Shown here piece by piece: positions 1 to 64,000 of a stretch of DNA of 64,000 bases. The stretch is from Alicyclobacillus acidiphilus NBRC 100859 (GTDB lineage Bacteria; Bacillota; Bacilli; Alicyclobacillales; Alicyclobacillaceae), in assembly GCF_001544355.1 (NCBI RefSeq), contig NZ_BCQI01000002.1:62001-126000 (forward strand). The letters run 5' to 3'. The notes under the pieces are model-generated. The model saw only the letters and a program-made list of their open reading frames with translations, had not been told where the DNA came from and searched no databases. The first letter of the stretch is position 1, and each line of letters begins with the position of its first letter. The translations under genes were made by a program, and so were the position numbers.

Positions 1-166
1 GCTTCGCGTTTGGGTAGGCCGATCCGACGTCTGGGTGGTGCCATTTGGCGAGACGACGGCACTCGAAGCGGAGCGGTGCGGACTTCGGATTGCGGCGAAA
101 CCGACGCGCCCGACGCACGAAGCGCTTATTGCGGCCATCCATTCTATTTTGAACCTGTGGGAGTGA
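1..166 (+). CDS. hemD: Uroporphyrinogen-III synthase, C-terminal end (partial)
   Basis: The frame beginning at base 2 is open to a TGA at 164-166 and encodes the last 54 residues of a protein cut by the window edge. The stretch PFGETTALEAERCGLRIAAK resembles the C-terminal lobe of HemD, which cyclises hydroxymethylbilane to uroporphyrinogen III. The next gene, 6 bases on, is hemB, the usual order in Bacillales (hemA-X-C-D-B-L), which strengthens an otherwise short match. A longer ORF in another frame (from base 10) runs into hemB and is a shadow. Confidence 0.72.
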   Translation, partial: LRVWVGRSDVWVVPFGETTALEAERCGLRIAAKPTRPTHEALIAAIHSILNLWE

Positions 167-172
167 AGAACC

Positions 173-1153
173 ATGTCGTTTACAAGACACCGTCGCTTGC
201 GGAGTCATGCATCGTTGCGCGCGTTGGTGCGCGAACATGCGGTCGCGATCGACGATTTGGTATATCCGATGTTCGTGGAAGAGGACCTTTCCGGCGCGAG
301 CGAGCTGCCGTCCATGCCGGGCGTGCACCACTACGGGATCGAGGCGTTCCGGCGCGAGATCGAACGCCTGTCGGAACTGGGCATCAAAGGGATCTTGTTG
401 TTCGGACTTCCGGCGGAAAAGGACGAGCTGTCGACTTCGGCGTACGCGGAACACGGCATTGTGCAAGAGGCGATCCGTGCCGCAAAGGCGGAAAATCCGG
501 ACATGGTCGTGATGACGGACGTTTGTCTGTGCCAGTACAATCCAGCAGGGCATTGCGGACTTGTTCGCGACGGCAAAATTGTCAACGATCCGTCGCTTGA
601 ACTGATCGCGAAGACCGCCCTGTCGCATGCCGCGGCTGGCGCGGACGTCGTGGCGCCTTCCGACATGATGGACGGCCGCGTCGCGAAAATCCGCGAGATG
701 CTTGACGATCACGGCTACCTCGACGTGTCGATTTTGTCGTACGCGGTCAAGTACGCGTCGGCGTTTTACGGACCTTTCCGGGAGGCGGCCAATTCCGCGC
801 CCGCGTTCGGCGATCGGAAGACGTACCAGATGGACCCTGCCAACGCCCGCGAAGCCTTGCTTGAGGCACAGTCGGACATCGAGGAAGGCGCCGACATGCT
901 GATGACCAAACCGGCCTTGTCCTATCTCGACGTGACATTGCGTTTGCGGCAAGCGTTCCATCTGCCCATTGCGACTTACAACGTGAGCGCGGAGTACAGC
1001 ATGGTCAAAGCGGCCGCGCGCAACGGCTGGATCGACGAGCGCTCCACGGTGATGGAAATGATGACCTCGTTCAAGCGAGCGGGAGCAGACATCATTCTCA
1101 CGTACCATGCTCCAGACGTCGCGACATGGATTCGCGAGGAACAAGGACGATAA
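173..1153 (+). CDS. hemB: Delta-aminolevulinic acid dehydratase (porphobilinogen synthase)
   Basis: This 326-residue cytoplasmic enzyme condenses two 5-aminolevulinate molecules to porphobilinogen in heme synthesis. The cysteine-rich segment TDVCLCQYNPAGHCG (about residues 115-129) is the metal site of zinc-type enzymes. The two Schiff-base lysine regions are visible near YAVKYAS (about residue 193) and LMTKPALSYLD (about residue 245). APSDMMDGRV is also typical. Length is normal. The ATG follows a GGGAG ribosome site and lies 6 bases after hemD; hemL follows 15 bases later, so the genes are one operon. Confidence 0.97.
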   Translation: MSFTRHRRLRSHASLRALVREHAVAIDDLVYPMFVEEDLSGASELPSMPGVHHYGIEAFRREIERLSELGIKGILLFGLPAEKDELSTSAYAEHGIVQEAIRAAKAENPDMVVMTDVCLCQYNPAGHCGLVRDGKIVNDPSLELIAKTALSHAAAGADVVAPSDMMDGRVAKIREMLDDHGYLDVSILSYAVKYASAFYGPFREAANSAPAFGDRKTYQMDPANAREALLEAQSDIEEGADMLMTKPALSYLDVTLRLRQAFHLPIATYNVSAEYSMVKAAARNGWIDERSTVMEMMTSFKRAGADIILTYHAPDVATWIREEQGR

Positions 1154-1168
1154 GGGGGAGGTCGGACG

Positions 1169-2464
1169 ATGGGATACGAGAAATCCGCCGCGGCGTTCGA
1201 ACGCGCGCAGAAAGTCCTCGTCGGAGGCGTGAACAGCCCAGTGCGGGCGTTCAAGAGTGTGCAGGGGACACCGTATTTCGCGGACCACGGAAGCGGCCCG
1301 TATCTGTACGACATAGACGGCAATCGCTACATCGATTACTTGATGTCGTGGGGGCCGCTGATTTGGGGACATGCCCATCCAACAATTTTGGAAGCCATCT
1401 CGCAAGCCGCGGCCCGCGGCACGAGTTTTGGCGTGCCAACCGAGCTTGAGACGGAAGTCGCCGAAACGATGGCGAGGCTCATTCCATCTGTCGAGGTCGT
1501 TCGTATGGTGAACAGCGGCACAGAAGCCACGATGAGCGCCGTTCGGCTGGCGCGCGCGGCAACTGGGCGTACGTATGTGGTCAAGTGCATCGGCTGTTAC
1601 CACGGCCACGCGGATCAGTTCCTGGTCAAGGCCGGATCGGGCGTCGCGTCGCTCGGCCTCCCGGATTCCCCTGGTGTGCCGCAGGCCATCGCTGAACGAA
1701 CGCTGACTGTACCCTACAACGATCTCGACGCGATGCGGGCCTTGTTTTCCGAAATGGGACAGGACATCGCCGCCGTGATCCTCGAACCTGTGGCAGGCAA
1801 CATGGGCTGCGTTCTCCCGCGGGAAGGCTATCTGCAGGGCGTTCGCGACATCACGCGGGAACACGGGGCACTGTTGATCTTCGATGAAGTGATCACCGGC
1901 TTTCGCGTAGGCCTTGGCGGGGCTCAAGTGCGTTTCGGCATCCAGCCTGACTTGACCACGTTTGGCAAGGTGATCGGCGCGGGCCTGCCCGTCGGAGCGT
2001 ACGGCGGCCGCAGGGACCTCATGGACTTGGTGGCGCCGACCGGCCCGGTTTATCAGGGCGGTACGCTGTCCGGCAATCCGCTCGCAATGTCGGCGGGTCT
2101 AGCGTCGTTGAGGATGCTTGAGGCTGCGGCGGAACGCGGCATCTATGAGCAGATGGAGACGTATGGCAGAAAGATTGTCGAGCGGTTCGTGGAGCTCGGC
2201 GAACAGTATGGTATTCCCACTTGCGGCGATGCCATCGGCGGCATGTTTGGACTCTTCTTCCACAAAGGTCCTGTGACCGACTTCGCATCGGCGGCGGCGA
2301 GCGATACAAGGCGATACGCAAAATTTTTCCATGCCATGCTGCAAGAAGGTGTCACGTTCGCGCCTTCTCAGTTGGAGTCGGCGTTCATATCCTGTGTGCA
2401 CACGGATGAAGAAGTCGACGCGACCATCGACGCCATGGAAAAGGCGTTCGCCGGTCTGGTCTAA
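1169..2464 (+). CDS. hemL: Glutamate-1-semialdehyde 2,1-aminomutase
   Basis: This 431-residue PLP enzyme (class III aminotransferase fold) converts glutamate-1-semialdehyde to 5-aminolevulinate, the C5 route to heme. Seen: the N-terminal GGVNSPVRAF signature, the substrate/PLP region NSGTEATMSAVRLARAATGR, the CYHGH motif, and the PLP-lysine motif [18 protein letters not shown] near residue 265. The ATG is preceded by AAGGGGGAGG. It is the last gene of the hem cluster, and spoVID follows after a 123-base gap that carries its own promoter. Confidence 0.97.
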   Translation: MGYEKSAAAFERAQKVLVGGVNSPVRAFKSVQGTPYFADHGSGPYLYDIDGNRYIDYLMSWGPLIWGHAHPTILEAISQAAARGTSFGVPTELETEVAETMARLIPSVEVVRMVNSGTEATMSAVRLARAATGRTYVVKCIGCYHGHADQFLVKAGSGVASLGLPDSPGVPQAIAERTLTVPYNDLDAMRALFSEMGQDIAAVILEPVAGNMGCVLPREGYLQGVRDITREHGALLIFDEVITGFRVGLGGAQVRFGIQPDLTTFGKVIGAGLPVGAYGGRRDLMDLVAPTGPVYQGGTLSGNPLAMSAGLASLRMLEAAAERGIYEQMETYGRKIVERFVELGEQYGIPTCGDAIGGMFGLFFHKGPVTDFASAAASDTRRYAKFFHAMLQEGVTFAPSQLESAFISCVHTDEEVDATIDAMEKAFAGLV

Positions 2465-2522
2465 ATGCGTATTCACCGCCCCTCCTCGGGCATGGAATCC
2501 CACGCTGTGGTGCCTCTCTTCG

Positions 2523-2551
2523 ACATATGTTGTGAGACGAGGTCATACATT
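2523..2551 (+). promoter_or_regulatory. Sigma-E-type promoter of spoVID
   Basis: A -35-like ACATATG (2523-2529) and a -10-like CATACATT (2544-2551) are separated by 14 bases. This closely fits the mother-cell sigma-E consensus (ATATT-like -35, CATACANT -10). The predicted start near 2558 lies just ahead of the SD of spoVID, a gene known to be sigma-E dependent in Bacillus subtilis. Confidence 0.6.
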
Positions 2552-2587
2552 GATGGTGGAATCTTGCCGTTTTGAGGAGGGGCTTTA

Positions 2588-3997
2588 ATGTCTGAAGGAG
2601 GGCGTGAACCGCTCATTCGCCTCCCGGTAGATCAAGAGGTGTTTGTGGAGTCGGTGCAAACCGGAGACAGTGTGGAGGATGTGACGGTCGCCACGGAAGT
2701 GGTGTCGTTTGACAAGGCTGACGACGTGTTTCAGTTGGAAGGCGCCATTGTGTTCGCTGGCTTTTTGCGGCGGCCAAGCCAACAAACACAAGGTTCGGAC
2801 GATTCCGATCCGAATACCATGGAAACGGTCCAACATGTACACTATCGCTTGCCGTTCACACTGCTCGTGCCCATCGCGGCGCAGCCGAAAGGGATTGTCA
2901 ATGTCAAGAGTCGTTTATCTGGGTTTGCGCTCACCGTGTCGGCCGATCACTGGCTGAATGCGACGGGATGGTTGGAAGTGCACGGCCTGTCGGGCGAACA
3001 GGGCTATCATTTTCGCTGCGGTGGACAGGAGATCGATGAGAACGTTCAAACGTTGGCAGAACCTGAACTGCTCCTTCGCGGCACCGAAAGCGAGGCGGAT
3101 TCGGAAGGGTTTGACGACTTTGAGCTGAAAGCCAATGTCGGCGCCGATACCGACGCGGACGTGGCGGCGGGTCCAACGGATGCCTACGACGGCGCTGTCG
3201 CAGGCGCAACGGGCGATTGGCGTCACACGCCGTCTGAAGATGAGGAGCCCAATCAGCGCGAATTTGAGTCCAACCAAGCCGACCAGGTCAGCGAAGCGCG
3301 TGGTGGACACGGCTGGGCGGAAGCTGAAGGTCAGTCCCAGTCTTTCCGTGCCGCGGAAGATCCTGCCGATGACCAGCCTGAGGCAGCGAAAGCTTCAACC
3401 ACTTCCGACGTGCGAAACGAACTGACGAATCTGGATCGGTTTTTCACGCCAGCCCCAGAGGCCGAAACAGAGCCGCCGCACTTGCAATCAGCGCCTGAGC
3501 AGGCATTCCAGGCTGCAAGGCCGGAATCGACTGAACAGGAACCGAAGCCAATCGCCTCGTTTGAATTCGAACATCAAATCGACCTGGAAACGGCACAAAC
3601 CGATGCCGTCGATCCTGCGCTTGGCGAGCTTCGAGCAGGCGGCAATGAACCTCCCATCGTCCATTTCTCGGCATCTGTCGTTCGCAGCGACGAGGAATCG
3701 GATTGGTCGGCGACCGACGGAGAAGAAGACGATGCGCGGCACGAGGCACCCGCCCCCTCCGTCACCGATCACCATCTGTGGTCGTTTGTCGATTTCAACG
3801 GTCCTGAGCCGCGTTACACGCTTCGCTACGTGATTGTGATGGAGGAAGAGACGCTTGAAACTGTGGCGGACCGCTGTGGGTGCCTGCCGAGCGAATTGCA
3901 GCGAGTGAATCCCTGGCTCGATGGTCCGATCGTCCCTGGCCAGGCGCTGTACATTCCCAACGCTCCGTTCACGTTGCCCAAGATCGCTGCGCTTTGA
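2588..3997 (+). CDS. spoVID: Stage VI sporulation protein D-like spore coat morphogenesis protein (LysM)
   Basis: This 469-residue protein sits directly after hemL, the position of spoVID in Bacillus. SpoVID is a mother-cell protein that encases the forespore with coat proteins. The N-terminal ~150 residues (from LIRLPVDQEVFVESVQ) match the SpoVID N-terminal domain in arrangement. The middle (about 155-400) is long, acidic and low in complexity. The C-terminus (about 418-463, YVIVMEEETLETVADRCGC to ALYIP) is a LysM domain. The ATG has a GAGGAGG site. Length is shorter than the B. subtilis protein, in keeping with the variable linker. Confidence 0.85.
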   Translation: MSEGGREPLIRLPVDQEVFVESVQTGDSVEDVTVATEVVSFDKADDVFQLEGAIVFAGFLRRPSQQTQGSDDSDPNTMETVQHVHYRLPFTLLVPIAAQPKGIVNVKSRLSGFALTVSADHWLNATGWLEVHGLSGEQGYHFRCGGQEIDENVQTLAEPELLLRGTESEADSEGFDDFELKANVGADTDADVAAGPTDAYDGAVAGATGDWRHTPSEDEEPNQREFESNQADQVSEARGGHGWAEAEGQSQSFRAAEDPADDQPEAAKASTTSDVRNELTNLDRFFTPAPEAETEPPHLQSAPEQAFQAARPESTEQEPKPIASFEFEHQIDLETAQTDAVDPALGELRAGGNEPPIVHFSASVVRSDEESDWSATDGEEDDARHEAPAPSVTDHHLWSFVDFNGPEPRYTLRYVIVMEEETLETVADRCGCLPSELQRVNPWLDGPIVPGQALYIPNAPFTLPKIAAL

Positions 3998-4017
3998 GTC
4001 GATCCGCCAAAGATCAA

Positions 4018-4061
4018 CAAGACGGGAAGCAGCCCTGGCAGACAGGCTGTTTCCCGTCTTG
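4018..4061. terminator. Hairpin between spoVID and a convergent small gene
   Basis: Near-perfect inverted arms (4018-4034 and 4045-4061, about 16 pairs, 10-base loop) lie in the gap between two convergent genes. Neither side has a strong T-run, so it may act as a bidirectional terminator or transcript stabiliser rather than a textbook intrinsic terminator. Confidence 0.5.
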
Positions 4062-4079
4062 TGTGTTCGCGCACGCACT

Positions 4080-4241
4080 CTAAGGTCCGCCGATGAACAT
4101 GGCGACGAATACGATGAAGAGCATCATCAGTATCAAGAGATCGAGTGCGCTTGGCCACAGTATGGCTCGTAAAAACAAGAGAAAGATGCAAATGGCGAGA
4201 ATCAGTTTGACAAAGCGGAGCAACCCGCCGAAAAAGCCCAT
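4080..4241 (-). CDS. Small membrane protein of unknown function (53 aa)
   Basis: On the minus strand an ATG at 4241 is preceded by a strong AAGGAGG site and opens a 53-residue frame ending in TAG at 4080-4082. The start is MGFFGGLLRFVKLILAICIF. Two hydrophobic segments (about residues 8-29 and 32-50) make it a likely two-pass inner-membrane peptide. I do not recognise a named family. It is divergent from the 4378 gene and convergent with spoVID. The SD and clean hydrophobic pattern support it as real; function is unknown. Confidence 0.7.
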   Translation of the reverse strand: MGFFGGLLRFVKLILAICIFLLFLRAILWPSALDLLILMMLFIVFVAMFIGGP

Positions 4242-4377
4242 GCGCCGACCTCCTTACCGACAGGACCTCTACATGTATATGCGAACAGGTTGCTCGAGTA
4301 TTTGTCCTATCAAGCCGGCCCGCAATTTGATAAGATGATGGGAGCAGATTGGGCATTTGAGTTTGGAGGATATTCGA

Positions 4378-4899
4378 TTGGATCAGGCGTTGAATTCAAA
4401 TCAACAGGGTATATGGAGAGGGTGGTATTGGCGATTTGACAGTCTCCTGGTCATTGCCATCGCCATTCTTGAGGTGGCTGCCTATTATCTGTCAAAAGGC
4501 GCGTATTCCTTCATAGCCAGCGGTGAGCTTGGGATGTTTCTGGCTGCGCTCGTCATGGTCCAGAGAGCCAAAGTGCGCAAGCGGGCGAATGCCATCGCGG
4601 TGTCTGTCGCGAGCTACGTGATCGACATCATTTTTCAGTTGACGATCGCGCGGTCGTACACCTTGCAGCATGGTTGGGGCAACTTCGCGTCGCAGAATCT
4701 CATCATCATGGCGATTGGCGTGTTGTTTTCCGTGGTGTACGCGTGGAGCACAGAGATGTCGACGAAACGGCGTGCGAAGCTGGAGGCGGAGCGGGCGGCC
4801 AAGCGGCAGTCAGCGCCCGAACGCGACGATGACGCGCCGAAAGTTCGGGTACATAGGGTCAAGAAGCGGCGGGGACGGGGACGTCGCCCGAAATCTTGA
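4378..4899 (+). CDS. Hypothetical multi-pass membrane protein with basic tail
   Basis: I do not recognise this 173-residue protein. It has about four hydrophobic segments (roughly 21-39, 43-62, 72-92 and 108-127), then a highly charged tail of about 45 residues ending in a lysine/arginine-rich stretch (KKRRGRGRRPKS), presumably cytoplasmic. TTG at 4378 is chosen because GGAGG (4365-4369) lies 8 bases before it. A TTG at 4357 in the same frame would add 7 residues but has a poor ribosome site. It lies upstream of the valS leader with no obvious functional link. Confidence 0.7.
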   Translation: MDQALNSNQQGIWRGWYWRFDSLLVIAIAILEVAAYYLSKGAYSFIASGELGMFLAALVMVQRAKVRKRANAIAVSVASYVIDIIFQLTIARSYTLQHGWGNFASQNLIIMAIGVLFSVVYAWSTEMSTKRRAKLEAERAAKRQSAPERDDDAPKVRVHRVKKRRGRGRRPKS

Positions 4900-4925
4900 C
4901 AAACTTTGCTGGACTTGCGTACTAT
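4896..4925 (+). promoter_or_regulatory. Sigma-A promoter of the valS T-box transcript
   Basis: TTGACA (4896-4901) and TACTAT (4920-4925) are spaced by 18 bases. The -35 box overlaps the stop codon of the preceding gene. A start near 4932 would give a leader of about 345 bases before valS. Confidence 0.6.
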
Positions 4926-5034
4926 ACAACCAGTTGCTATATGAGTTCTGTGACGCTTTTCAGACTCCCGGTGGTACCACCGCGGTATCACTAAGACAAA
5001 GAACGCTGCTGTATGAGCGGCCGCTAAACGGTAA

Positions 5035-5250
5035 GGCGACGAAGGGAAAGAGTAGGGCTGTGTCAATGGCGCAGAGAGGGTGAGCGTGGCTGAAACTCGC
5101 CCCGATTTGACCGCTTGAACGTCGTCCCTGAGCTGAATGATATCCGGGTCATCCCGTTATCGATGAAGAGTGTCCTGGCCGCGTCTTTCGGTCGGGAAAT
5201 TCAGGTGGTACCGCGGAGCCCTCCGTCCTGAAGGACGGAGGGCTTTTCGC
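5035..5250 (+). promoter_or_regulatory. T-box riboswitch, valine-specific (GUC specifier)
   Basis: This is a tRNA-sensing leader controlling valS. Seen in order: the AGTA of the stem I loop (5051-5054), a GGTG-containing segment near 5068-5072, and GAAC followed by the specifier codon GTC at 5121-5123, which reads valine. Next come the T-box core TGGTACCGCG around 5206-5215 and a terminator helix. The T after TGG pairs with discriminator base A, as expected for tRNA-Val. Uncharged tRNA-Val would favour the antiterminator and switch valS on. Confidence 0.93.
5217..5247 (+). terminator. T-box-controlled intrinsic terminator before valS
   Basis: The arms AGCCCTCCGTCC and GGACGGAGGGCT form a strong helix with a short loop followed by TTTT. 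The 5' arm begins beside the T-box core, the arrangement needed for mutually exclusive antiterminator and terminator forms. Confidence 0.9.
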
Positions 5251-5278
5251 GCGCCAAGACGTTGAAGGAGGATGCTGT

Positions 5279-7930
5279 ATGGGCTCAGAGCCAAACATGC
5301 TGTCGACGGTGTACGATCCTAAGAATGTCGAAGCCCGCATATACCAGGATTGGGAAACAAAAGGGTACTTTCAGGCCGGGCGGTATCCAGACCGCGAAGC
5401 CTACGCCATCGTCATGCCGCCGCCGAACGTGACAGGGGTGCTCCACCTGGGTCACGCGCTCGACAATACGCTGCAGGATATCATCATCCGTTTCAAACGG
5501 TTGCAGCATTTCGACGCGCTCTGGGTTCCAGGTACGGACCACGCAGGCATCGCCACGCAAACGCGCGTCGAGGCGGCGTTGAAGGAGTCTGAAGGCAAAT
5601 CCCGGCACGATCTCGGCCGTGAAGCGTTCGTGGATCGGGTCTGGGCGTGGAAGCGCGAGTACGGCGGGACCATCACGCAGCAGATTCGCGCGCTGGGCTC
5701 GTCGTGTGACTGGTCGCGCGAGCGATTCACGATGGATCCAGGGCTTTCCGCGGCCGTTCGCGAAGTGTTCGTGACGTTGTACGAAGAGGGCCTCATCTAC
5801 CGAGGAAACCGCATCATCAATTGGTGCCCGCGCTGCACGACCGCGTTGTCGGACATCGAAGTGGAGCACGAGGACGAGGTTGGCACGCTGTACCACGTAC
5901 GGTACCCGCTGGCCGATGGCAGCGGTGACGTGATCATCGCGACGACCCGGCCCGAGACGATGTTCGCTGACGTGGCCGTCGCCGTCCATCCGGCGGACGA
6001 CAGGTATCAATCGCTGGTGGGCAAGTCGATTCGTTTGCCGTTGACGGATCGGACCATTCCGATCATCGCCGACGACTACGTCGAGATGGAGTTTGGAACG
6101 GGCTGTCTGAAAATTACACCCGCGCACGATCCCAACGATTTCGAAGTCGGCTTGCGGCACGATCTCGAGATATTGCAGTGCATCGACAGCGACGGCCGCC
6201 TGAATGACCTGGCAGGCCCCTTTCAAGGCATGACTCGAGAAGAGGCGCGCGTCGCGGTGGCTCAGGCGTTGGAGGACGGCGGCTATCTTCAGAAGCGGGA
6301 GGAACATCCGCACGCGGTCGGGCATTGTGAACGCTGCGGCACGGTGGTGGAACCGTTCCTGTCGGACCAGTGGTTTGTTCACATGGAAGAATTGGCGCGG
6401 CCTGCGCTTGAGCGGGCGAAAGCTGGGGAACTGCGATTCGTGCCGGCGCGCTTCGAGCGGACGTTTGAGCAGTGGCTGGAGAATGTCCGCGATTGGTGTA
6501 TTTCGCGCCAATTGTGGTGGGGCCATCGCATTCCCGCTTGGTACTGCGACGATTGCGGCCAGATTTCCGTATCTCGGCACGACGTCGAAGCGTGCCAACA
6601 CTGCGGATCCACGCATGTCCACCAAGATGAAGACGTGCTCGACACGTGGTTCTCGTCCGCGTTGTGGCCGTTTTCGACGCTTGGCTGGCCGGACAAGGAA
6701 GCGGGCGACCTAACCCGTTATTATCCGACTGGCACACTCGTCACTGGATACGATATTATTTTCTTCTGGGTCGCGCGCATGGTCTTCATGGGTGTGCACT
6801 TCACGAATCAGATGCCGTTTCAAACCGTCGTCCTGCACGGTCTGGTGCGCGACGAACACGGTCAGAAGATGTCGAAGAGCAAGGGCAACGGCGTCGATCC
6901 CATGGACGTGATCGATCGCTACGGCGCAGACGCGCTGCGTTTCATGTTGGCGACAAGCACGTCGCCCGGCAACGATCAACGGTTCACGTGGGATAAGGTC
7001 GAAGGCGCGCGCAACTTCATCAACAAAATGTGGAACGCCTCCCGTTTTGTTCTGATGAATCTCGGAGACGACTTCGAGCCGCAAGCGGTGGATTCGCTCT
7101 CGTTGTCCGTCGCGGATCGCTGGATTTTGCACCGGTTGAACGAAGCTGTGGAAGCAGTGACTCGCCACCTGGAAGCCTACGATTTCGGCGAGGCGGCGCG
7201 GGCGATGTACGATTTCGCCTGGGATGATTTTTGCGACTGGTATATCGAGTTTTCCAAGCTGGCTCTGTACGGTGAGGATGAAACGCGCAAAGGCGCCGTC
7301 AAATCCGTGCTGTACACGGTATTGACGAACCTGTTAACCTTGTTGCATCCGTATATCCCATTTGTGACAGAGGAGATCTGGCAGGCGTTGCCGAAGACAA
7401 CGGAAGCGTTGATCGTTTCTGCGTGGCCTGAGCCGGTCGCATCGTGGCGCGATCGCGACGCGGAACAGCAGATCCATTTGGTCATGGACGCGATTCGCGC
7501 GGTCCGGAACGTCCGCGCTGAACTCCAGGTTCCACCGAGTCAGAAGGTGTCGATGCAAATCCAATGCGACACAGAGGCGGACCTGCGGCTGTTTGAACAG
7601 GTGCGGGACTACGTCATACGCTTCTGCAACGCATCCGATCTCGAGCTTCGAGTGGGTGGGGAAGCTCCGCAGCAATCGGTCACGCAAGTGGTGACGGGCG
7701 CGAGAATCCATATCCCGCTGGAAGGGCTTGTCGACATCGAGGCCGAAAAGTCTCGCCTTCGCAAGGAGGAAGAGCGTCTCGTCGGAGAGGTCGAACGTAT
7801 CGAAAAGAAACTTGCGAATGATCGATTCGTGGCCAAGGCGCCTCCGGAAGTTGTCGAATCAGAGCGAAATAAGTTGCGGGACTACGCCGCTAAACTCGGC
7901 GCGGTCCGCGATCGTATAAAGAGCTTGTAA
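5279..7930 (+). CDS. valS: Valyl-tRNA synthetase
   Basis: This 883-residue class I aminoacyl-tRNA synthetase charges tRNA-Val. The HIGH-type motif is in PPPNVTGVLHLGHALDNTL (about residues 42-60) and the KMSKS loop is GQKMSKSKGNG (about 526). The editing domain lies between them. The C-terminus has the family's coiled-coil arm, from about residue 815 (DIEAEKSRLRKEEERLV). The ATG follows AAGGAGG. It is regulated by the valine T-box upstream. folC follows within 100 bases, as in Bacillus. Confidence 0.98.
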   Translation: MGSEPNMLSTVYDPKNVEARIYQDWETKGYFQAGRYPDREAYAIVMPPPNVTGVLHLGHALDNTLQDIIIRFKRLQHFDALWVPGTDHAGIATQTRVEAALKESEGKSRHDLGREAFVDRVWAWKREYGGTITQQIRALGSSCDWSRERFTMDPGLSAAVREVFVTLYEEGLIYRGNRIINWCPRCTTALSDIEVEHEDEVGTLYHVRYPLADGSGDVIIATTRPETMFADVAVAVHPADDRYQSLVGKSIRLPLTDRTIPIIADDYVEMEFGTGCLKITPAHDPNDFEVGLRHDLEILQCIDSDGRLNDLAGPFQGMTREEARVAVAQALEDGGYLQKREEHPHAVGHCERCGTVVEPFLSDQWFVHMEELARPALERAKAGELRFVPARFERTFEQWLENVRDWCISRQLWWGHRIPAWYCDDCGQISVSRHDVEACQHCGSTHVHQDEDVLDTWFSSALWPFSTLGWPDKEAGDLTRYYPTGTLVTGYDIIFFWVARMVFMGVHFTNQMPFQTVVLHGLVRDEHGQKMSKSKGNGVDPMDVIDRYGADALRFMLATSTSPGNDQRFTWDKVEGARNFINKMWNASRFVLMNLGDDFEPQAVDSLSLSVADRWILHRLNEAVEAVTRHLEAYDFGEAARAMYDFAWDDFCDWYIEFSKLALYGEDETRKGAVKSVLYTVLTNLLTLLHPYIPFVTEEIWQALPKTTEALIVSAWPEPVASWRDRDAEQQIHLVMDAIRAVRNVRAELQVPPSQKVSMQIQCDTEADLRLFEQVRDYVIRFCNASDLELRVGGEAPQQSVTQVVTGARIHIPLEGLVDIEAEKSRLRKEEERLVGEVERIEKKLANDRFVAKAPPEVVESERNKLRDYAAKLGAVRDRIKSL

Positions 7931-8019
7931 GCGACAGGGAATTGACGGCTCGCGGCGCTTGTGCGTGCGGGCCGTGGGGTAAGGGCAGTTGGGTTCAGTC
8001 CCGAAATGAGGTTGGCAAG

Positions 8020-9339
8020 TTGAATGTAGAGGAATCTCGCGTCTGGATTTCATCGCTGCGGCGGTTTGGCATGAAGCCTGGACTCGAACGTGTGAATCGC
8101 GTCTTGGACCAATTGGATCACCCTGAATCCCGGCTGCGGTTCTATCACGTGGCCGGTACGAACGGCAAAGGATCGGTGTGCACGCTCCTTTGCCGATTGC
8201 TTGAAGCCTCGGATCAGCGCGTCGGCGTCTACACGTCGCCGGGTTTGGGCGGTTTCAACGGCAGAATTGTGGTGGCCGGTGAGGCGATTCCGGATGAGGC
8301 GTTTGCCCGGCACGCGAGCACGGTTCGCGCCGCACTTGAGCGAGGGTTGGACGCGGATCCGCTGACGGAGTTCGAAGTCCTGACGGTCATCGCACTCTTG
8401 TATTTTGCTGAACAGCGCGTCGACGCGGTGGTATGGGAGACTGGTCTTGGCGGTAGATTCGATGCAACGAATATTGTTACGCCGATAGTCACATCTATCA
8501 CAAACGTTTCATATGATCACGTGGAGATTCTTGGCCCAACCCTAGTTGACATCGCTAGAGACAAGTCTGGGATCGTGAAACCGGGTATTCCGATGGTCAC
8601 CGCAGCGACGGGAGATGCGTACCGTATCATAAATCGTCAAGCGATCACGGTGGGCGCACCCATCTTTCAAGTCGGGCGCCATCTCTCGTTTGTCCAGACG
8701 TCCGTGTGCGATACGCATCAAATCGGAAGCTATCGCGGTATCTACCGTGACGCTCACAACGTGCGGCTGTCCCTCTACGGACGTCATCAAACCGCCAATG
8801 CGGCTGTTGCGTTGGGGATGTATGAGGCGGGACTGGGTCGTGTGCCGGATGCCGTCTGGACCCGCGCTTTGCGATCGCTCGACGGTGCGCGTTGGCCGCT
8901 GCGATTCGAAGTGTTTCGCCGCGAACGGATGCCGGTCGTGATCGACGGCGCGCATAATCCGGACGCCGCGTATCAACTGTCGCGAACGCTGGCTGCCTTT
9001 GCCGAAACCGCGCGCTTGCCTGCGACCGGCAGGTGGCGTATGGTGATTGGCGTATTTGCGGATAAGGACGCGAAAACCATGTTGCAGCATGTCCTTCCGT
9101 TGGCACATGACGTGATTGTGTGTCGTCCGAATCATGTTCGGGGCGCACTTCCGCAAGATGTCGCGCAACTGATCGGCAGTATTCGCCGCGACCTGCCTGT
9201 ACGTATCATCGACGACGTCGAAGCGGCAGTGGAGGCGGCGATGGATGGATCGTTGCCCATTGTTATCTGGGGCAACCTGCATATGGCAGAAGGCGCTAGG
9301 GAATGGATATTGAAAACGGGGTTGGACTATTGGACATAA
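8020..9339 (+). CDS. folC: Bifunctional folylpolyglutamate synthase / dihydrofolate synthase
   Basis: This Mur-ligase-fold enzyme of 439 residues adds glutamate to folates and dihydropteroate. The ATP loop HVAGTNGKGSV is near residue 46. WETGLGGRFDATN and the C-terminal DGAHNPDAAYQL are characteristic. TTG at 8020 (LNVEESRVW) is preferred: GAGGTTGG sits about 7 bases upstream and this matches the usual family N-terminus. A TTG at 7942 would add 26 residues with low-complexity sequence. Its 3' end lies just before murC. Confidence 0.95.
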   Translation: MNVEESRVWISSLRRFGMKPGLERVNRVLDQLDHPESRLRFYHVAGTNGKGSVCTLLCRLLEASDQRVGVYTSPGLGGFNGRIVVAGEAIPDEAFARHASTVRAALERGLDADPLTEFEVLTVIALLYFAEQRVDAVVWETGLGGRFDATNIVTPIVTSITNVSYDHVEILGPTLVDIARDKSGIVKPGIPMVTAATGDAYRIINRQAITVGAPIFQVGRHLSFVQTSVCDTHQIGSYRGIYRDAHNVRLSLYGRHQTANAAVALGMYEAGLGRVPDAVWTRALRSLDGARWPLRFEVFRRERMPVVIDGAHNPDAAYQLSRTLAAFAETARLPATGRWRMVIGVFADKDAKTMLQHVLPLAHDVIVCRPNHVRGALPQDVAQLIGSIRRDLPVRIIDDVEAAVEAAMDGSLPIVIWGNLHMAEGAREWILKTGLDYWT

Positions 9340-9353
9340 GGACGGTGAGGCGC

Positions 9354-10745
9354 GTGCGTGGTTCAGAACACGTGCATTTTGTTGGCATCGGCGGTTACGG
9401 GATGAGCGCTATCGCTCGGGTCATGCTGGATTTGGGATATCAGGTCTCGGGATCGGACGTATCCAGACAGGAACTTACGGACAAACTTGTGGCTCGCGGC
9501 GCAAAGGTCTATTACGGTCACGCGAGAGAGCAAGTGGATGGGGCGGATATTGTCGTCCACAGCACGGCCGTGAACGGGGACAACGTCGAGATCGTCGAAG
9601 CGAAATCGCGCAATATCCCAGTGATACATCGGAGTGAAATGTTGGCTCGCTTGATGGCGGATCGAACGGGGATCGCTGTGACCGGTGCACATGGGAAGAC
9701 GACGACGACCTCGATGATCGCGTATGTCATGGAACGCAATCACCTTGATCCAACGTTTGTCGTTGGCGGTGTCGTATCGAATATGGGTGACAACGCGAAG
9801 GCCGGAGGTGGCAAATTCGTCGTTGCGGAAGCTGACGAATCGGACGGCTCGTTCCTGCACTATCGTCCTTCCATTGCCGTTGTGACGAACGTCGAGGCGG
9901 ATCACCTGGAGCACTACAACGGGGACTTCGAAAATCTTCGCCGCGCCTATCAGACGTTTATCAGTCAATTGCCTGAGGATGGACTCGCGGTGTTGTCTGC
10001 CGACGATGAGCATCTGAGAGAATTGAAAAAGCATGCCAAGGCTCGCGTCATCACCTACGGATTCGCTTCGGACGCCGATGTCCAAGCAAGGAATATTCAA
10101 CTGTTGGATAGGACTTCATCGTCCGATGTATATATTCGCGGAGAGTTTATCGGTCGGCTCTTGCTGTCGCTGCCTGGCCGCCACAATGTGGCCAACGCGT
10201 TGGCAGCGGTCATCGTCGGGCTTGAGGCGTCGTTGTCGTTTGAGCAAATCGCTGCCGCGTTGCTCGAATTTCACGGGGCCAAAAGGCGTTTCCAAGTCAT
10301 CGCGGAGAAAAACGACGTACTCGTGATTGACGACTACGCGCATCATCCAACGGAGATCAGCGCCACCATTTCCGCGGCGAAGGCGACCGGAAGACGCATC
10401 ATCGCCGTGTTTCAGCCGCAGCGCTACACGCGCACGTACTTTTTGTTTGACGCCTTTGCAAAATCGTTTTCCGAAGCGGATGAGGTCATTATCTCGGAGA
10501 TTTATTCGCCGGCAGGCGAGAAGCAGATTGAGGGTGTCTCTGCCGAAGCGCTTGCCAATGCAATTATCCGCCAGAGCAATCCGAATACGAAATACTTCGC
10601 GTCGAAAGACGATATTGTGACCTATCTGCGCCAGCGCGTCAGACCGGGCGATCTCGTGTTGACCATGGGCGCGGGCGACATTTGGAAGGTTGCGGAGCGT
10701 CTTGGAAGCGACTTGGAGTACACCATGAAACAAGCGCTCGTGTGA
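9354..10745 (+). CDS. murC: UDP-N-acetylmuramate--L-alanine ligase
   Basis: This 463-residue cytoplasmic ligase adds L-alanine to UDP-MurNAc in peptidoglycan precursor synthesis. Seen: the N-terminal Rossmann motif HFVGIGGYGMSAIA, the ATP loop VTGAHGKTTTTSM near residue 112, AEADESDGSF, and the C-terminal DDYAHHPTEI. The start is uncertain: GTG at 9354 or 9345, both after the folC stop, or an ATG at 9303 inside folC. I chose 9354 because AAGGA lies 11 bases upstream and the protein then starts as usual. In B. subtilis murC is not at this locus. Confidence 0.95.
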   Translation: MRGSEHVHFVGIGGYGMSAIARVMLDLGYQVSGSDVSRQELTDKLVARGAKVYYGHAREQVDGADIVVHSTAVNGDNVEIVEAKSRNIPVIHRSEMLARLMADRTGIAVTGAHGKTTTTSMIAYVMERNHLDPTFVVGGVVSNMGDNAKAGGGKFVVAEADESDGSFLHYRPSIAVVTNVEADHLEHYNGDFENLRRAYQTFISQLPEDGLAVLSADDEHLRELKKHAKARVITYGFASDADVQARNIQLLDRTSSSDVYIRGEFIGRLLLSLPGRHNVANALAAVIVGLEASLSFEQIAAALLEFHGAKRRFQVIAEKNDVLVIDDYAHHPTEISATISAAKATGRRIIAVFQPQRYTRTYFLFDAFAKSFSEADEVIISEIYSPAGEKQIEGVSAEALANAIIRQSNPNTKYFASKDDIVTYLRQRVRPGDLVLTMGAGDIWKVAERLGSDLEYTMKQALV

Positions 10746-10779
10746 CGTGGAGACTGGTACGGCAACGTGCCGGACACAG

Positions 10780-10836
10780 CGAAGGGGCTGTCCGACAAGC
10801 AGTGAATTGCTTGCGGCGCAGCCCCTTTCGTTTTAT
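10780..10836 (+). terminator. Intrinsic terminator after murC
   Basis: Arms CGAAGGGGCTG (10780-10790) and CAGCCCCTTTCG (10819-10830) enclose an inner CAAGCA/TGCTTG helix and are followed by TTTTATC. It ends the valS-folC-murC unit. Confidence 0.8.
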
Positions 10837-10860
10837 CGGTTGTCGGCTAGATGACACGTT

Positions 10861-11064
10861 TTATCGGTTGTATCGCCGCTCTCTTCTCGAGGCTCCATGG
10901 CGGTTCGCAAAATGGTAACGAGCACGTGCGTACAAATAATATACGCCCACAAGGATGAACGCGAGCAAGGCGAGCTTCAGTAGGAACGACAGGATGACGC
11001 CGAGCACGACGCAACCCAGCAGAACCAGCAGGAACACCCCAATATACGACATTGGACCGCGCAT
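10861..11064 (-). CDS. Small membrane protein of unknown function (67 aa)
   Basis: The minus-strand ATG at 11064 is preceded by AAGGAGG (complement at 11073-11079) with 8-base spacing. The product begins MRGPMSYIGVFLLVLLGCVV and has one long or two short hydrophobic segments (about residues 7-48), then a basic tail ending RRERRYNR. No named family is recognised. A second ATG four codons in is possible. It is divergent from the 3D-domain protein gene and convergent with murC. Confidence 0.7.
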   Translation of the reverse strand: MRGPMSYIGVFLLVLLGCVVLGVILSFLLKLALLAFILVGVYYLYARARYHFANRHGASRRERRYNR

Positions 11065-11447
11065 GATAAGAACCTCCTTCGGACGAATCGCCCTAGCAAT
11101 ATGATATCACAAATGAAATTCCGTAGGTTCGACATCGTGCCGGCTGACGGGTGTCCATATCGACCCATTTCGCGCGCGGATGAGGCGCGAAAGTCGACTG
11201 ACGCCGATTGATTGGGCGAGATCGCCAAACTTGTCGGAATCTCTATCTCTGACCACGATATTCGCCGACATGTTTTTGCAACAATTGTCATAGGTTCTAC
11301 AGTACAATCACACCATCTTGGTGGAACGAGAGAAGAGGCTGACAGAAGATGGTTTGCATTTCGGGAAGGGGATGGCTATACTGAGCGCAGCCTTGATCCC
11401 CCTATCAGCCTTCTTTCGCTCGCAAGAAGTTTGAAAGAGGTGATGGA
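11065..11447. other. Intergenic region upstream of the YabE-like gene
   Basis: This 383-base gap holds the SD of the small minus-strand gene at one end and of the YabE-like gene at the other. A hairpin with arms GGGGATGGCT and AGCC-TTG-ATCCCC (11368-11401) lies in the leader. TACAAT near 11301 could be a -10 box but has no good -35. ORFs here lack ribosome sites. I looked for a c-di-AMP-type riboswitch, known before some wall-hydrolase genes, and did not see its conserved core. Confidence 0.4.
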
Positions 11448-12455
11448 GTGCGTCTACCTAAGTCGCGAACCGTGTACGCTTCCATAGCGGCTGTTCTGGT
11501 GATGTTCGGCAGCGCAGCGACCATCATGGGCAGCACCTATAAGACCGTCACGGTGAAAGACCGCGGGCAGCGCAAGGTATTGCGTGGATTTGCAACGGGC
11601 ACTGTTGCTGATTTCTTACAGAAGCATCATATCCACGTAGCGAAGCGTGATCGCGTCAGCCCGGCGCTCGACAGTCCCGTTTCCAATCAGGAAACGATCG
11701 AGATTGTCAGTCCGAAGACAATCACGGTTAATTACGAAGGACATGTAAAACACGTTTGGACGTTCGCACATACTGTGGGCCAGCTCCTGAAGGGTGAAGG
11801 GATTTCCCTGAAGCCATCGGACCGGGTGAATGTGTCCACGAACAGTAAAGTATCGAACGGAGAAGCCATCGAAATTCATAGCGTGATCTCGAGAACGACG
11901 ACCGAGACGCAGGAAATACCATTTCAGACCATACGTCGCAGTGCAGCCAATTTGCTGGTTGGACATCAAGAAGAAGTGACGCACGGTGTGAAAGGGTTGC
12001 TGAAGATACAGACAACATGCGTCTATCGTGACGGCCACCGAATTTCGCAGCACGTCACGAAAAAGGTCGTTCGCGACCCGGTGGATGCTGTCGTGGAAGT
12101 CGGAACGGAACGGCCGGCTCCAAAGCCCGCTGTTTCCACTCCGAGTCCAGTTCTTGCGACTCGTGGAACCGTGCCGGATTCAGGACTGATTAAGCAGAGT
12201 CTGACGGTACTGGCCACCGCGTATGTCGCAGGCGGAACGACGGCCTCGGGACTACCAGCTGAACCTGGCGTCATAGCGGTCGATCCGAGCGTCATTCCGC
12301 TCGGAACTCGGGTCTATATCCCAGGTATCGGCACTGTGGTCGCGGCTGACACAGGCGGCGCCATTGTCGGGGATCATATCGACATCTGTATGTCCTCAGA
12401 GGCAGCGGCGGACGACTGGGGGGCGCGAACCATTACGGTGTACTTGTTAGGGTAG
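11448..12455 (+). CDS. YabE-like cell-wall protein: DUF348 repeats, G5 and 3D domains
   Basis: This 335-residue protein has an N-terminal membrane anchor or signal (about residues 9-27). Two DUF348-type repeats follow (about 32-75 and 90-135), then a G5-like region (about 145-200), a proline-rich linker and a C-terminal 3D domain (about 245-335). The 3D domain shows conserved aspartates in AVDPSVIPLG, AADTGG and DHIDIC. Such proteins act on or bind peptidoglycan and relate to resuscitation-promoting or MltA-like hydrolases. GTG at 11448 follows GAAAGAGGTGATGG. Confidence 0.88.
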   Translation: MRLPKSRTVYASIAAVLVMFGSAATIMGSTYKTVTVKDRGQRKVLRGFATGTVADFLQKHHIHVAKRDRVSPALDSPVSNQETIEIVSPKTITVNYEGHVKHVWTFAHTVGQLLKGEGISLKPSDRVNVSTNSKVSNGEAIEIHSVISRTTTETQEIPFQTIRRSAANLLVGHQEEVTHGVKGLLKIQTTCVYRDGHRISQHVTKKVVRDPVDAVVEVGTERPAPKPAVSTPSPVLATRGTVPDSGLIKQSLTVLATAYVAGGTTASGLPAEPGVIAVDPSVIPLGTRVYIPGIGTVVAADTGGAIVGDHIDICMSSEAAADDWGARTITVYLLG

Positions 12456-12497
12456 AGTCAGGCGATGTATTTTAGACGGCGATAGGGTAAAAGGGCC

Positions 12498-12534
12498 GAG
12501 AGCGCAAAGCGATTGCTTTGCGCTCTCACTTTTG
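12498..12534 (+). terminator. Intrinsic terminator after the YabE-like gene
   Basis: Perfect 13-base arms (12498-12510 and 12515-12527) with a GATT loop are followed by ACTTTTG. Confidence 0.85.
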
Positions 12535-12553
12535 TGACAGTCATCGTAGATTG

Positions 12554-12590
12554 ACAGGCTGGAGGACATTGCCTCCAGCCTGTTTGGCTT
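12554..12590 (+). terminator. Second tandem hairpin/terminator
   Basis: Arms ACAGGCTGGAGG (12554-12565) and CCTCCAGCCTGT (12572-12583) form a perfect 12-pair helix followed by TTGGCTT. Together with the preceding hairpin it gives a double stop before the spoIIB-like gene. Confidence 0.7.
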
Positions 12591-12717
12591 GCTGCGTCCC
12601 GTCGCAAATACAAACTAGCCTTTGCATATCATCTACCATTCGCTCATAGAGTAGAGCATCAGTACGGAGGCGAAGATCGGACTGTACGAAGCGGAGGCGA
12701 TGTCTTTGGAGACGCAA

Positions 12718-13827
12718 ATGTCATCGAAACGGGAGAGCGCGATGAGAAAGTCGTCTGCGATCCTTGTTCGACTGGGGGAAGAATCCTGGGAGGTCGAAGG
12801 CAACGCGTTGTCTGCCACGCGACGCGTCGAGCAGTCAGAACGACTGACGGTGCAACCGCGGACGAAGGCGCCGATTACGCTGCAGTCCATGCGAGAACGA
12901 ATCGAGACCACGAGGTCTGTACAGGACACCCGAGCCAAATTTTCCGCGATCGCCTCGGAACCCGCTCGTCCCACCGCCGAGCCTGCGCCGTCCGAGACGA
13001 CGAAGCTCGCGTTCTATCAAAAGGCCTGGGCATATATCGTAGATTTGATTGCTCCAAGCGGAGCGAAAAGCGCCGCTTCGACCTTGCGCGGAGGGCTCCT
13101 CGTCGGGATGATCTTTGGCTGCTTGTCCTTGTTGTTGTTTCATCAAATGTTGCGCATCAATCCGATGACTCAAAGCGAGCTTGTATCGGCAAAACGAACG
13201 GTTTCCGTCCCTGTTTGGAACCAACCGACACGCAGCAAGCCGCTGTCGCTGCCTGGCGTACAGATCGCCTTGCTGGAGTCCGGGCCGTTCTCTTCGGTTG
13301 ACGCGCGAAACCGGGCCATATCGTCGTTGGCCAAAGAAGGCATCGACGGAATCGTGTCGTCGACGTCGGCAAACGAGGTTCTTTGGTCTGCCGGCCTGTC
13401 GGCGAGCGCGCTGGCCGGGGAGTTGTCCGAGCTCAAAGCCAAGGGCGTTCCGGCGTCTGCGAAAGTCGTCCAGGTCAAGGCGAGAACCGTGCCTGTGCCT
13501 GCGACGACGGACAATCAAAGCATCGATCGCACGCAGAACTGGATATCGACAACCATGGCTGCTCTGCTCGGGGTCACAGCATGGTTGTCGGACGACGGCC
13601 GTGTGACCGACGCGCAAACGAGCCTGCAGGCCGCGATTCACCTGTATCCGGGTCGAGAAGCCGTGGACAAAACCGGCATGGGACCGCAGTTGAGCGCAAT
13701 CGAATCCAATCTCACCGCGATGCAAGCTTCCTTTTCGACAAAACACGAGAAAAAACTGATGCAACTGGTTGTGGCGTCTTTCGACGAATTCATGGCATTG
13801 CACGGGATCACAGGAGTTTCCTCGTGA
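12718..13827 (+). CDS. SpoIIB-like membrane protein (SPOR-type domain)
   Basis: This 369-residue protein has a soluble N-terminal part, one transmembrane helix (about residues 125-145, GGLLVGMIFGCLSLLLF) and an extracytoplasmic region. From about residue 180 (GVQIALLESGPFSSVDARN) it resembles a SPOR peptidoglycan-binding repeat. Its place after folC/murC and before radC-mreB is that of spoIIB (septal wall thinning at engulfment) in B. subtilis. The identification rests mainly on layout and position. ATG 12718 has GGAG at 6 bases; ATGs at 12700 and 12742 are alternatives. Confidence 0.65.
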   Translation: MSSKRESAMRKSSAILVRLGEESWEVEGNALSATRRVEQSERLTVQPRTKAPITLQSMRERIETTRSVQDTRAKFSAIASEPARPTAEPAPSETTKLAFYQKAWAYIVDLIAPSGAKSAASTLRGGLLVGMIFGCLSLLLFHQMLRINPMTQSELVSAKRTVSVPVWNQPTRSKPLSLPGVQIALLESGPFSSVDARNRAISSLAKEGIDGIVSSTSANEVLWSAGLSASALAGELSELKAKGVPASAKVVQVKARTVPVPATTDNQSIDRTQNWISTTMAALLGVTAWLSDDGRVTDAQTSLQAAIHLYPGREAVDKTGMGPQLSAIESNLTAMQASFSTKHEKKLMQLVVASFDEFMALHGITGVSS

Positions 13828-14005
13828 TAACACATTGACGAATCGGGGAGATCATGTTCACAATAGGAAGGACACGGATCGGCAAATTTCGTGTCCAACG
13901 ATAAATAAATTCTTGCGGAAGTAACGACAAGAATACATATATAAAGGATTGGGTTTGTGAAGAGGTGACTCGCTCCGTAATCTTGATGAAAGATGAACGG
14001 AGAGG

Positions 14006-14710
14006 GTGTGCGTTTGGGTGTTGAAACAACATGCTGGTGGGGAACGCGCGGTCGAGGAAGCGCCGAGAGAAAGACTGTTGCGGTTAGGACCGGGGGCGCT
14101 TCGTGCGGACGAGCTTCTGGCTTGTATCATGCAGTCCGGGAATGGCAAACAAACGGTACACGAGATCGCGCGCGCGGTGGTGCAAGGCGTAGGGACCATT
14201 TACTCGCTGGCCGACATCGAGGTTGCCGAATTGTTGTCGATCCCGGGAATCGGACAAGCGAAGGCGATACAGATTGCCGCCGCGGTGGAACTTGGCAGGA
14301 GAATCGCGCAAAAGCCGCCGGCGCACAAGACGCAAATTCGGACTGCAAACGATGCAGCCGAGTATGTTATGGACAGGATGCGGTATCTTAAAAAGGAACA
14401 TTTTGTTACTTTGCTACTCGACACAAAACATCACGTACTAGCCGAGGACACATCTTCCATCGGAAGTCTGGACGCGTCTATCGTTCACCCTCGTGAGATC
14501 TTCCGTCGCGCGATCCGTTGCAGCGCTTCAGGTATTCTCTGTATTCACAATCACCCGAGTGGAGATCCGTCGCCAAGTCCAGAGGACATTGCTGTGACGA
14601 AACGTTTGATGGATGCGGGAAAAGTGCTTGGCATCGATGTGCTGGATCACATTGTTATCGGCGATGGGCGTTTTGTGAGTCTTCGAGCGGGCGGGTACAT
14701 GGAACATTGA
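14006..14710 (+). CDS. radC: RadC-family JAB/MPN domain protein
   Basis: This 234-residue protein has N-terminal helix-hairpin-helix-like DNA-binding sequence (LLSIPGIGQAKAIQIAAAVELG). Its C-terminal JAMM metalloprotease-like domain shows HNHPSGDPSPSPEDI. RadC is widely conserved beside mreB in Firmicutes; its activity is not settled, and the old DNA-repair role is doubtful. The start is uncertain: GTG 14006 lies too close to GGAGAGG, while GTG 14018 or TTG 14021 would be better spaced. mreB follows 20 bases later. Confidence 0.93.
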   Translation: MCVWVLKQHAGGERAVEEAPRERLLRLGPGALRADELLACIMQSGNGKQTVHEIARAVVQGVGTIYSLADIEVAELLSIPGIGQAKAIQIAAAVELGRRIAQKPPAHKTQIRTANDAAEYVMDRMRYLKKEHFVTLLLDTKHHVLAEDTSSIGSLDASIVHPREIFRRAIRCSASGILCIHNHPSGDPSPSPEDIAVTKRLMDAGKVLGIDVLDHIVIGDGRFVSLRAGGYMEH

Positions 14711-14730
14711 GGAGAGGGGTTCTGGACTGA

Positions 14731-15765
<1,035 letters not shown>

Positions 15766-15789
15766 GTTTGAAGGGGAAGAGGGATTCGG

Positions 15790-16659
15790 GTGTCCCGTTA
15801 CCTAACGAGTCGGATGTTGTTCATTCTTCTCGGCAGCATCATTTTGCTGATGGTGATCGCTGGACTCACGCTATCGCAGGCGGGTCGCCGGGCGAGTCTG
15901 CCCGAACAGGTGGTCATGAGCGTTGAGAATACAGTGTCCGGCTGGATTTATCGGCCAATCAGCAAGGTGACCGCGTTTTTCGGTGGATTGAGCAACCTCC
16001 GCACGATGTATCAAGAAAACGCTGCGCTCAAGCATGAGATGCAGAATTACCAGGTGGTTGTCTCGCAATTGCGAGACGCGCAAGCCGAGAACGGACGACT
16101 TGAGCAAATGTTGTCCTTCTACAACCACTCGAAGAGCACGTTGCAAGAAATTCCTGCCCAAGTCGTTGGTCGTGAACCGTCGTTGTGGGATTCCGTCCTG
16201 ACCATTGACGCCGGCTCGCGCGATGGCGTCAAGCCAAACATGGCGGTTGTGGCTCCCGATGGAAGTCTCGTCGGCCGGATTCAAACGGTCGCGGCACACA
16301 GTTCAAAAGTCGTACTCATTACCGACACGCAAATTGGCGATGGCGTGGCGGCGCTGGTGGAAGCGTCGTCGGTTCAGCCGTTTGGGGTGGTGTCGGGATC
16401 TACGCGCAGTGAAGGCACGTTGTCCTTTAGTTTCTTGGGCCAATTGGTGCAGTTGCCTGCTTCTCAACTGGTGGGCGATCCGGTCGTGACGTCAGGTTTG
16501 AGTGACGTCTTCCCGCGAGGTCTGATCATTGGCACCATCACCAAAGTGCAATTCGGGCCGCACAACACGGCCCAATCGGCCATCGTTCAGCCTTCTGCAG
16601 ATTTGAACTACCTCCAAGACGTGTTCGTCGTTTCCCAGGCGAAATCTGGGGGGGAATAG
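15790..16659 (+). CDS. mreC: Rod shape-determining protein MreC
   Basis: This 289-residue single-pass protein links MreB/MreD to wall synthases outside the membrane. The N-terminal helix is at about residues 8-28. A coiled coil follows (about 68-105, NLRTMYQENAALKHEMQNYQ), then the beta-rich MreC domain with GSRDGVKPNMAVVAPDGSLVG. The GTG start follows GAAGGGGAAGAGG. mreD begins 4 bases after its stop. Confidence 0.97.
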   Translation: MSRYLTSRMLFILLGSIILLMVIAGLTLSQAGRRASLPEQVVMSVENTVSGWIYRPISKVTAFFGGLSNLRTMYQENAALKHEMQNYQVVVSQLRDAQAENGRLEQMLSFYNHSKSTLQEIPAQVVGREPSLWDSVLTIDAGSRDGVKPNMAVVAPDGSLVGRIQTVAAHSSKVVLITDTQIGDGVAALVEASSVQPFGVVSGSTRSEGTLSFSFLGQLVQLPASQLVGDPVVTSGLSDVFPRGLIIGTITKVQFGPHNTAQSAIVQPSADLNYLQDVFVVSQAKSGGE

Positions 16660-16663
16660 GTTC

Positions 16664-17182
16664 ATGCGGATGGTGTGGGCGTTTGCTCTGCTTTGGTTGG
16701 GACTGATTGTGGAGTCGACGATTTTTGAAATTCCTCCGATGAACGCGATACAACCGGACTTTGTCTTAGTCATCCTTATCCTGGTGGCCCTCATGCGAGG
16801 GCCGAATGCAGCAGTGTTGTTCGCGATAGCCATCGGTTTAATTCAAGATATCTGCTATGGTTCGTTCATTGGGTTAAACGCGTTTGCGTACGGCGTGGTG
16901 GCCTATTTTGCCGCCGCGGTGTTTGGTCAGTTCATGCAGCGAAATCTCGCGGTGACCTTTTTCACGACCATCGTTCTCACGTTTGTTCATTTGTGGATAG
17001 CCTACGGGCTCACGAGACTGTTCGCCGTAACAGCAGATTCGCCTTCGTACGTGCTTACTCAGTCGATGGTATCGATGATGATCAACGGTATCGTCGCACT
17101 GATGCTGTACCCGGCCTTTGTTCGGCTGCTGGCGCGGCCCCGTCACAGTCGCTACGACATGACGTCGAACGCCGAAGGGTAA
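16664..17182 (+). CDS. mreD: Rod shape-determining protein MreD
   Basis: This 172-residue protein is largely hydrophobic with about five membrane segments and includes the MreD-like stretch PDFVLVILILVALMRGPN. It completes the mreBCD operon. The ATG lies 5 bases after the mreC stop, with GGGGGAATAGG overlapping the end of mreC as ribosome site. Confidence 0.93.
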   Translation: MRMVWAFALLWLGLIVESTIFEIPPMNAIQPDFVLVILILVALMRGPNAAVLFAIAIGLIQDICYGSFIGLNAFAYGVVAYFAAAVFGQFMQRNLAVTFFTTIVLTFVHLWIAYGLTRLFAVTADSPSYVLTQSMVSMMINGIVALMLYPAFVRLLARPRHSRYDMTSNAEG

Positions 17183-17212
17183 ACGAGTTTCCTCCGAGAA
17201 CATGAAGGAATG

Positions 17213-17236
17213 GGGCCTATGGGCCCTTATTTTTTG
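17213..17236 (+). terminator. Short GC hairpin with T-run between mreD and minC
   Basis: The arms GGGCC (17213-17217) and GGCCC (17222-17226) with a 4-base loop are followed by TTATTTTTTG. The stem is short but all GC. It may partly terminate the mreBCD transcript before minCD. Confidence 0.5.
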
Positions 17237-17310
17237 ATGAGGAAGGAAATTCAGCGCAGTACCTCGAATAGTGCCATCTGGGCATATGCCCACCTGGAGG
17301 GGAAGCGTCG

Positions 17311-18000
17311 TTGATTGTCAACAGTGAAGTGCTATCGGATAGTAAACCACTTGTAACTGTGAAGGGTACCCGAGATGGTCTCCTTTTTCTACTAGATGAA
17401 CAGGCAGATGTGGACGAACTCTGCGCCTATATTGAAACGCTTGTGCATGGGCCGTCTGGGACATTGTTTGATGGTCCCGTGATGGACATTGTCGTAGATT
17501 ATGGCAAGCGGGCACTTTCACCATCCGATAGTCGACGCATTCTCGACGTGTTCCATCGACGGGAGAACTTCGTGCTGAAGGCTTGGGGTGGAGGCACGAC
17601 AACCCGTCAATCGCTGTTTCAGCGCAAAGCGAAGGCCGGAGTTGAAAATATCTACCATGGTTTGATTCGATCCGGTGAGCCAGTGACGTTTGACGGCGAT
17701 GTGGTGATCATCGGCGACGTCAACCCGAGCGGGCACGTTCAAGCGACCGGCGATATCTTCGTATTCGGGCGCCTGCTCGGCATCGCTCATGCGGGGATTG
17801 AAGGCGACAGGTCGGCCGTGATCGCCGCGACCGAGTTCGCGCCGATGCAACTGAGGATTGCGGACGTCGTCGGACGTGCGCCAAATCTGCGCGCGACGAT
17901 GGAGTACGCCTATTTAGAGGATAATCAACTCATGGTCTCCGAGATGAAGAATTTCGTGGTTTGGAATAAGAAAAGACGATTGAATCGAGATAGAGGGTGA
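17311..18000 (+). CDS. minC: Septum site-determining protein MinC
   Basis: This 229-residue inhibitor of FtsZ polymerisation acts with MinD to block polar division. The N-terminal MinC domain covers about residues 1-105. The C-terminal beta-helix domain includes the conserved DVNPSGHVQATGDIFVFGRL (about 145-164). The TTG start has GGAGGGG 8 bases upstream. minD follows 6 bases after the stop. A 14-base palindrome sits just before the ribosome site. Confidence 0.95.
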   Translation: MIVNSEVLSDSKPLVTVKGTRDGLLFLLDEQADVDELCAYIETLVHGPSGTLFDGPVMDIVVDYGKRALSPSDSRRILDVFHRRENFVLKAWGGGTTTRQSLFQRKAKAGVENIYHGLIRSGEPVTFDGDVVIIGDVNPSGHVQATGDIFVFGRLLGIAHAGIEGDRSAVIAATEFAPMQLRIADVVGRAPNLRATMEYAYLEDNQLMVSEMKNFVVWNKKRRLNRDRG

Positions 18001-18006
18001 CTTGAC

Positions 18007-18801
18007 ATGGCCACAGCGATTGTCGTGACTTCCGGAAAGGGCGGCGTGGGCAAGACCACATCGACTGCGAATATTGCAACGGCCCTTGCCTTACTGGGAA
18101 AGAGTGTATGCATTGTCGACGCCGATATCGGTTTGCGCAATCTGGATGTCGTCATGGGCTTGGAAAACCGTATCATCTACGACATCGTCGACGTTGCAAA
18201 TGGCGATTGCCGATTGGAGCAAGCGCTGATTCGCGACAAACGGTTTGAACATCTCTCGTTGCTGCCAGCAGCGCAGACGAAAGACAAACGCGCGCTGACC
18301 GAAGACAAAATGCGGGAGTTTGTCGCGAAGTTGAAAGAAACCTATGAATTTGTCGTGATCGACTGCCCCGCAGGTATCGAAGAAGGCTTCAAGGTCGCGG
18401 TGGCTGGCGCGGACGCGGCTATCGTGGTCACGACGCCGGAGAACACCGCCGTCCGAGACGCGGACAGGGTCATTGGGCTGTTGGAGCGGGACAAGCTGGG
18501 GCAGCCGCGGCTCATCGTGAACCGCATTCGCCCAGATATGGTCAAACGCGGCGAGATGTTGGACATCGACGAAATTGTTCAAATGCTGGGCTGCGACTTA
18601 TTGGGGATTGTTCCGGACGACGAGGCGGTCATTCGCAATTCGAATCGCGGCGAGCCCATCGCGATGAATCCGGAGGCGCCGTCCGGCTTGGCGTATCGCA
18701 ACATCGCCCGCAGAATTCTCGGCGATTCGGTGCCGCTGATGTCGCTTGAGAGCAAATCTGGTCTGTGGGGCCGAATGCGCAAATTGATTGGCGGAAGATA
18801 G
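18007..18801 (+). CDS. minD: Septum site-determining ATPase MinD
   Basis: This 264-residue ParA/MinD-type ATPase binds the membrane and recruits MinC. The deviant Walker A motif is SGKGGVGKTTSTANIA (about residues 9-24). VIDCPAGIEEGF marks Walker B, and the C-terminal amphipathic helix GLWGRMRKLIGGR is the membrane-targeting sequence. Length is normal. It is co-transcribed with minC. Confidence 0.98.
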   Translation: MATAIVVTSGKGGVGKTTSTANIATALALLGKSVCIVDADIGLRNLDVVMGLENRIIYDIVDVANGDCRLEQALIRDKRFEHLSLLPAAQTKDKRALTEDKMREFVAKLKETYEFVVIDCPAGIEEGFKVAVAGADAAIVVTTPENTAVRDADRVIGLLERDKLGQPRLIVNRIRPDMVKRGEMLDIDEIVQMLGCDLLGIVPDDEAVIRNSNRGEPIAMNPEAPSGLAYRNIARRILGDSVPLMSLESKSGLWGRMRKLIGGR

Positions 18802-18843
18802 GAAGATAAGAAGCGTACGTGGAACTTCAGCATACTTGTCCTC

Positions 18844-18876
18844 CCTCTCACATAACCATGTGATGTATGTGAGAGG
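18844..18876 (+). promoter_or_regulatory. Hairpin overlapping the ribosome site of spoIVFA
   Basis: Perfect 11-base arms, CCTCTCACATA (18844-18854) and TATGTGAGAGG (18866-18876), are separated by 11 bases. The right arm overlaps the SD AGAGGAGGA before the ATG at 18888, so folding should hinder translation. No T-run follows, so it does not look like a simple terminator. Confidence 0.6.
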
Positions 18877-18887
18877 AGGATACGCCG

Positions 18888-19817
18888 ATGGCTAGTGTCA
18901 AACGGAAATGGCCATGGCAAGTGGGCAAGGCTCGGCATCCGGAATTGAAAGCGGCGGCCGATCCATTCACCACACGAGCGGTCGACGAGTCAGAAGCCCC
19001 GGTTGGTCCGGCGCGTTGGGTCGGAGAATCTGGAACAGATCCGTCTCGCGACGGGTCGAGCGTCGTGTCCAATCTGTCCCCATACGGATTTGCGGAAGAC
19101 GACGCAAGTATGCGCCAGGTCGAAGGCGAAGTCTGGCGGCGGCCCATCGACGTAGAAACGTCTCGCTCGGCGTCCGCGCGCAGGCGTTTCGTGGCGACCA
19201 CAAACGGAGGTCGCAGCAAAGAACCTCATTCAAATCCTTCCTCGAAGTCGACCCATTTTGTCGTGCAACTGTTTTTTGCCGCAGTATTGGTCGGCGTTGG
19301 CTACTTTGTGTCACACGACCCGCGCGTGCCACAAACCGTTGCGTCAGATGCCCAGTCCGTGTTTGCGACGGACTATACGGAGGACGTTCAACCGACCATC
19401 GATCACTGGTTCGCCAAATTGCATATCGCACAGCCCGTTTTCAACGTGGCGACCACGTCTTTGCACGAGCCGATTCACGGCACCATTGTCGACGATTACG
19501 GCGTGAATCATCCGGAAATCTGGTTGTCGGGCAATGCCAATCAGACCGTTCAGGCGGCGGGATCGGGCACCGTGATCACGGTGGTCAAGAGTGGGAATTC
19601 CGATCTCGTGAAATTGGATAACGGCGCGGTTGGGACGACGATCTACGACGGCCTTGGCAGTGTCAACGTGAAAGTGAATGAATACGTCAACGCGGGCGAG
19701 TCCATCGGCCGGCTTCCTTCATCGCCGAGTCATCCGATTCTTCGGTTCTCTGTCGTGAAAGACGGAAAATACGAAAATCCGCACGACTTGATCCGCTTCT
19801 CGGGGAGTTCTTCATGA
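18888..19817 (+). CDS. spoIVFA: Stage IV sporulation protein FA (inhibitor/scaffold of SpoIVFB), M23-like
   Basis: This 309-residue protein has a polar N-terminal cytoplasmic region (about 1-120), one membrane segment (about 125-142, VVQLFFAAVLVGVGYF) and an M23/LytM-like C-terminal domain (about 195-305). The usual catalytic HxH is not evident in the domain, consistent with a non-enzymatic role. SpoIVFA holds SpoIVFB inactive in the outer forespore membrane until SpoIVB cleaves it. spoIVFB overlaps its stop codon by ATGA. Confidence 0.9.
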   Translation: MASVKRKWPWQVGKARHPELKAAADPFTTRAVDESEAPVGPARWVGESGTDPSRDGSSVVSNLSPYGFAEDDASMRQVEGEVWRRPIDVETSRSASARRRFVATTNGGRSKEPHSNPSSKSTHFVVQLFFAAVLVGVGYFVSHDPRVPQTVASDAQSVFATDYTEDVQPTIDHWFAKLHIAQPVFNVATTSLHEPIHGTIVDDYGVNHPEIWLSGNANQTVQAAGSGTVITVVKSGNSDLVKLDNGAVGTTIYDGLGSVNVKVNEYVNAGESIGRLPSSPSHPILRFSVVKDGKYENPHDLIRFSGSSS

Positions 19818-20710
19818 CCGTCGTTCGTCGCCTGGAGCAATCTGTGGGACGTGTGTTCGGCGTTGGGCGGGTGCGCGTGCATCCGCTCTTTTTGGCCTTG
19901 CTGGTCGGCGCATATTGCGTCCATTTGCTGAGCGAAGCCCTCGTCCTCTTTCTGTTTGTCGTTCTCCACGAGTTTGGTCACGCACTCGTCGCCCGATCTC
20001 TGGGGTATGAGGTCGAAGAGGTTGCGCTGCTGCCGTTCGGCGGCGTGGCCCAATTGTCGTACGTGCGTATCGGATTCGAGCCAAGGAATGAAGCCATCGT
20101 CGCGATCGCGGGGCCGTTCGTGAATCTTCTTTGCGTCTTTTGCATCTCGGTGTTGTACGGATTCGGGATGTTGCCGAACTCACTGTATCAGTCGTGCATG
20201 AACGTGAACATGTGGATTGCGACGTTCAACTTGCTGCCCGGACTGCCGCTCGATGGCGGGAGAATTTATCGAGCGGCGCGATCGCGTCATGTCGGGTACG
20301 AGCGGGCGACAAAGGAGGCGTATCACATGTCCATCGGCTTGTCGGCGGCGTTGATGTTCATGGGGTTGTTCGCGCTCTTCAGCGGCAGGCCGCATCTTGG
20401 GATGCTCGTCTTGGGACTCTTCCTGCTCATTGTGGCGTGGCGCGGAAGGCGGGACTTGCGGATGGAGACGATGCGGTTTCTCGACGCGAAACGCCGATTG
20501 GACAACCAGGGCGTGCAGCGGATGCGCACATTCGCCGTCGCGAGCTCAACCCCGATACGGGACGTGGTGGTGCAATTTGCGCCGGATCGGTATCACATTG
20601 TCTATTTGCTGAACGAAGACGGTGTCGTCGAAAGTTTAGTAGAGGAGACGGAACTGCTGGACGCCGTGTTCGAAGGTCGGTGGTTGGAGCCGGTGTCGAC
20701 ACTCAGATAG
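19814..20710 (+). CDS. spoIVFB: Stage IV sporulation intramembrane metalloprotease (pro-sigma-K processing)
   Basis: This 298-residue multi-pass M50-family protease cleaves pro-sigma-K in the mother cell. The zinc motif HEFGHALVARSLG (about residues 53-65) and the third ligand motif NLLPGLPLDGGRIYRA (about 140-155) are both present. The C-terminal ~90 residues form a CBS-like soluble part. The ATG overlaps the spoIVFA stop (ATGA), indicating coupled translation. Confidence 0.95.
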   Translation: MTVVRRLEQSVGRVFGVGRVRVHPLFLALLVGAYCVHLLSEALVLFLFVVLHEFGHALVARSLGYEVEEVALLPFGGVAQLSYVRIGFEPRNEAIVAIAGPFVNLLCVFCISVLYGFGMLPNSLYQSCMNVNMWIATFNLLPGLPLDGGRIYRAARSRHVGYERATKEAYHMSIGLSAALMFMGLFALFSGRPHLGMLVLGLFLLIVAWRGRRDLRMETMRFLDAKRRLDNQGVQRMRTFAVASSTPIRDVVVQFAPDRYHIVYLLNEDGVVESLVEETELLDAVFEGRWLEPVSTLR

Positions 20711-20742
20711 TTTTGGTTTGTGCGAAGTTCGTTTGCGCGAAG

Positions 20743-20771
20743 TTGCACACTGCCATAAGCCGTGTTATCAT
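20743..20771 (+). promoter_or_regulatory. Sigma-A promoter of the rplU operon
   Basis: TTGCAC (20743-20748) and TATCAT (20766-20771) have an ideal 17-base spacing. The start would be near 20778, giving a leader of about 90 bases before rplU. Confidence 0.65.
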
Positions 20772-20777
20772 AGTTCG

Positions 20778-20869
20778 GTATATGTGCACTACAACCGCAT
20801 GTGTTGGGTTTTGAAATGGACATGGTCCATACCCAGCTTAGCGAGTCTGAGTGAGGGAGACAAACGACT
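20778..20869 (+). promoter_or_regulatory. 5' leader of rplU, possible L21-leader regulatory RNA
   Basis: The leader contains ATGGACATGGTCCAT (20816-20830), a short self-complementary stretch, before the GTGAGGGAGA ribosome site. Bacillales commonly have an autogenous L21 leader here. I could not confirm its full structure by eye. Confidence 0.35.
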
Positions 20870-21181
20870 ATGTATGCAATTGTTGAAACAGGCGGCAAGC
20901 AATTCAAAGTAAGCCAGGGCGACACCATTTACGTGGAGAAACTCGAAGGTGAAGTCGGTTCGAGCATCGTCCTCGACAAGGTGTTTCTTGTCCAGAACGA
21001 CTCTGCGTTGAAGGTTGGCACGCCGTACGTTGAGGGCGCGCAAGTTGTCGCGAAAGTGCTTGAGCACGGCCGTGGCAAGAAGATTGTGGTATTTAAGTAC
21101 AAGTCGAAGAAGAATTATCACAAGAAGCAAGGACATCGTCAGCCGTATACGAAGCTGTCGATTGAAGCAATCAACGGCTGA
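20870..21181 (+). CDS. rplU: 50S ribosomal protein L21
   Basis: The 103-residue protein begins [20 protein letters not shown] and ends with the conserved [19 protein letters not shown] region. L21 binds 23S rRNA in the large subunit. Its stop codon overlaps the start of the next gene (TGATG), so translation of Prp is coupled. Confidence 0.99.
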
Positions 21182-21501
21182 TGATTCATTTCGATATTCT
21201 GCAGCGCGGCAGTGCGGTACTGGGATTTCGCGTCCGCGGCCATGCCGGGTTTTCCGAAGCTGGAACCGATATCGTTTGCGCTGCGGTGAGTGTGTTGGTC
21301 TATAATACGATCAATTCCTGTGAACGATTCGCGGGTGTGTCGCTTGAGGTGTCGGATGTCGGCGATACATTGAGTTGTCGGTTGCCGAGTCAACCGACGG
21401 ACGGTGTTCGATTGCTTGTCAACAGCCTGTTTTACGGCGTCGAGCAGATTGCTGAACAATATCCGGAATATGTCCGCCTGCGTACGGTGAATGCGAAATA
21501 A
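21181..21501 (+). CDS. prp: Ribosomal-processing cysteine protease Prp
   Basis: This 106-residue protein lies between rplU and rpmA, the YsxB position. The catalytic pair is visible as His in VRGHAGF (about residue 22) and Cys in DIVCAAVSV (about residue 34). In Firmicutes Prp removes the N-terminal extension of L27. The L27 encoded next door has such an extension. Confidence 0.95.
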   Translation: MIHFDILQRGSAVLGFRVRGHAGFSEAGTDIVCAAVSVLVYNTINSCERFAGVSLEVSDVGDTLSCRLPSQPTDGVRLLVNSLFYGVEQIAEQYPEYVRLRTVNAK

Positions 21502-21522
21502 GTCCTGAAAGGGTTGAGATGT

Positions 21523-21822
21523 ATGTTGATGATGAACCTGCAACGTTTTGCTCATAAGAAGGGTGTCTCGTCCACCCGAAATGGCCGCGATTCTATCGCG
21601 AAGCGTCTTGGCGTAAAAGAGCCGGACGGCAAGGTAGTAACAGCTGGCAGCATCTTGGTTCGTCAGCGCGGTACGAAGATTCATCCAGGGCTCAACGTCG
21701 GCATCGGCAAGGACGACACGTTGTTTGCAAAAGTGGAAGGCCGTGTGCGGTTCGAGAAGTTCGGCGCTGATCGTAAGCGAGTGAGCATCTATCCGGTTGC
21801 CGCTGAAGTCGCAGCGCAATAA
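21523..21822 (+). CDS. rpmA: 50S ribosomal protein L27 with Prp-cleaved N-terminal extension
   Basis: The 99-residue precursor starts [20 protein letters not shown]. The segment LQRFA before HKKG fits the Firmicute cleavage motif (xLQFFA-like), so mature L27 would start HKKG. ATG 21523 is chosen because it gives the usual short leader. A TTG at 21514 would add three residues. L27 reaches toward the peptidyl transferase centre. Confidence 0.97.
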
Positions 21823-21854
21823 TTTTTGGATAAGGCGGTTTTGTAACGCCAACA

Positions 21855-21905
21855 GCGGGGCTGCTCCAACGGCACGTCGAGTGCTCGATGGTCAGCCCTT
21901 TTTAC
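21855..21905 (+). terminator. Probable terminator after rpmA
   Basis: GGGCTG near 21858 pairs with CAGCCC near 21894, with a smaller TCGAG/CTCGA helix inside, followed by TTTTT. It separates the ribosomal genes from spo0B. Confidence 0.6.
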
Positions 21906-21960
21906 ATATCGGCACGTGTGGGAAGCAGTTCTGTTATTCACGGAGGGACGAAGCGGGAGG

Positions 21961-22410
21961 ATGGATGAACACATATCAACGGCGGGAATCTTTCGCCGAC
22001 ATCGGCACGACGTGTTGAACGAGTTGCAAATCATTCGCGGATATATGCAAATTGGCCGTCATGATGAAGCGATGCGGGTTGTCGACCGAATGGCGAAATG
22101 GTTGCAGTCATTGACACAATGGCAGGTTAACGGCGGAGAGTTTGGCGAACAATTGATGTGGATAGCGTCGACATGTCCGCACGTGAAACTGGTTGACATT
22201 GAGATCGACGCGCCTGACGAATCATCGGTCAACGCGTTCGCGGCGTGGATGCGCGAAGCGAATGAGACGCTTGGCATGAGGGGGCTGCGAGGCGAGATTT
22301 CCGTTCGCCTGGCGGGGAACACCGGACGTGTGTCGTTCAGTCCTTCCGATGAAGTGGAACTCATTGAAGCGTGGCAAGCCGCTTATCCGAATATTGAATT
22401 TCTTGAGTAG
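21961..22410 (+). CDS. spo0B: Spo0B-type sporulation phosphotransferase
   Basis: This 149-residue protein occupies the spo0B position between rpmA and obg. The segment [21 protein letters not shown] has the phospho-accepting histidine (in HDVLNELQ) and the helix of the Spo0B four-helix bundle. Spo0B passes phosphate from Spo0F to Spo0A. The protein is shorter than B. subtilis Spo0B, with a reduced C-terminal domain. The ATG at 21961 lies directly after GGGAGG, with a better spaced GGAGGG 13 bases up, so the start is not certain. Confidence 0.85.
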
Positions 22411-22424
22411 GGTGGTTCATTCTC

Positions 22425-23708
22425 ATGTTTACCGATCACGCGAGTATTTACGTGAAAGGCGGCGATGGAGGCAACGGGATCGTCTCCTATCGCAGAGAGA
22501 AGTACGTTCCTTTGGGCGGGCCTGCGGGCGGCGACGGTGGTAAGGGCGGCGACGTCGTCTTCGTGGTGGACGAAGGGCTGCGCACGTTGATTGATTTCCG
22601 CTATCAGCGCCACTTCAAAGCGTCACCGGGTGAACCAGGCGGGACGAAGAACAAGCATGGCGCCAACGCAGACGACATGTTGGTCAAGGTGCCGCCCGGC
22701 ACGGTCGTTCGCGATGCGAAGACGGGCGAGTTTCTCGGCGACCTCACGAAACACGGGGATCGGCTGGTCGTCGCGCGCGGCGGTCGCGGCGGTCGCGGCA
22801 ACACGCGGTTTGCGACATCTGTGAACAAGGCGCCGGACATGGCGGAAAAAGGTGAGCCAGGCGAGGAGCGGTGGCTCGATCTCGAGTTGCGCGTGTTGGC
22901 CGACGTCGGTCTGGTTGGTTTTCCATCCGTCGGCAAATCGACGCTTTTGGCTGCGGTCACGAGAGCCCGCCCCAAAGTCGGCGCGTATCACTTCACCACG
23001 CTGAATCCGGAACTTGGCGTCGTGGAGACTGCGGATGGCCGAGATTTCGTGATTGCTGATCTTCCCGGACTGATTGAAGGCGCACACGAGGGCCATGGAC
23101 TGGGCCACGAATTCCTCCGACATGTGCAGCGGACGAAGGTCATTGTGCACGTGATCGACGCTGCGGCGGTGGACGGTCGCGATCCGGTGGAGGATTACCG
23201 CATCATCGAAGAGGAACTGCGAGCTTACGACCCTGCCCTGGCGGATCGTCCGCGGCTGGTCGCCGCGAACAAGATGGATCTTCCCGACGCCGAGGCTGGT
23301 CTCGAGCGGTTCCGTCAAGCGTATCCCGAGCTGGAAGTGTTCCCGATTTCGGGTGCCACCCATCAGGGATTGGACCCGCTGCTGCGCCGTCTTGCCACCA
23401 TCCTTGACGAACTGCCGGACGTGTCCGAAAGCGTGATAAAGGAAGAGGCGGACGAGTCGTCGCACAAGGTGTATCGCCTGGAACGAAAAGAGCCGTTCGT
23501 CATCGAGCGGCAGGGCAACGAATTTGTGGTCAAGAGCGAGGAACTGGAGAAGCTCGTCAAGATGACGAACTTTCAACAATTCGACGCCGTTAAGCGTTTT
23601 CAGCGTATTTTGAAGCTGCGCGGCGTGGATGACGGACTGCGCAAACGCGGAGCGAAGGACGGCGACAGCATCCGCATTGGCGACATGGTGTTTGACTTTG
23701 TGGAATGA
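22425..23708 (+). CDS. obg: Obg-family GTPase (ribosome assembly, CgtA)
   Basis: This 427-residue GTPase has the glycine-rich Obg fold (about 1-158), a G domain with G1 GFPSVGKST (about 165), G3 [20 protein letters not shown] and G4 NKMD, and a C-terminal OCT domain (about 350-427). It acts in large ribosomal subunit assembly and is linked to sporulation and stress in Bacillus. It lies 14 bases after spo0B, as in Bacillus. Confidence 0.98.
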
Positions 23709-23718
23709 AAGTCGGTCT

Positions 23719-24075
23719 GTGTATCCCGCTGCGCTGCTGGCCGCGTTAGTGGACCACGCGATCGCGGCGTGGCCGAACGAGTGTGTCGGTCTGGTCGTGT
23801 CGCGAGGTGATCGGGCGTGGGCGATTCCGCTTCCGGCAGCCGCCTCGCCGACGCAGGTGTGGGCCTTGGAAGACTGGCTGATCTCCACGCTGTATTCCCT
23901 CGAAGACGCGGGTATCCCGATTCTTGCCGCGTATCACAGCCATCCGGGCGGTCTCGCCGCACCCAGCGAAGCGGACGTCCACTTTGCTGCGACAGCCCGG
24001 GACCATATCCTTTTGGTGAAAACGAACGGCACATTTATTCCGAAGGTATTTACCTGGACAGCAGATTTGAAATGA
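23719..24075 (+). CDS. JAMM/MPN-domain metalloprotease-like protein
   Basis: This protein of about 118 residues carries a full JAMM motif: a glutamate in NECVGLV (about residue 20) and HSHPGGLAAPSEADV (about residue 78). Such Mec/JAB proteins often cut peptide or isopeptide bonds, for example from sulfur-carrier proteins; the substrate here is unknown. The start is unsure: GTG 23719 is chosen, 10 bases after the obg stop, with no clear SD. The frame extends upstream inside obg to 23629. B. subtilis has pheB/pheA after obg instead. Confidence 0.75.
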   Translation: MYPAALLAALVDHAIAAWPNECVGLVVSRGDRAWAIPLPAAASPTQVWALEDWLISTLYSLEDAGIPILAAYHSHPGGLAAPSEADVHFAATARDHILLVKTNGTFIPKVFTWTADLK

Positions 24076-24144
24076 GTTTGTAAATATATCCAAAAGTGTA
24101 TGAGGTTGCTGCTTCAGAGAACAGGCGACAAGGGCGATCAAGCG

Positions 24145-24171
24145 AACTCCTTTTCCAAGCGGAAAGGAGTT
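24145..24171 (+). promoter_or_regulatory. Hairpin containing the comGA ribosome site
   Basis: AACTCCTTTTCC (24145-24156) pairs with GGAAAGGAGTT (24161-24171) around an AAGC loop with one bulged T. The right arm contains the SD of comGA (AAGGAG, 24164-24169). It is followed by GTTTG, so it could serve both as terminator for the obg unit and as a translation gate. Confidence 0.6.
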
Positions 24172-24178
24172 GTTTGTC

Positions 24179-25156
24179 ATGGAAGCATTGACCACTGCAC
24201 GCATGGTCCACGATATTCTCGACAGCGCAATCCAAATCGGCGGTACCGATGTCCACATGGTACTGCTGGGCTCCACTGTCACGGTGTCATGCCGAGTGAA
24301 CGGAAAAGCGACATCCATTGCCCAATTTCTCCATTTAGGGGAAGAGTTGATCCGGCGTTTCAAGGCCTTGGCCCGCCTCGACGTCACGACGCGACACACG
24401 CCACAGGAAGGCAGCTTTGCTTGGGAGACCGCCACATCACGCGTTCGCATCCGGATCTCCTGTGTCCCGATCTACGGCGGCGAGTCGATTGTGCTGAGGA
24501 TCCTGCCAAGCGGCGGCGAAGTGAAGGCGTTCGAAGATCTTGGCTTCACGCGAGACCAATTGGCCACGTTGGAACGGTGGATGTACTTGGAGTCCGGCAT
24601 GATTGTGATCTCCGGAAGAACGGGAGTCGGCAAGACGACCACGTTGTACAGTTTTATGGAAGAATACGCCAGGCGGGGACGTCAAGTGTTCAGCATCGAG
24701 GATCCAGTCGAAATCCCGTTGCCGCATTGTCGGCAGATTGAGATCCACCAGCGTTCTGCGTTCGGCTACGCGGAAGCGCTGCGCGCGCTTCTGCGTCAAG
24801 ACCCTGACGTTGTGATGATTGGAGAGATTCGCGACTTCGAGACGGCGCACGTGGCGTGCCAGGCCGCTCTCACGGGGAGGTTGGTGCTGGCGACCACACA
24901 TGCAGATGGCCGAGAGGGGACCGTGCGTCGACTGGTCGACTTGGGCGTCGAACAAGTTCTCGTGCACGACGTACTGCGCGGCGTGATCGTGCAGCGACAA
25001 CATGGTCGAAACGACGCCTTGCCCGTCGGCGGGAGCTACGTGTTGGAGTCGGCCGGTTGGCTGTCGGCGCAGCGGGCGTTGCCGCACAGCGACCGGCAAC
25101 GGTCGCGGGAGCCGTTGTGGGCGCGCGACGCGTCACAAGGTTGGTTCGAGACATGA
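24179..25156 (+). CDS. comGA: Competence pseudopilus traffic ATPase ComGA
   Basis: This 325-residue PilB/GspE-type ATPase powers assembly of the ComG pseudopilus for DNA uptake. Walker A is SGRTGVGKTTTLYS (about residues 145-158). The Asp box is near FSIEDPVE, Walker B is PDVVMIGEIRDFETA, and the His box is TTHADGREGTV. It lacks the C-terminal tetracysteine zinc motif of many GspE proteins. ATG 24179 lies 9 bases after AAGGAG. It starts a seven-gene operon running into aroK. Confidence 0.95.
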   Translation: MEALTTARMVHDILDSAIQIGGTDVHMVLLGSTVTVSCRVNGKATSIAQFLHLGEELIRRFKALARLDVTTRHTPQEGSFAWETATSRVRIRISCVPIYGGESIVLRILPSGGEVKAFEDLGFTRDQLATLERWMYLESGMIVISGRTGVGKTTTLYSFMEEYARRGRQVFSIEDPVEIPLPHCRQIEIHQRSAFGYAEALRALLRQDPDVVMIGEIRDFETAHVACQAALTGRLVLATTHADGREGTVRRLVDLGVEQVLVHDVLRGVIVQRQHGRNDALPVGGSYVLESAGWLSAQRALPHSDRQRSREPLWARDASQGWFET

Positions 25157-26202
25157 AGCAGCGGACGAAGCGGCCTTGGCTGCGCGCGCAGGGGCGTTTC
25201 CGGCGGGAACGGGCCTTGGCACGCATGCTGGACTACGCCGGGCAAATGCTGGACGCCGGGATCGATATTCGCAAGGCGTTTGAGATTGCGTCGGCCACAG
25301 GCGCGGACGAGGCACGTGAGATGGCGCAGGACGTTGTCCGGCGATTGGAGCAGGGACGCTTGCTGTCAGGCGCGTTCGCTTCGCATCTGAGTCCGTTTGA
25401 TCACGCGATTCTCGTCAGCGCGGAGCATACTGGACAGTTCGCCAACGGCTTGCGCGAATGTGCGGGTCGGATGACCAGCAGGCACGCGTGGCTGGAGCGC
25501 ACGGTGAAGACCGCAGCGTACCCATGCGCACTCTACGTCGGTTGCTGCTGTCTCGCCGTCTTCGTACGGCTTCGTGTGCTGCCCGAATTGCGCGGTTTGG
25601 AGTTGCAGTTGGCAACTGTCGGCGGCGGAGGCGCGATGTGGCACGCGGTGACCCTGTTGCCGCTCGTTTGTCTGTTTGGCTTGACTGGATTGCCTGTCGC
25701 GTATGTCCTGGCATACGGCATCCGCCGTCGCACGACGCTCACCATCCGACTTCCGCTCGATGGACTCCGACGTTTACTCGTCACAGAGCGGTTTGCGTAT
25801 CAACTCGCCGTTCTGCTTGGGGCGGGTTTGACGCTGGTGGACGCGCTGCAAATCGCGGAACGTACGATTCCGACCGAGGTGCGAACCAGGGTGGGCGATA
25901 CACGCCCGTATTCGGAGGCGATTTTGGCTGGCGAAGTGTTGTCCCGTCTGTTGGCTCGCTCACCGCATATCGACCGACTGCTGGTGGAACTGACGGAAAT
26001 CGGCGAGCGTACAGGCGATCTCGCAGACAGCATGCAGCGGGCGGCGTCATTGATGCAGCAGCGAATCGAGGCGCAGCTTGAGACCCTGTCGAGATGGCTG
26101 GAGCCGTGTTTAACCGTCGTGATGGGAGGTGTTGTCGGCAGCACGGTCTTCAGTGTGTTCGGGCCCATGTACCAAACGATTGGACAACTAGGCAACAGTT
26201 GA
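25153..26202 (+). CDS. comGB: Competence type II secretion F-domain protein ComGB
   Basis: This 349-residue polytopic platform protein of the pseudopilus has two F-type repeats (about residues 20-150 and 215-345). Each has the pattern ending in helical SAEHTGQFANGL or LTEIGERTGDLADSM, with three membrane helices. The ATG overlaps the comGA stop (ATGA), giving coupled translation. A longer open frame upstream inside comGA is not needed. Confidence 0.93.
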   Translation: MKQRTKRPWLRAQGRFRRERALARMLDYAGQMLDAGIDIRKAFEIASATGADEAREMAQDVVRRLEQGRLLSGAFASHLSPFDHAILVSAEHTGQFANGLRECAGRMTSRHAWLERTVKTAAYPCALYVGCCCLAVFVRLRVLPELRGLELQLATVGGGGAMWHAVTLLPLVCLFGLTGLPVAYVLAYGIRRRTTLTIRLPLDGLRRLLVTERFAYQLAVLLGAGLTLVDALQIAERTIPTEVRTRVGDTRPYSEAILAGEVLSRLLARSPHIDRLLVELTEIGERTGDLADSMQRAASLMQQRIEAQLETLSRWLEPCLTVVMGGVVGSTVFSVFGPMYQTIGQLGNS

Positions 26203-26214
26203 GGAGGCATCGGC

Positions 26215-26607
26215 ATGGATGGTGAACATCCGTACGTCAAAGCCGTCGGCGCGACGCGCGTCAAGCGGGTTGAAAGAAACGGATTCAGCTTGTTGGAATT
26301 GATGGTTGCCGTCGTCATCGTCGCAATCATGATCAGCCTCATCACGCCGCAGTTGATGAACGCGTCGACGAAGGCGCAGGATACGGCGTGTCAAGGGAAT
26401 ATTCGAACCATTTCGGCCGCGTTGGCAGAATACAACTTGCTGCATCAAGCGCTTCCAACCGGCAGTTCGGCGGAACAGTTGCAAACGTTGGTATCGGAGC
26501 AACTGCTGTCGAACGACGCCCTGTCCGGCGCTTACAACATCGTCGATCCGAGTCCGGACAATATTTCGGTGACGTGCGCCTCCGGAGGCTCCCAAAGTGG
26601 CTCGTAG
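26215..26607 (+). CDS. comGC: Major competence pseudopilin ComGC
   Basis: This 130-residue prepilin has an N-terminal basic leader and the ComC cleavage motif NG|FSLLELMVAVVIVAIM near residue 23, with E5 present. It is the main subunit of the pseudopilus. Four cysteines or fewer lie in the C-terminal half. The ATG follows GAGGAGG. The leader of about 23 residues is longer than in B. subtilis ComGC. Confidence 0.92.
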   Translation: MDGEHPYVKAVGATRVKRVERNGFSLLELMVAVVIVAIMISLITPQLMNASTKAQDTACQGNIRTISAALAEYNLLHQALPTGSSAEQLQTLVSEQLLSNDALSGAYNIVDPSPDNISVTCASGGSQSGS

Positions 26608-27082
26608 CACAGGCTGGATGGTACAGGAACCACGTCGATCTCGTCAGCGCGGATTCACCTTGCTCGAAATCATGGTTGCCCTCGCCTTGTCCGGCATGCT
26701 GTTCGCAAGCGCCGCTTCGCTGGGGTTCGGCGTGGTTCGCGACGCCAATCTGGACGCGTCGGCGTTGAAACTGCTGGAACAGCTGAGGCTGGTCCAGAAT
26801 TACGCGGCCACAAGCACCCAATATGCGTCTGTCTGGTTGGATCCGTTCGATTCGAACTACCACCTGACACATGGCACGACCACGATTGCCAATGACGGGT
26901 TTCTTCAGGGGACTCAATACGTGGACGGCTACTTGCAATTGCCGGAGCGAACCATCAACTACGACGACCTTGGAGACTCGCAGGTCGCGGGCACCATCAA
27001 GCTGACCAACGGCGTGATCGAGCGGGATATACACCTCTACATGGGGGCGGGACTCCAAATGGCGGGATGGTTGACCGGATGA
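26597..27082 (+). CDS. comGD: Competence minor pseudopilin ComGD
   Basis: This 161-residue prepilin-like protein has the cleavage motif RG|FTLLEIMVALALSG near residue 19. It is probably a minor pseudopilin. The GTG start at 26597 overlaps the end of comGC by 11 bases and has GGAGG upstream. The assignment to GD follows from the fixed comG gene order. Confidence 0.87.
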   Translation: MARSTGWMVQEPRRSRQRGFTLLEIMVALALSGMLFASAASLGFGVVRDANLDASALKLLEQLRLVQNYAATSTQYASVWLDPFDSNYHLTHGTTTIANDGFLQGTQYVDGYLQLPERTINYDDLGDSQVAGTIKLTNGVIERDIHLYMGAGLQMAGWLTG

Positions 27083-27423
27083 ACCTGTGGGAGTGCATTG
27101 TGTGCGTCGCTGTGGTTGTGATCGCGTTGCCGTTCGTCTATATGGCGGAGACCAACGCGTTGGCCGCGGTCGCGCGAGCGCAAGCCGTTGACGGAGCCGC
27201 CGTCGCGCTGGGCTCCGCCTCCGACGCTTGGCTCGCTGGACAGAACGTGCCCTCGCTGGTCGGCGAGGAAGGGGTGAGTTACCGTCTGCAGACCGTCAGC
27301 AAGCTCAATACCACGGATGTGTGCCCGAACGCGTTCGCCATTCAAATCGGGACTGCCGGGTCAGATGAAACGATGGACGAGGTGGACATCCCAGAGTGCC
27401 CAGTCGGCTTTCTCACTCATTGA
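27079..27423 (+). CDS. comGE: ComGE-like minor pseudopilus protein
   Basis: This 114-residue protein has an N-terminal hydrophobic helix (about residues 5-26) but no canonical G|FxxxE cleavage site. The assignment as ComGE is by operon position. ATG 27079 overlaps the comGD stop as ATGA. An in-frame ATG at 27067 is possible. Its 3' end overlaps the next gene by 59 bases. Confidence 0.65.
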   Translation: MNLWECIVCVAVVVIALPFVYMAETNALAAVARAQAVDGAAVALGSASDAWLAGQNVPSLVGEEGVSYRLQTVSKLNTTDVCPNAFAIQIGTAGSDETMDEVDIPECPVGFLTH

Positions 27424-27835
27424 GGTGGTCGTGGCGTGCGCCATTTCGACGGTCGTCCTTACAGTCATTGGCGCGATGTTCGTCAATTGCAGACTGGTCT
27501 ACCTTCAGTTGAGCGACCAGCTGGAGTCGACATCGATGGTCGACAATCTTGTCCGAACGGTCGAGATGGACGTCCACGCCGCGAACGGTGGTTCAGTGTT
27601 TCTGTCGGAACTCGTGTTGCAAGAAATGTCCGGTGTCCAATACACCTACTTCGTCAACTCGAGCAATCAATTGATCCGCAGCCAGGCTGGCGGCGGCACC
27701 GCAGTGATATCGGCCCACGTGAAGTCCGTTCAGGCATCGGTCGACGATGGGATCGTGAACGTCACTGCGACATGGCTGAACGGGAAGGAAGTCACGGTTC
27801 GATGTTTGCTCGGAGAAGCGATGGGACAGTCTTGA
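27365..27835 (+). CDS. comGF: ComGF-like minor pseudopilin
   Basis: This 156-residue protein has a prepilin-like N-terminus, SA|FSLIEVVVACAISTVV (about residues 14-31), with alanine rather than glycine before the cut and E5 present. The body resembles pilin-type beta sheet. ATG 27365 is the most plausible start; the open frame begins at 27317. It is ComGF by position. Confidence 0.72.
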   Translation: MKRWTRWTSQSAQSAFSLIEVVVACAISTVVLTVIGAMFVNCRLVYLQLSDQLESTSMVDNLVRTVEMDVHAANGGSVFLSELVLQEMSGVQYTYFVNSSNQLIRSQAGGGTAVISAHVKSVQASVDDGIVNVTATWLNGKEVTVRCLLGEAMGQS

Positions 27836-28197
27836 TTTACGTGATGTTGATTGTGGTCGCCGTCGCCGCCTTATGCACCGTTCTGGTCTACGTGGCGCGG
27901 CTGTCCTTCATCACTTCCGAGCGATCGATGTCCTATCAAAAGTGTTCGTCGGTTGCAAGGAGCGTCGCCAAGACTATTGTCGAGGGTTACGCGTCCGGGG
28001 CCTCTCCAACCGTCCAATCTTGGTCGTGGGACGGATACGACCTCGCGGTAGGATCCAGTATCAACGCAAAGGGGCTCGACGCGGTGCAGGTTCAGGCGCA
28101 ACTTGGCGATGTCTCTGACACGATCTCCTTCACGTATGATACAATCGCTCATAAAGTGTCCGCATGGCAGGACAACGGACCTGGCATGACGAGGTGA
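27802..28197 (+). CDS. comGG: ComGG-like minor pseudopilus protein
   Basis: This 131-residue protein has one N-terminal hydrophobic helix (about residues 9-30, GTVLIYVMLIVVAVAALCTV). It lacks the glutamate at +5, as in GspK/ComGG-like tip proteins. The ATG overlaps comGF by 34 bases with AAGGAAG about 11 bases upstream. It is placed as ComGG by operon order. It ends as GTGA with the aroK start. Confidence 0.68.
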   Translation: MFARRSDGTVLIYVMLIVVAVAALCTVLVYVARLSFITSERSMSYQKCSSVARSVAKTIVEGYASGASPTVQSWSWDGYDLAVGSSINAKGLDAVQVQAQLGDVSDTISFTYDTIAHKVSAWQDNGPGMTR

Positions 28198-28727
28198 TTG
28201 ACATCGCAGCGCACCGCAAGATCGCGTTGGTCGGCTTTATGGCGAGCGGCAAGTCGACGGTTGGACGAGCGCTTGCCAATACGCTCCACGTGGAGTTTGT
28301 CGATCTCGACCGCGAGATCGAACGCATGGCCAATTTCACCATACCTGAACTTTTTTCCAAGTTTGGCGAGACGGTGTTTCGTGATTGGGAATGCCGCGCG
28401 TTGACACATTGCGCGGACACGCGAGAGCCCATGGTTCTGTCAACGGGTGGAGGCGCCGTGATTCGATTGGCCAACCGCGACCTATTGAGGAAATCTTTTT
28501 TCACTGTCTATCTGCGCGCCAGTGTCGATACAATTATGGACAGGTTGAAACGGGACGGGACGGACCGTCCGCTTTTGCGAGGATCGAATCCGCGGCAGAA
28601 CGTCGAACGCCTGCTCAAGGAACGTTCCGACTGGTATGAGGAAGTGGCTTCATGCCAGGTGGATGTGGACGACTTGACCGTTGACGAAATCGCCCAGTCT
28701 ATTGTCGAGCGCACCGCGTCGATATGA
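28194..28727 (+). CDS. aroK: Shikimate kinase
   Basis: This protein of about 177 residues phosphorylates shikimate in aromatic amino acid synthesis. Seen: the P-loop GFMASGKSTVG (about residues 14-24), substrate-binding DLDREIE, STGGGAV (about 84) and the lid RPLLRG. GTG 28194 overlaps the comGG stop (GTGA). An in-frame ATG at 28164 would add 10 residues. The comG-aroK linkage is also found in B. subtilis. Confidence 0.95.
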   Translation: MIDIAAHRKIALVGFMASGKSTVGRALANTLHVEFVDLDREIERMANFTIPELFSKFGETVFRDWECRALTHCADTREPMVLSTGGGAVIRLANRDLLRKSFFTVYLRASVDTIMDRLKRDGTDRPLLRGSNPRQNVERLLKERSDWYEEVASCQVDVDDLTVDEIAQSIVERTASI

Positions 28728-28740
28728 GGAGGTGTTCCGA

Positions 28741-29670
28741 ATGGATCACATTCAGAGCGTGTTTCCGAAGCGGTTCCAAGGACATGATCGAGCATACGAT
28801 GTTCGCTATTTTCGAGATCGAATTCCGGAGCTCGACAATTTGAACCTCTCTGATGCTTATATCGAACGGCATCGCGCCATGCTTCTGGAGTACATCCGCC
28901 AAAAAGAGATTTGCCGCCGTTGCACAGGCTTCGCCACGTGCGGCAAACAGGGCGACATGAAAGGTTTCGTGCAAGTTTTGGAACCGACTCCGACCGGTGT
29001 GACCGTCGGTGTTGCCCGGTGCGAGCCTTTTCACGAGTTCATGGATCGGCACCGTCTGCAGCGACTGATGAACGCAATCGGGACGACGGAACTCGACGAC
29101 GCGTTTCAATTCGCCAACTTCCCGGCGGAACAGGCGCGCCGTTATCCCAAAGTCCTGCGATACGCTCAACAGTTCGCCCGAGACTACCGCCCAAACTCGG
29201 ATCGAAAGGATTCGGCTGGTCTTTATCTGTTTGGGCCGCCTGGGGTGGGCAAGACACACTTGATGTTCGCCGTGTTTCATCAACTGCGCGAACGCGGCGT
29301 CCCCAGTTTGGTCGTTCGTTCGGATTCGCTGTTCGATCAGATGCGGCACATGCTGGCCGACGGCAGGGACCTGGAGCCATTTTTGGAGACGTTATCGACC
29401 GTTCCTGTACTCGGCATCGATGAATTTGCGCAAGAACGCGCGAACGATTTTACCTTGGAGAAGTTGTTCCGGGTGATCAACCATCGCTTCCATGCGAAGC
29501 TTTCGACGTGGTTTACGAGCAATTACAGCCCCCCTGACGCGTATCGCAAGGGCGGGGAGGACGTCAATGACTCGGTTGCGCCGTTGCGATCGCGGGTGAT
29601 GAATATGTCGATTTTGGTGAAGATGGACGGCGTCGACGCGCGACAGAATCACCTGAAGACACTCACCTGA
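28741..29670 (+). CDS. dnaI: DnaI-family helicase loader-like AAA+ ATPase
   Basis: This 309-residue protein has an N-terminal cysteine cluster (CRRCTGFATCGKQGDMKG, with a further CEPF, about residues 59-100) like the zinc-binding domain of DnaI. A DnaC/DnaI-type ATPase domain follows with Walker A FGPPGVGKTHLM (about 165) and Walker B VLGIDEFAQE. Length equals B. subtilis DnaI, which loads the replicative helicase. The locus after aroK is not the usual dnaB-dnaI site, so it may be the only DnaI or a paralogue. It has a GAGGAGG site. Confidence 0.8.
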   Translation: MDHIQSVFPKRFQGHDRAYDVRYFRDRIPELDNLNLSDAYIERHRAMLLEYIRQKEICRRCTGFATCGKQGDMKGFVQVLEPTPTGVTVGVARCEPFHEFMDRHRLQRLMNAIGTTELDDAFQFANFPAEQARRYPKVLRYAQQFARDYRPNSDRKDSAGLYLFGPPGVGKTHLMFAVFHQLRERGVPSLVVRSDSLFDQMRHMLADGRDLEPFLETLSTVPVLGIDEFAQERANDFTLEKLFRVINHRFHAKLSTWFTSNYSPPDAYRKGGEDVNDSVAPLRSRVMNMSILVKMDGVDARQNHLKTLT

Positions 29671-30574
29671 CCAGCGGCAGTCCGACGATCCCGATTTGCG
29701 ACAACTGGATTGCGATGCGCGGCGTACTCTTGGCAATCAACTGTTCTCGTTTGCGCTGATGCTCTCGCTCCATCGCGGCCTGTCGCTCGGGATCGTCCTC
29801 ATGCCGCATGCTGCTGTAGTAGGTGTCCAGTTGGGCCAAGTCGTCCATCAGCCGCTCGCGCGCTTCTTCCGCCCAGTGGTGGTCTTTCTGCGCGATTTGC
29901 TTCTCCAATGCCGCCTTGGCCCGCTGGACAGCTTCCGCCGCAGTGTGTTTCGCGCCGCCAAGTACACGGCTTGGCGCACACCCCCGCATCGGGATGTGGG
30001 CTATTTTGTCGTAGAAGTTGAATTCAACTTGCAGATTTGCGAGACAGATGCCGACCGAAAACCATTCTTCCGAGACCGAATCCGTCACTTGTTGAATCAG
30101 TCCGTTCAGCATCATCCATGGCACGTGGACAGCGCCTTCGGGAGCTTGGGCCGGACAGACAGAGACTGTCTTTCCGCGCTCTCGGACACTGTCGAACAGC
30201 TTTTCCAGGCGAAAGCAGCCTAGGTCGATTCGCTCCGTTTGCTTCGGTTTGCGAAAGAGAATGTCATAGCCGGTCGGCTGTTGCTGCGCCGCCAACATTT
30301 GTTGGTGTTCTTCCACCAGGCGGGCGTCTTCCCGCTGCTTCGCTTCGTCGCTGAAAGCGAGGCGCAGCGTGGTCGGCTCGACGTGCTGGTTGGTCCGCTC
30401 CACCCACAGCCAGTAAAAGGGACGGTCGGTCAGCTCCTTGTCCACATCCCGCGGCAGCACATACTCCCGATACATCGGACGTTCCACGGTCCGCTCGGCT
30501 CCAACGGCGTCAAAGTAGACATCGCAAAATTTGAGACGTTCCTCATCTGTTCGCAGCGGATGCTGCACATCCAT
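29663..30574 (-). CDS. YqhG-like protein of unknown function
   Basis: This 303-residue, mostly charged cytoplasmic protein has a long helical, probably coiled-coil C-terminal third (about 205-285, rich in E, R and Q). The ATG at 30574 overlaps the stop of the helicase gene by one base (TGATG on the minus strand), indicating coupled expression. The pair matches yqhH-yqhG of B. subtilis, divergent from gcvT. It is convergent with the dnaI-like gene, overlapping it by 8 bases. Function is unknown. Confidence 0.8.
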   Translation of the reverse strand: MDVQHPLRTDEERLKFCDVYFDAVGAERTVERPMYREYVLPRDVDKELTDRPFYWLWVERTNQHVEPTTLRLAFSDEAKQREDARLVEEHQQMLAAQQQPTGYDILFRKPKQTERIDLGCFRLEKLFDSVRERGKTVSVCPAQAPEGAVHVPWMMLNGLIQQVTDSVSEEWFSVGICLANLQVEFNFYDKIAHIPMRGCAPSRVLGGAKHTAAEAVQRAKAALEKQIAQKDHHWAEEARERLMDDLAQLDTYYSSMRHEDDPERQAAMEREHQRKREQLIAKSTPRIAIQLSQIGIVGLPLVR

Positions 30575-32310
30575 CACCGTCCCTTGCCATTTGTCACGCT
30601 TGCCCAATCCAAGTTCTTCAGCTTGGTGCCAAGCTCTTGGTGGGAACTGCTGGTCATCGTCGCTTCGAACACCTTTTTCTCCCACGCGTCGTAGCGAACG
30701 TCGCTGACGATGTCGTCGAGTGTGCCGATCACGCTTTCGAACATCCTCACCTTTTCGTACAGGATATGGACAATGTGCTGTTCAATCGTGTCTTTGGTCG
30801 CAAGGTTGAACACGTGGCATTCGTTTGTCTGCCCCAAACGGTGAATGCGGCCGATCCGTTGTTCCAAGCGCATGGGATTCCATGGCAAGTCGTAATTGAT
30901 CATATAATGGCAGAACTGCAGGTTGATACCTTCGCCGCCGGATTCGGTCGCGACAAGCACGCGCGTTTTGCGCGAGAACAGTTCTTTCATCCAGTCCTTC
31001 TTGCCGCGCTTGAACCCACCGCGAAAGGGAACGGCGGAGATGCCCCGCTTTTTCAGCATGTACATGATGAAATCCTGCGTCGCCCGGTACTCGGTGAAGA
31101 TGATGCATTTGTCGTCAAACTGGTCGAGCAGTTCCATCACGCGCGTAATCTTCGTGTACTCCGGAATCTTGCTGCCGAGATCGATCAACTCGGCAAGTTG
31201 CTGCTGTCGATCCGCCCGCTGCGTTCGTTTCAACATCTTCTCAAGCGATATCAGCGCCGCGTAGGATGAACTGCAGATCTCGCGCTGCAGCGTCAACAGC
31301 GGCAGAATCGACACATGCATCGACATGCGCTCTTCGTATTCGCGTTTCAACAGCGATTGGACGCGATCGTAAAACACTCTCTCCGGTTCCGACAGCTCCA
31401 GCTCGACGACCTGGACATGGCGTTTTGGCAAACGCGCGCCGCCTTCCGATCGACGGTTGCGAATCATGATATCGGACACCGTTTCGCGCAGTTTGTTGGC
31501 ATCTTTTGCCGTTCGTCGATCCGCCATGTGCTCAGCGGCGAACTGCGACGCGCTGCCGAGATGTCCCGGACGGAGCAAAGTGACCAGCGTGTGCAGCTCC
31601 TTGAGTTGATTTTGCATCGGAGTGGCGGTCAGCAGCAGCAGATATTTGCTTGGAATTTCGTTCGCCATCTGCCAGTTCTTGGTTCGTTGGTTTTTCAGCT
31701 TGTGCGCTTCATCGATGATCACCATGTCCCAGCTTTGGTTCAGTACCACCTCGCGGTGGGGCGGTCGTTTGGCGGTATCGAGCGAACCGACGACGATGTC
31801 GTTCTCCCAGGACCACTCGTCGCGCTGCGGGGTCGCATCGATTCGAAACTTGTCGTTCAATTCCTTCGTCCACTGCAAGACGAGGGACGCCGGCACCAAG
31901 ATCAACGCTTTTTTCACCAGGCCGCGAAGCAGGTACTCCTTGAGGATGAGGCCGGCTTCGATGGTCTTTCCCAAGCCGACCTCATCAGCTAGGATGGCGC
32001 GCCCGCGCAGTTCCCGTACCACGCGTTTTGCCGTTTCCACCTGATGCGGCAGCGGTACGAAACCTTGAACGTGCTCGATGGCCAACATTTCCTCGAACGT
32101 CGGCGCCATTTTGGCCCTGGTCGCGATGGCGCACAACTGAAACAGGTGCCACGAGCGTTCGTCGAATTGCCTCCCGGCGTGGACCATCGACTCGATGCTT
32201 TCTTCGACAGGTATGCCAGTCCAGACGATTGGGACCTCCGAATCGCGGCGAACCAGCGACGATGCGGCGTTCACCGGCGACGCGATGGTGCTCTGCAACG
32301 GTTTGTTCAC
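30574..32310 (-). CDS. SNF2-family DEAD/DEAH-box helicase (YqhH-like)
   Basis: This 578-residue SNF2 ATPase shows motif I ILADEVGLGKTIEAG (about residues 108-122), motif II VIIDEAH, motif III LLLTATPMQN, and C-terminal motifs GGEGINLQF and RIGRIHRLGQT. It lacks extra DNA-binding domains, so it is a minimal RapA/YqhH-like translocase. The GTG start has AAGGGGGA upstream. It is divergent from gcvT across a 114-base gap. Its cellular role is not established. Confidence 0.9.
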   Translation of the reverse strand: MNKPLQSTIASPVNAASSLVRRDSEVPIVWTGIPVEESIESMVHAGRQFDERSWHLFQLCAIATRAKMAPTFEEMLAIEHVQGFVPLPHQVETAKRVVRELRGRAILADEVGLGKTIEAGLILKEYLLRGLVKKALILVPASLVLQWTKELNDKFRIDATPQRDEWSWENDIVVGSLDTAKRPPHREVVLNQSWDMVIIDEAHKLKNQRTKNWQMANEIPSKYLLLLTATPMQNQLKELHTLVTLLRPGHLGSASQFAAEHMADRRTAKDANKLRETVSDIMIRNRRSEGGARLPKRHVQVVELELSEPERVFYDRVQSLLKREYEERMSMHVSILPLLTLQREICSSSYAALISLEKMLKRTQRADRQQQLAELIDLGSKIPEYTKITRVMELLDQFDDKCIIFTEYRATQDFIMYMLKKRGISAVPFRGGFKRGKKDWMKELFSRKTRVLVATESGGEGINLQFCHYMINYDLPWNPMRLEQRIGRIHRLGQTNECHVFNLATKDTIEQHIVHILYEKVRMFESVIGTLDDIVSDVRYDAWEKKVFEATMTSSSHQELGTKLKNLDWASVTNGKGR

Positions 32311-32424
32311 AAGGAATCCCCCTTGAGGCGCTTGTCTCTCTCTTCACGCGTCATGTAGTATGTGACAAGTAACGTGTAATCTTTCATCGCTCTATGGTTG
32401 TCACGAAGGAAAGCGGGGATTTGA

Positions 32425-33525
32425 ATGGGCAAACGGACGCCGCTCTACGACAGTCATCTTCGGCTGGGCGCAAAAGTCATCGACTTCCACGGCTGGGAGA
32501 TGCCTGTCCAATACGCAGGCATCGTGAAAGAACATCACGCTGTCCGCACACATGCAGGTGTCTTCGATGTTTCACACATGGGCGAGATCGAAATCAGCGG
32601 TCCGGATGCCCGTGCGTTTGTGCAATATGTAGTGACCAACGATGTGAACCGGTTGGGCGATCAGGACGCGATGTATACGCTGATGACGGACGATCGCGGC
32701 GGCATCGTGGACGATTTGCTAGTGTACCAATTGGCGCCGGAATTATACTGGCTCGTCGTCAACGCCAGCAATATCGCCGCCGACCTTGCCTGGGTGCAAT
32801 CGCATGCGGAAGGATTTCAAGTGACCATCCGCGACTTGTCCGATGAAACCGCGTTGCTTGCGGTACAAGGTCCAGCCGCCGCGGAGATGGTAGAACAACT
32901 TACAAACAGGTCGCTGCAGGACGTCCGTCCGTTTTCGTTTGTCCGCGGTCACATCGACGGCGAGGGAGCGATCCTGTCGCGGACAGGCTATACCGGGGAG
33001 GACGGATTTGAAATCTATCTCCCTTCAGCCAGCGCCGCCAAGGTGTTTGACAGGCTGATCGCGCTTGGCGCCGAACCGTGCGGCCTGGGAGCCCGCGACA
33101 CGCTTCGTTTGGAAGCGCGTCTGCCGTTGTACGGGAACGATCTGAGGCGCGACGTGACGCCCTTGGAAGCGGGACTCGGCATGTTTGTCAAACTGGACAA
33201 AGGCGACTTTGTCGGGCGGGCGGCACTTGCCGCGCAGAAGGAAAGCGGCGTTCCCCGCAAACTGGTTGGACTGGAGAGTGTCGGCCGCGGCATCGCGCGA
33301 ACGGGTTATCCCGTGTTCCGCGGAGATCAGCAGGTGGGTGAAGTCACGTCGGGCACGATGTCCCCGACCCTGCAAAAACCTATCGCGCTTGCGCTTGTCG
33401 ACAGCGACTGCGCAAGCATTGGCGAGACGCTCGAAGTCGAGATTCGCGGCAAGCGCCACCCGATGACGGTCGTCAAAACGCCTTTCTACAAACGCAACCT
33501 CGTGAAAAGAGGGGTCAATCATTGA
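32425..33525 (+). CDS. gcvT: Glycine cleavage system T protein (aminomethyltransferase)
   Basis: This 366-residue enzyme transfers the methylene group from the aminomethyl-H protein to tetrahydrofolate. It begins with the typical KRTPLYDSHLRLGAKVIDFHGWEMPVQY and includes SRTGYTGEDGFEIY (about 178) and GLGARDTLRLEA. gcvPA overlaps its stop. No glycine riboswitch was seen in the short upstream gap, unlike many Bacillus gcvT operons. Confidence 0.98.
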   Translation: MGKRTPLYDSHLRLGAKVIDFHGWEMPVQYAGIVKEHHAVRTHAGVFDVSHMGEIEISGPDARAFVQYVVTNDVNRLGDQDAMYTLMTDDRGGIVDDLLVYQLAPELYWLVVNASNIAADLAWVQSHAEGFQVTIRDLSDETALLAVQGPAAAEMVEQLTNRSLQDVRPFSFVRGHIDGEGAILSRTGYTGEDGFEIYLPSASAAKVFDRLIALGAEPCGLGARDTLRLEARLPLYGNDLRRDVTPLEAGLGMFVKLDKGDFVGRAALAAQKESGVPRKLVGLESVGRGIARTGYPVFRGDQQVGEVTSGTMSPTLQKPIALALVDSDCASIGETLEVEIRGKRHPMTVVKTPFYKRNLVKRGVNH

Positions 33526-34874
33526 ATCGCTTCGGATACATTCCACATACGGACAAAGATCGTCAAGAGATGTTGCAAGCGCTTGGACTGACTGACACAG
33601 AAGCGCTGTTCTCCGATATTCCATCGCAAATTCGGCTTCAAGAACCGCTTGCGGTGCCGCCAGCGATGTCTGAACTGGCCTTGGGCAGGCATTTGGAGAG
33701 ACTGGCGAATCGGAACGAACACATGGGAAAAGTGGTCAGCTTTCTCGGCGCCGGCGCCTATGAGCACTATCAGCCGAGCGTCGTCGACGCCATCATCAGC
33801 AGATCGGAGTTCTACACGTCGTACACGCCTTATCAGCCGGAAATGAGTCAGGGCCTTCTGCAAGCAACGTTTGAGTACCAAACGATGATCGCCGAACTGA
33901 CCGGAACGGACTTGGCAAACGCCAGCATGTACGACGGCCCGACGGCGTTCGCGGAGGCTGGTCTCGTCGCGTGCGCTCACACCAAACGGAACCGTCTCGT
34001 TGTCGCGGACAGCGTCAATCCCGAGTACCGCCATGTCCTCGAGTCGTATGCGGACGGTCAGGGAATTGAGATTGTATACCTGCCGCAAAAGAATGGTCGA
34101 TTGGATCTCGCCGCGTTGGCAGATTCCGTGGACGAGTCGACCGCTGGCGTCATGATTCAATACCCGAACTTTTTCGGTGTCATTGAGGACGTTCGCCACA
34201 TTGCCGACGTCGCGCACCAGGTTTCGGCTCTGCTCGTGGTCAACACGTACCCCATCGCGCTTGGCCTGCTCGAGGCGCCTGGGCGTCTTGGCGCAGACAT
34301 CGTCGTGGCCGAAGGGCAATCGCTTGGCAACAGCCTGTCCTACGGCGGACCTTATCTTGGCATCATGGCCGTGAAGGCGCCGCTGATGCGGAAGATGCCT
34401 GGTCGAATCGTGGGAGAGACGACGGACAACCAGGGCAGAAGGGGATTTGTTCTGACGCTGCAGGCCCGAGAACAACACATCCGCCGAGAAAAGGCGACGT
34501 CGAACATTTGTTCCAACCAATCGCTGTGCGCGATCGCGGCGACGGTGTTTTTGTCGTATATGGGCAAAGCCGGCATGCGCGAACTGGCGGAACAAAATCT
34601 CCACAAGGCGCGTTATCTGCAGACCCGTCTCTGTGAACTTCCCGGCGTGGAGCGGGTGTTCTCTTCGCCGTACTTCAACGAATTCGTCCTGCACTTGCCG
34701 AAACCTGTGGCGGATGTTCAGGATGCCTTGCTGGAACGGGGTTTTCTGTTCGGCTTTGATTTGTCGGCCGCGTATCCGCAGTTGGGCGACAGCGTTCTGG
34801 TGACCGTCACGGAAGTCCGGACTCGCAGTGAGTTGGATGACTTGGTGGCAGCATTAAGGGAGGTATTGGCGTGA
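33522..34874 (+). CDS. gcvPA: Glycine dehydrogenase (decarboxylating) subunit 1
   Basis: This 450-residue protein is the N-terminal half of the P protein, which is split in Bacillales. It starts with the family sequence [20 protein letters not shown] and has the [20 protein letters not shown] and [14 protein letters not shown] motifs. With GcvPB it decarboxylates glycine. The TTG start overlaps the gcvT stop (TTGA) and has AGAGGGG upstream. Confidence 0.98.
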
Positions 34875-36337
34875 CCATCCAGAGAGAAGGCGTAGAACCA
34901 TTCATTTTTGAGGTGAGCCGCCCCGGACGCCGCGCGTACGCCTTGCCGCCGCTCGACGTTCCGGAAGCGGATCTCGCCGATTTGCAAGGTTTCGTGCGCG
35001 AAGAAGCGCCACGGCTGCCGGAGGTGAGCGAACTCGACGTCGTCCGCCACTTCACCGCGCTGTCGCAAAAGAACCACGGGGTCGACAGCGGATTTTATCC
35101 GCTTGGCTCGTGCACGATGAAATACAATCCGAAGCGAAACGAGCGGGCGGCGAGGCTCGACGGCTTTGCCAGAATCCACCCGTTGCAGCCGGAAAAGACG
35201 GTGCAGGGCGCCCTCGAACTGCTGTATGAACTGCAGTCCGATCTCGCCGCCATCACAGGCATGGATGCCGTTAGTTTACAGCCTGCGGCTGGCGCCCAAG
35301 GCGAGTGGACAGGCCTGATGATGATTCGAGAGTACCATCAGCGCCAGGGGCAGACCGGACGCGATAAAGTGATTGTGCCGGACTCGGCGCATGGGACGAA
35401 TCCCGCGAGCGTCAGTATGGCCGGACTGAAGGCCATCACGATCCCGTCCAAGGAAGACGGATCCGTCGATTTGGACGCGCTGCGCAGCGTCGTCGGCGAC
35501 GATACAGCAGCGCTCATGTTGACGAATCCAAGTACGCTGGGCCTATTCGAGTCGCAAATCCTCGAAATTGCCGAGATCGTGCATGAAGCCGGAGGCCTCC
35601 TGTACTACGACGGGGCCAACATGAACGCGATTCTGGGATACGCCCGCCCGGGCGATATGGGATTCGACGTGGTTCACCTGAACCTGCACAAGACGTTTTC
35701 GACGCCGCATGGCGGCGGCGGACCAGGTGCCGGGCCCGTGGGCGTCAAGTCGTTCTTGGAACCGTATCTGCCGAAGCCGGTGTTGGAGCGCGTCAACAAC
35801 CGGTACACGTGGAACTGGGATCGGCCTTTGTCGATCGGCAAAGTGAAGGGCTTTTTCGGCAATTTCGGGGTACTGGTCAGGGCCTACACGTATATCCGGA
35901 CCATGGGGCCGGACGGGTTGAAACTCGTCTCGGAATCCGCTGTCCTCGCGGCAAACTACCTTCTGTCGCAGCTTCGCGGCACGTACGAAGCGCCGTTTGC
36001 GGGACCGTGCAAGCACGAATTTGTCCTGTCGGGATCGAAACAGAAGGCCTTGGGTGTGCGGACGCTGGATATCGCGAAGCGCTTGATCGATTTTGGCATT
36101 CATCCGCCGACCATCTATTTCCCGCTGATTGTCGACGAGTGTTTGATGATTGAGCCGACCGAATGCGAGAGCAAGGAAACGTTGGATCAGTTCATCGAGA
36201 TCATGAAGCAGGTCGCCAGAGAGGCGGAGGAACGGCCGGAATACGTGAAAACCGCGCCGCACGAGACCATCGTCGGCCGTTTGGACGAGGTCAAGGCAGC
36301 GCGATCGCCAGTGTTACGATATGCCTTCGGCGGTTGA
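34871..36337 (+). CDS. gcvPB: Glycine dehydrogenase (decarboxylating) subunit 2
   Basis: This 488-residue PLP-bearing half of the P protein has the PLP-lysine motif [20 protein letters not shown] (about residues 270-289). [12 protein letters not shown] and [14 protein letters not shown] are also characteristic. The GTG start overlaps the gcvPA stop (GTGA) and has AAGGGAGG upstream. Its 3' end overlaps the convergent histidine phosphatase gene by 24 bases. Confidence 0.98.
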
Positions 36338-36895
36338 TGGGGCGTCTGAATCGAGGTGGGGCGTTTCGTTCACGGCGATGACGCGGAACGTCCCGTCTTC
36401 GACGCCGAGTTTGGTAATGCTCGTGTTGTCGATGGGGCCGTCTTGCAGACCAAGCCAGCGCAGTGCGGCGCGTACGACACCGCCGTGCGTGGCGCAAACG
36501 ATGAGTCCTTCGTGATGGGTCTGGCCGATGCCAGTCAAAAACGATGCCACTCGTTGCTCGATATCGTGCGACGATTCCGCATCCGGGGCGCCGTTGGGGA
36601 ACCGTTTGTTGCTCTCGGTGCGCAACAGGCCCTCCGCTTGGCCGAAGTACTGTTCCCGCAGGTCGGGCGTCGTCGTGATGTCGGCGCCGGTCACGGCCGC
36701 GATGCACTTCGCCGTATCAAACGCTCGGGTCAAATCGCTGCTGTACATGTGATCCACAGGAACGCCGCGCAAACTTGCCGCCAGCCGTGCGGCTTGCTCT
36801 TTGCCGGTATCGTTCAACGGTACGTCCGTCCAGCCTTGGACGCGTCCTTCCACATTCCAATCTGTCTCTCCGTGACGAATGAGCCAGATTTCCAT
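36314..36895 (-). CDS. Histidine phosphatase family protein (phosphoglycerate mutase-like)
   Basis: This 193-residue member of the branch-2 histidine phosphatases has the catalytic RHG motif in [11 protein letters not shown] (about residues 4-14), [12 protein letters not shown], and the second histidine in [10 protein letters not shown] (about 148). Members include cofactor-dependent mutases and broad-specificity phosphatases such as PhoE/CobC; the substrate is not clear here. ATG 36895 has AAAGGAGG upstream. A longer frame from 37012 is not needed. Confidence 0.88.
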
Positions 36896-37005
36896 TGGCG
36901 TTCCTCCTTTCGTCCAGAGCCAGTATAGCAAGGATTTATGACGCTGTGATACAATGATTGCGGTTTTATGCCTAGAATGATTGGGACACATGGGAGGAAT
37001 GGCCA

Positions 37006-37446
37006 GTGCCAAATCCCTATCTATTGTTGATCAACGGGCCAAACTTGAATCGGTTGGGCGTGCGCAAACCCGATACCTACGGGACGCGAACGCTTCAAGA
37101 CGTGGTCGATCTCGTTCGCGAGACAGCACAGGGGTATGGCGTGGAGGTCTTAGATAAACAATCCAATCATGAGGGCGAGCTGATCGATTTCTTGCAGCAG
37201 CATGGACCAGAGGCGCTTGGGATCATCATCAATCCTGGGGCGTTTGGCCATTACGCGTACGCCTTGCGAGACTGTTTAGAGGATATCGACAGACCGACCA
37301 TCGAGGTTCACATTTCAAACGTGCATAAGCGTGAAGCGTTTCGACACCAGCTCGTGTTGGCTGACGTCGTGCAAGGCCAGGTTGTCGGCTTGGGAACGGA
37401 TGGTTATCGTTACGCAGCCATCGCGCTATGTCAATTGAATCCATGA
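37006..37446 (+). CDS. aroQ: 3-dehydroquinate dehydratase, type II
   Basis: This 146-residue enzyme forms 3-dehydroshikimate in the aromatic pathway. Seen: INGPNLNRLGVRKPDTYG (catalytic Tyr about residue 25), SNHEGELIDFL, NPGAFGHYAYALRD, and EVHISNVHKREAFRH with the catalytic His near residue 103. The GTG start has a GGGAGGAATGG site. It sits directly before efp, as in Bacillus apart from the missing yqhT. Confidence 0.97.
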   Translation: MPNPYLLLINGPNLNRLGVRKPDTYGTRTLQDVVDLVRETAQGYGVEVLDKQSNHEGELIDFLQQHGPEALGIIINPGAFGHYAYALRDCLEDIDRPTIEVHISNVHKREAFRHQLVLADVVQGQVVGLGTDGYRYAAIALCQLNP

Positions 37447-37472
37447 AGGATATCGACTTTGGAGGGTAATGG

Positions 37473-38030
37473 ATGATCTCAAGCAACGATTTTCGGACAG
37501 GCACCACCATTGAATACGACAATGCGATTTGGCGCGTGATCGAGTTCATGCACGTCAAGCCGGGAAAGGGCGCGGCGTTTGTTCGCACGAAGCTGAAGAA
37601 CGTTCGTACCGGCGCCGTCAAAGAGCAGACGTTCCGAGCTGGCGAAAAAGTGGCGCGCGCGCGCATCGAGACGCGCGAGATGCAGTATCTGTACAACGAC
37701 GGTGAAAACTACACGTTCATGGATACCGAAACGTTCGAGCAGATCAACATCAGCCGCGCTCAACTCGATTACGAAGTCAACTTTTTGAAAGAAAACATGA
37801 ATTGCTACATCGTGATGTACCAGGGCGAATCCATCGGTATCGATCTCCCGAACACGGTTGAGCTCGAAGTCACCCAGACGGAACCGGGCGTCCGTGGCGA
37901 TACGGCGACCGGCGGATCGAAACCGGCCACCGTGGAAACAGGTTATACCTTGCAAGTTCCGTTCTTCGTCAACGTCGGCGACAAACTGATTATCGACACG
38001 CGGTCGGGGCAGTACGTTTCCCGCGCGTAA
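37473..38030 (+). CDS. efp: Translation elongation factor P
   Basis: This 185-residue factor relieves ribosome stalling at polyproline runs. It has three beta-barrel domains. The modified-lysine loop is visible as [14 protein letters not shown] (about residues 27-40), with Lys32 as the expected modification site. The C-terminal [17 protein letters not shown] is typical. The ATG has GGAGGGTAATGG upstream. A strong terminator follows. Confidence 0.98.
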
Positions 38031-38056
38031 GCCGCAGCGTCAGACCCGCCAACTTC

Positions 38057-38106
38057 AAAAAGGCTGTACCGATTTGCCCAACTGGCAGTCGGTACAGCCT
38101 TTTTTT
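38057..38106 (+). terminator. Intrinsic terminator after efp
   Basis: AAAGGCTGTACCGA (38059-38072) pairs with TCGGTACAGCCTTT (38089-38102) and the T-run continues to 38106. Confidence 0.9.
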
Positions 38107-38167
38107 GTGACATGGACGGCCTGCCGGAAGCATAGAGTACAAGCTAGAAGGCCAGGAGGCGATCCCC

Positions 38168-38440
38168 ATGTTTCAAGTGGTCGACAAGTTGGTATACGCT
38201 ATGGCGTCACTCCGGTTTTTGTCCGGAAGCCTCGAGATTTTGGGTGGTCTCTCGATGCTGTATTTGGGTACGGTCCCCCGCGCGTTGCAGGTGAATGGAT
38301 TGTTGGCGCTTGTGGGGCCTTTCATTCTCATCTCGGTCACGGCAATCGGTCTCGCCGGGATTGCGGGCGAGGTGAAATTGTGGCGGATCGGTTTTATTTT
38401 GGTTGGCGTCGCCTTCATCCTGTACGGCTCGAAAGCCTAG
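38168..38440 (+). CDS. yqhV: YqhV-like membrane protein (DUF2619)
   Basis: This 90-residue protein has three hydrophobic helices (about 10-30, 42-62 and 70-87) and includes RFLSGSLEILGGLSMLY. It lies between efp and spoIIIAA, exactly the yqhV position in B. subtilis, where it is thought to be sporulation-associated. Function is unknown. The ATG follows AGGAGG. Confidence 0.88.
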   Translation: MFQVVDKLVYAMASLRFLSGSLEILGGLSMLYLGTVPRALQVNGLLALVGPFILISVTAIGLAGIAGEVKLWRIGFILVGVAFILYGSKA

Positions 38441-38464
38441 TTCACCTCGCAAGGAATGCAATCC

Positions 38465-38563
38465 TCACGCCTTCTTCTTCATGAAGCTGAACACCAGCGC
38501 CATCAGGAGCACAAAGATGATGAGGAAGACGACAATCCAGCGGATCATGACGGATATGTCCAC
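38465..38563 (-). CDS. Tiny membrane protein, 32 aa
   Basis: On the minus strand GTG at 38563 follows GAGGAGG (complement at 38571-38577) with 7-base spacing. It opens a 33-codon frame: MDISVMIRWIVVFLIIFVLL, a few more hydrophobic residues, then a basic end FMKKKA. It looks like a single-pass membrane peptide. It is too short for standard gene finders and lies between yqhV and spoIIIAA, divergent from the latter. The SD and hydrophobic helix support it; function is unknown. Confidence 0.62.
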   Translation of the reverse strand: MDISVMIRWIVVFLIIFVLLMALVFSFMKKKA

Positions 38564-38642
38564 GACGAAACCTCCTCACGTCAAGCCTCTTAGCTAGTGA
38601 ATGCGCTTGGGTGCGATTGCGTTCCGGCGGATCCGATTATTC

Positions 38643-38672
38643 GCATACCGTTCAATACATGTCCATATACAT
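38643..38672 (+). promoter_or_regulatory. Sigma-E-type promoter of the spoIIIA operon
   Basis: GCATACC (38643-38649), a 14-base spacer and CATATACA (38664-38671) fit the sigma-E consensus with two mismatches in the -10. spoIIIA is known to be transcribed by sigma-E in B. subtilis. The SD of spoIIIAA begins near 38681. Confidence 0.55.
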
Positions 38673-38699
38673 GCACTAGGCGAAGGAGGTGGACAGACT

Positions 38700-39698
38700 A
38701 TGGCGATCCCGCCGAGTGCAGCCGATCCTTGGACCGGAAGTTGGCGCGAGTTGATGGCAATCCTGCCAACCGACGTCCGCGAATCGTTGCGTTGCATCGA
38801 CAGCCGCCTGCAACAGGAGGTTGAGGAGATACGGCTGCGTGTCGGCCAACCAGTCGAGTTGCGCAGCAACCGCGGCAGTTTTCGGCTGGAGAGGGCCGGT
38901 TCGTCCGGCGCGTCCACACGGGAGCCAATCATCCTGTCCTCCATCCAACTTGACCACATTCTTCAGCAGGTCACGCAGTTTTCCATGTATGCGGTTGAGG
39001 AAGATATGCGCAGAGGGTTCATTACCATGCCTGGCGGGCATCGTGTTGGCGTCGCCGGACGGGTCGTGGTTGGGGAAGGGAACCGGGTGAAGGCAATCCG
39101 CAACGTGTCGTCGCTCAACATTCGCATTGCCCGCGAGTTTCCGGGCATTTCGGCGCCTTTGCGACGGGTGCTCGCCCATCCGAAGACTGGGCGGCCATAC
39201 AGCACGTTGATTCTTTCGCCTCCGCGCTGTGGCAAGACGACCATGTTGCGCGACATCGTCAAGCAGTGGAGCGACAATCGCGTCGTGCCACGCGAATTTC
39301 CGGCTACTGTCGTCGTCGTCGACGAGCGTTCCGAAATCGCCGGCTGTATCGACGGCATTCCACAGTTCGACCTGGGTCCGCGAGTGGATGTGTTGGATGC
39401 TTGCCCCAAGGCCGACGGCATGTTGATGGCGATTCGGAGCCTTTCGCCTGAGTTGATTGTCACCGACGAGATCGGACGGCAGGAGGACGCTTTGGCGGTC
39501 CTCGAAGCACTGCATTCTGGTGTGTTTGTCATCGCGACGGCGCACGCCCACAGCGTGGAGGAATGGCGACGCAGGCCGCACATGGGCGAACTGTTTCAAT
39601 CCGGGGCGTTTTCGCGTTACGTCGTGTTGAGTCGCAGGCGCGGTCCAGGCACCATCGAAGCCGTGTACGATGGCGATTTGCGGCCGATCGCACACTAG
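38700..39698 (+). CDS. spoIIIAA: Stage III sporulation protein AA (secretion-like ATPase)
   Basis: This 332-residue ATPase is related to type II/IV secretion ATPases and is needed in the mother cell for the SpoIIIA-SpoIIQ channel. It has Walker A LILSPPRCGKTTMLRDIV (about residues 170-187) and Walker B LIVTDEIGRQEDA. ATG 38700 is chosen because GAAGGAGGTGG is well spaced; the frame extends upstream to 38601 without a good site. It is the first of eight spoIIIA genes. Confidence 0.96.
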   Translation: MAIPPSAADPWTGSWRELMAILPTDVRESLRCIDSRLQQEVEEIRLRVGQPVELRSNRGSFRLERAGSSGASTREPIILSSIQLDHILQQVTQFSMYAVEEDMRRGFITMPGGHRVGVAGRVVVGEGNRVKAIRNVSSLNIRIAREFPGISAPLRRVLAHPKTGRPYSTLILSPPRCGKTTMLRDIVKQWSDNRVVPREFPATVVVVDERSEIAGCIDGIPQFDLGPRVDVLDACPKADGMLMAIRSLSPELIVTDEIGRQEDALAVLEALHSGVFVIATAHAHSVEEWRRRPHMGELFQSGAFSRYVVLSRRRGPGTIEAVYDGDLRPIAH

Positions 39699-39710
39699 GA
39701 GGCCGGGTCC

Positions 39711-40226
39711 ATGCTCAGACTGGTTGGATCGCTTCTGGTGTTGATGTCGACGACGGCCATTGGCTTCCGAATGGCCGCTGCCTATCGCGAACGACCGCGC
39801 GAAATCCGCCGCTTGTTGACCGCGCTCAATCATCTTCAGGCAGAGATCGAGTTTCAGGCCAGACCGCTGCCGAAGGCGTTGACGGAAGTCGGCCATCGGG
39901 GCGAAGGGACGTCCGGCAAACTGTTTCTCGCTGCCGCGGAACACCTTCGCCAGGACGGATCGAACGTGGGTCAGGCGTTCTCCAGCGCCATCTCGGATGT
40001 GCTCGGCCAGAGCGCGCTGCGCCCGTCGGATTTGGAACCTGTTCAAGCCATCGCCAATTCGCTTTCGACCATGGACGCGCGTCACCTCCGATCGCAATTT
40101 GGACTCGCCGCAGACACGCTCAGCCAAGCCGAGGAGGACGCGCGCGAAGAAGCCGCCAAGACGGCAAGGCTATGGCAATACCTCGGCATCCTGGCTGGTG
40201 TGATGCTCGTCATCTTATTGTATTGA
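39711..40226 (+). CDS. spoIIIAB: Stage III sporulation protein AB
   Basis: This 171-residue protein has an N-terminal membrane helix (about 1-20) and a mostly helical body related to GspF-like platform proteins. It includes RPREIRRLLTALNHLQAEIEF and a C-terminal hydrophobic helix (about 155-171). It is a component of the SpoIIIA feeding-tube apparatus. It has a GGAGG site 12 bases after spoIIIAA. Confidence 0.94.
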   Translation: MLRLVGSLLVLMSTTAIGFRMAAAYRERPREIRRLLTALNHLQAEIEFQARPLPKALTEVGHRGEGTSGKLFLAAAEHLRQDGSNVGQAFSSAISDVLGQSALRPSDLEPVQAIANSLSTMDARHLRSQFGLAADTLSQAEEDAREEAAKTARLWQYLGILAGVMLVILLY

Positions 40227-40318
40227 GGTTCACGGGGTACCACAGACCATCCAGCTGACCGTCAGGCCGAGTGGTTCGGCAACGGGTGCGGATCGTTGTT
40301 GAGATTGGAGGCGACAGC

Positions 40319-40522
40319 GTGTCACCGGAGATTCGCGATATTTTTCGGATTTTTGCCGTTGGGTTCATTGCGGCCATCTTTCATACGGTTCTCAAACAGA
40401 GTGGCAAAGAGGACTTTGCGCACTGGGCCACGCTTGCTGGTTTTATCGCCGTCTTCGTGATCGTCATCGGCTATGTCGATCGCCTGTACAACGAAATCAC
40501 CAGCGTCTTTCTGTTGCAGTAG
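40319..40522 (+). CDS. spoIIIAC: Stage III sporulation protein AC
   Basis: This 67-residue protein has two membrane helices. The body IFAVGFIAAIFHTVLKQSGK is characteristic of SpoIIIAC. The GTG start at 40319 has GGAGG 7-8 bases upstream. A longer frame from 40271 adds residues without a ribosome site. Confidence 0.93.
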   Translation: MSPEIRDIFRIFAVGFIAAIFHTVLKQSGKEDFAHWATLAGFIAVFVIVIGYVDRLYNEITSVFLLQ

Positions 40523-40530
40523 GTGAGGAC

Positions 40531-40917
40531 ATGCACATCTTTCAAATGGTAGGCATCGGGTTGACCGCGACCATTCTGTCCTCGGTCATCCGCCAGCAAT
40601 CGCCCCAGTTCGCAACCTTGATCAGCATTATGGCAGGCGCCGTTCTCCTGTGGATGGTTGTCCACTCGATGACCGGAGTGTTTCGGAGCCTTGACGGAAT
40701 CGCCAGCATGGCGAAGCTGAACCAAACGTTTTTGTCGACCGTTCTCAAGATCATCGGCATTGCCTACGTCGTCGAATTCGCGGCGCAGGTGGCCCGCGAC
40801 GCGGGTGAGGGCGCCCTCGGCGGAAAGATTGAACTCGCGGGCAAAGTGGGCATTGTCATACTCGCGCTGCCCATGATCACGGATGTTGTTCAGACGCTCG
40901 TCCACTTGCTGCCGTAG
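40531..40917 (+). CDS. spoIIIAD: Stage III sporulation protein AD
   Basis: This 128-residue membrane protein has about four hydrophobic segments and is related to SpoIIIAC by repeat. It includes QMVGIGLTATILSSVIRQQS and FAAQVARDAGEGALGGKIEL. It is part of the mother-cell channel and lies 8 bases after spoIIIAC, with GTGAGGAC as ribosome site. Confidence 0.94.
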   Translation: MHIFQMVGIGLTATILSSVIRQQSPQFATLISIMAGAVLLWMVVHSMTGVFRSLDGIASMAKLNQTFLSTVLKIIGIAYVVEFAAQVARDAGEGALGGKIELAGKVGIVILALPMITDVVQTLVHLLP

Positions 40918-40932
40918 GGAGGAGGAAATGAC

Positions 40933-42237
40933 GTGCGAAGGCGCATCATTCCCTTCGTGATCCTAGGAGCTGTGGTCTGTATCCTGTTGGGATTTGGAAT
41001 CTCCACCGTGCACGCGGCGGACGCCGAGGGCGGGACGTGGAACAGCTCGAACGCCGTCGCGACAGCGAATTCGTCCGCGAGCGGAACATCGTCAACGGGA
41101 TCCGCTGGTGTGTCGGGGATTGCAGGTGAGAACGCGACGCGAAGCGCCATTCAACAGGCCGCGCAAGCGCAGCTCGACACGTTGCCAACGAAAGATATCG
41201 ATGAGTACTGGAAGGATTTGCAGAATGAGTACGGTGGCTATTTGCCGGACCTGTCCGGCGGCAGTCTGGTGAAGGCGTTGCTCGGCAACGGAGGGCCAAG
41301 CTTGTCGTCGATTGTCCATGGACTCACGGCGTACTTTTTTCACGAGTTGTTCGACGATGCCGGCTTGCTCGGGACGATTCTCATTCTCTCGGTCGTCGCG
41401 GCGATTCTCAAGTCGGTGCAGGGCGCCTTCGAGCGGCAATCCGTGAGCCAAATTGCCGATTTACTGGTCTTTTTCGCGCTGTTGGCCCTGGTCGCGCATT
41501 CGTTCATTGAAACGATCGGCGCCGCGCGTCACGCCATCGAGACGATGAACCACTTCATGCTCGCGACCGTTCCGCTGACCATCACGTTGTTGGCCGCGTC
41601 GGGTTCCATCGCGTCAGCCGCGTTCTTTCAGCCGATGCTGTTGTTTACCGTTCATTTTGTCAGCAATGTGGTCTTCTATCTCGTGTTTCCGCTCATCTTT
41701 TTCTCGGCGATCCTCGACTTGACCAGCACGCTGTCGGAACGGTACCAACTCACGCGGCTCGCTGGACTGTTCCGATCCGTCGGCGTCGCGACCTTGGGGT
41801 TTGCCTTGGCGGTGTTTATCGGGATCACGACGATTCAAGGGGCGGGCAAGGGCATCGCTGACGGGGTCGTTTTGCGCACGATGAAATTCGGGGTCCAGAC
41901 GTTTGTGCCCGTGATCGGCAAGGCGATCTCGGATGCGGCTGAAACCGTGTTGAGCGCGTCGCTACTGGTCAAGAACGCGGTCGGTGTGGCAGGACTCATT
42001 GTCGTTTGCCTTATCGCCGTGTTTCCGGCCATCAAGATCCTGGCTGTTTCGCTCATGTATGGAGGCAGCGCCGCCTTGATGCAGCCGCTTGGCGAAACGC
42101 CGATGGTCGCGTGTCTGGGCACCCTCGGCAAGACGCTGGTGCTGGTCTTTGGATGCGTGGCCGCCGTGGCGATGATGTTCTTTATCGCGATTTGCATCCT
42201 GCTGGCGTCGGCCAATCTGGCGGTGATGACGGCGTGA
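40933..42237 (+). CDS. spoIIIAE: Stage III sporulation protein AE
   Basis: This 434-residue polytopic protein has an N-terminal signal or helix (about 5-25), a low-complexity Ser/Gly segment, and many membrane helices after residue 125. It includes GTILILSVVAAILKSVQGAF and GVVLRTMKFGVQTFVPVIGK. It is proposed to form the permease-like part of the channel. The GTG follows GGAGGAAATGAC. Confidence 0.95.
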   Translation: MRRRIIPFVILGAVVCILLGFGISTVHAADAEGGTWNSSNAVATANSSASGTSSTGSAGVSGIAGENATRSAIQQAAQAQLDTLPTKDIDEYWKDLQNEYGGYLPDLSGGSLVKALLGNGGPSLSSIVHGLTAYFFHELFDDAGLLGTILILSVVAAILKSVQGAFERQSVSQIADLLVFFALLALVAHSFIETIGAARHAIETMNHFMLATVPLTITLLAASGSIASAAFFQPMLLFTVHFVSNVVFYLVFPLIFFSAILDLTSTLSERYQLTRLAGLFRSVGVATLGFALAVFIGITTIQGAGKGIADGVVLRTMKFGVQTFVPVIGKAISDAAETVLSASLLVKNAVGVAGLIVVCLIAVFPAIKILAVSLMYGGSAALMQPLGETPMVACLGTLGKTLVLVFGCVAAVAMMFFIAICILLASANLAVMTA

Positions 42238-42761
42238 GCGGATTGGGCCATTGGTTGGCGCAATTGATTGTCATCGTGGTCATCAGCATCGTCGCGGAAA
42301 TGCTTCTGCCGACGCGCGCCACGGAGAAGTACGTGCGGGCAGTGCTTGGCGTGGCGATGATCGCGGCGATGATCAATCCCATCGTTCCGCTTTTGAAGGG
42401 ACAGTCCGCGAAGGCGTTGGCCAGCACTGCGGCGAGCCTCTTTCAAGGTGCTCCCGCCGCGCCAGCGACGCCGTCGTCGGCGTCGCTTGAGACGAGCTAC
42501 CAGCAGACGCTCGATCACGAGGAAGAAACGTCGGCGGATCGGCTCGTCGCGGCGTCGCTGCGCTCCACGCTGCCTGCCGCGCTGCGAAATGATATTTCGT
42601 CCATCGAGATCGAAAACGCCATGACGCCGTCCGACATGTTGATTCGAGTCAGGCTCGACGGCGGTGGAAAGACGACTGAGGACGATGTGACAGACGCGAT
42701 TTGCGACCTGTTGGCGATCCGCCCGGCACAGGTGGTTGTCACAGTCGACGGAGGGACTTGA
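42234..42761 (+). CDS. spoIIIAF: Stage III sporulation protein AF
   Basis: This 175-residue protein has two N-terminal membrane helices (about 8-25 and 35-55; WLAQLIVIVVISIVAEMLLP) and a soluble C-terminal ring-building-motif-like domain (about 100-175). The GTG start overlaps the spoIIIAE stop (GTGA). It ends one base before the spoIIIAG start. Confidence 0.93.
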   Translation: MSGLGHWLAQLIVIVVISIVAEMLLPTRATEKYVRAVLGVAMIAAMINPIVPLLKGQSAKALASTAASLFQGAPAAPATPSSASLETSYQQTLDHEEETSADRLVAASLRSTLPAALRNDISSIEIENAMTPSDMLIRVRLDGGGKTTEDDVTDAICDLLAIRPAQVVVTVDGGT

Positions 42762-42762
42762 C

Positions 42763-43227
42763 ATGGATTGGCAGCGCTTGGCCAAACAGAAATGGCTCAT
42801 TTTCCTCGCCGCCCTTGGCGTGATCCTATTGTCAGTCAGCACGTTGCTGCCGAAACGGGCGGATCCGGCCACGACGACGACCTTGGGCACGGGTGCGAAC
42901 GTCGACGATTGGATGAACGGAACGACCAACGGCACAGGCGGCGGAGGGACGACGACACCGTTGCCTTCGGTTGCCGAGATCGAAACCTATTACGACTCGC
43001 AACTGGAGCGCATTCTATCAAAAATAGCGGGGATTCGTGCGGTCACGGTGATGGTGACGACCACCCCTTCGTCTGGGAAGACCAGTCAGCCGCAGGTGAT
43101 CGGCGTGCTGGTGACCGTGAACGCCGATAATTTTTTCACGGCAAAATCGGAAATCGTGGAATCAATTACGAATGTGTTGGACGTGCCTGCATATAAGATT
43201 AGTGTAGAGCCTCAAAAGGGAAACTAG
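42763..43227 (+). CDS. spoIIIAG: Stage III sporulation protein AG
   Basis: This 154-residue protein has one N-terminal membrane helix (about 10-28) and a ring-building-motif domain (about 70-150, starting near VAEIETYYDSQLERILSKIA). In B. subtilis AG forms a large ring in the intermembrane space. ATG 42763 has GGAGGG upstream. The linker of Thr/Gly residues is low in complexity. Confidence 0.93.
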   Translation: MDWQRLAKQKWLIFLAALGVILLSVSTLLPKRADPATTTTLGTGANVDDWMNGTTNGTGGGGTTTPLPSVAEIETYYDSQLERILSKIAGIRAVTVMVTTTPSSGKTSQPQVIGVLVTVNADNFFTAKSEIVESITNVLDVPAYKISVEPQKGN

Positions 43228-43251
43228 ACGCTAGACTAGGAGGATGCATGA

Positions 43252-43839
43252 ATGGTAAAGCGACAGACAGTTTGGCTATCAACGATGATGGTGCTATCGC
43301 TGATGTTAATTGGTTACTACACAATGAACAATCAAGCGAGTCCTGCGTCTACCACGGCGACCAACGCGTCATCACAGACATTGACGACGACCCCAGTCGA
43401 ATCGAATGGAACGGATGCGAACAGCGCCAACTCGACGGCAAACTCGTCCAGCACGAACTCGGAAAGTGGACAAATGAGCAGCAGCGACAACTGGTATAAC
43501 GAGTTGCAATCGCAGATCGACAATACCATCAGCCAGAAAATCAGCAATTATCAAGCGGTTATCGCCAACAACAACGCGTCGGCGGAACAGATCACAGCCG
43601 CCGAAAAGGAACTGGGCAAGGAAACAACGCTGTACAATGGGCTGCAGCAGGCCACGGCAGCGGTTGTCGCTGAAGGGTACAAGAACGCGGTGATTGAACC
43701 GGACAACAGTCAGACCACGTTCACGGTGTACGTCCAAGCGAAGTCGCTGTCTCCCGCGGACGCGGTGAAAGTGATGAACGTCGTCAGCCAGCAGTTGGAT
43801 GTATCGATGATGAACATCGACGTGAAGGCGCACCAATAA
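43252..43839 (+). CDS. spoIIIAH: Stage III sporulation protein AH
   Basis: This 195-residue protein has one membrane helix (about 5-24, TVWLSTMMVLSLMLIGYYTM), an Asn/Ser/Thr-rich linker and a YscJ/FliF-like domain (about 80-195). AH binds forespore SpoIIQ to bridge the two membranes. ATG 43252 follows AGGAGG. It is the last gene of the operon, followed by a terminator. Confidence 0.95.
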   Translation: MVKRQTVWLSTMMVLSLMLIGYYTMNNQASPASTTATNASSQTLTTTPVESNGTDANSANSTANSSSTNSESGQMSSSDNWYNELQSQIDNTISQKISNYQAVIANNNASAEQITAAEKELGKETTLYNGLQQATAAVVAEGYKNAVIEPDNSQTTFTVYVQAKSLSPADAVKVMNVVSQQLDVSMMNIDVKAHQ

Positions 43840-43869
43840 GCCAAATTTCCTCGTGAGGCGGGGACAGCG

Positions 43870-43902
43870 AGGGTCGTGCCCGAAGTGGACGGCCCTTTTT
43901 TT
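43870..43902 (+). terminator. Intrinsic terminator after spoIIIAH
   Basis: AGGGTCGT (43870-43877) pairs with ACGGCCCT (43889-43896), with one G-U pair, and is followed by a run of T to 43902. Confidence 0.8.
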
Positions 43903-44018
43903 CGCGTCTTTTCAGGGCCTGCCGCGAGCTCTTCCACATACTTTCTAGAGCGACCAGAGCAGGTATGATATACTTGGACGAGCGTTGTGATTCAGGTTGA
44001 TCAAGGAGAGACCGTACA

Positions 44019-44489
<471 letters not shown>

Positions 44490-44569
44490 GGCCGAATTGA
44501 GACGCTTTGGAAGGAGCCAATTTGGTTCGTCCACGCGTTCTACAGATTTTTACGAGGGGCAGAACAACG

Positions 44570-45913
<1,344 letters not shown>

Positions 45914-45962
45914 CCGAAGCTTGTCATATGATGCATAGACGACACTTGAGGAGGGTATGAAC

Positions 45963-46394
45963 ATGCCAAATATGGAGTATGAGCTTACGGAGCACGGTAC
46001 CGTTCACATTGCGGACGAGGTCGTGCAAATTATCGCTGGCGTCGCGACGAGCGAGATCGAAGGCGTGGCGAGCATGAGCGGTTCGTTTGCAGGCGGACTG
46101 ACCGAATCCATCACTGGCCGGCGAAATCTCGCGAAGGGCGTAAAAGTGCAATTTGCGGAAAATGATCGATCGTGCGCTATCGATATTTACGTCTCCCTTC
46201 GATTTGGCGTCAACATTCCCGACACAAGCTATCAGATCCAAGAGCGTGTGAAGGCTGCGGTGGAGAATATGACCGGATTGCGGGTGGATCACGTCAATGT
46301 ACACGTTGTGGCGATATCTTTTGGAGCAGATGCCGACAATAAGGCGATGGACGCAGACCATATCATAGGTACGGAGCACAACCCTGTGCTGTAA
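45963..46394 (+). CDS. Asp23/Gls24 family envelope stress protein (YqhY-like)
   Basis: This 143-residue Asp23-domain protein has the conserved HIADEVVQIIAGVATSEIEG (about residues 15-34) and DIYVSLRFGVNIPD. YqhY in B. subtilis lies after accBC and is linked to malonyl-CoA balance; here the order accBC-yqhY is the same. ATG 45963 is chosen because GGAGGG (45950-45955) is 7 bases away; ATG 45957 is too close. Confidence 0.93.
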   Translation: MPNMEYELTEHGTVHIADEVVQIIAGVATSEIEGVASMSGSFAGGLTESITGRRNLAKGVKVQFAENDRSCAIDIYVSLRFGVNIPDTSYQIQERVKAAVENMTGLRVDHVNVHVVAISFGADADNKAMDADHIIGTEHNPVL

Positions 46395-46423
46395 GGGCTC
46401 CGTTCGGCTGATGGAGGGGTAGC

Positions 46424-46960
46424 ATGAGCATTTTGGACCGAGTCCTGCTGTTTCTGTTTTCGTTAATCGGTATTGTGGGAGGGATCATGCTCGCGCTCGT
46501 GGGGGCGAATATTCTCTCATACAGCAACGTTTTCGTGTCGACGCCGGAGAATGTCGCAGCCATTATCGTGGGTGTGATCGTCATTCTGCTCTCGCTGCGG
46601 TTTCTCTTCTACCGCGTGGGTCGATCACAGTCGTTCGACTACGTTGCGATGACGGGCGATCACGGCCAAATTCGAATCTCGTATGAAACGCTACAGCAAT
46701 TGGCGAATCGCCGGGGAAGCCAGGTGAAAGGCACAGAAGGATTCGACTCCCGCATTCGGCAGGGACAAGACGGCATCGTGATCTTGGTCAAAATGCAAGT
46801 GCTGCCCGACGTAGACATCGCTTCGCTCAGCAAAGAGGTGCAGACCGCGGTCAAGGAATACGTGGAGCACACGAGCGGCGTGATTGTTGAACGCGTATTG
46901 GTGCATGTCACGGAACTGTCGTCTGCGCCAAGACAAGGGAAGGCGTGGAATTCCGTATGA
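46424..46960 (+). CDS. amaP: Alkaline shock response membrane anchor protein AmaP
   Basis: This 178-residue protein has two N-terminal membrane helices (about 8-28 and 45-65) and a soluble Asp23-like C-terminal part (about 75-170). AmaP tethers Asp23 proteins to the membrane in Staphylococcus. The genes on either side, Asp23-family and DUF2273, are the usual partners. It has a GGAGGGG site. Confidence 0.93.
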   Translation: MSILDRVLLFLFSLIGIVGGIMLALVGANILSYSNVFVSTPENVAAIIVGVIVILLSLRFLFYRVGRSQSFDYVAMTGDHGQIRISYETLQQLANRRGSQVKGTEGFDSRIRQGQDGIVILVKMQVLPDVDIASLSKEVQTAVKEYVEHTSGVIVERVLVHVTELSSAPRQGKAWNSV

Positions 46961-47187
46961 CGGCCCTGCGGCGCGCCTTGGCCGCGTTTCTCGCGTGGCC
47001 GAGGCGATACCATGGACTCCTTGCCGGCGCCTTGTTGTGGGGATGTTGGATGCTCTTTGGATTTTGGCGAACCCTATTGTTGGCGGTGCTCGCCACAGTG
47101 GGTTATATCGTCGGCCGCATTCTCGAGGAGAACCAATCGTGGAGAGCACTGGTGGACAAATTACTATCTGATCGATATACGGAGTGA
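46957..47187 (+). CDS. DUF2273 small membrane protein
   Basis: This 76-residue protein has two hydrophobic segments (about 18-35 and 37-53, WGCWMLFGFWRTLLLAVLAT) followed by GRILEENQSWRALVDKLLSDR, the usual end of DUF2273 proteins. The ATG overlaps the amaP stop (ATGA). It is part of the Asp23-AmaP membrane complex by context; the molecular role is unknown. Confidence 0.88.
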   Translation: MTALRRALAAFLAWPRRYHGLLAGALLWGCWMLFGFWRTLLLAVLATVGYIVGRILEENQSWRALVDKLLSDRYTE

Positions 47188-47192
47188 ATGGA

Positions 47193-47639
47193 TTGACTCG
47201 ACACGAAGCCAGAGAATGTGCCGTACAGGCGTTGTATCAAATCGACGCGAGCGATAGTACGGTGATGGACGCAATTTCATTTGTTCTCGAGGAGAAATCG
47301 TTCTCTGACAAAGATCTCGAGTATATCTCGCGGCTTACGCAAGGCGTTCTCGAACACATGGACGATACGGACAAACTGTTGTCATCGGTCATGGACCGAT
47401 GGTCCCCTGAGCGGATCGGCCGAGTCGAGCGCTCCATCCTGCGCTTGGCGGTGTACGAATTGATGTACGAGAAGGACATCGCGGCGGCGACGGTGGTCGA
47501 TGAAGCGGTTCGGTTGGCCAAAGGATTCGCTTCCGAAGCGTCGGGCAAGTTTGTCAACGGTGTGCTTGCGAAGGTCCTGGCAGCCATGCCGTTTCCCGCG
47601 CAAGATCCGGAAACAACAGATGGAGCCGAACAGCGATGA
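47193..47639 (+). CDS. nusB: Transcription antitermination factor NusB
   Basis: This 148-residue all-helical protein binds boxA RNA with NusE for rRNA antitermination. It starts RHEARECAVQALYQID and includes the conserved SVMDRWSPERIGRVERSILR and DEAVRLAKGFASEASGKFVN. TTG 47193 has GGAG 8 bases upstream. A GTG at 47184, overlapping the preceding stop, is the alternative. Confidence 0.96.
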   Translation: MTRHEARECAVQALYQIDASDSTVMDAISFVLEEKSFSDKDLEYISRLTQGVLEHMDDTDKLLSSVMDRWSPERIGRVERSILRLAVYELMYEKDIAAATVVDEAVRLAKGFASEASGKFVNGVLAKVLAAMPFPAQDPETTDGAEQR

Positions 47640-48640
47640 CCGCCTGTGTATTGGGTGTCGACACGAGCAATTACACAACTTCTCTATGTGTCATATCGGC
47701 GGAGACAGGACAATTGCTTGCCGAGACGAGACAGTTGCTGCCGGTTGACGCTGGGGAAAGAGGGCTTCGTCAAAGCGAGGCGCTCTTTTTTCATGTTCAG
47801 CACCTGCCTGTTCTGATGAGCGAATTGATGGGCAGGCTGCAGAGCCAATCCATCCGCCCCGAATGGTCGGCGGTGGGCGTATCCGTGCGGCCGCGGCCCT
47901 TTGCGGCTTCCTATATGCCCGTCTTCCACGCTGGCGCAGCCTTTGCGGAGAGTTTCGCGCTGGCCGTCGGGATTCCGCTCACGAGGACATCGCACCAAGA
48001 GGGGCATATCGCCGCCGCTGAATACGAGCATCCGATGCACGGACGTCCGTTCGTCGCTGTGCATATTTCGGGAGGGACCTGCGATGTCGTCCTGGCTGTG
48101 GAGACGCCGTTCGGTTATCGGATTCAGACCATCGGGACAGGCAGCGATTTGCATGTCGGCCAGTTTGTCGATCGCGTCGGCGTTGCGCTTGGCCTGCCCT
48201 TTCCGGCGGGCCCGTCGCTCGAGCGGTTGAGTTTGTCGTGGCGCCCGTCACAAGGGTCGATTGAGCTTCCGGCGCCTGTGAAAGGGGCGGATATGAGTTT
48301 TTCCGGCCCGCTCAGCGCCGCGTTGCGGGCGATTGCCGACGGACATCCGCCGGAAGCGATTGCACGGGCGGTCGAAGCATGTGTCGCGCGGGCGGTTAGC
48401 AAATCGGTTGAATACGCGTTGCGCCAGAGCGCGCGCGATGTGGCGGACGTGCTGATTGTCGGCGGCGTCGCCTCGAACGCCGCCATTCGGCGCGCCGTGA
48501 CGGAGCGCGTGCAGCACCGGCTTCGGGGCGTCCGGGTTTGTTTCGCTCCCGCTCCGTTCGCGCGCGACAACGCCCTCGGCGTGGCGCGCATCGCCTTTCG
48601 CCGCCTGTCTGGAGGGCCCGAGACGATCGGCGCCAAGTGA
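47636..48640 (+). CDS. TsaD/Kae1-family paralogue (O-sialoglycoprotein endopeptidase-like)
   Basis: This 334-residue ASKHA-fold protein starts CVLGVDTSNYTTSLCVI. It carries the metal-site motif TSHQEGHIAAAE (about residues 116-127), a glycine-rich AVHISGGTCDVVL, and C-terminal VADVLIVGGVASNAAIRRAV with FARDNALGVA. These are TsaD features, but the spacing and length differ from true TsaD (t6A synthesis), which is expected elsewhere. Related genes occur near xseA in other Firmicutes. Substrate unknown. The ATG overlaps the nusB stop. Confidence 0.8.
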   Translation: MTACVLGVDTSNYTTSLCVISAETGQLLAETRQLLPVDAGERGLRQSEALFFHVQHLPVLMSELMGRLQSQSIRPEWSAVGVSVRPRPFAASYMPVFHAGAAFAESFALAVGIPLTRTSHQEGHIAAAEYEHPMHGRPFVAVHISGGTCDVVLAVETPFGYRIQTIGTGSDLHVGQFVDRVGVALGLPFPAGPSLERLSLSWRPSQGSIELPAPVKGADMSFSGPLSAALRAIADGHPPEAIARAVEACVARAVSKSVEYALRQSARDVADVLIVGGVASNAAIRRAVTERVQHRLRGVRVCFAPAPFARDNALGVARIAFRRLSGGPETIGAK

Positions 48641-48730
48641 TATCGGCAAGGCTGTGGGGCAAAGGACGAAAGTTTCATAAATTACTGACAAAACACATAG
48701 GGTTTCGTAGTTTTTTTCGAGAACGTCCTG

Positions 48731-48736
48731 TATAAT
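48731..48736 (+). promoter_or_regulatory. -10 box upstream of the ferredoxin-NADP reductase gene
   Basis: A perfect TATAAT lies 46 bases before the TTG start, in a 141-base gap. The -35 region (about 48708-48713) is weak. It suggests the reductase has its own transcript within the nusB-xse cluster. Confidence 0.45.
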
Positions 48737-48781
48737 GAGCGAAAAAAGTTCCCTATGGGTAGGTTCTGAGGAGGTTGCACA

Positions 48782-49783
48782 TTGTCAGAGGCGATGGTTC
48801 AAGAGCAGGTCACGGATATGCTGATCATCGGAGGGGGACCAACAGGTCTCTTTGCCGCATTCTACTGCGGCATGAGAAACTGCTCTTGCAAAATTATCGA
48901 TAGTCTTCCCGAATTGGGCGGACAGTTGGCGACGCTGTATCCGGAAAAATTTATTTTTGACGTTGCCGGGTTCCCCAAGATTCGGGCGAAACAACTGGTC
49001 GATCAATTGGTCGAACAGGCTATGGAACGCAATCCTGGCATTCATTTGAACGAATCCGTTCAGAAACTCGTCCGCCGTGACGACGGCTTGTTTGAATTGC
49101 ATACGGACAAGTCGGTTCACCTAGGAAGAGCTGTGATCATTTGCGCAGGGATCGGCGCGTTTTCACCGCGGCCGCTTCCAGCCGCGTCGGCGAAAAACTT
49201 CGAGGGCCGAGGCCTTGCGTATTATATCGATAAAGTCGAAAACTATCGCGGCAAGCGCGTGTTGGTCGTCGGCGGCGGCGACTCGGCGGTCGATTATGCG
49301 CTCATGCTCGACGAAGTGGCGGCATCTGTCACGTTGATTCACCGCCGGGATCAATTCCGGGCGCACGAGGAAAGCGTACGGCAGTTGTACGATTCGAAGG
49401 TCCAGATCAAGACGTTCTATGAACTGGAAGATGTTCAAGGTGGCAACTGGATTGAACGGGCCGTGATCGTCAACAACCAGACGAAGCAGAAAGAGACCAT
49501 CGAAATCGACGCGCTCGTCAGCGGCCTCGGGTTCACAGCCTCGCTCGGCCCTATCAAAGAGTGGGGACTGGAAATCGAGAAGAACGATATTGTCGTCAAC
49601 ACGAAGATGGAGACGAACATTCCGGGCGTCTATGCCGCAGGAGATGTCGTGACGTATCCAGGCAAACTCAAATTGATTGCGACGGGATTCGGTGAAGCGC
49701 CGACGGCGGTCAACAACGCAAAGACGTTCATCGATCCGCAAGCAAAGCTGTTCCCTGGCCACAGCACCAGCATGAATGCCTAA
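48782..49783 (+). CDS. Ferredoxin/flavodoxin--NADP+ reductase, thioredoxin reductase-like type
   Basis: This 333-residue flavoprotein resembles YumC. The FAD motif is IIGGGPTGLFAAFYCG (about 16-31) and the NADPH motif is VVGGGDSAVDYALML (about 162-176). GVYAAGDVVTYPGKLKLIATG marks the FAD C-terminal site. It lacks the CxxC redox pair of thioredoxin reductase, so electron exchange with ferredoxin or flavodoxin is expected. The TTG start has GAGGAGG upstream. Confidence 0.93.
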   Translation: MSEAMVQEQVTDMLIIGGGPTGLFAAFYCGMRNCSCKIIDSLPELGGQLATLYPEKFIFDVAGFPKIRAKQLVDQLVEQAMERNPGIHLNESVQKLVRRDDGLFELHTDKSVHLGRAVIICAGIGAFSPRPLPAASAKNFEGRGLAYYIDKVENYRGKRVLVVGGGDSAVDYALMLDEVAASVTLIHRRDQFRAHEESVRQLYDSKVQIKTFYELEDVQGGNWIERAVIVNNQTKQKETIEIDALVSGLGFTASLGPIKEWGLEIEKNDIVVNTKMETNIPGVYAAGDVVTYPGKLKLIATGFGEAPTAVNNAKTFIDPQAKLFPGHSTSMNA

Positions 49784-49792
49784 TGGATGCGG

Positions 49793-49840
49793 GCTGCGCA
49801 CAGTCAAATCAGGTTCGATTTGACCTTGGCGCAGCTTTTT
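49793..49840 (+). terminator. Intrinsic terminator after the reductase gene
   Basis: GCTGCGC (49793-49799) and GTCAAATC (49803-49810) pair with GATTTGAC (49817-49824) and GCGCAGC (49829-49835), followed by TTTTT. Confidence 0.88.
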
Positions 49841-49888
49841 CGCGCCTGTGATTCGTCGGCTCATCGCGTCAAGGGGGAAACGCCGTTG

Positions 49889-51298
49889 ATGAACGAAATG
49901 CCGACCACCGTGGAACAGCAGCAAGCGACGGTGGTCACCGTGACGGAACTGAATCTGATGATCAAACGCCGCATCGAATCGGATCCCTCGTTTGTACAAT
50001 GCCATGTCTCCGGCGAAATTTCGAATTTCAAGCACCATACCAGCGGCCACATGTACTTTACGCTCAAAGACGAGACAAGCCGCATTCGCGCGGTCATGTT
50101 CGCGGGTCGCAACCGGAGGCTGCGGTTTCGGCCGGAGGACGGGATGCGGGTGATCGTGATCGGCAGCGTGAGCGTGTTCGATCGCGACGGCCAGTACCAG
50201 CTCTACGTCGACGACATGCAACCCGACGGCATTGGCGCGTTGTATGTTCGGTTTGAGCAGCTTCGCAACCAGCTGCAGTCGGAAGGGCTGTTTCGGGCGG
50301 ATCGCAAACGTCCATTGCCCGCGTTCCCGAGACGCATCGGCGTGGTGACATCGCCGACAGGCGCCGTGATTCGGGATATTTGCACGACCGTCGAGCGGCG
50401 GTATCCTCTGGCCAAAGTCATCCTGGCGCCGGCTCAGGTTCAGGGTCCGGAGGCCGCAAAGACGTTGGTGCGCGGACTTCGGCAGCTTTGGTCGCTCGAG
50501 GAGCCGGTGGACGTCATCATCATCGGACGCGGAGGTGGCTCGCTGGAGGAACTGTGGCCGTTCAACGAAGAGGCGGTCGCACGGGCCATCGCCCAGTCGC
50601 CGGTTCCTGTCGTATCGGCGGTCGGACACGAAACCGACGTCACCATTTGCGACTACGTCGCGGATGTCCGGGCCGCGACCCCAACCGCCGCAGCCGAGCT
50701 CGTCGTGCCGCATCGCCGCGATCTCGCCTTGCAGTTGAGCCAGGCAAACATGCGGGCGCAATCCGCGGTGTACGCGTTGGTGCGCACGTATGGGCAAGCG
50801 CTGTCGCGCATCGAGCAACGCCCTGTGCTGGAATCTCCGCTGCGACTCGTCGCGGTGCAGCGCCAGAGTGTCGATTATCTCGAAAGTCGCCTCCGTGAAG
50901 CCTTGCGACGGCCGACCCGGCTGGCGGACAAGCGTCTCCAAATGTTTGAGTCGCGCTTGGCCCGGATCGATCTCCATCAGCATGTCGTCCGATCGCGCCA
51001 CAGAATGGACGGCCTCGAAGGTCGCGTTCGCGAATCGCTTCGGCGCACGGTCATTCGGATGAACGGCCAACTTGACAAACACATTGGCAAGCTCGAAGCG
51101 TTGAACCCGCTCGGCGTGTTGCGACGGGGATATGGCGTTGTCTACGACGCAAACGGGGTGAAAATCCTGTCCAAAGTAAAGGATTTGCCTGCAGGAACGC
51201 GAATTCAGATTCGGGTGGAGGACGGCACGGTGAAAGCGGAGGTGATTTCCGATGGAACAGACGACAGAGTCGGAGAACAAATTCGACTTGACATTTGA
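49889..51298 (+). CDS. xseA: Exodeoxyribonuclease VII large subunit
   Basis: This 469-residue nuclease subunit has an N-terminal OB fold (about 20-115, with VSGEISNFKHHTSGHMYFTL). The catalytic domain has GVVTSPTGAVIRDI (about 155), IGRGGGSLEELWPFNEE and SAVGHETDVTICDYVAD, followed by a long coiled coil. With XseB it degrades single-stranded DNA. ATG 49889, or TTG 49886, follows AAGGGGGA. The frame extends back through the terminator and is not coding there. Confidence 0.97.
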   Translation: MNEMPTTVEQQQATVVTVTELNLMIKRRIESDPSFVQCHVSGEISNFKHHTSGHMYFTLKDETSRIRAVMFAGRNRRLRFRPEDGMRVIVIGSVSVFDRDGQYQLYVDDMQPDGIGALYVRFEQLRNQLQSEGLFRADRKRPLPAFPRRIGVVTSPTGAVIRDICTTVERRYPLAKVILAPAQVQGPEAAKTLVRGLRQLWSLEEPVDVIIIGRGGGSLEELWPFNEEAVARAIAQSPVPVVSAVGHETDVTICDYVADVRAATPTAAAELVVPHRRDLALQLSQANMRAQSAVYALVRTYGQALSRIEQRPVLESPLRLVAVQRQSVDYLESRLREALRRPTRLADKRLQMFESRLARIDLHQHVVRSRHRMDGLEGRVRESLRRTVIRMNGQLDKHIGKLEALNPLGVLRRGYGVVYDANGVKILSKVKDLPAGTRIQIRVEDGTVKAEVISDGTDDRVGEQIRLDI

Positions 51299-51509
51299 AG
51301 GGGCCATGGCGAGGTTGGAAGAGATTGTTCGCAAGCTGGAATCCGGCGAACTTCCGCTCGACGAATCGATTCGGCAATATCAGGAGTCGATGCAGTTGGT
51401 GAAATTCTGCCGAGAGCAGCTGGACAAGGCCGAGTTTCAGTTGGAACAGTTGTCCATCGAGCATGCCCAAGCGGATGCGAACGGATCTGGAGAAGTGGAA
51501 GGGGCGTGA
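51252..51509 (+). CDS. xseB: Exodeoxyribonuclease VII small subunit
   Basis: This 85-residue helical subunit has the conserved LTFEGAMARLEEIVRKLESG and LPLDESIRQYQESMQLVKFC. It forms the XseA-XseB complex. The ATG lies inside the last 47 bases of xseA with GGAGGTG upstream, so the two are translationally linked. Its stop overlaps ispA. Confidence 0.97.
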   Translation: MEQTTESENKFDLTFEGAMARLEEIVRKLESGELPLDESIRQYQESMQLVKFCREQLDKAEFQLEQLSIEHAQADANGSGEVEGA

Positions 51510-52393
51510 TCGAGGATATGTCGTCGTACTTGGATACTTGCAAACAGGAATTGAACGAGTATTTGTCCCATGCGCTCACAACCAACGGTTTGGCCGCCAA
51601 GTTGTACGAATCGATGAACTACTCGCTGATGGCTGACGGAAAGCGTCTGCGCCCGGCCCTGCTGATGGCGACCGCGGAAACGTTCGGGGTCTCCCGTCGC
51701 GACGTCCTGCCCGCCGCGGCAGCCGTGGAAATGATTCACTGCTATTCGCTGATTCACGACGATCTCCCGTGCATGGACGACGACAACCTGCGCCGCGGCC
51801 AACCGACCAACCATGTGGTCTACGGCGAAGCGATGGCCTTGCTTGCAGGGGACGGCCTGTTGACGGAGGCGTTTCGCCAGTTGTCGCAACCTGGGCTCGA
51901 CATTCCTGCTTCGAGACAACTGAAAATGGTTCACATTTTGTCCTCGCGAGCCGGAGCGGAAGGGATGGTCGGCGGACAGGCGGTCGATATCGAACGCACG
52001 GGTGGACAGGGAAGTCTCGCCGACGTCGAGTTCATCCACCTGCACAAGACGGCGAGGCTGATTCAGGCGAGCATCGAAATCGGCGCCTTGTTCCCGGATC
52101 TCTCCGATGCCCAGTGGTCGGCCCTGTCGACCTACGGCGAGTCGCTCGGACTTGCGTTCCAGATGATCGACGACGTGCTCGATGTGACGAGATCGACGGA
52201 AGAGCTGGGGAAGACGGCGGGCAAAGACGAGGAAGAAGGCAAGCTGACCTATCCTCGATTCATTGGGGTCGAAGAGACGAAGCGCCTCGCCGAAGAGACG
52301 ATTCAGGCCGGTCAGCAGGCACTGAGGGACAACGGCATTTCCTCGCCGCTGCTGGAGGAATTGCAATCCATGGTGCTTGTCCGATCCCGCTGA
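51506..52393 (+). CDS. ispA: Polyprenyl synthetase (farnesyl/geranyl diphosphate synthase)
   Basis: This 295-residue prenyltransferase elongates isoprenoid diphosphates. The first aspartate-rich motif is in LIHDDLPCMDDDNLRRGQPT (about residues 86-105) and the second is FQMIDDVLDVT (about 223-233). The GTG start overlaps the xseB stop; ATG 51518 is an alternative. dxs does not follow as in many Bacillales; a large noncoding RNA locus does. Confidence 0.96.
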   Translation: MIEDMSSYLDTCKQELNEYLSHALTTNGLAAKLYESMNYSLMADGKRLRPALLMATAETFGVSRRDVLPAAAAVEMIHCYSLIHDDLPCMDDDNLRRGQPTNHVVYGEAMALLAGDGLLTEAFRQLSQPGLDIPASRQLKMVHILSSRAGAEGMVGGQAVDIERTGGQGSLADVEFIHLHKTARLIQASIEIGALFPDLSDAQWSALSTYGESLGLAFQMIDDVLDVTRSTEELGKTAGKDEEEGKLTYPRFIGVEETKRLAEETIQAGQQALRDNGISSPLLEELQSMVLVRSR

Positions 52394-52512
52394 TTCGATC
52401 CGGCGAGCATGTTTGGTCCTGCCGCATCGAATTTCCAATGGATTTCTGTGGCGGTTCTGGTCGGAATGCGCGCGCGGCACCAGAAACGACTACGATGCAC
52501 TCATCGTTCATA

Positions 52513-52521
52513 TGGTATAAT
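52513..52521 (+). promoter_or_regulatory. Extended -10 promoter for the OLE RNA transcript
   Basis: TGGTATAAT (52513-52521) is a perfect extended -10 element. The -35 region near 52493 is weak, as is common with extended -10. A start near 52528 would produce the long noncoding transcript. Confidence 0.55.
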
Positions 52522-52527
52522 ACATGT

Positions 52528-53165
52528 ACGACTTGCTGACGTAACAACTGAACGTGTTGTTCGTTTGTCAATGGGTGGCGCAGTATTCTAGTCAGCCGTC
52601 CGTACCTGAAGGCGGGGCTAAAAATCCGTCAAAGGGCACATCGATGAAGTTCCTGGTGTTGGCTTGGGGCGCCCAGCCCTGGGCTTATGCTGGGAGTTAA
52701 GAAAGTTGGGTAGCCCGCAATGGCATGTGGATGCTAACCCACCTTTCGCGGAGGCCCAAGTGCGTAGCTCGCAGTCCACTGGCGTGGAAGGGTTATGGCT
52801 TGGGGTATGAACCTGCATGCGGAGGCAATCTGTGTGCAGCGTAGCCTGCCTTGAGTGGTGCTGAAGGATCTCAGGGATTCGAGCGGCATGCCGCGGCCAC
52901 GGTGATGTCGCTGGTGCTGAGTGAAATCCGTACTGCAAAAGAGGCTAGGGCGCGGTAACGGCTGTCGCGGAAAACGCCTAGACTGTTCGCTACAAGGTGA
53001 GGCATCTTGAGGATTATAGTGTGGACTAAGTGGTAATCCAGTCTGACAGGCGGTGACGCGGTCAAGGCGTTCATAATGGGAAACCGCCGTGACGGCGACG
53101 TCGCGGTGAATGCTTGGGAAAACCTACTGGACCTAAGCCACAGCGTTTACTCAAGATGTCGCCAC
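52528..53165 (+). ncRNA. ole: OLE RNA (ornate, large, extremophilic RNA)
   Basis: About 640 bases with no supported reading frame lie between ispA and a gene encoding an OapA-like protein. That is the known setting of OLE RNA in extremophilic Firmicutes. The region is GC-rich and full of local inverted repeats, for example GGGCGCCCAGCCCTGGGC near 52666-52686 and GCGGCATGCCGCGG near 52882-52896. OLE RNA forms a membrane-associated ribonucleoprotein with OapA and is tied to cold, alcohol and metal stress. The call uses length, position, partner gene and recalled conserved blocks; ends are approximate. Confidence 0.85.
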
Positions 53166-53214
53166 CCTTTGATTTTCAATACATATTCCGACATATACGC
53201 GTACGCGAGGATCT

Positions 53215-53799
53215 ATGAGAAAAAACGGTTCGAGAACCAACTATAAATTCGTTTTGACCATCGCCGCACTGACGTTGCCTATCAGTGCGGTTTTCGATAC
53301 ATCCACGATTTTTATGAACAAGACGACTTGGTACATAGGCGCGATCGTGGTGACGTGTATTGTCATTATTGGCGCCGTGTTCGACATGTTGGGCATGGCT
53401 GCCGCGGCGGCTCGGGAAACGCCGTTTCACGCGATGGCGTCAAAGCGGGTTTACGGCGCTCGCAAAGCCATCAGCATCGTTCGCAATGCCGAAAAAGTGT
53501 CGAGTGTGTGCAGCGACGTGATTGGGGATATTGCAGGTGTGCTCAGCGGCGCCGGCGCACTCGCCGTGAGCGTGCAATTGCTGGCGACCATTCACGGTTC
53601 GGGATGGATGGGTGAAACCGTGAAAATCGGCATCACCGCCATCATTACCGCCCTCACTGTGGGCGGTAAGGCGATTGGCAAGACCATCGCCATCCATTCG
53701 CCGACGCCAATCATTCTGTTCGCCGCCCGAGTTTGGGAGACGGCCGTGCTGGTCGTTCGCCGGGGCATTCCATGGCGGAAAAGCAAGTCAAAGTCGTAG
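53215..53799 (+). CDS. oapA: OLE-associated membrane protein OapA
   Basis: This 194-residue protein has several hydrophobic segments (about 12-28, 38-60, 105-125, 130-150 and 162-178) and a basic C-terminus (RRGIPWRKSKSKS). A DxxxD motif is seen as DVIGD at residues 101-105, a feature I recall for this family. OapA binds OLE RNA and places it at the membrane. The ATG has GCGAGGA upstream, about 50 bases after the RNA's apparent end, so RNA and protein are probably co-transcribed. Confidence 0.88.
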   Translation: MRKNGSRTNYKFVLTIAALTLPISAVFDTSTIFMNKTTWYIGAIVVTCIVIIGAVFDMLGMAAAAARETPFHAMASKRVYGARKAISIVRNAEKVSSVCSDVIGDIAGVLSGAGALAVSVQLLATIHGSGWMGETVKIGITAIITALTVGGKAIGKTIAIHSPTPIILFAARVWETAVLVVRRGIPWRKSKSKS

Positions 53800-53821
53800 G
53801 AAAAGTTGGAGAGGCCTGCGG

Positions 53822-54667
53822 ATGGAAAAGAGAAGGTTGGACGTGCTTCTGTACGATCGCGGAGATTTTCCCAGCCGTGAAGCGGCGCGGCGCGCTGTCA
53901 TGGCAGGCATGGTCGAAGTCGACGGCGTTCGCGTTGACAAGCCAGGCACGCAAGTGGCGACGGACGCGCCCATTCGTGTGAAACGGGCCGATCACGCGTT
54001 CGTGTCCCGCGGTGGACTCAAGCTCGAACGGGCCCTGTCGCGGTTTGGTGTCCCGGTCAAGGATCGGATCGCCATCGACGTTGGCGCTTCGACCGGCGGC
54101 TTCACGGATTGTTTGCTCCAACATGGGGCGAGAATGGTCTATTCGGTGGATGTGGGTTATGGGCAGCTTGCGTGGTCACTGCGCCAGGATGCGCGGGTGC
54201 GCGTCATGGAACGCCTCAATTTTCGCCACGCGGACGCGGCGCTGTTCGTCCCGAAGCCCAATTTGGCCGTGATGGACGTGTCGTTTATCTCCACGAAACT
54301 GCTCTTCGCCAAGTTGGTCGAAGTGTGTGAGCCGGACTCGGATGTCGTCAGTTTGGTGAAGCCGCAATTTGAGGCAGGGCGGGGCCGCGTCGGAAAAGGT
54401 GGAATTGTCCGAGATCCGAATGTTCATTTGGACGTGTTAGTGGACATGCTGGATCATGTCACATCCATCGGCTGGTCCTGCAACGGTTTGGATTTTTCAC
54501 CGATTTCCGGCGGCGACGGGAATATCGAATTTCTCGCGTGGTGGAAGATGAGCGGCTCACCTTCCGAACAAGCCGCCACAGGACAGTGGCGAGACGCCTG
54601 TCCCGAACTGGTGAAAACGGCTTGGCAGACGCTCAACGGCGCGTCTGTCGATCTCCGCGTTGATTAA
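53822..54667 (+). CDS. tlyA: TlyA-family rRNA methyltransferase (YqxC)
   Basis: This 281-residue protein has an N-terminal S4 RNA-binding domain (about 1-65, RRLDVLLYDRGDFPSREAAR). An FtsJ/RrmJ-like methyltransferase follows with AIDVGASTGGFTDCLLQ (about 81-97) and LVKPQFEAGRGRVGKGG. The family 2'-O-methylates ribosomal RNA; B. subtilis YqxC lies at the same place. ATG 53822 has GGAGAGG upstream. The open frame extends into oapA without need. Confidence 0.93.
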   Translation: MEKRRLDVLLYDRGDFPSREAARRAVMAGMVEVDGVRVDKPGTQVATDAPIRVKRADHAFVSRGGLKLERALSRFGVPVKDRIAIDVGASTGGFTDCLLQHGARMVYSVDVGYGQLAWSLRQDARVRVMERLNFRHADAALFVPKPNLAVMDVSFISTKLLFAKLVEVCEPDSDVVSLVKPQFEAGRGRVGKGGIVRDPNVHLDVLVDMLDHVTSIGWSCNGLDFSPISGGDGNIEFLAWWKMSGSPSEQAATGQWRDACPELVKTAWQTLNGASVDLRVD

Positions 54668-54682
54668 GACCAGCTCCATTCC

Positions 54683-55207
54683 GTGACGGTTTGGAGTTGC
54701 ATTGACGTGTTGAATGCTTTGGCCATGGTGGGAGCTTTGGTGTGTTTGACGGTTGTGATTCGCTCGCTGTGGTTCGCCTTTTGGTATCGCAACAGTGAAG
54801 AGGGTGTCGAAGGCGGGCTGTCGCAAGTTCGCAAATGGCTTCAGGCAAACGGGTATGACGTATTGAATGTCAAGGGTAAAGCCGAGTACAAAACGCTGTT
54901 CGACGATGTATGCATGGAATACTCCGAGAATGCGCCGTTTATTGCGCGCAAGGACGGGCATGAGTATGCTGTATTTGTGGAGTTGGACGAAACGCCCAAC
55001 GAAGAGATTCACGCTCGATATTTTCCCTTGTCGGTGATCCTCGGTGTGCGCGGGGTCATCGTCGTCGACATATTCCGAGAACGCGTGCGACACGTGGAAT
55101 TTCAGATTCTGAAAACAAGGCGCCAAGTCATTCGGCAATGGGTGAGGAATAGCGTTTGGTTCGCAAGCGGTGCGCTATTCATCTTCGGGTGGCTTCATCG
55201 TGGATAG
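54683..55207 (+). CDS. Hypothetical membrane protein (174 aa)
   Basis: I do not recognise this protein. It has an N-terminal hydrophobic helix (about 10-33), a soluble middle of roughly 110 residues containing VRKWLQANGYDVLNVKGKAE and a possible alpha/beta core, and a C-terminal helix (about 152-171). The GTG start lacks a clear SD; starts at 54707 to 54725 are possible. It lies between tlyA and nadK. Coding looks real from length, spacing and composition. Confidence 0.7.
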   Translation: MTVWSCIDVLNALAMVGALVCLTVVIRSLWFAFWYRNSEEGVEGGLSQVRKWLQANGYDVLNVKGKAEYKTLFDDVCMEYSENAPFIARKDGHEYAVFVELDETPNEEIHARYFPLSVILGVRGVIVVDIFRERVRHVEFQILKTRRQVIRQWVRNSVWFASGALFIFGWLHRG

Positions 55208-55222
55208 AGATGGGGGAACGAC

Positions 55223-56071
55223 GTGCGATACATCGCGTTGCTGTACAATCCGAACAAGGCGGAAGCCTGCTCGGTCCGCAAGGAAGTCCAGGAACAACTG
55301 ACCGTCGCGGGGATCGGCGTGATCGACATTGCGATTGACTACGAGACGGATCTCGTCGCGAATTTTCCGCAGATCCGCCAGACGGAATTGGCCATCGTAT
55401 TGGGCGGCGACGGGACGCTGCTCGGAATCGCCAGGCAATTGGCTCCATTGTCCATCCCGCTGGTGGGTATCAACGTGGGCCATCTAGGTTTTCTCACGGA
55501 ATCGGAGCCATCGCAACTAGATGGAGCCATCCGTCGCATCGTGTCTGGCGAGTACCATCTGGAAGGCAGACTGATGCTGGAAGCGTTCGTCTATCGGGAT
55601 CGAAAGGAAATCGCCCGCTTCACAGCGCTCAACGACGCAGGCATTGGCAAAGGCTCGTTTGCGCGCATGGTGAAGTTGGACGTGCACGTCGACGACGTCT
55701 ATGTGGATACGTACACAGGCGACGGCGTCATCATTTCGACGCCGACGGGATCCACGGCCTACTCATTGTCCTGCGGCGGACCGATTGTCAGCCCTCACCT
55801 CCAAGTCATGCTTATCACGCCTGTCTGCCCGCACTCCTTGTATTCCCGGCCCTGCGTCATCGACTCGTCCGGCGTCGTGCGCTTGACCGTCCACGCCCGC
55901 CATCGCGACGTCGCCCTGTCCGTCGACGGGCAGCAAGGCATGATGCTCGACGACGGGGATGAAATCCTCGTGCGGCGCGCGCCGTACGATGCGACATTTG
56001 TCAGGTGGCCGGATCGGGAGTTTTTCGATGTGCTCCGAAACAAACTGCACAACGACCAAGGCGGTATGTAG
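55223..56071 (+). CDS. nadK: NAD kinase
   Basis: This 282-residue kinase makes NADP from NAD. The conserved GGDGTLLGIARQL is near residue 57 and GINVGHLGFLTE near 84. FTALNDAGIG gives the NE/ND motif and STPTGSTAYSLSCGGPIV the substrate loop (about 174-191). The GTG start has GGGGGAACG upstream. Between nadK and recN only 20 bases remain; the argR/ahrC gene common here in Bacillus is absent. Confidence 0.95.
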   Translation: MRYIALLYNPNKAEACSVRKEVQEQLTVAGIGVIDIAIDYETDLVANFPQIRQTELAIVLGGDGTLLGIARQLAPLSIPLVGINVGHLGFLTESEPSQLDGAIRRIVSGEYHLEGRLMLEAFVYRDRKEIARFTALNDAGIGKGSFARMVKLDVHVDDVYVDTYTGDGVIISTPTGSTAYSLSCGGPIVSPHLQVMLITPVCPHSLYSRPCVIDSSGVVRLTVHARHRDVALSVDGQQGMMLDDGDEILVRRAPYDATFVRWPDREFFDVLRNKLHNDQGGM

Positions 56072-56091
56072 CACGATAGGGAGGCGATAAC

Positions 56092-57783
56092 GTGTTCGTT
56101 GAACTGTACGTTCGTCATTTCGTGTTGATCGATGAACTCCGATTGCAGTTCGATCGCGGTTTGCACGTCTTCACCGGCGAAACAGGCGCGGGGAAGTCGC
56201 TGTTGCTCGACGCGACCCGCGTCGTGCTGGGCGGGAGAGCGTCGTCGGGCGTGGTGCAGCCTGGTGCGGATCACGCCATTGTCGAGGCGGTGTTCGAAAT
56301 TCAGCCAGGCTCCCAGGCTGCCTCGTTGCTGGACGACTGGCAGATTGACGTGGGCGACGACGGCATGGTGCTGCTGTCGCGGACCGTCTTTGCCAACGGA
56401 AGATCGACCTGCCGCATCAATGGACGCAGCGTCACGGTGCAAATGCTGAAGAGCGTAGGCGACACGTTGGTCGAGATGCAGGGACAACACGAGTCGCAGG
56501 CCCTTTTGCAGAAGAGCTATCAGCGGCGTTTGCTCGATTTGTACGGACAGCATTTGCCGCTCGCGGAAGCGACCGCACAGGCCTACAGGGAATGGCAGAA
56601 CATGGCCAAATTCGTCGTGGAGGCGGAAGCGAACGAGCGCGAGCGCGCGCAGCAAATCGATATCTATCGGTTTCAAATCGACGAGATCGAACGCGTGAAT
56701 CCCCAACCCGGCGAGGAGGAAGCGCTCCGCGAGGAAAGGCAGCGTCTGCTGCTCTACGGCAAGCTGCAAACGCAGATCGAGCGAGTTGCGAGTTCGCTCG
56801 AGGATCCGTCGATCGGGGCGCTTGGCCAGTTGGCTGCGGCGGAACACGACGCTGTCGAATTGGCGAGCCGCGTCCACTCGCTGGCCAATGTCGCGGACTT
56901 GTTGGCTTCTGCGCGTGCCCAGGCTGAAGAGGCCGCATTCGAAATCAGCAAATTTTCGGCGCGTATTCAAGCGAATCCGGAACGGCTGGCGGAGATTGAA
57001 GACCGGATCGTCGAATTGCGAAGCCTGATGCGCAAGTACGGCGCGTCCGTGGCCGAAGTGCTCAGCCATCTGGAACACGCGAAGCAGGAACTGGCCGATC
57101 TCGAAAAGATCGACGCGCATCTCGGCGAACACAAGGAACAGTTGCGCGTGCTTGAGGAGCGCTACCTGCAGCTCGCCGAGGAGCTTCACCAGGCGCGAGT
57201 CAGAAGTGCAGCACATTTGCAGGAGGCGATTTTGGCCAGACTGGCGCAACTTCAGATGGGCGACGCAAGGTGGCGCATTGACGTGACGAAAGACGATTCC
57301 CTGCAAGGTGAAGACGGCATGGATGATGTCGCGTTCCTGTTCAGCGCGAATCCCGGACAACCTTTGATGCCGCTTCAGAAAGTCGCATCAGGCGGCGAAC
57401 TTTCGCGAACACTATTGGCAATCAAGGTAGTCGTGGCCGATCTCGAACAAATCGGGACGCTCATTTTCGACGAGATCGACGCTGGAGTGAGCGGCGAGGC
57501 GGCGCAGCGAGTCGCGGAATTGCTTCGCATTTTGGGGCGGGATCGGCAGGTTTTGTGCGTGACCCATGCGGCCCAGGTGGCAGCGGCGGGACATGTGCAC
57601 TTCGAGATTGCCAAGCAAACGCGTGGGAATCGGGCAGTGACGGAAATTCGAACGCTCACCATGGAGGAGCGGCGCAGAGAAGTGGGACGCCTGCTCGGGG
57701 CGGCCGCATCGGACGAGACCGCGGTGCGACATGCGGACGCGCTGTTGGAAAGCTTCCGAAAGGACGCCATTGTCTGCACCTAA
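56092..57783 (+). CDS. recN: DNA repair protein RecN
   Basis: This 563-residue SMC-like ATPase acts in double-strand break repair. Walker A is FTGETGAGKSLLLDA (about residues 27-41) and long coiled coils span about 150-370. The ABC signature is VASGGELSRTLLAIK (about 432-446) and Walker B is LIFDEIDAGVSGEAA. The GTG start follows GGGAGGCG. Length is typical. Confidence 0.97.
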   Translation: MFVELYVRHFVLIDELRLQFDRGLHVFTGETGAGKSLLLDATRVVLGGRASSGVVQPGADHAIVEAVFEIQPGSQAASLLDDWQIDVGDDGMVLLSRTVFANGRSTCRINGRSVTVQMLKSVGDTLVEMQGQHESQALLQKSYQRRLLDLYGQHLPLAEATAQAYREWQNMAKFVVEAEANERERAQQIDIYRFQIDEIERVNPQPGEEEALREERQRLLLYGKLQTQIERVASSLEDPSIGALGQLAAAEHDAVELASRVHSLANVADLLASARAQAEEAAFEISKFSARIQANPERLAEIEDRIVELRSLMRKYGASVAEVLSHLEHAKQELADLEKIDAHLGEHKEQLRVLEERYLQLAEELHQARVRSAAHLQEAILARLAQLQMGDARWRIDVTKDDSLQGEDGMDDVAFLFSANPGQPLMPLQKVASGGELSRTLLAIKVVVADLEQIGTLIFDEIDAGVSGEAAQRVAELLRILGRDRQVLCVTHAAQVAAAGHVHFEIAKQTRGNRAVTEIRTLTMEERRREVGRLLGAAASDETAVRHADALLESFRKDAIVCT

Positions 57784-57874
57784 GTGGGAGCTTTTAAACG
57801 TTATATTCCGCCCCTTAGCGGGCACCTTAGGACTACGCTAGACAGGTGCCATGACGAAGGGGAGGGAACGAACG

Positions 57875-59146
57875 ATGGCGGGTCGGTTGCGTACGATCAA
57901 GTTCGTGAGTCTTCTCGCGGTAACGGCTGCGTGTTTTGTCCCACAGGTTCGGCAACTGGCTGCGCTGCCGACGGAAGTGACCTTGACAACGCAAGACAAA
58001 GTAACGCTTCCTCGTCCGGAAGGCTATCGCTTAAGTCATTCCTCGAACCACTTGGTTGAACCGGACTCATCGTATCCATCCTGTGTAACCATTCAATCCT
58101 CATCGCCTGGAGAAACGTCGGTTGACGGCAAAGTGCTGGGGCTGATTCCGTGGCGCACGCGTGTGCGCGTGGTGCCCACTGAACGCGTGGTTGTCGGCGG
58201 CCAAGCAGTTGGCATCAAACTGTCGTCAGACGGACCCATTGTCGTCGGCTACCGCCATCTTCGAGACGGCACATCGCCGGCCGCGAATGCCAAAGTTCTG
58301 GTTGGCGACGTGATTTTGTCCGTGAACCACCAATCGGTGCACAGTGCGACAGATCTCCAGCGCGCAATGCGCCACGAGGGATCCCCGTTGCAACTGACAG
58401 TCAGGCGGGGACGCGCGACGAAACACATTTCGGTCGTCTGTCCGCGAAATACTGGCACGCCGGAACTGGGGTTGTTCGTGCGCGACAAGACCGTTGGTGT
58501 CGGTACACTGACATTTATTGATCCCAAGAATCATACATTTGGGGCGTTGGGCCACGTCATCACCGACATCGACACAGGCCAGCCTGTCGTCGGCCAGGGC
58601 TCCATCTATCCCGCCATGATCACAGGTCTGCAGCGAGGTCGAATTGGCGCGCCTGGCGAGAAGAAGGGCACATTTTCGTTGCAAGGAAGTACGTTGGGAT
58701 CCATAGATGAAAACACGCCCTACGGCATCTTCGGCACGATCCCGGCAGTCGCCCAATCTGCGAGAAGTGTTCCAGTCGCTCTTCCTTCACAGGTTCATAC
58801 TGGCGAGGCAAAGATATACACGGTATTACATGGCAGCCAAGTGGAATCGTTCGACGTTCGCATCGAAAGCGTTGCGCGTCAGTCGGAACCTTCGACGAAA
58901 AGCATGATTATCCGCGTTACCGATCCGCGCTTGCTGTCCCAAACGGGCGGTATCGTGCAAGGGATGAGCGGCAGTCCAATCGTTCAGGACGGCCGTTTGG
59001 TGGGAGCCGTAACCCATGTGTTTGTATCCGATCCAACTCGCGGGTACGGTGTGTACGCGATGTGGATGATTCAGGAAGCACAAACGCATCGACAGAGTGC
59101 CCCAGCCTGGACCGCTTGGTCACATTGGTTCCGGCGGGCTGTGTGA
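57875..59146 (+). CDS. spoIVB: SpoIVB serine peptidase (sporulation signalling)
   Basis: This 423-residue forespore-secreted S55 protease cleaves SpoIVFA to trigger sigma-K activation. It has an N-terminal signal/anchor (about 10-28), a PDZ domain (about 100-180) and the SpoIVB peptidase domain. The catalytic histidine is in FGALGHVITDIDTG and the catalytic serine in VQGMSGSPIVQDG. ATG 57875 follows GGGGAGGG; an upstream ATG at 57851 is less well placed. Confidence 0.96.
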   Translation: MAGRLRTIKFVSLLAVTAACFVPQVRQLAALPTEVTLTTQDKVTLPRPEGYRLSHSSNHLVEPDSSYPSCVTIQSSSPGETSVDGKVLGLIPWRTRVRVVPTERVVVGGQAVGIKLSSDGPIVVGYRHLRDGTSPAANAKVLVGDVILSVNHQSVHSATDLQRAMRHEGSPLQLTVRRGRATKHISVVCPRNTGTPELGLFVRDKTVGVGTLTFIDPKNHTFGALGHVITDIDTGQPVVGQGSIYPAMITGLQRGRIGAPGEKKGTFSLQGSTLGSIDENTPYGIFGTIPAVAQSARSVPVALPSQVHTGEAKIYTVLHGSQVESFDVRIESVARQSEPSTKSMIIRVTDPRLLSQTGGIVQGMSGSPIVQDGRLVGAVTHVFVSDPTRGYGVYAMWMIQEAQTHRQSAPAWTAWSHWFRRAV

Positions 59147-59162
59147 CGACAGGATACGACGG

Positions 59163-59190
59163 AGAGTCATCGTTTTCAGATGGCTCTTTG
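59163..59190 (+). terminator. Probable terminator after spoIVB
   Basis: GAGTCATC pairs with GATGGCTC (one G-U pair) around a GTTTTCA loop, followed by TTTG. It isolates spo0A from read-through. Confidence 0.6.
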
Positions 59191-59205
59191 TCGACAACTG
59201 TCGAA
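59188..59205 (+). promoter_or_regulatory. 0A boxes upstream of spo0A
   Basis: A perfect Spo0A-binding box TGTCGAA lies at 59199-59205. Immediately before it is the palindrome TTGTCGACAA (59188-59197), which contains near-boxes on both strands. Positioned about 40-55 bases above the sigma-H promoter, they imply autoregulation by Spo0A~P. Confidence 0.7.
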
Positions 59206-59243
59206 GCCGACGACATATAGACGAAAAGTATTACATAGATTTG

Positions 59244-59272
59244 GCAGGAGTGACTTGTATGTCGTCGAATTC
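59244..59272 (+). promoter_or_regulatory. Sigma-H-type promoter of spo0A
   Basis: GCAGGAGTG (59244-59252) and GTCGAATTC (59264-59272) are spaced by 11 bases. They match the sigma-H consensus RnAGGAwww-N11-12-RnnGAATww with changes only in the last -35 positions. B. subtilis spo0A has the same arrangement (Ps promoter). Confidence 0.7.
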
Positions 59273-59309
59273 TTAGACTAGCAACGAAAGCTCAGGGGGT
59301 ATGTTGACT

Positions 59310-60125
59310 GTGTCGCTTTTGAAGGTCCTCATCGCTGACGATAATCATGAATTTGCTGACTTGCTGGGCGAGTTCATTTCTGCGCAGCCAGATATGCAAT
59401 TGAGTGGTATCGCGTACAATGGCAACGACGTGCTGAACTTGGTTCGCGATACTGAGCCAGACGTAATCGTATTGGATATTATTATGCCGGTTTTGGATGG
59501 CATCGGTGCGCTCGAACGATTGGGCGAAATGGTTTCCCGCATGCCGAAGGTCATTATGCTGACGGCGTTCGGTCAAGAGACCGTCACCCGCCGCGCAGTG
59601 GAGCTTGGTGTATCGTACTTCATCCTGAAGCCATTTGACATGCCCCTGTTAGCGGATCGAATTCGTCAAGTGATGCAAGGAAACGCGGCGCCTGTCGCTG
59701 CTGCCCAACAGCCGCTGGCCGTATCCAGTTTCTCGAGCCTGGCGCCTTCTCACTTGTCCAACCAGCCTCGTCGCTCGGTCGACGCCCAAATTACGCAAAT
59801 CATCCACGAAATTGGTGTTCCTGCTCATATCAAGGGTTATCATTACTTGCGCGAAGCCATCGGCATCGTGTACGAGGACGTCGAAATTCTAGGTTCCATC
59901 ACGAAAATTCTCTATCCGCGCATAGCGGATCGCTATAAAACGACGCCGTCTCGCGTCGAACGCGCGATTCGCCATTCCATCGAAGTGGCATGGGGACGGG
60001 GCAATATCGATGCCATTCGCAAAGTGTTCGGCTATACCGTGAGCGCTTCCAAGACGAAGCCGACGAATTCGGAGTTTATCGCGATGATCGCAGACAAACT
60101 CCGTATGGAACACAAAGTGGTCTGA
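59310..60125 (+). CDS. spo0A: Sporulation master response regulator Spo0A
   Basis: This regulator of about 271 residues has a receiver domain (about 1-125) with acidic pocket LIADDN, phospho-acceptor aspartate in VIVLDIIMP (about 55), and the lysine in FILKPFD. The C-terminal Spo0A DNA-binding domain (about 160-268) includes [20 protein letters not shown] and [20 protein letters not shown] 59310 is 10 bases from AGGGGG. ATG 59301 and TTG 59304 are in-frame alternatives that lie very close to it. Confidence 0.98.
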
Positions 60126-60170
60126 AGATTGCTCGAACGCGCTCCAACTTTATCGCGTTGCCGAGATCTC

Positions 60171-60206
60171 GCCCAATGAATCTGTTCGTATTCATTGGGC
60201 GTTTTT
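60171..60206 (+). terminator. Intrinsic terminator after spo0A
   Basis: Perfect arms GCCCAATGAAT (60171-60181) and ATTCATTGGGC (60190-60200) are followed by GTTTTT. The structure lies 5 bases from the convergent gene's stop and may serve both. Confidence 0.9.
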
Positions 60207-60211
60207 CGTGT

Positions 60212-60577
60212 TTACGAAGGACTGAGTTCGGAAGCGGGGTTGCGCCGACGCATAGTTCGTCTCCGGCCAACGACAAACGACAGCACGGCGAACAGGGCAT
60301 TGACGGCGCACCACGCCCAGACCGTGAGATCTCCATACGCCGCCGCGATCGCGCTGCACCAGACCAGATTGAGCAAGAATCCGCCTATCGCCGGCCATGC
60401 CCGCCACAGAACCAAAAGCCCCGACACCATGCACAGCAACCCAGCCAAGCTTTCGGCTCCGCCTGCGGCGACCAATTGCGAGATCTGGTTCGTCACGCCG
60501 TAGCGCGCGAGCCAAATCGATGTAAACATCCCGTAAAGCCCGCAGATGAGCGATCCGATCCAAACAGCGTGCTTCAT
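60212..60577 (-). CDS. Hypothetical four-helix membrane protein (121 aa)
   Basis: I do not recognise a named family. The 121-residue product begins MKHAVWIGSLICGLYGMF. It has about four hydrophobic segments (roughly 4-24, 38-57, 60-78 and 83-102) and a basic tail (VGRRRTMRRRN), typical of small DUF4064/YesK-like integral proteins, though that link is not firm. ATG 60577 has AAAGGAG upstream. It is convergent with spo0A and divergent from hemQ. Confidence 0.72.
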   Translation of the reverse strand: MKHAVWIGSLICGLYGMFTSIWLARYGVTNQISQLVAAGGAESLAGLLCMVSGLLVLWRAWPAIGGFLLNLVWCSAIAAAYGDLTVWAWCAVNALFAVLSFVVGRRRTMRRRNPASELSPS

Positions 60578-60688
60578 AACCCAGTCTCCTTTCGGGCTCG
60601 TCCATATGTGCTGTCCCTTCATGATATGACGAATCAACTCGTCGATATGCTCGGAATTGCGCAGAGATTTCGCCCACATGCGATGCAC

Positions 60689-60697
60689 TGGTATAAT
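60689..60697 (+). promoter_or_regulatory. Extended -10 promoter of hemQ
   Basis: TGGTATAAT at 60689-60697 is a perfect extended -10, 22 bases before the hemQ start. The -35 region is weak. Confidence 0.55.
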
Positions 60698-60718
60698 GGC
60701 GTGAGAGAAGGAGGCTCG

Positions 60719-61504
60719 ATGGCCATGGCCGCTCCCATAACACTGGATGGATGGTATGTGTTTCACGATCTTCGCCGCGTTCGCTTGCATGACTGGAAGT
60801 CCCTTGGACAGACGCGGGCGCAAGCGCTCATGCGCGATTGGGCAGATTTCGCGAACCGTCAGTACGATGTGCAGCGAAATCGCGAAGGTAGCTTTGGACA
60901 GTTCGTCGTGTCGGGCAACAAGGCGGATTTGCTGTTTATCTATATGCGTCCTACCTTGAGCGAGTTGAACGACGTCAAGGCGCAATTCGCGAGCACCGAC
61001 TTGGCAGACGTCACGGAAAGCGTGTATTCGTATGTCTCCGTGGTGGAACTCGGTGGATATTTGGCAAAGCCAGGCGTCGATATCGAACAGGACGAGGCCT
61101 TGCAGGCTCGGTTGAAGCCAACGATGCCGGTGCACAGCCACGTCTGTTTTTATCCGATGAACAAGCGCCGGCAGGGTGCGGACAATTGGTATATGCTCCC
61201 GCCTGAAGAACGGCGTGAATTCCTGAAGGCTCACGGTATGATCGGCCGTCAATTCGCCGGCAAGGTGAAACAGATCATCAGCGGTTCCGTGGGCTTGGAC
61301 GACTGGGAATGGGGCGTCACGCTGTTTTCAGACGATCCTCTCCACTTCAAAAAATTGGTCTACGAGATGCGGTTCGACGAATCGAGCGCTCGATTTGCGG
61401 AATTCGGACCGTTTTACGTTGGCGTTCAGGTCGACAACGACGGCATATCCGACTGGATGATGTCCTGTGTTTCGGCGTCATCGCGAAACGCCGAGTCAAG
61501 ATGA
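60719..61504 (+). CDS. hemQ: Coproheme decarboxylase HemQ (ChdC), chlorite dismutase family
   Basis: This 261-residue enzyme performs the last step of the Gram-positive coproporphyrin-dependent heme route, turning coproheme into heme b. The family pattern MRPTLSELNDVKAQF, the YSYVSVVELGGY stretch with the tyrosine expected to be catalytic, and KAHGMIGRQFAGKVKQIISG with the heme-region residues are present. ATG 60719 has GAAGGAGG upstream. The hem genes at the window's other end belong to the same pathway. Confidence 0.93.
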   Translation: MAMAAPITLDGWYVFHDLRRVRLHDWKSLGQTRAQALMRDWADFANRQYDVQRNREGSFGQFVVSGNKADLLFIYMRPTLSELNDVKAQFASTDLADVTESVYSYVSVVELGGYLAKPGVDIEQDEALQARLKPTMPVHSHVCFYPMNKRRQGADNWYMLPPEERREFLKAHGMIGRQFAGKVKQIISGSVGLDDWEWGVTLFSDDPLHFKKLVYEMRFDESSARFAEFGPFYVGVQVDNDGISDWMMSCVSASSRNAESR

Positions 61505-61520
61505 GCGGGAGGCGTAACAT

Positions 61521-62702
61521 ATGAAGGAAACTGCGACGAGAGCTGCATCCTGGGTTGCCGAGGTAGAATCGCAACTGATCGCGTGGCGGCGGCATTTCCA
61601 CCGCCATCCGGAATTGTCCTTTCAAGAGGAACAAACCGCAAACTACGTGTACGACACGTTGGCGTCGTTTCCCGGTCTCGAACTGTCGCGCCCCACGAAG
61701 ACGAGCGTGGTAGCCCGTCTCGTCACGGGGCGTCCCGGCAAGGTTCTGGCTTTGCGCGCGGACATGGACGCACTCCCCATCGACGAAGAAAATGAAGTGG
61801 AGTTCGCGTCGCAAAATCCCGGCGTTATGCACGCCTGCGGCCACGATGGTCACACCGCCATGCTGCTCGGGACTGCGAAGATTCTCTCGGAACACCGAGA
61901 CGAATTGTCCGGGGAAGTTCGGTTCATTTTTCAACACGCGGAAGAATTGATTCCTGGCGGCGCCCGCGAATTGGTGGAACAAGGGGTTCTGGACGGTGTG
62001 GACGCCGTTGTGGGGCAACACCTGTGGCAGGGGACGGCGAGCCAGAAGATCGCTGTTCGGGCAGACGCGTTGATGGCGGCGCCAGATACGTTTTACATCA
62101 CGATCCTGGGGCGGGGCGGACACGCGGCGCAGCCGCATTTGAACGTGGATCCCATCGCGATCGGCGCACAAGTCGTGACGAATCTGCAACACATGGCCTC
62201 GCGCATGGTGGATCCGCTGGAGCCGTTCGTCCTCAGTGTCACCAAGTTTGTCGGCGGCACGGCAGACAACGTGATCCCTGGCTCCGTGGAGATGTGCGGG
62301 ACGGTCCGGACATTCTCCGAAGAGCGCCGAGACTATGCGGCCGAATGGATGGAGAATATCATTCGAGGAATCACCTCGGCCCATGGCGCGAACTATACGT
62401 TCCGCTACGAAAAAGGGTATAGTCCGGTCATCAACGACGAGGCGGTCACGGAGTTGGTAAGACAAGCGCTGCTCGCGGAATTTGGCGAAGAGGTCGTAGA
62501 AGAAGCCGTCCAAACCATGGGAGGAGAAGATTTCTCGGCGTATCAAAGCGCGGTTCCGGGCACGTTTTTCTTCACGGGCATTCGCAATGACGAAAAGGGT
62601 ATTGTGTACCCGCACCACCATCCCCGGTTCGATCTCGATGAAGACTCGCTGGCTCTCGGCTGCCGCGCCTTCGTCGCAATCGCCTTGCAGATGCTCGCCT
62701 GA
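61521..62702 (+). CDS. M20D-family amidohydrolase (metal-dependent peptidase/deacylase)
   Basis: This 393-residue protein has the two-domain M20 layout. Metal ligands are seen in MHACGHDGHTAMLLG (about residues 103-117), QHAEELIPGGARELVEQG, GQHLWQG and TMGGEDFSAY near residue 335. Relatives include N-acyl-amino-acid and N-acetyl-diaminopimelate deacetylases and IAA-amino-acid hydrolases; the substrate cannot be decided from sequence. The ATG follows GGGAGGCG. Confidence 0.93.
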   Translation: MKETATRAASWVAEVESQLIAWRRHFHRHPELSFQEEQTANYVYDTLASFPGLELSRPTKTSVVARLVTGRPGKVLALRADMDALPIDEENEVEFASQNPGVMHACGHDGHTAMLLGTAKILSEHRDELSGEVRFIFQHAEELIPGGARELVEQGVLDGVDAVVGQHLWQGTASQKIAVRADALMAAPDTFYITILGRGGHAAQPHLNVDPIAIGAQVVTNLQHMASRMVDPLEPFVLSVTKFVGGTADNVIPGSVEMCGTVRTFSEERRDYAAEWMENIIRGITSAHGANYTFRYEKGYSPVINDEAVTELVRQALLAEFGEEVVEEAVQTMGGEDFSAYQSAVPGTFFFTGIRNDEKGIVYPHHHPRFDLDEDSLALGCRAFVAIALQMLA

Positions 62703-62791
62703 CGTCGATGGAATGCGGAGCATGAACGGCCCGAGGCATGAGTGGGGTTGTTCGTCCGGGACATCCGCACATCCGAAGGCGGAGAGGCCGT

Positions 62792-62800
62792 CATACACTA
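62792..62800 (+). promoter_or_regulatory. Sporulation-type -10 element before the YjcZ-like gene
   Basis: CATACACTA fits both the sigma-E (CATACANT) and sigma-K (CATANNNTA) -10 consensus and lies 31 bases before the start codon. A matching -35 is not clear, so confidence is limited. Confidence 0.4.
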
Positions 62801-62830
62801 CACCAGAACTCGATGAGGGGGGTGTAGTGA

Positions 62831-62953
62831 ATGTACGGAGTATTCGGCGGTTACACCCGTTGGGCAGTCGTGTTCCTGATCATCTTCGTGCTGTTCATCC
62901 TGCTGGTGCCGTACACCACCACGACGACCTGCACGACCACGCCAATCGCGTAA
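62831..62953 (+). CDS. YjcZ-like small sporulation-type membrane protein (40 aa)
   Basis: ATG 62831 follows GAGGGGGG and encodes MYGVFGGYTRWAVVFLIIFV, more hydrophobic residues to LLVP, then a threonine-rich tail ending TPIA. The N-terminal Tyr-Gly-rich motif followed by one hydrophobic helix resembles the YjcZ family of tiny proteins found in spores of Bacillales. The Thr-rich C-terminal tail is unusual. It is too short for most gene finders. Confidence 0.7.
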   Translation: MYGVFGGYTRWAVVFLIIFVLFILLVPYTTTTTCTTTPIA

Positions 62954-62972
62954 AACCATAACCATGGTAGAA

Positions 62973-63005
62973 GGGAACTGTCTGGCTCCGATCCAGACAG
63001 TTCCC
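62973..63005. terminator. Bidirectional terminator-like hairpin
   Basis: Perfect 13-base arms (62973-62985 and 62993-63005) with a 7-base loop lie between two convergent genes, the YjcZ-like gene and the YgjP-type gene. T-runs are poor on both sides. Confidence 0.65.
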
Positions 63006-63067
63006 AATATACATAGCTCCCGTTTGATCCCGCGCCCGTCTGACCACGCCGGGCTGTATTCTTCCCT

Positions 63068-63793
63068 TCAAACGCGAATCAACACGCCGTCTTCCTGCAA
63101 GTCGTACAAGCGCTCTCCATGGCGTCGCAACCACGCTCTGTGCGTCTCGAAATTCGGCTGCAAACGGCCAACCACGGCCCAAAACGCGGGGCTGTGATTC
63201 ATCTGTTCCAGATGGGCCAACTCGTGGACGATGACGTAGGAAGCTACTTCGTATGGCGCTCCAATCAATCGCCAGTTCAAGTTGATGTTTCTGCGGCTGG
63301 AACAACTTCCCCAACGCCGGGCCTGCTCTTTGATGGTCACGCGCGCAGGGTGCAGGCCGGAACGCGCTTCCCAGACCTGAACCTGTTCGCGAAGCCGCTC
63401 CGCCGCCAGGCTTCGCAAAAAGCGATACGTCATCCGATGCAGATCCCAATCGTTCACGTGACCTGGCACGATCACGCTGTGTGCCGTTGGGTCGAGCGTG
63501 ATCGACCGGCGCTTGGACGCCGTCGTCGCGATGGTGTACGCCTCGCCGCGAATGAGCACGGTGTCACCGGCTGCGATGGGCCGCTTGTAGACGGTGGTCG
63601 CCGCGGCTTGCTGCGAGAGGACCCACGACTGATGTTTTCTGATGGTTTGTTCGATCACGTCGTCCTTCACTTGCGTCGGGGCGCTCACGTGAAGCACACC
63701 GTCGCGCCAGCGGAGAATGATTCGAACTTGATGAGGACGGGCTGGCACCCGGATATAGGAAATCTGATGTTTGTCGAGCAGCAGAGACTTCAC
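63068..63793 (-). CDS. YgjP-type M48-like zinc metallopeptidase (SprT-like)
   Basis: This protein of about 241 residues has the family pattern WGSCSSRRNINLNWRL and the zinc motif VIVHELAHLEQMNHSPAFW near its C-terminus. GTG 63793 is chosen because GGAGAAAGG lies just upstream. The frame is open to 63961 with ATGs at 63844 and 63892 that lack ribosome sites. Biological role is unknown in most bacteria. It is divergent from the lipoprotein gene. Confidence 0.87.
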   Translation of the reverse strand: MKSLLLDKHQISYIRVPARPHQVRIILRWRDGVLHVSAPTQVKDDVIEQTIRKHQSWVLSQQAAATTVYKRPIAAGDTVLIRGEAYTIATTASKRRSITLDPTAHSVIVPGHVNDWDLHRMTYRFLRSLAAERLREQVQVWEARSGLHPARVTIKEQARRWGSCSSRRNINLNWRLIGAPYEVASYVIVHELAHLEQMNHSPAFWAVVGRLQPNFETHRAWLRRHGERLYDLQEDGVLIRV

Positions 63794-63920
63794 TTGGCCT
63801 TTCTCCAATCCGATTCGCCTCGCGGAATCGCGTGCTCCATCCATTGTACAGGATGGGGCATAACCGTGCCTATGCGTCGCAGAATAAGACATGGGATTGG
63901 CATTCAAAGGGGGCGTTACT

Positions 63921-64000
63921 GTGAAGAGGCTGCGCAACGTCGGTCTAATGGTCATGCTCATTGGTTTGGGATTAACGGGATGCGGCCAGAACGGATCCAG
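63921..64000 (+). CDS. Lipoprotein of unknown function, N-terminal part (partial)
   Basis: GTG 63921 follows AAAGGGGGCG and opens a frame that runs off the window. The 26 visible residues are a lipoprotein signal peptide: basic KRLRN, a hydrophobic core VGLMVMLIGLG, and a lipobox LTGC with the acyl-acceptor cysteine at residue 21, followed by GQNGS. The mature protein is not visible. Confidence 0.75.
   Translation, partial: MKRLRNVGLMVMLIGLGLTGCGQNGS

Follow-up and report, generated by a model that had tools for sequence, protein, structure and literature searches.

Among structured bacterial RNAs that still lack an assigned biochemical function, OLE RNA is, to our knowledge, one of the largest. 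In H. halodurans, the P5 region of the RNA has been described as the kink turn site of the protein OapC (PMC9723947), and the highly conserved G-C pairs of P6 have been reported to be needed by bS21 (PMC12054373). The A-rich loop of P4 is a dimer contact in the cryo-EM models (PMC12265935), and the GGCC sequence of P9 is described as the kissing loop of the OLE dimer (PMC12286853). The relation of H. halodurans OapA to the CNNM proteins is already published. According to a published hypothesis, the RNA and its small proteins stand in for CBS and CorC in sensing or gating (PMC11332333). The same source reports a near-perfect co-occurrence of OLE and OapA, and the linkage of dxs to ole has been taken to suggest that the two are functionally connected (PMC10898510).

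The locus described here lies within a stretch of 64 kb, called the window throughout, from a genome of the genus Alicyclobacillus. It is a complete, bona fide OLE-OapA locus of this already known family. With a probability of roughly 0.93, it constitutes an intact ole-oapA unit comprised of a complete OLE RNA, its promoter and oapA, the products of which would, by homology, form an RNA-protein particle at the membrane. The details of the RNA and its surroundings that are specific to the clade are a remodelled P6, a longer 5' end and a displaced dxs.

The ole-oapA unit

The search of the whole window against Rfam found three families, of which OLE is the best by far. Nucleotides 52559 to 53181 of the forward strand match RF01071 over model positions 1-616 with a score of 516.7 bits (E 1.2e-148), about ten times the gathering score of 50 bits, and this is the only OLE match in the genome. 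The covariance model thus bears out the family identity proposed in an earlier note on this DNA. The gap of about 640 bases, from which that proposal had started, also stands: it extends from the end of ispA at 52393 to the start of oapA at 53215, the OLE model spans the RNA stretch within it, and all 616 model positions are covered. ORFs are listed inside the gap, for example one of 106 aa on the reverse strand (52618-52938). The 'structure-rich repeats' of the earlier note are read as the stems of OLE. Of the 'extremophilic or anaerobic' Firmicutes that it names as carriers of OLE, the host, as a relative of Alicyclobacillus, a genus of aerobic acidophiles, does not belong with the anaerobes.

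The elements of the RNA can be followed along the forward strand. P4, with the A-rich loop CTAAAAA, occupies 52611-52630 in the model alignment, the assignment to P4 being our own. P5 and its joining strands probably map to 52640-52701, where the outer strands are close to the OLE consensus. The P6 stem, which is the bS21 site in H. halodurans, lies at 52701-52747 in the alignment of OLE rows, and its inner loop is remodelled in the family of the host. The GGCC palindrome of the P9 loop is found by the model alignment at 52895-52898. Domain 2, the P10-P15 side, extends over 52988-53159 according to the structure line of the model, with a boundary of our own choosing, and should include the P12.2/P13 site of OapB. 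The window RNA shows no departure from the bases kept in at least 90% of 43 OLE RNAs. Elsewhere in the window there is a T-box leader (RF00230, 5030-5233, 101.9 bits), about 45 bases ahead of a large ORF (5279-7930) that presumably encodes a valyl-tRNA synthetase, and a ribosomal protein L21 leader (RF00559, 20783-20858, 46.6 bits). ARAGORN found no tRNA genes in the window.

The claim that the RNA has its own extended -10 promoter proved sound. The sequence TGGTATAAT is located at 52513-52521 of the forward strand, and transcription is predicted to start near 52528. The pattern TGNTATAAT occurs at 2 sites in the 64 kb against 0.32 expected, a number reached by 5 of 100 shuffles; the only other exact copy is at 60689-60697. 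The form TGNTATA[AC]T is present upstream of OLE in all 43 loci obtained from searches of relatives, the window's included. Of 76 named loci, 48 also have it ahead of OLE, while only 3 of 1216 stretches of equal length further upstream contain it, and the other 28 loci mostly have, by eye, close forms such as TGnTATATT; the two sets of loci overlap, with seven genomes of the family represented in both. A scan for two-hexamer sigma-70 promoters found no consensus -35. The ole promoter is accepted because its extended -10 element is conserved, despite the absence of a match to the sigma-70 consensus.

The -10 element is separated from the conserved GTGG of OLE by 53 bases (52522-52574, forward strand). 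This spacing is 27-56 nucleotides in all 14 loci of the genus that were compared (15 genomes of the genus were searched and one, G010, was left out) and 14-20 nucleotides in all 29 others. If transcription starts about 7 nucleotides past the -10 element, the RNA of the genus would be longer by roughly 35 bases. The extra 5' bases look poorly conserved beyond close relatives.

The gene oapA (53215-53799) starts 33 bases downstream of the OLE match on the same strand and encodes a multi-pass protein of 194 aa with the motif DVIGD at residues 101-105. It was this motif that had suggested OapA, and sequence, profile and structure comparisons agree with the assignment. The protein is 38-79% identical to 19 other rows, all of them products of oapA neighbours of OLE, and D101, G104 and D105 do not vary among the 20 aligned rows. 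The best named relative among the matches listed is from Alicyclobacillus suci (83%), and the search for OapA gave one match in each of the 41 genomes of the family. The sole Pfam family listed for the protein is CNNM (PF01595), with E 2.2e-4 and 21.4 bits, below the cut-off of 28.4; no CBS or CorC domains were matched in OapA, and no PDB chain matched its sequence at E up to 1. The AlphaFold model has helices over most of its length (pLDDT 67.4, pTM 0.50). The top six chains found with it by Foldseek are CNNM proteins, at E values of 0.011-0.49, none of which reaches 0.001. VIA-align gave Z values of 11.2 (over 131 residues), 10.5, 9.4 and 9.2 with CNNM structures and 8.6 with the unrelated SMAC, on a scale where helical bundles may reach a Z near 13 through arrangement alone. 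The model comparisons are supportive, though not proof, of a resemblance between OapA and the CNNM transmembrane domain.

The flanking genes are also as previously named: both matches are over their cut-offs, that of ispA (farnesyl diphosphate synthase, 51506-52393) to NF045485 with 341.9 bits, and that of tlyA (a TlyA-family rRNA methyltransferase, 53822-54667) to TIGR00478 with 270 bits, and both genes are on the forward strand. An ORF of 174 aa after tlyA (54683-55207) has a sub-threshold match to UPF0180 (21.1 of 25.4 bits).

Genes for the other partners are found in the same genome. The OapB candidate, searched for in this genome only, matches the 'OLE-associated protein B' of PDB entry 7k9b (E 1.6e-16) and is encoded between ORFs read as adk and infA. 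The OapC/YbxF candidate, encoded between ORFs read as rpoC and rpsL, matches 3v7e and 4lck (E about 2e-18), and bS21 is matched with 67.1 bits. Across the family, L7Ae-family proteins are matched in 41 of 41 genomes and bS21 in 40 of 41.

P6 and domain 2 in the family

The P6 alignment contains 121 OLE rows, of which 40, representing 33 distinct genomes, come from the family and 81, all distinct, from elsewhere; nearly all rows are from Bacilli, and the motif that follows is a feature of this sample rather than a criterion of the Rfam family. The inner part of P6, GGGCGA...GCGNNGACCC, is found in 80 of the 81 rows outside the family and is replaced in all 33 distinct OLE RNAs within it. The core loop CGA/GCGNNGA is accordingly present in none of the 33 family rows, the window's included, against 80 of 81 others; the sole exception outside is L156, an Oscillospiraceae MAG. 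All 33 distinct family rows and all 81 others retain the three G-C pairs below the inner loop (GGG/CCC). Since the family rows come from related genomes, a single ancestral change would account for all of them.

By our own mapping, the G-C pairs kept in the family are those needed by bS21, so that bS21 binding may well persist; since the P6 core differs, it may also be altered. A loss of bS21 binding through the loss of CCUCCU was considered and rejected. CCUCCU is present in only 3 of the 81 other rows, and the mutants M1-M3, which alter the anti-Shine-Dalgarno match, are reported still to bind bS21 (PMC12054373). Three new covarying pairs in the P6 of the family were likewise dropped as a candidate, the same columns all pairing in 56 of the 81 other rows. 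All three pairs form in 19 of the 33 distinct family rows, against a mean of 11.9 and a maximum of 18 in 2000 shuffles that ignore relatedness. As regards the P6 pairs, only the changed loop is claimed. A family with a rebuilt P6 core offers a way to ask what bS21 and the kink-turn switch require of the bases in P6.

A set of OLE RNAs from presumably acid-growing hosts, compared with those related to the OLE of the alkaliphile H. halodurans, offers a natural test of the position of domain 2. Host pH labels are our assumption from genus names and are open to question for Pseudalkalibacillus and Bacillus sp. JCM 19034. The proposal of a transmembrane RNA (PMC12265935), applied to the window, would place domain 2 outside the membrane, in acid medium; the published cryo-EM models and the length of P3 speak for it. 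If it were true, domain 2 would meet acid in the family and alkali in the relatives of H. halodurans, with domain 1 cytoplasmic in both. The divergence of domain 2 (D2) was compared with that of domain 1 (D1, 52612-52952), the limits of both being our own. The median D2/D1, over pairs that are not independent, is 0.89 between the family and the presumed alkaliphiles (256 pairs) and the same, 0.89, within the eight alkaliphile-labelled rows (28 pairs), i.e. domain 2 shows no extra divergence. The median is 0.94 between alkaliphiles and others (480 pairs), 0.97 between the family and others (1920 pairs), 0.98 within the 60 other named rows (1770 pairs) and 1.20 within the family (496 pairs). The last value, higher than elsewhere, is a point against a simple reading. 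Near-fixed differences of the family number two in domain 1 and none in domain 2; against 13 other rows, an earlier count had arrived at six such differences, of which four fall in P6 and the remaining two in the stretch that separates the domains.

The D2/D1 comparison, a weak test in which strong constraint could mask adaptation, gives no sign of an adaptation of domain 2 to a medium differing by many pH units, and would bear weakly on the proposal that domain 2 is outside. A second, equally indirect point comes from the host's OapB, the counterpart of the protein that binds domain 2. Its match to the solved OapB begins so near the N-terminus, with residue 8 in the 106-aa form and residue 13 in the 111-aa form, that a signal peptide would not fit ahead of it. 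An external domain 2 in this organism is considered unlikely.

These observations can be combined into a more far-reaching proposal, which is put forward only tentatively and is probably not correct as a whole. The OLE RNA of the Alicyclobacillaceae would be a distinct structural variant, in which another element, partly Watson-Crick in its pairing, has taken the place of the P6 core loop, transcription of the RNA starts further upstream in one genus, and domain 2, being as constant as domain 1 across acid and alkaline hosts, faces the buffered cytoplasm, against the transmembrane-RNA model.

Distribution and gene neighbourhood

OLE was found in 40 of the 41 genomes of the family. The exception, G025, was at first a candidate for a genome with OapA and without OLE. 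It was rejected: its oapA is 104 bases from the end of a contig, and the named record L091 keeps the last 89 bases of OLE there (51.2 bits), so that the RNA is interrupted by a contig break. Among 398 genomes drawn from the class, OLE is over the cut-off in 86. The OapA profile matches in 93, and the 87 strong matches are those in the 86 OLE genomes and G025, so that OapA is present in 86 of 86 OLE genomes. The six matches set aside are four frames of 459 aa and one of 444 aa (E 1.6e-4 to 1e-3), which are probably CNNM proteins, and that of G150. In G150 (C18:239919-240242) the OapA-like frame is decayed and contains five stops (E 3.4e-5), and in G142 (C1:9598-9671) a 22.9-bit remnant of OLE without an OapA match. 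Both are possible traces of a loss of the system.

The proximity of the two genes invites the explanation that OLE works mainly in cis, as a riboswitch-like or attenuator leader of oapA-tlyA, and is not the RNA of a particle acting in trans. OLE is indeed directly ahead of oapA and shares its strand, on which no terminator-like site was found between the two. The pair, however, is kept where it is not adjacent. In 7 of the 86 OLE genomes (G051, G059, G072, G168, G178, G197 and G207), a divergent OapA match is at a distant place. Among the named loci, nhmmer finds OLE in 79 of 80, 78 of them near full length, and the remaining one, Caenibacillus (L095/G409), has an OLE in its genome but none within 3.5 kb of oapA. 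In H. halodurans, moreover, the partner proteins are reported to pull down OLE RNA (PMC9723947). A leader function as the main role of the RNA is consequently very improbable. The least tenable explanation, a decaying or non-functional copy, is practically dismissed by the unbroken set of conserved bases, the full-length model match and the intact oapA; no support for decay was found, and the departure of the window from the P6 consensus is shared by the whole family.

The intact ole-oapA unit has lost a neighbour that is common elsewhere. Of 43 loci, 32 carry the gene dxs downstream of the OLE-oapA site, whereas in the other 11, the window included, tlyA directly follows oapA. At one of the 32, L038 (G059), there is no oapA and dxs directly follows OLE. 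All 41 genomes of the family have dxs, and in the genome of the window it is on contig C10. Two full-length or nearly full-length copies, one beside ole and one elsewhere, are present in G003, G006, G007, G013, G036 and G037, the first four of which are the genomes of the host genus with both a linked and an unlinked dxs. In a tree of 38 Dxs rows, the unlinked copies fall into two separate, well supported groups of 14 and 4 rows. Two or more separate losses of the linkage thus seem likely, one in the host genus and one in the genus of G031 and G032, with ole retained.

The only CNNM-domain match in the genome of the window is oapA itself. A full CNNM protein accompanies OLE in 5 of the 41 family genomes (G003, G006, G007, G013 and G029). 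MpfA has thus not been replaced throughout, and the published anticorrelation between OLE and MpfA holds mostly, though not in every genome, in the family.

Probable role and comparison with known systems

By analogy with the described particles, the OLE RNA of the window would form a two-fold dimer through the A-rich loop of P4 and the GGCC loop of P9, and would be held at the membrane by OapA dimers. The small proteins may then bind to it, OapC to the P5 kink turn, OapB to P12.2/P13 and bS21 to P6. Most probably, such a particle would serve as a membrane-bound device controlling the response to stress and divalent metals (Mg2+). OapA may provide a CNNM-like transport part, which the RNA and the small proteins may sense for or gate in the way CBS and CorC do in MpfA.

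The window locus is one more complete example of OLE, and its mere presence adds little. For the change in P6, the spacing from the -10 element, the departure of dxs and the constancy of domain 2, no earlier report was found in the main texts of the open papers that were consulted.

H. halodurans is absent from the row set and its features are taken from the papers. With its OLE-OapA system the locus shares the full-length RNA, the downstream position of oapA, the DxxxD motif and the presence of the genes for OapB, OapC and bS21, and, within the RNA, the kink-turn strands, the A-rich P4 loop and the GGCC loop of P9. Unlike in H. halodurans, the inner loop of P6 is replaced, the 5' end is longer and dxs is away from oapA. 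The P6 of the window also differs from that of H. halodurans in being without CCUCCU, the anti-Shine-Dalgarno match. MpfA, CorB and CorC, the CNNM exporters of Mg2+, resemble OapA in the predicted fold of the transmembrane domain. In contrast to them, OapA carries no matched CBS or CorC domain, has the DxxxD motif and stays below the Pfam cut-off (21.4 of 28.4 bits). The variant 1 and variant 2 OLE RNAs of the TANB77 and RF39 clades, as described in PMC11332333, belong to the same family; in these variants P7-P9 or the site of OapB is reduced or missing, whereas the OLE RNA of the window is of full length.
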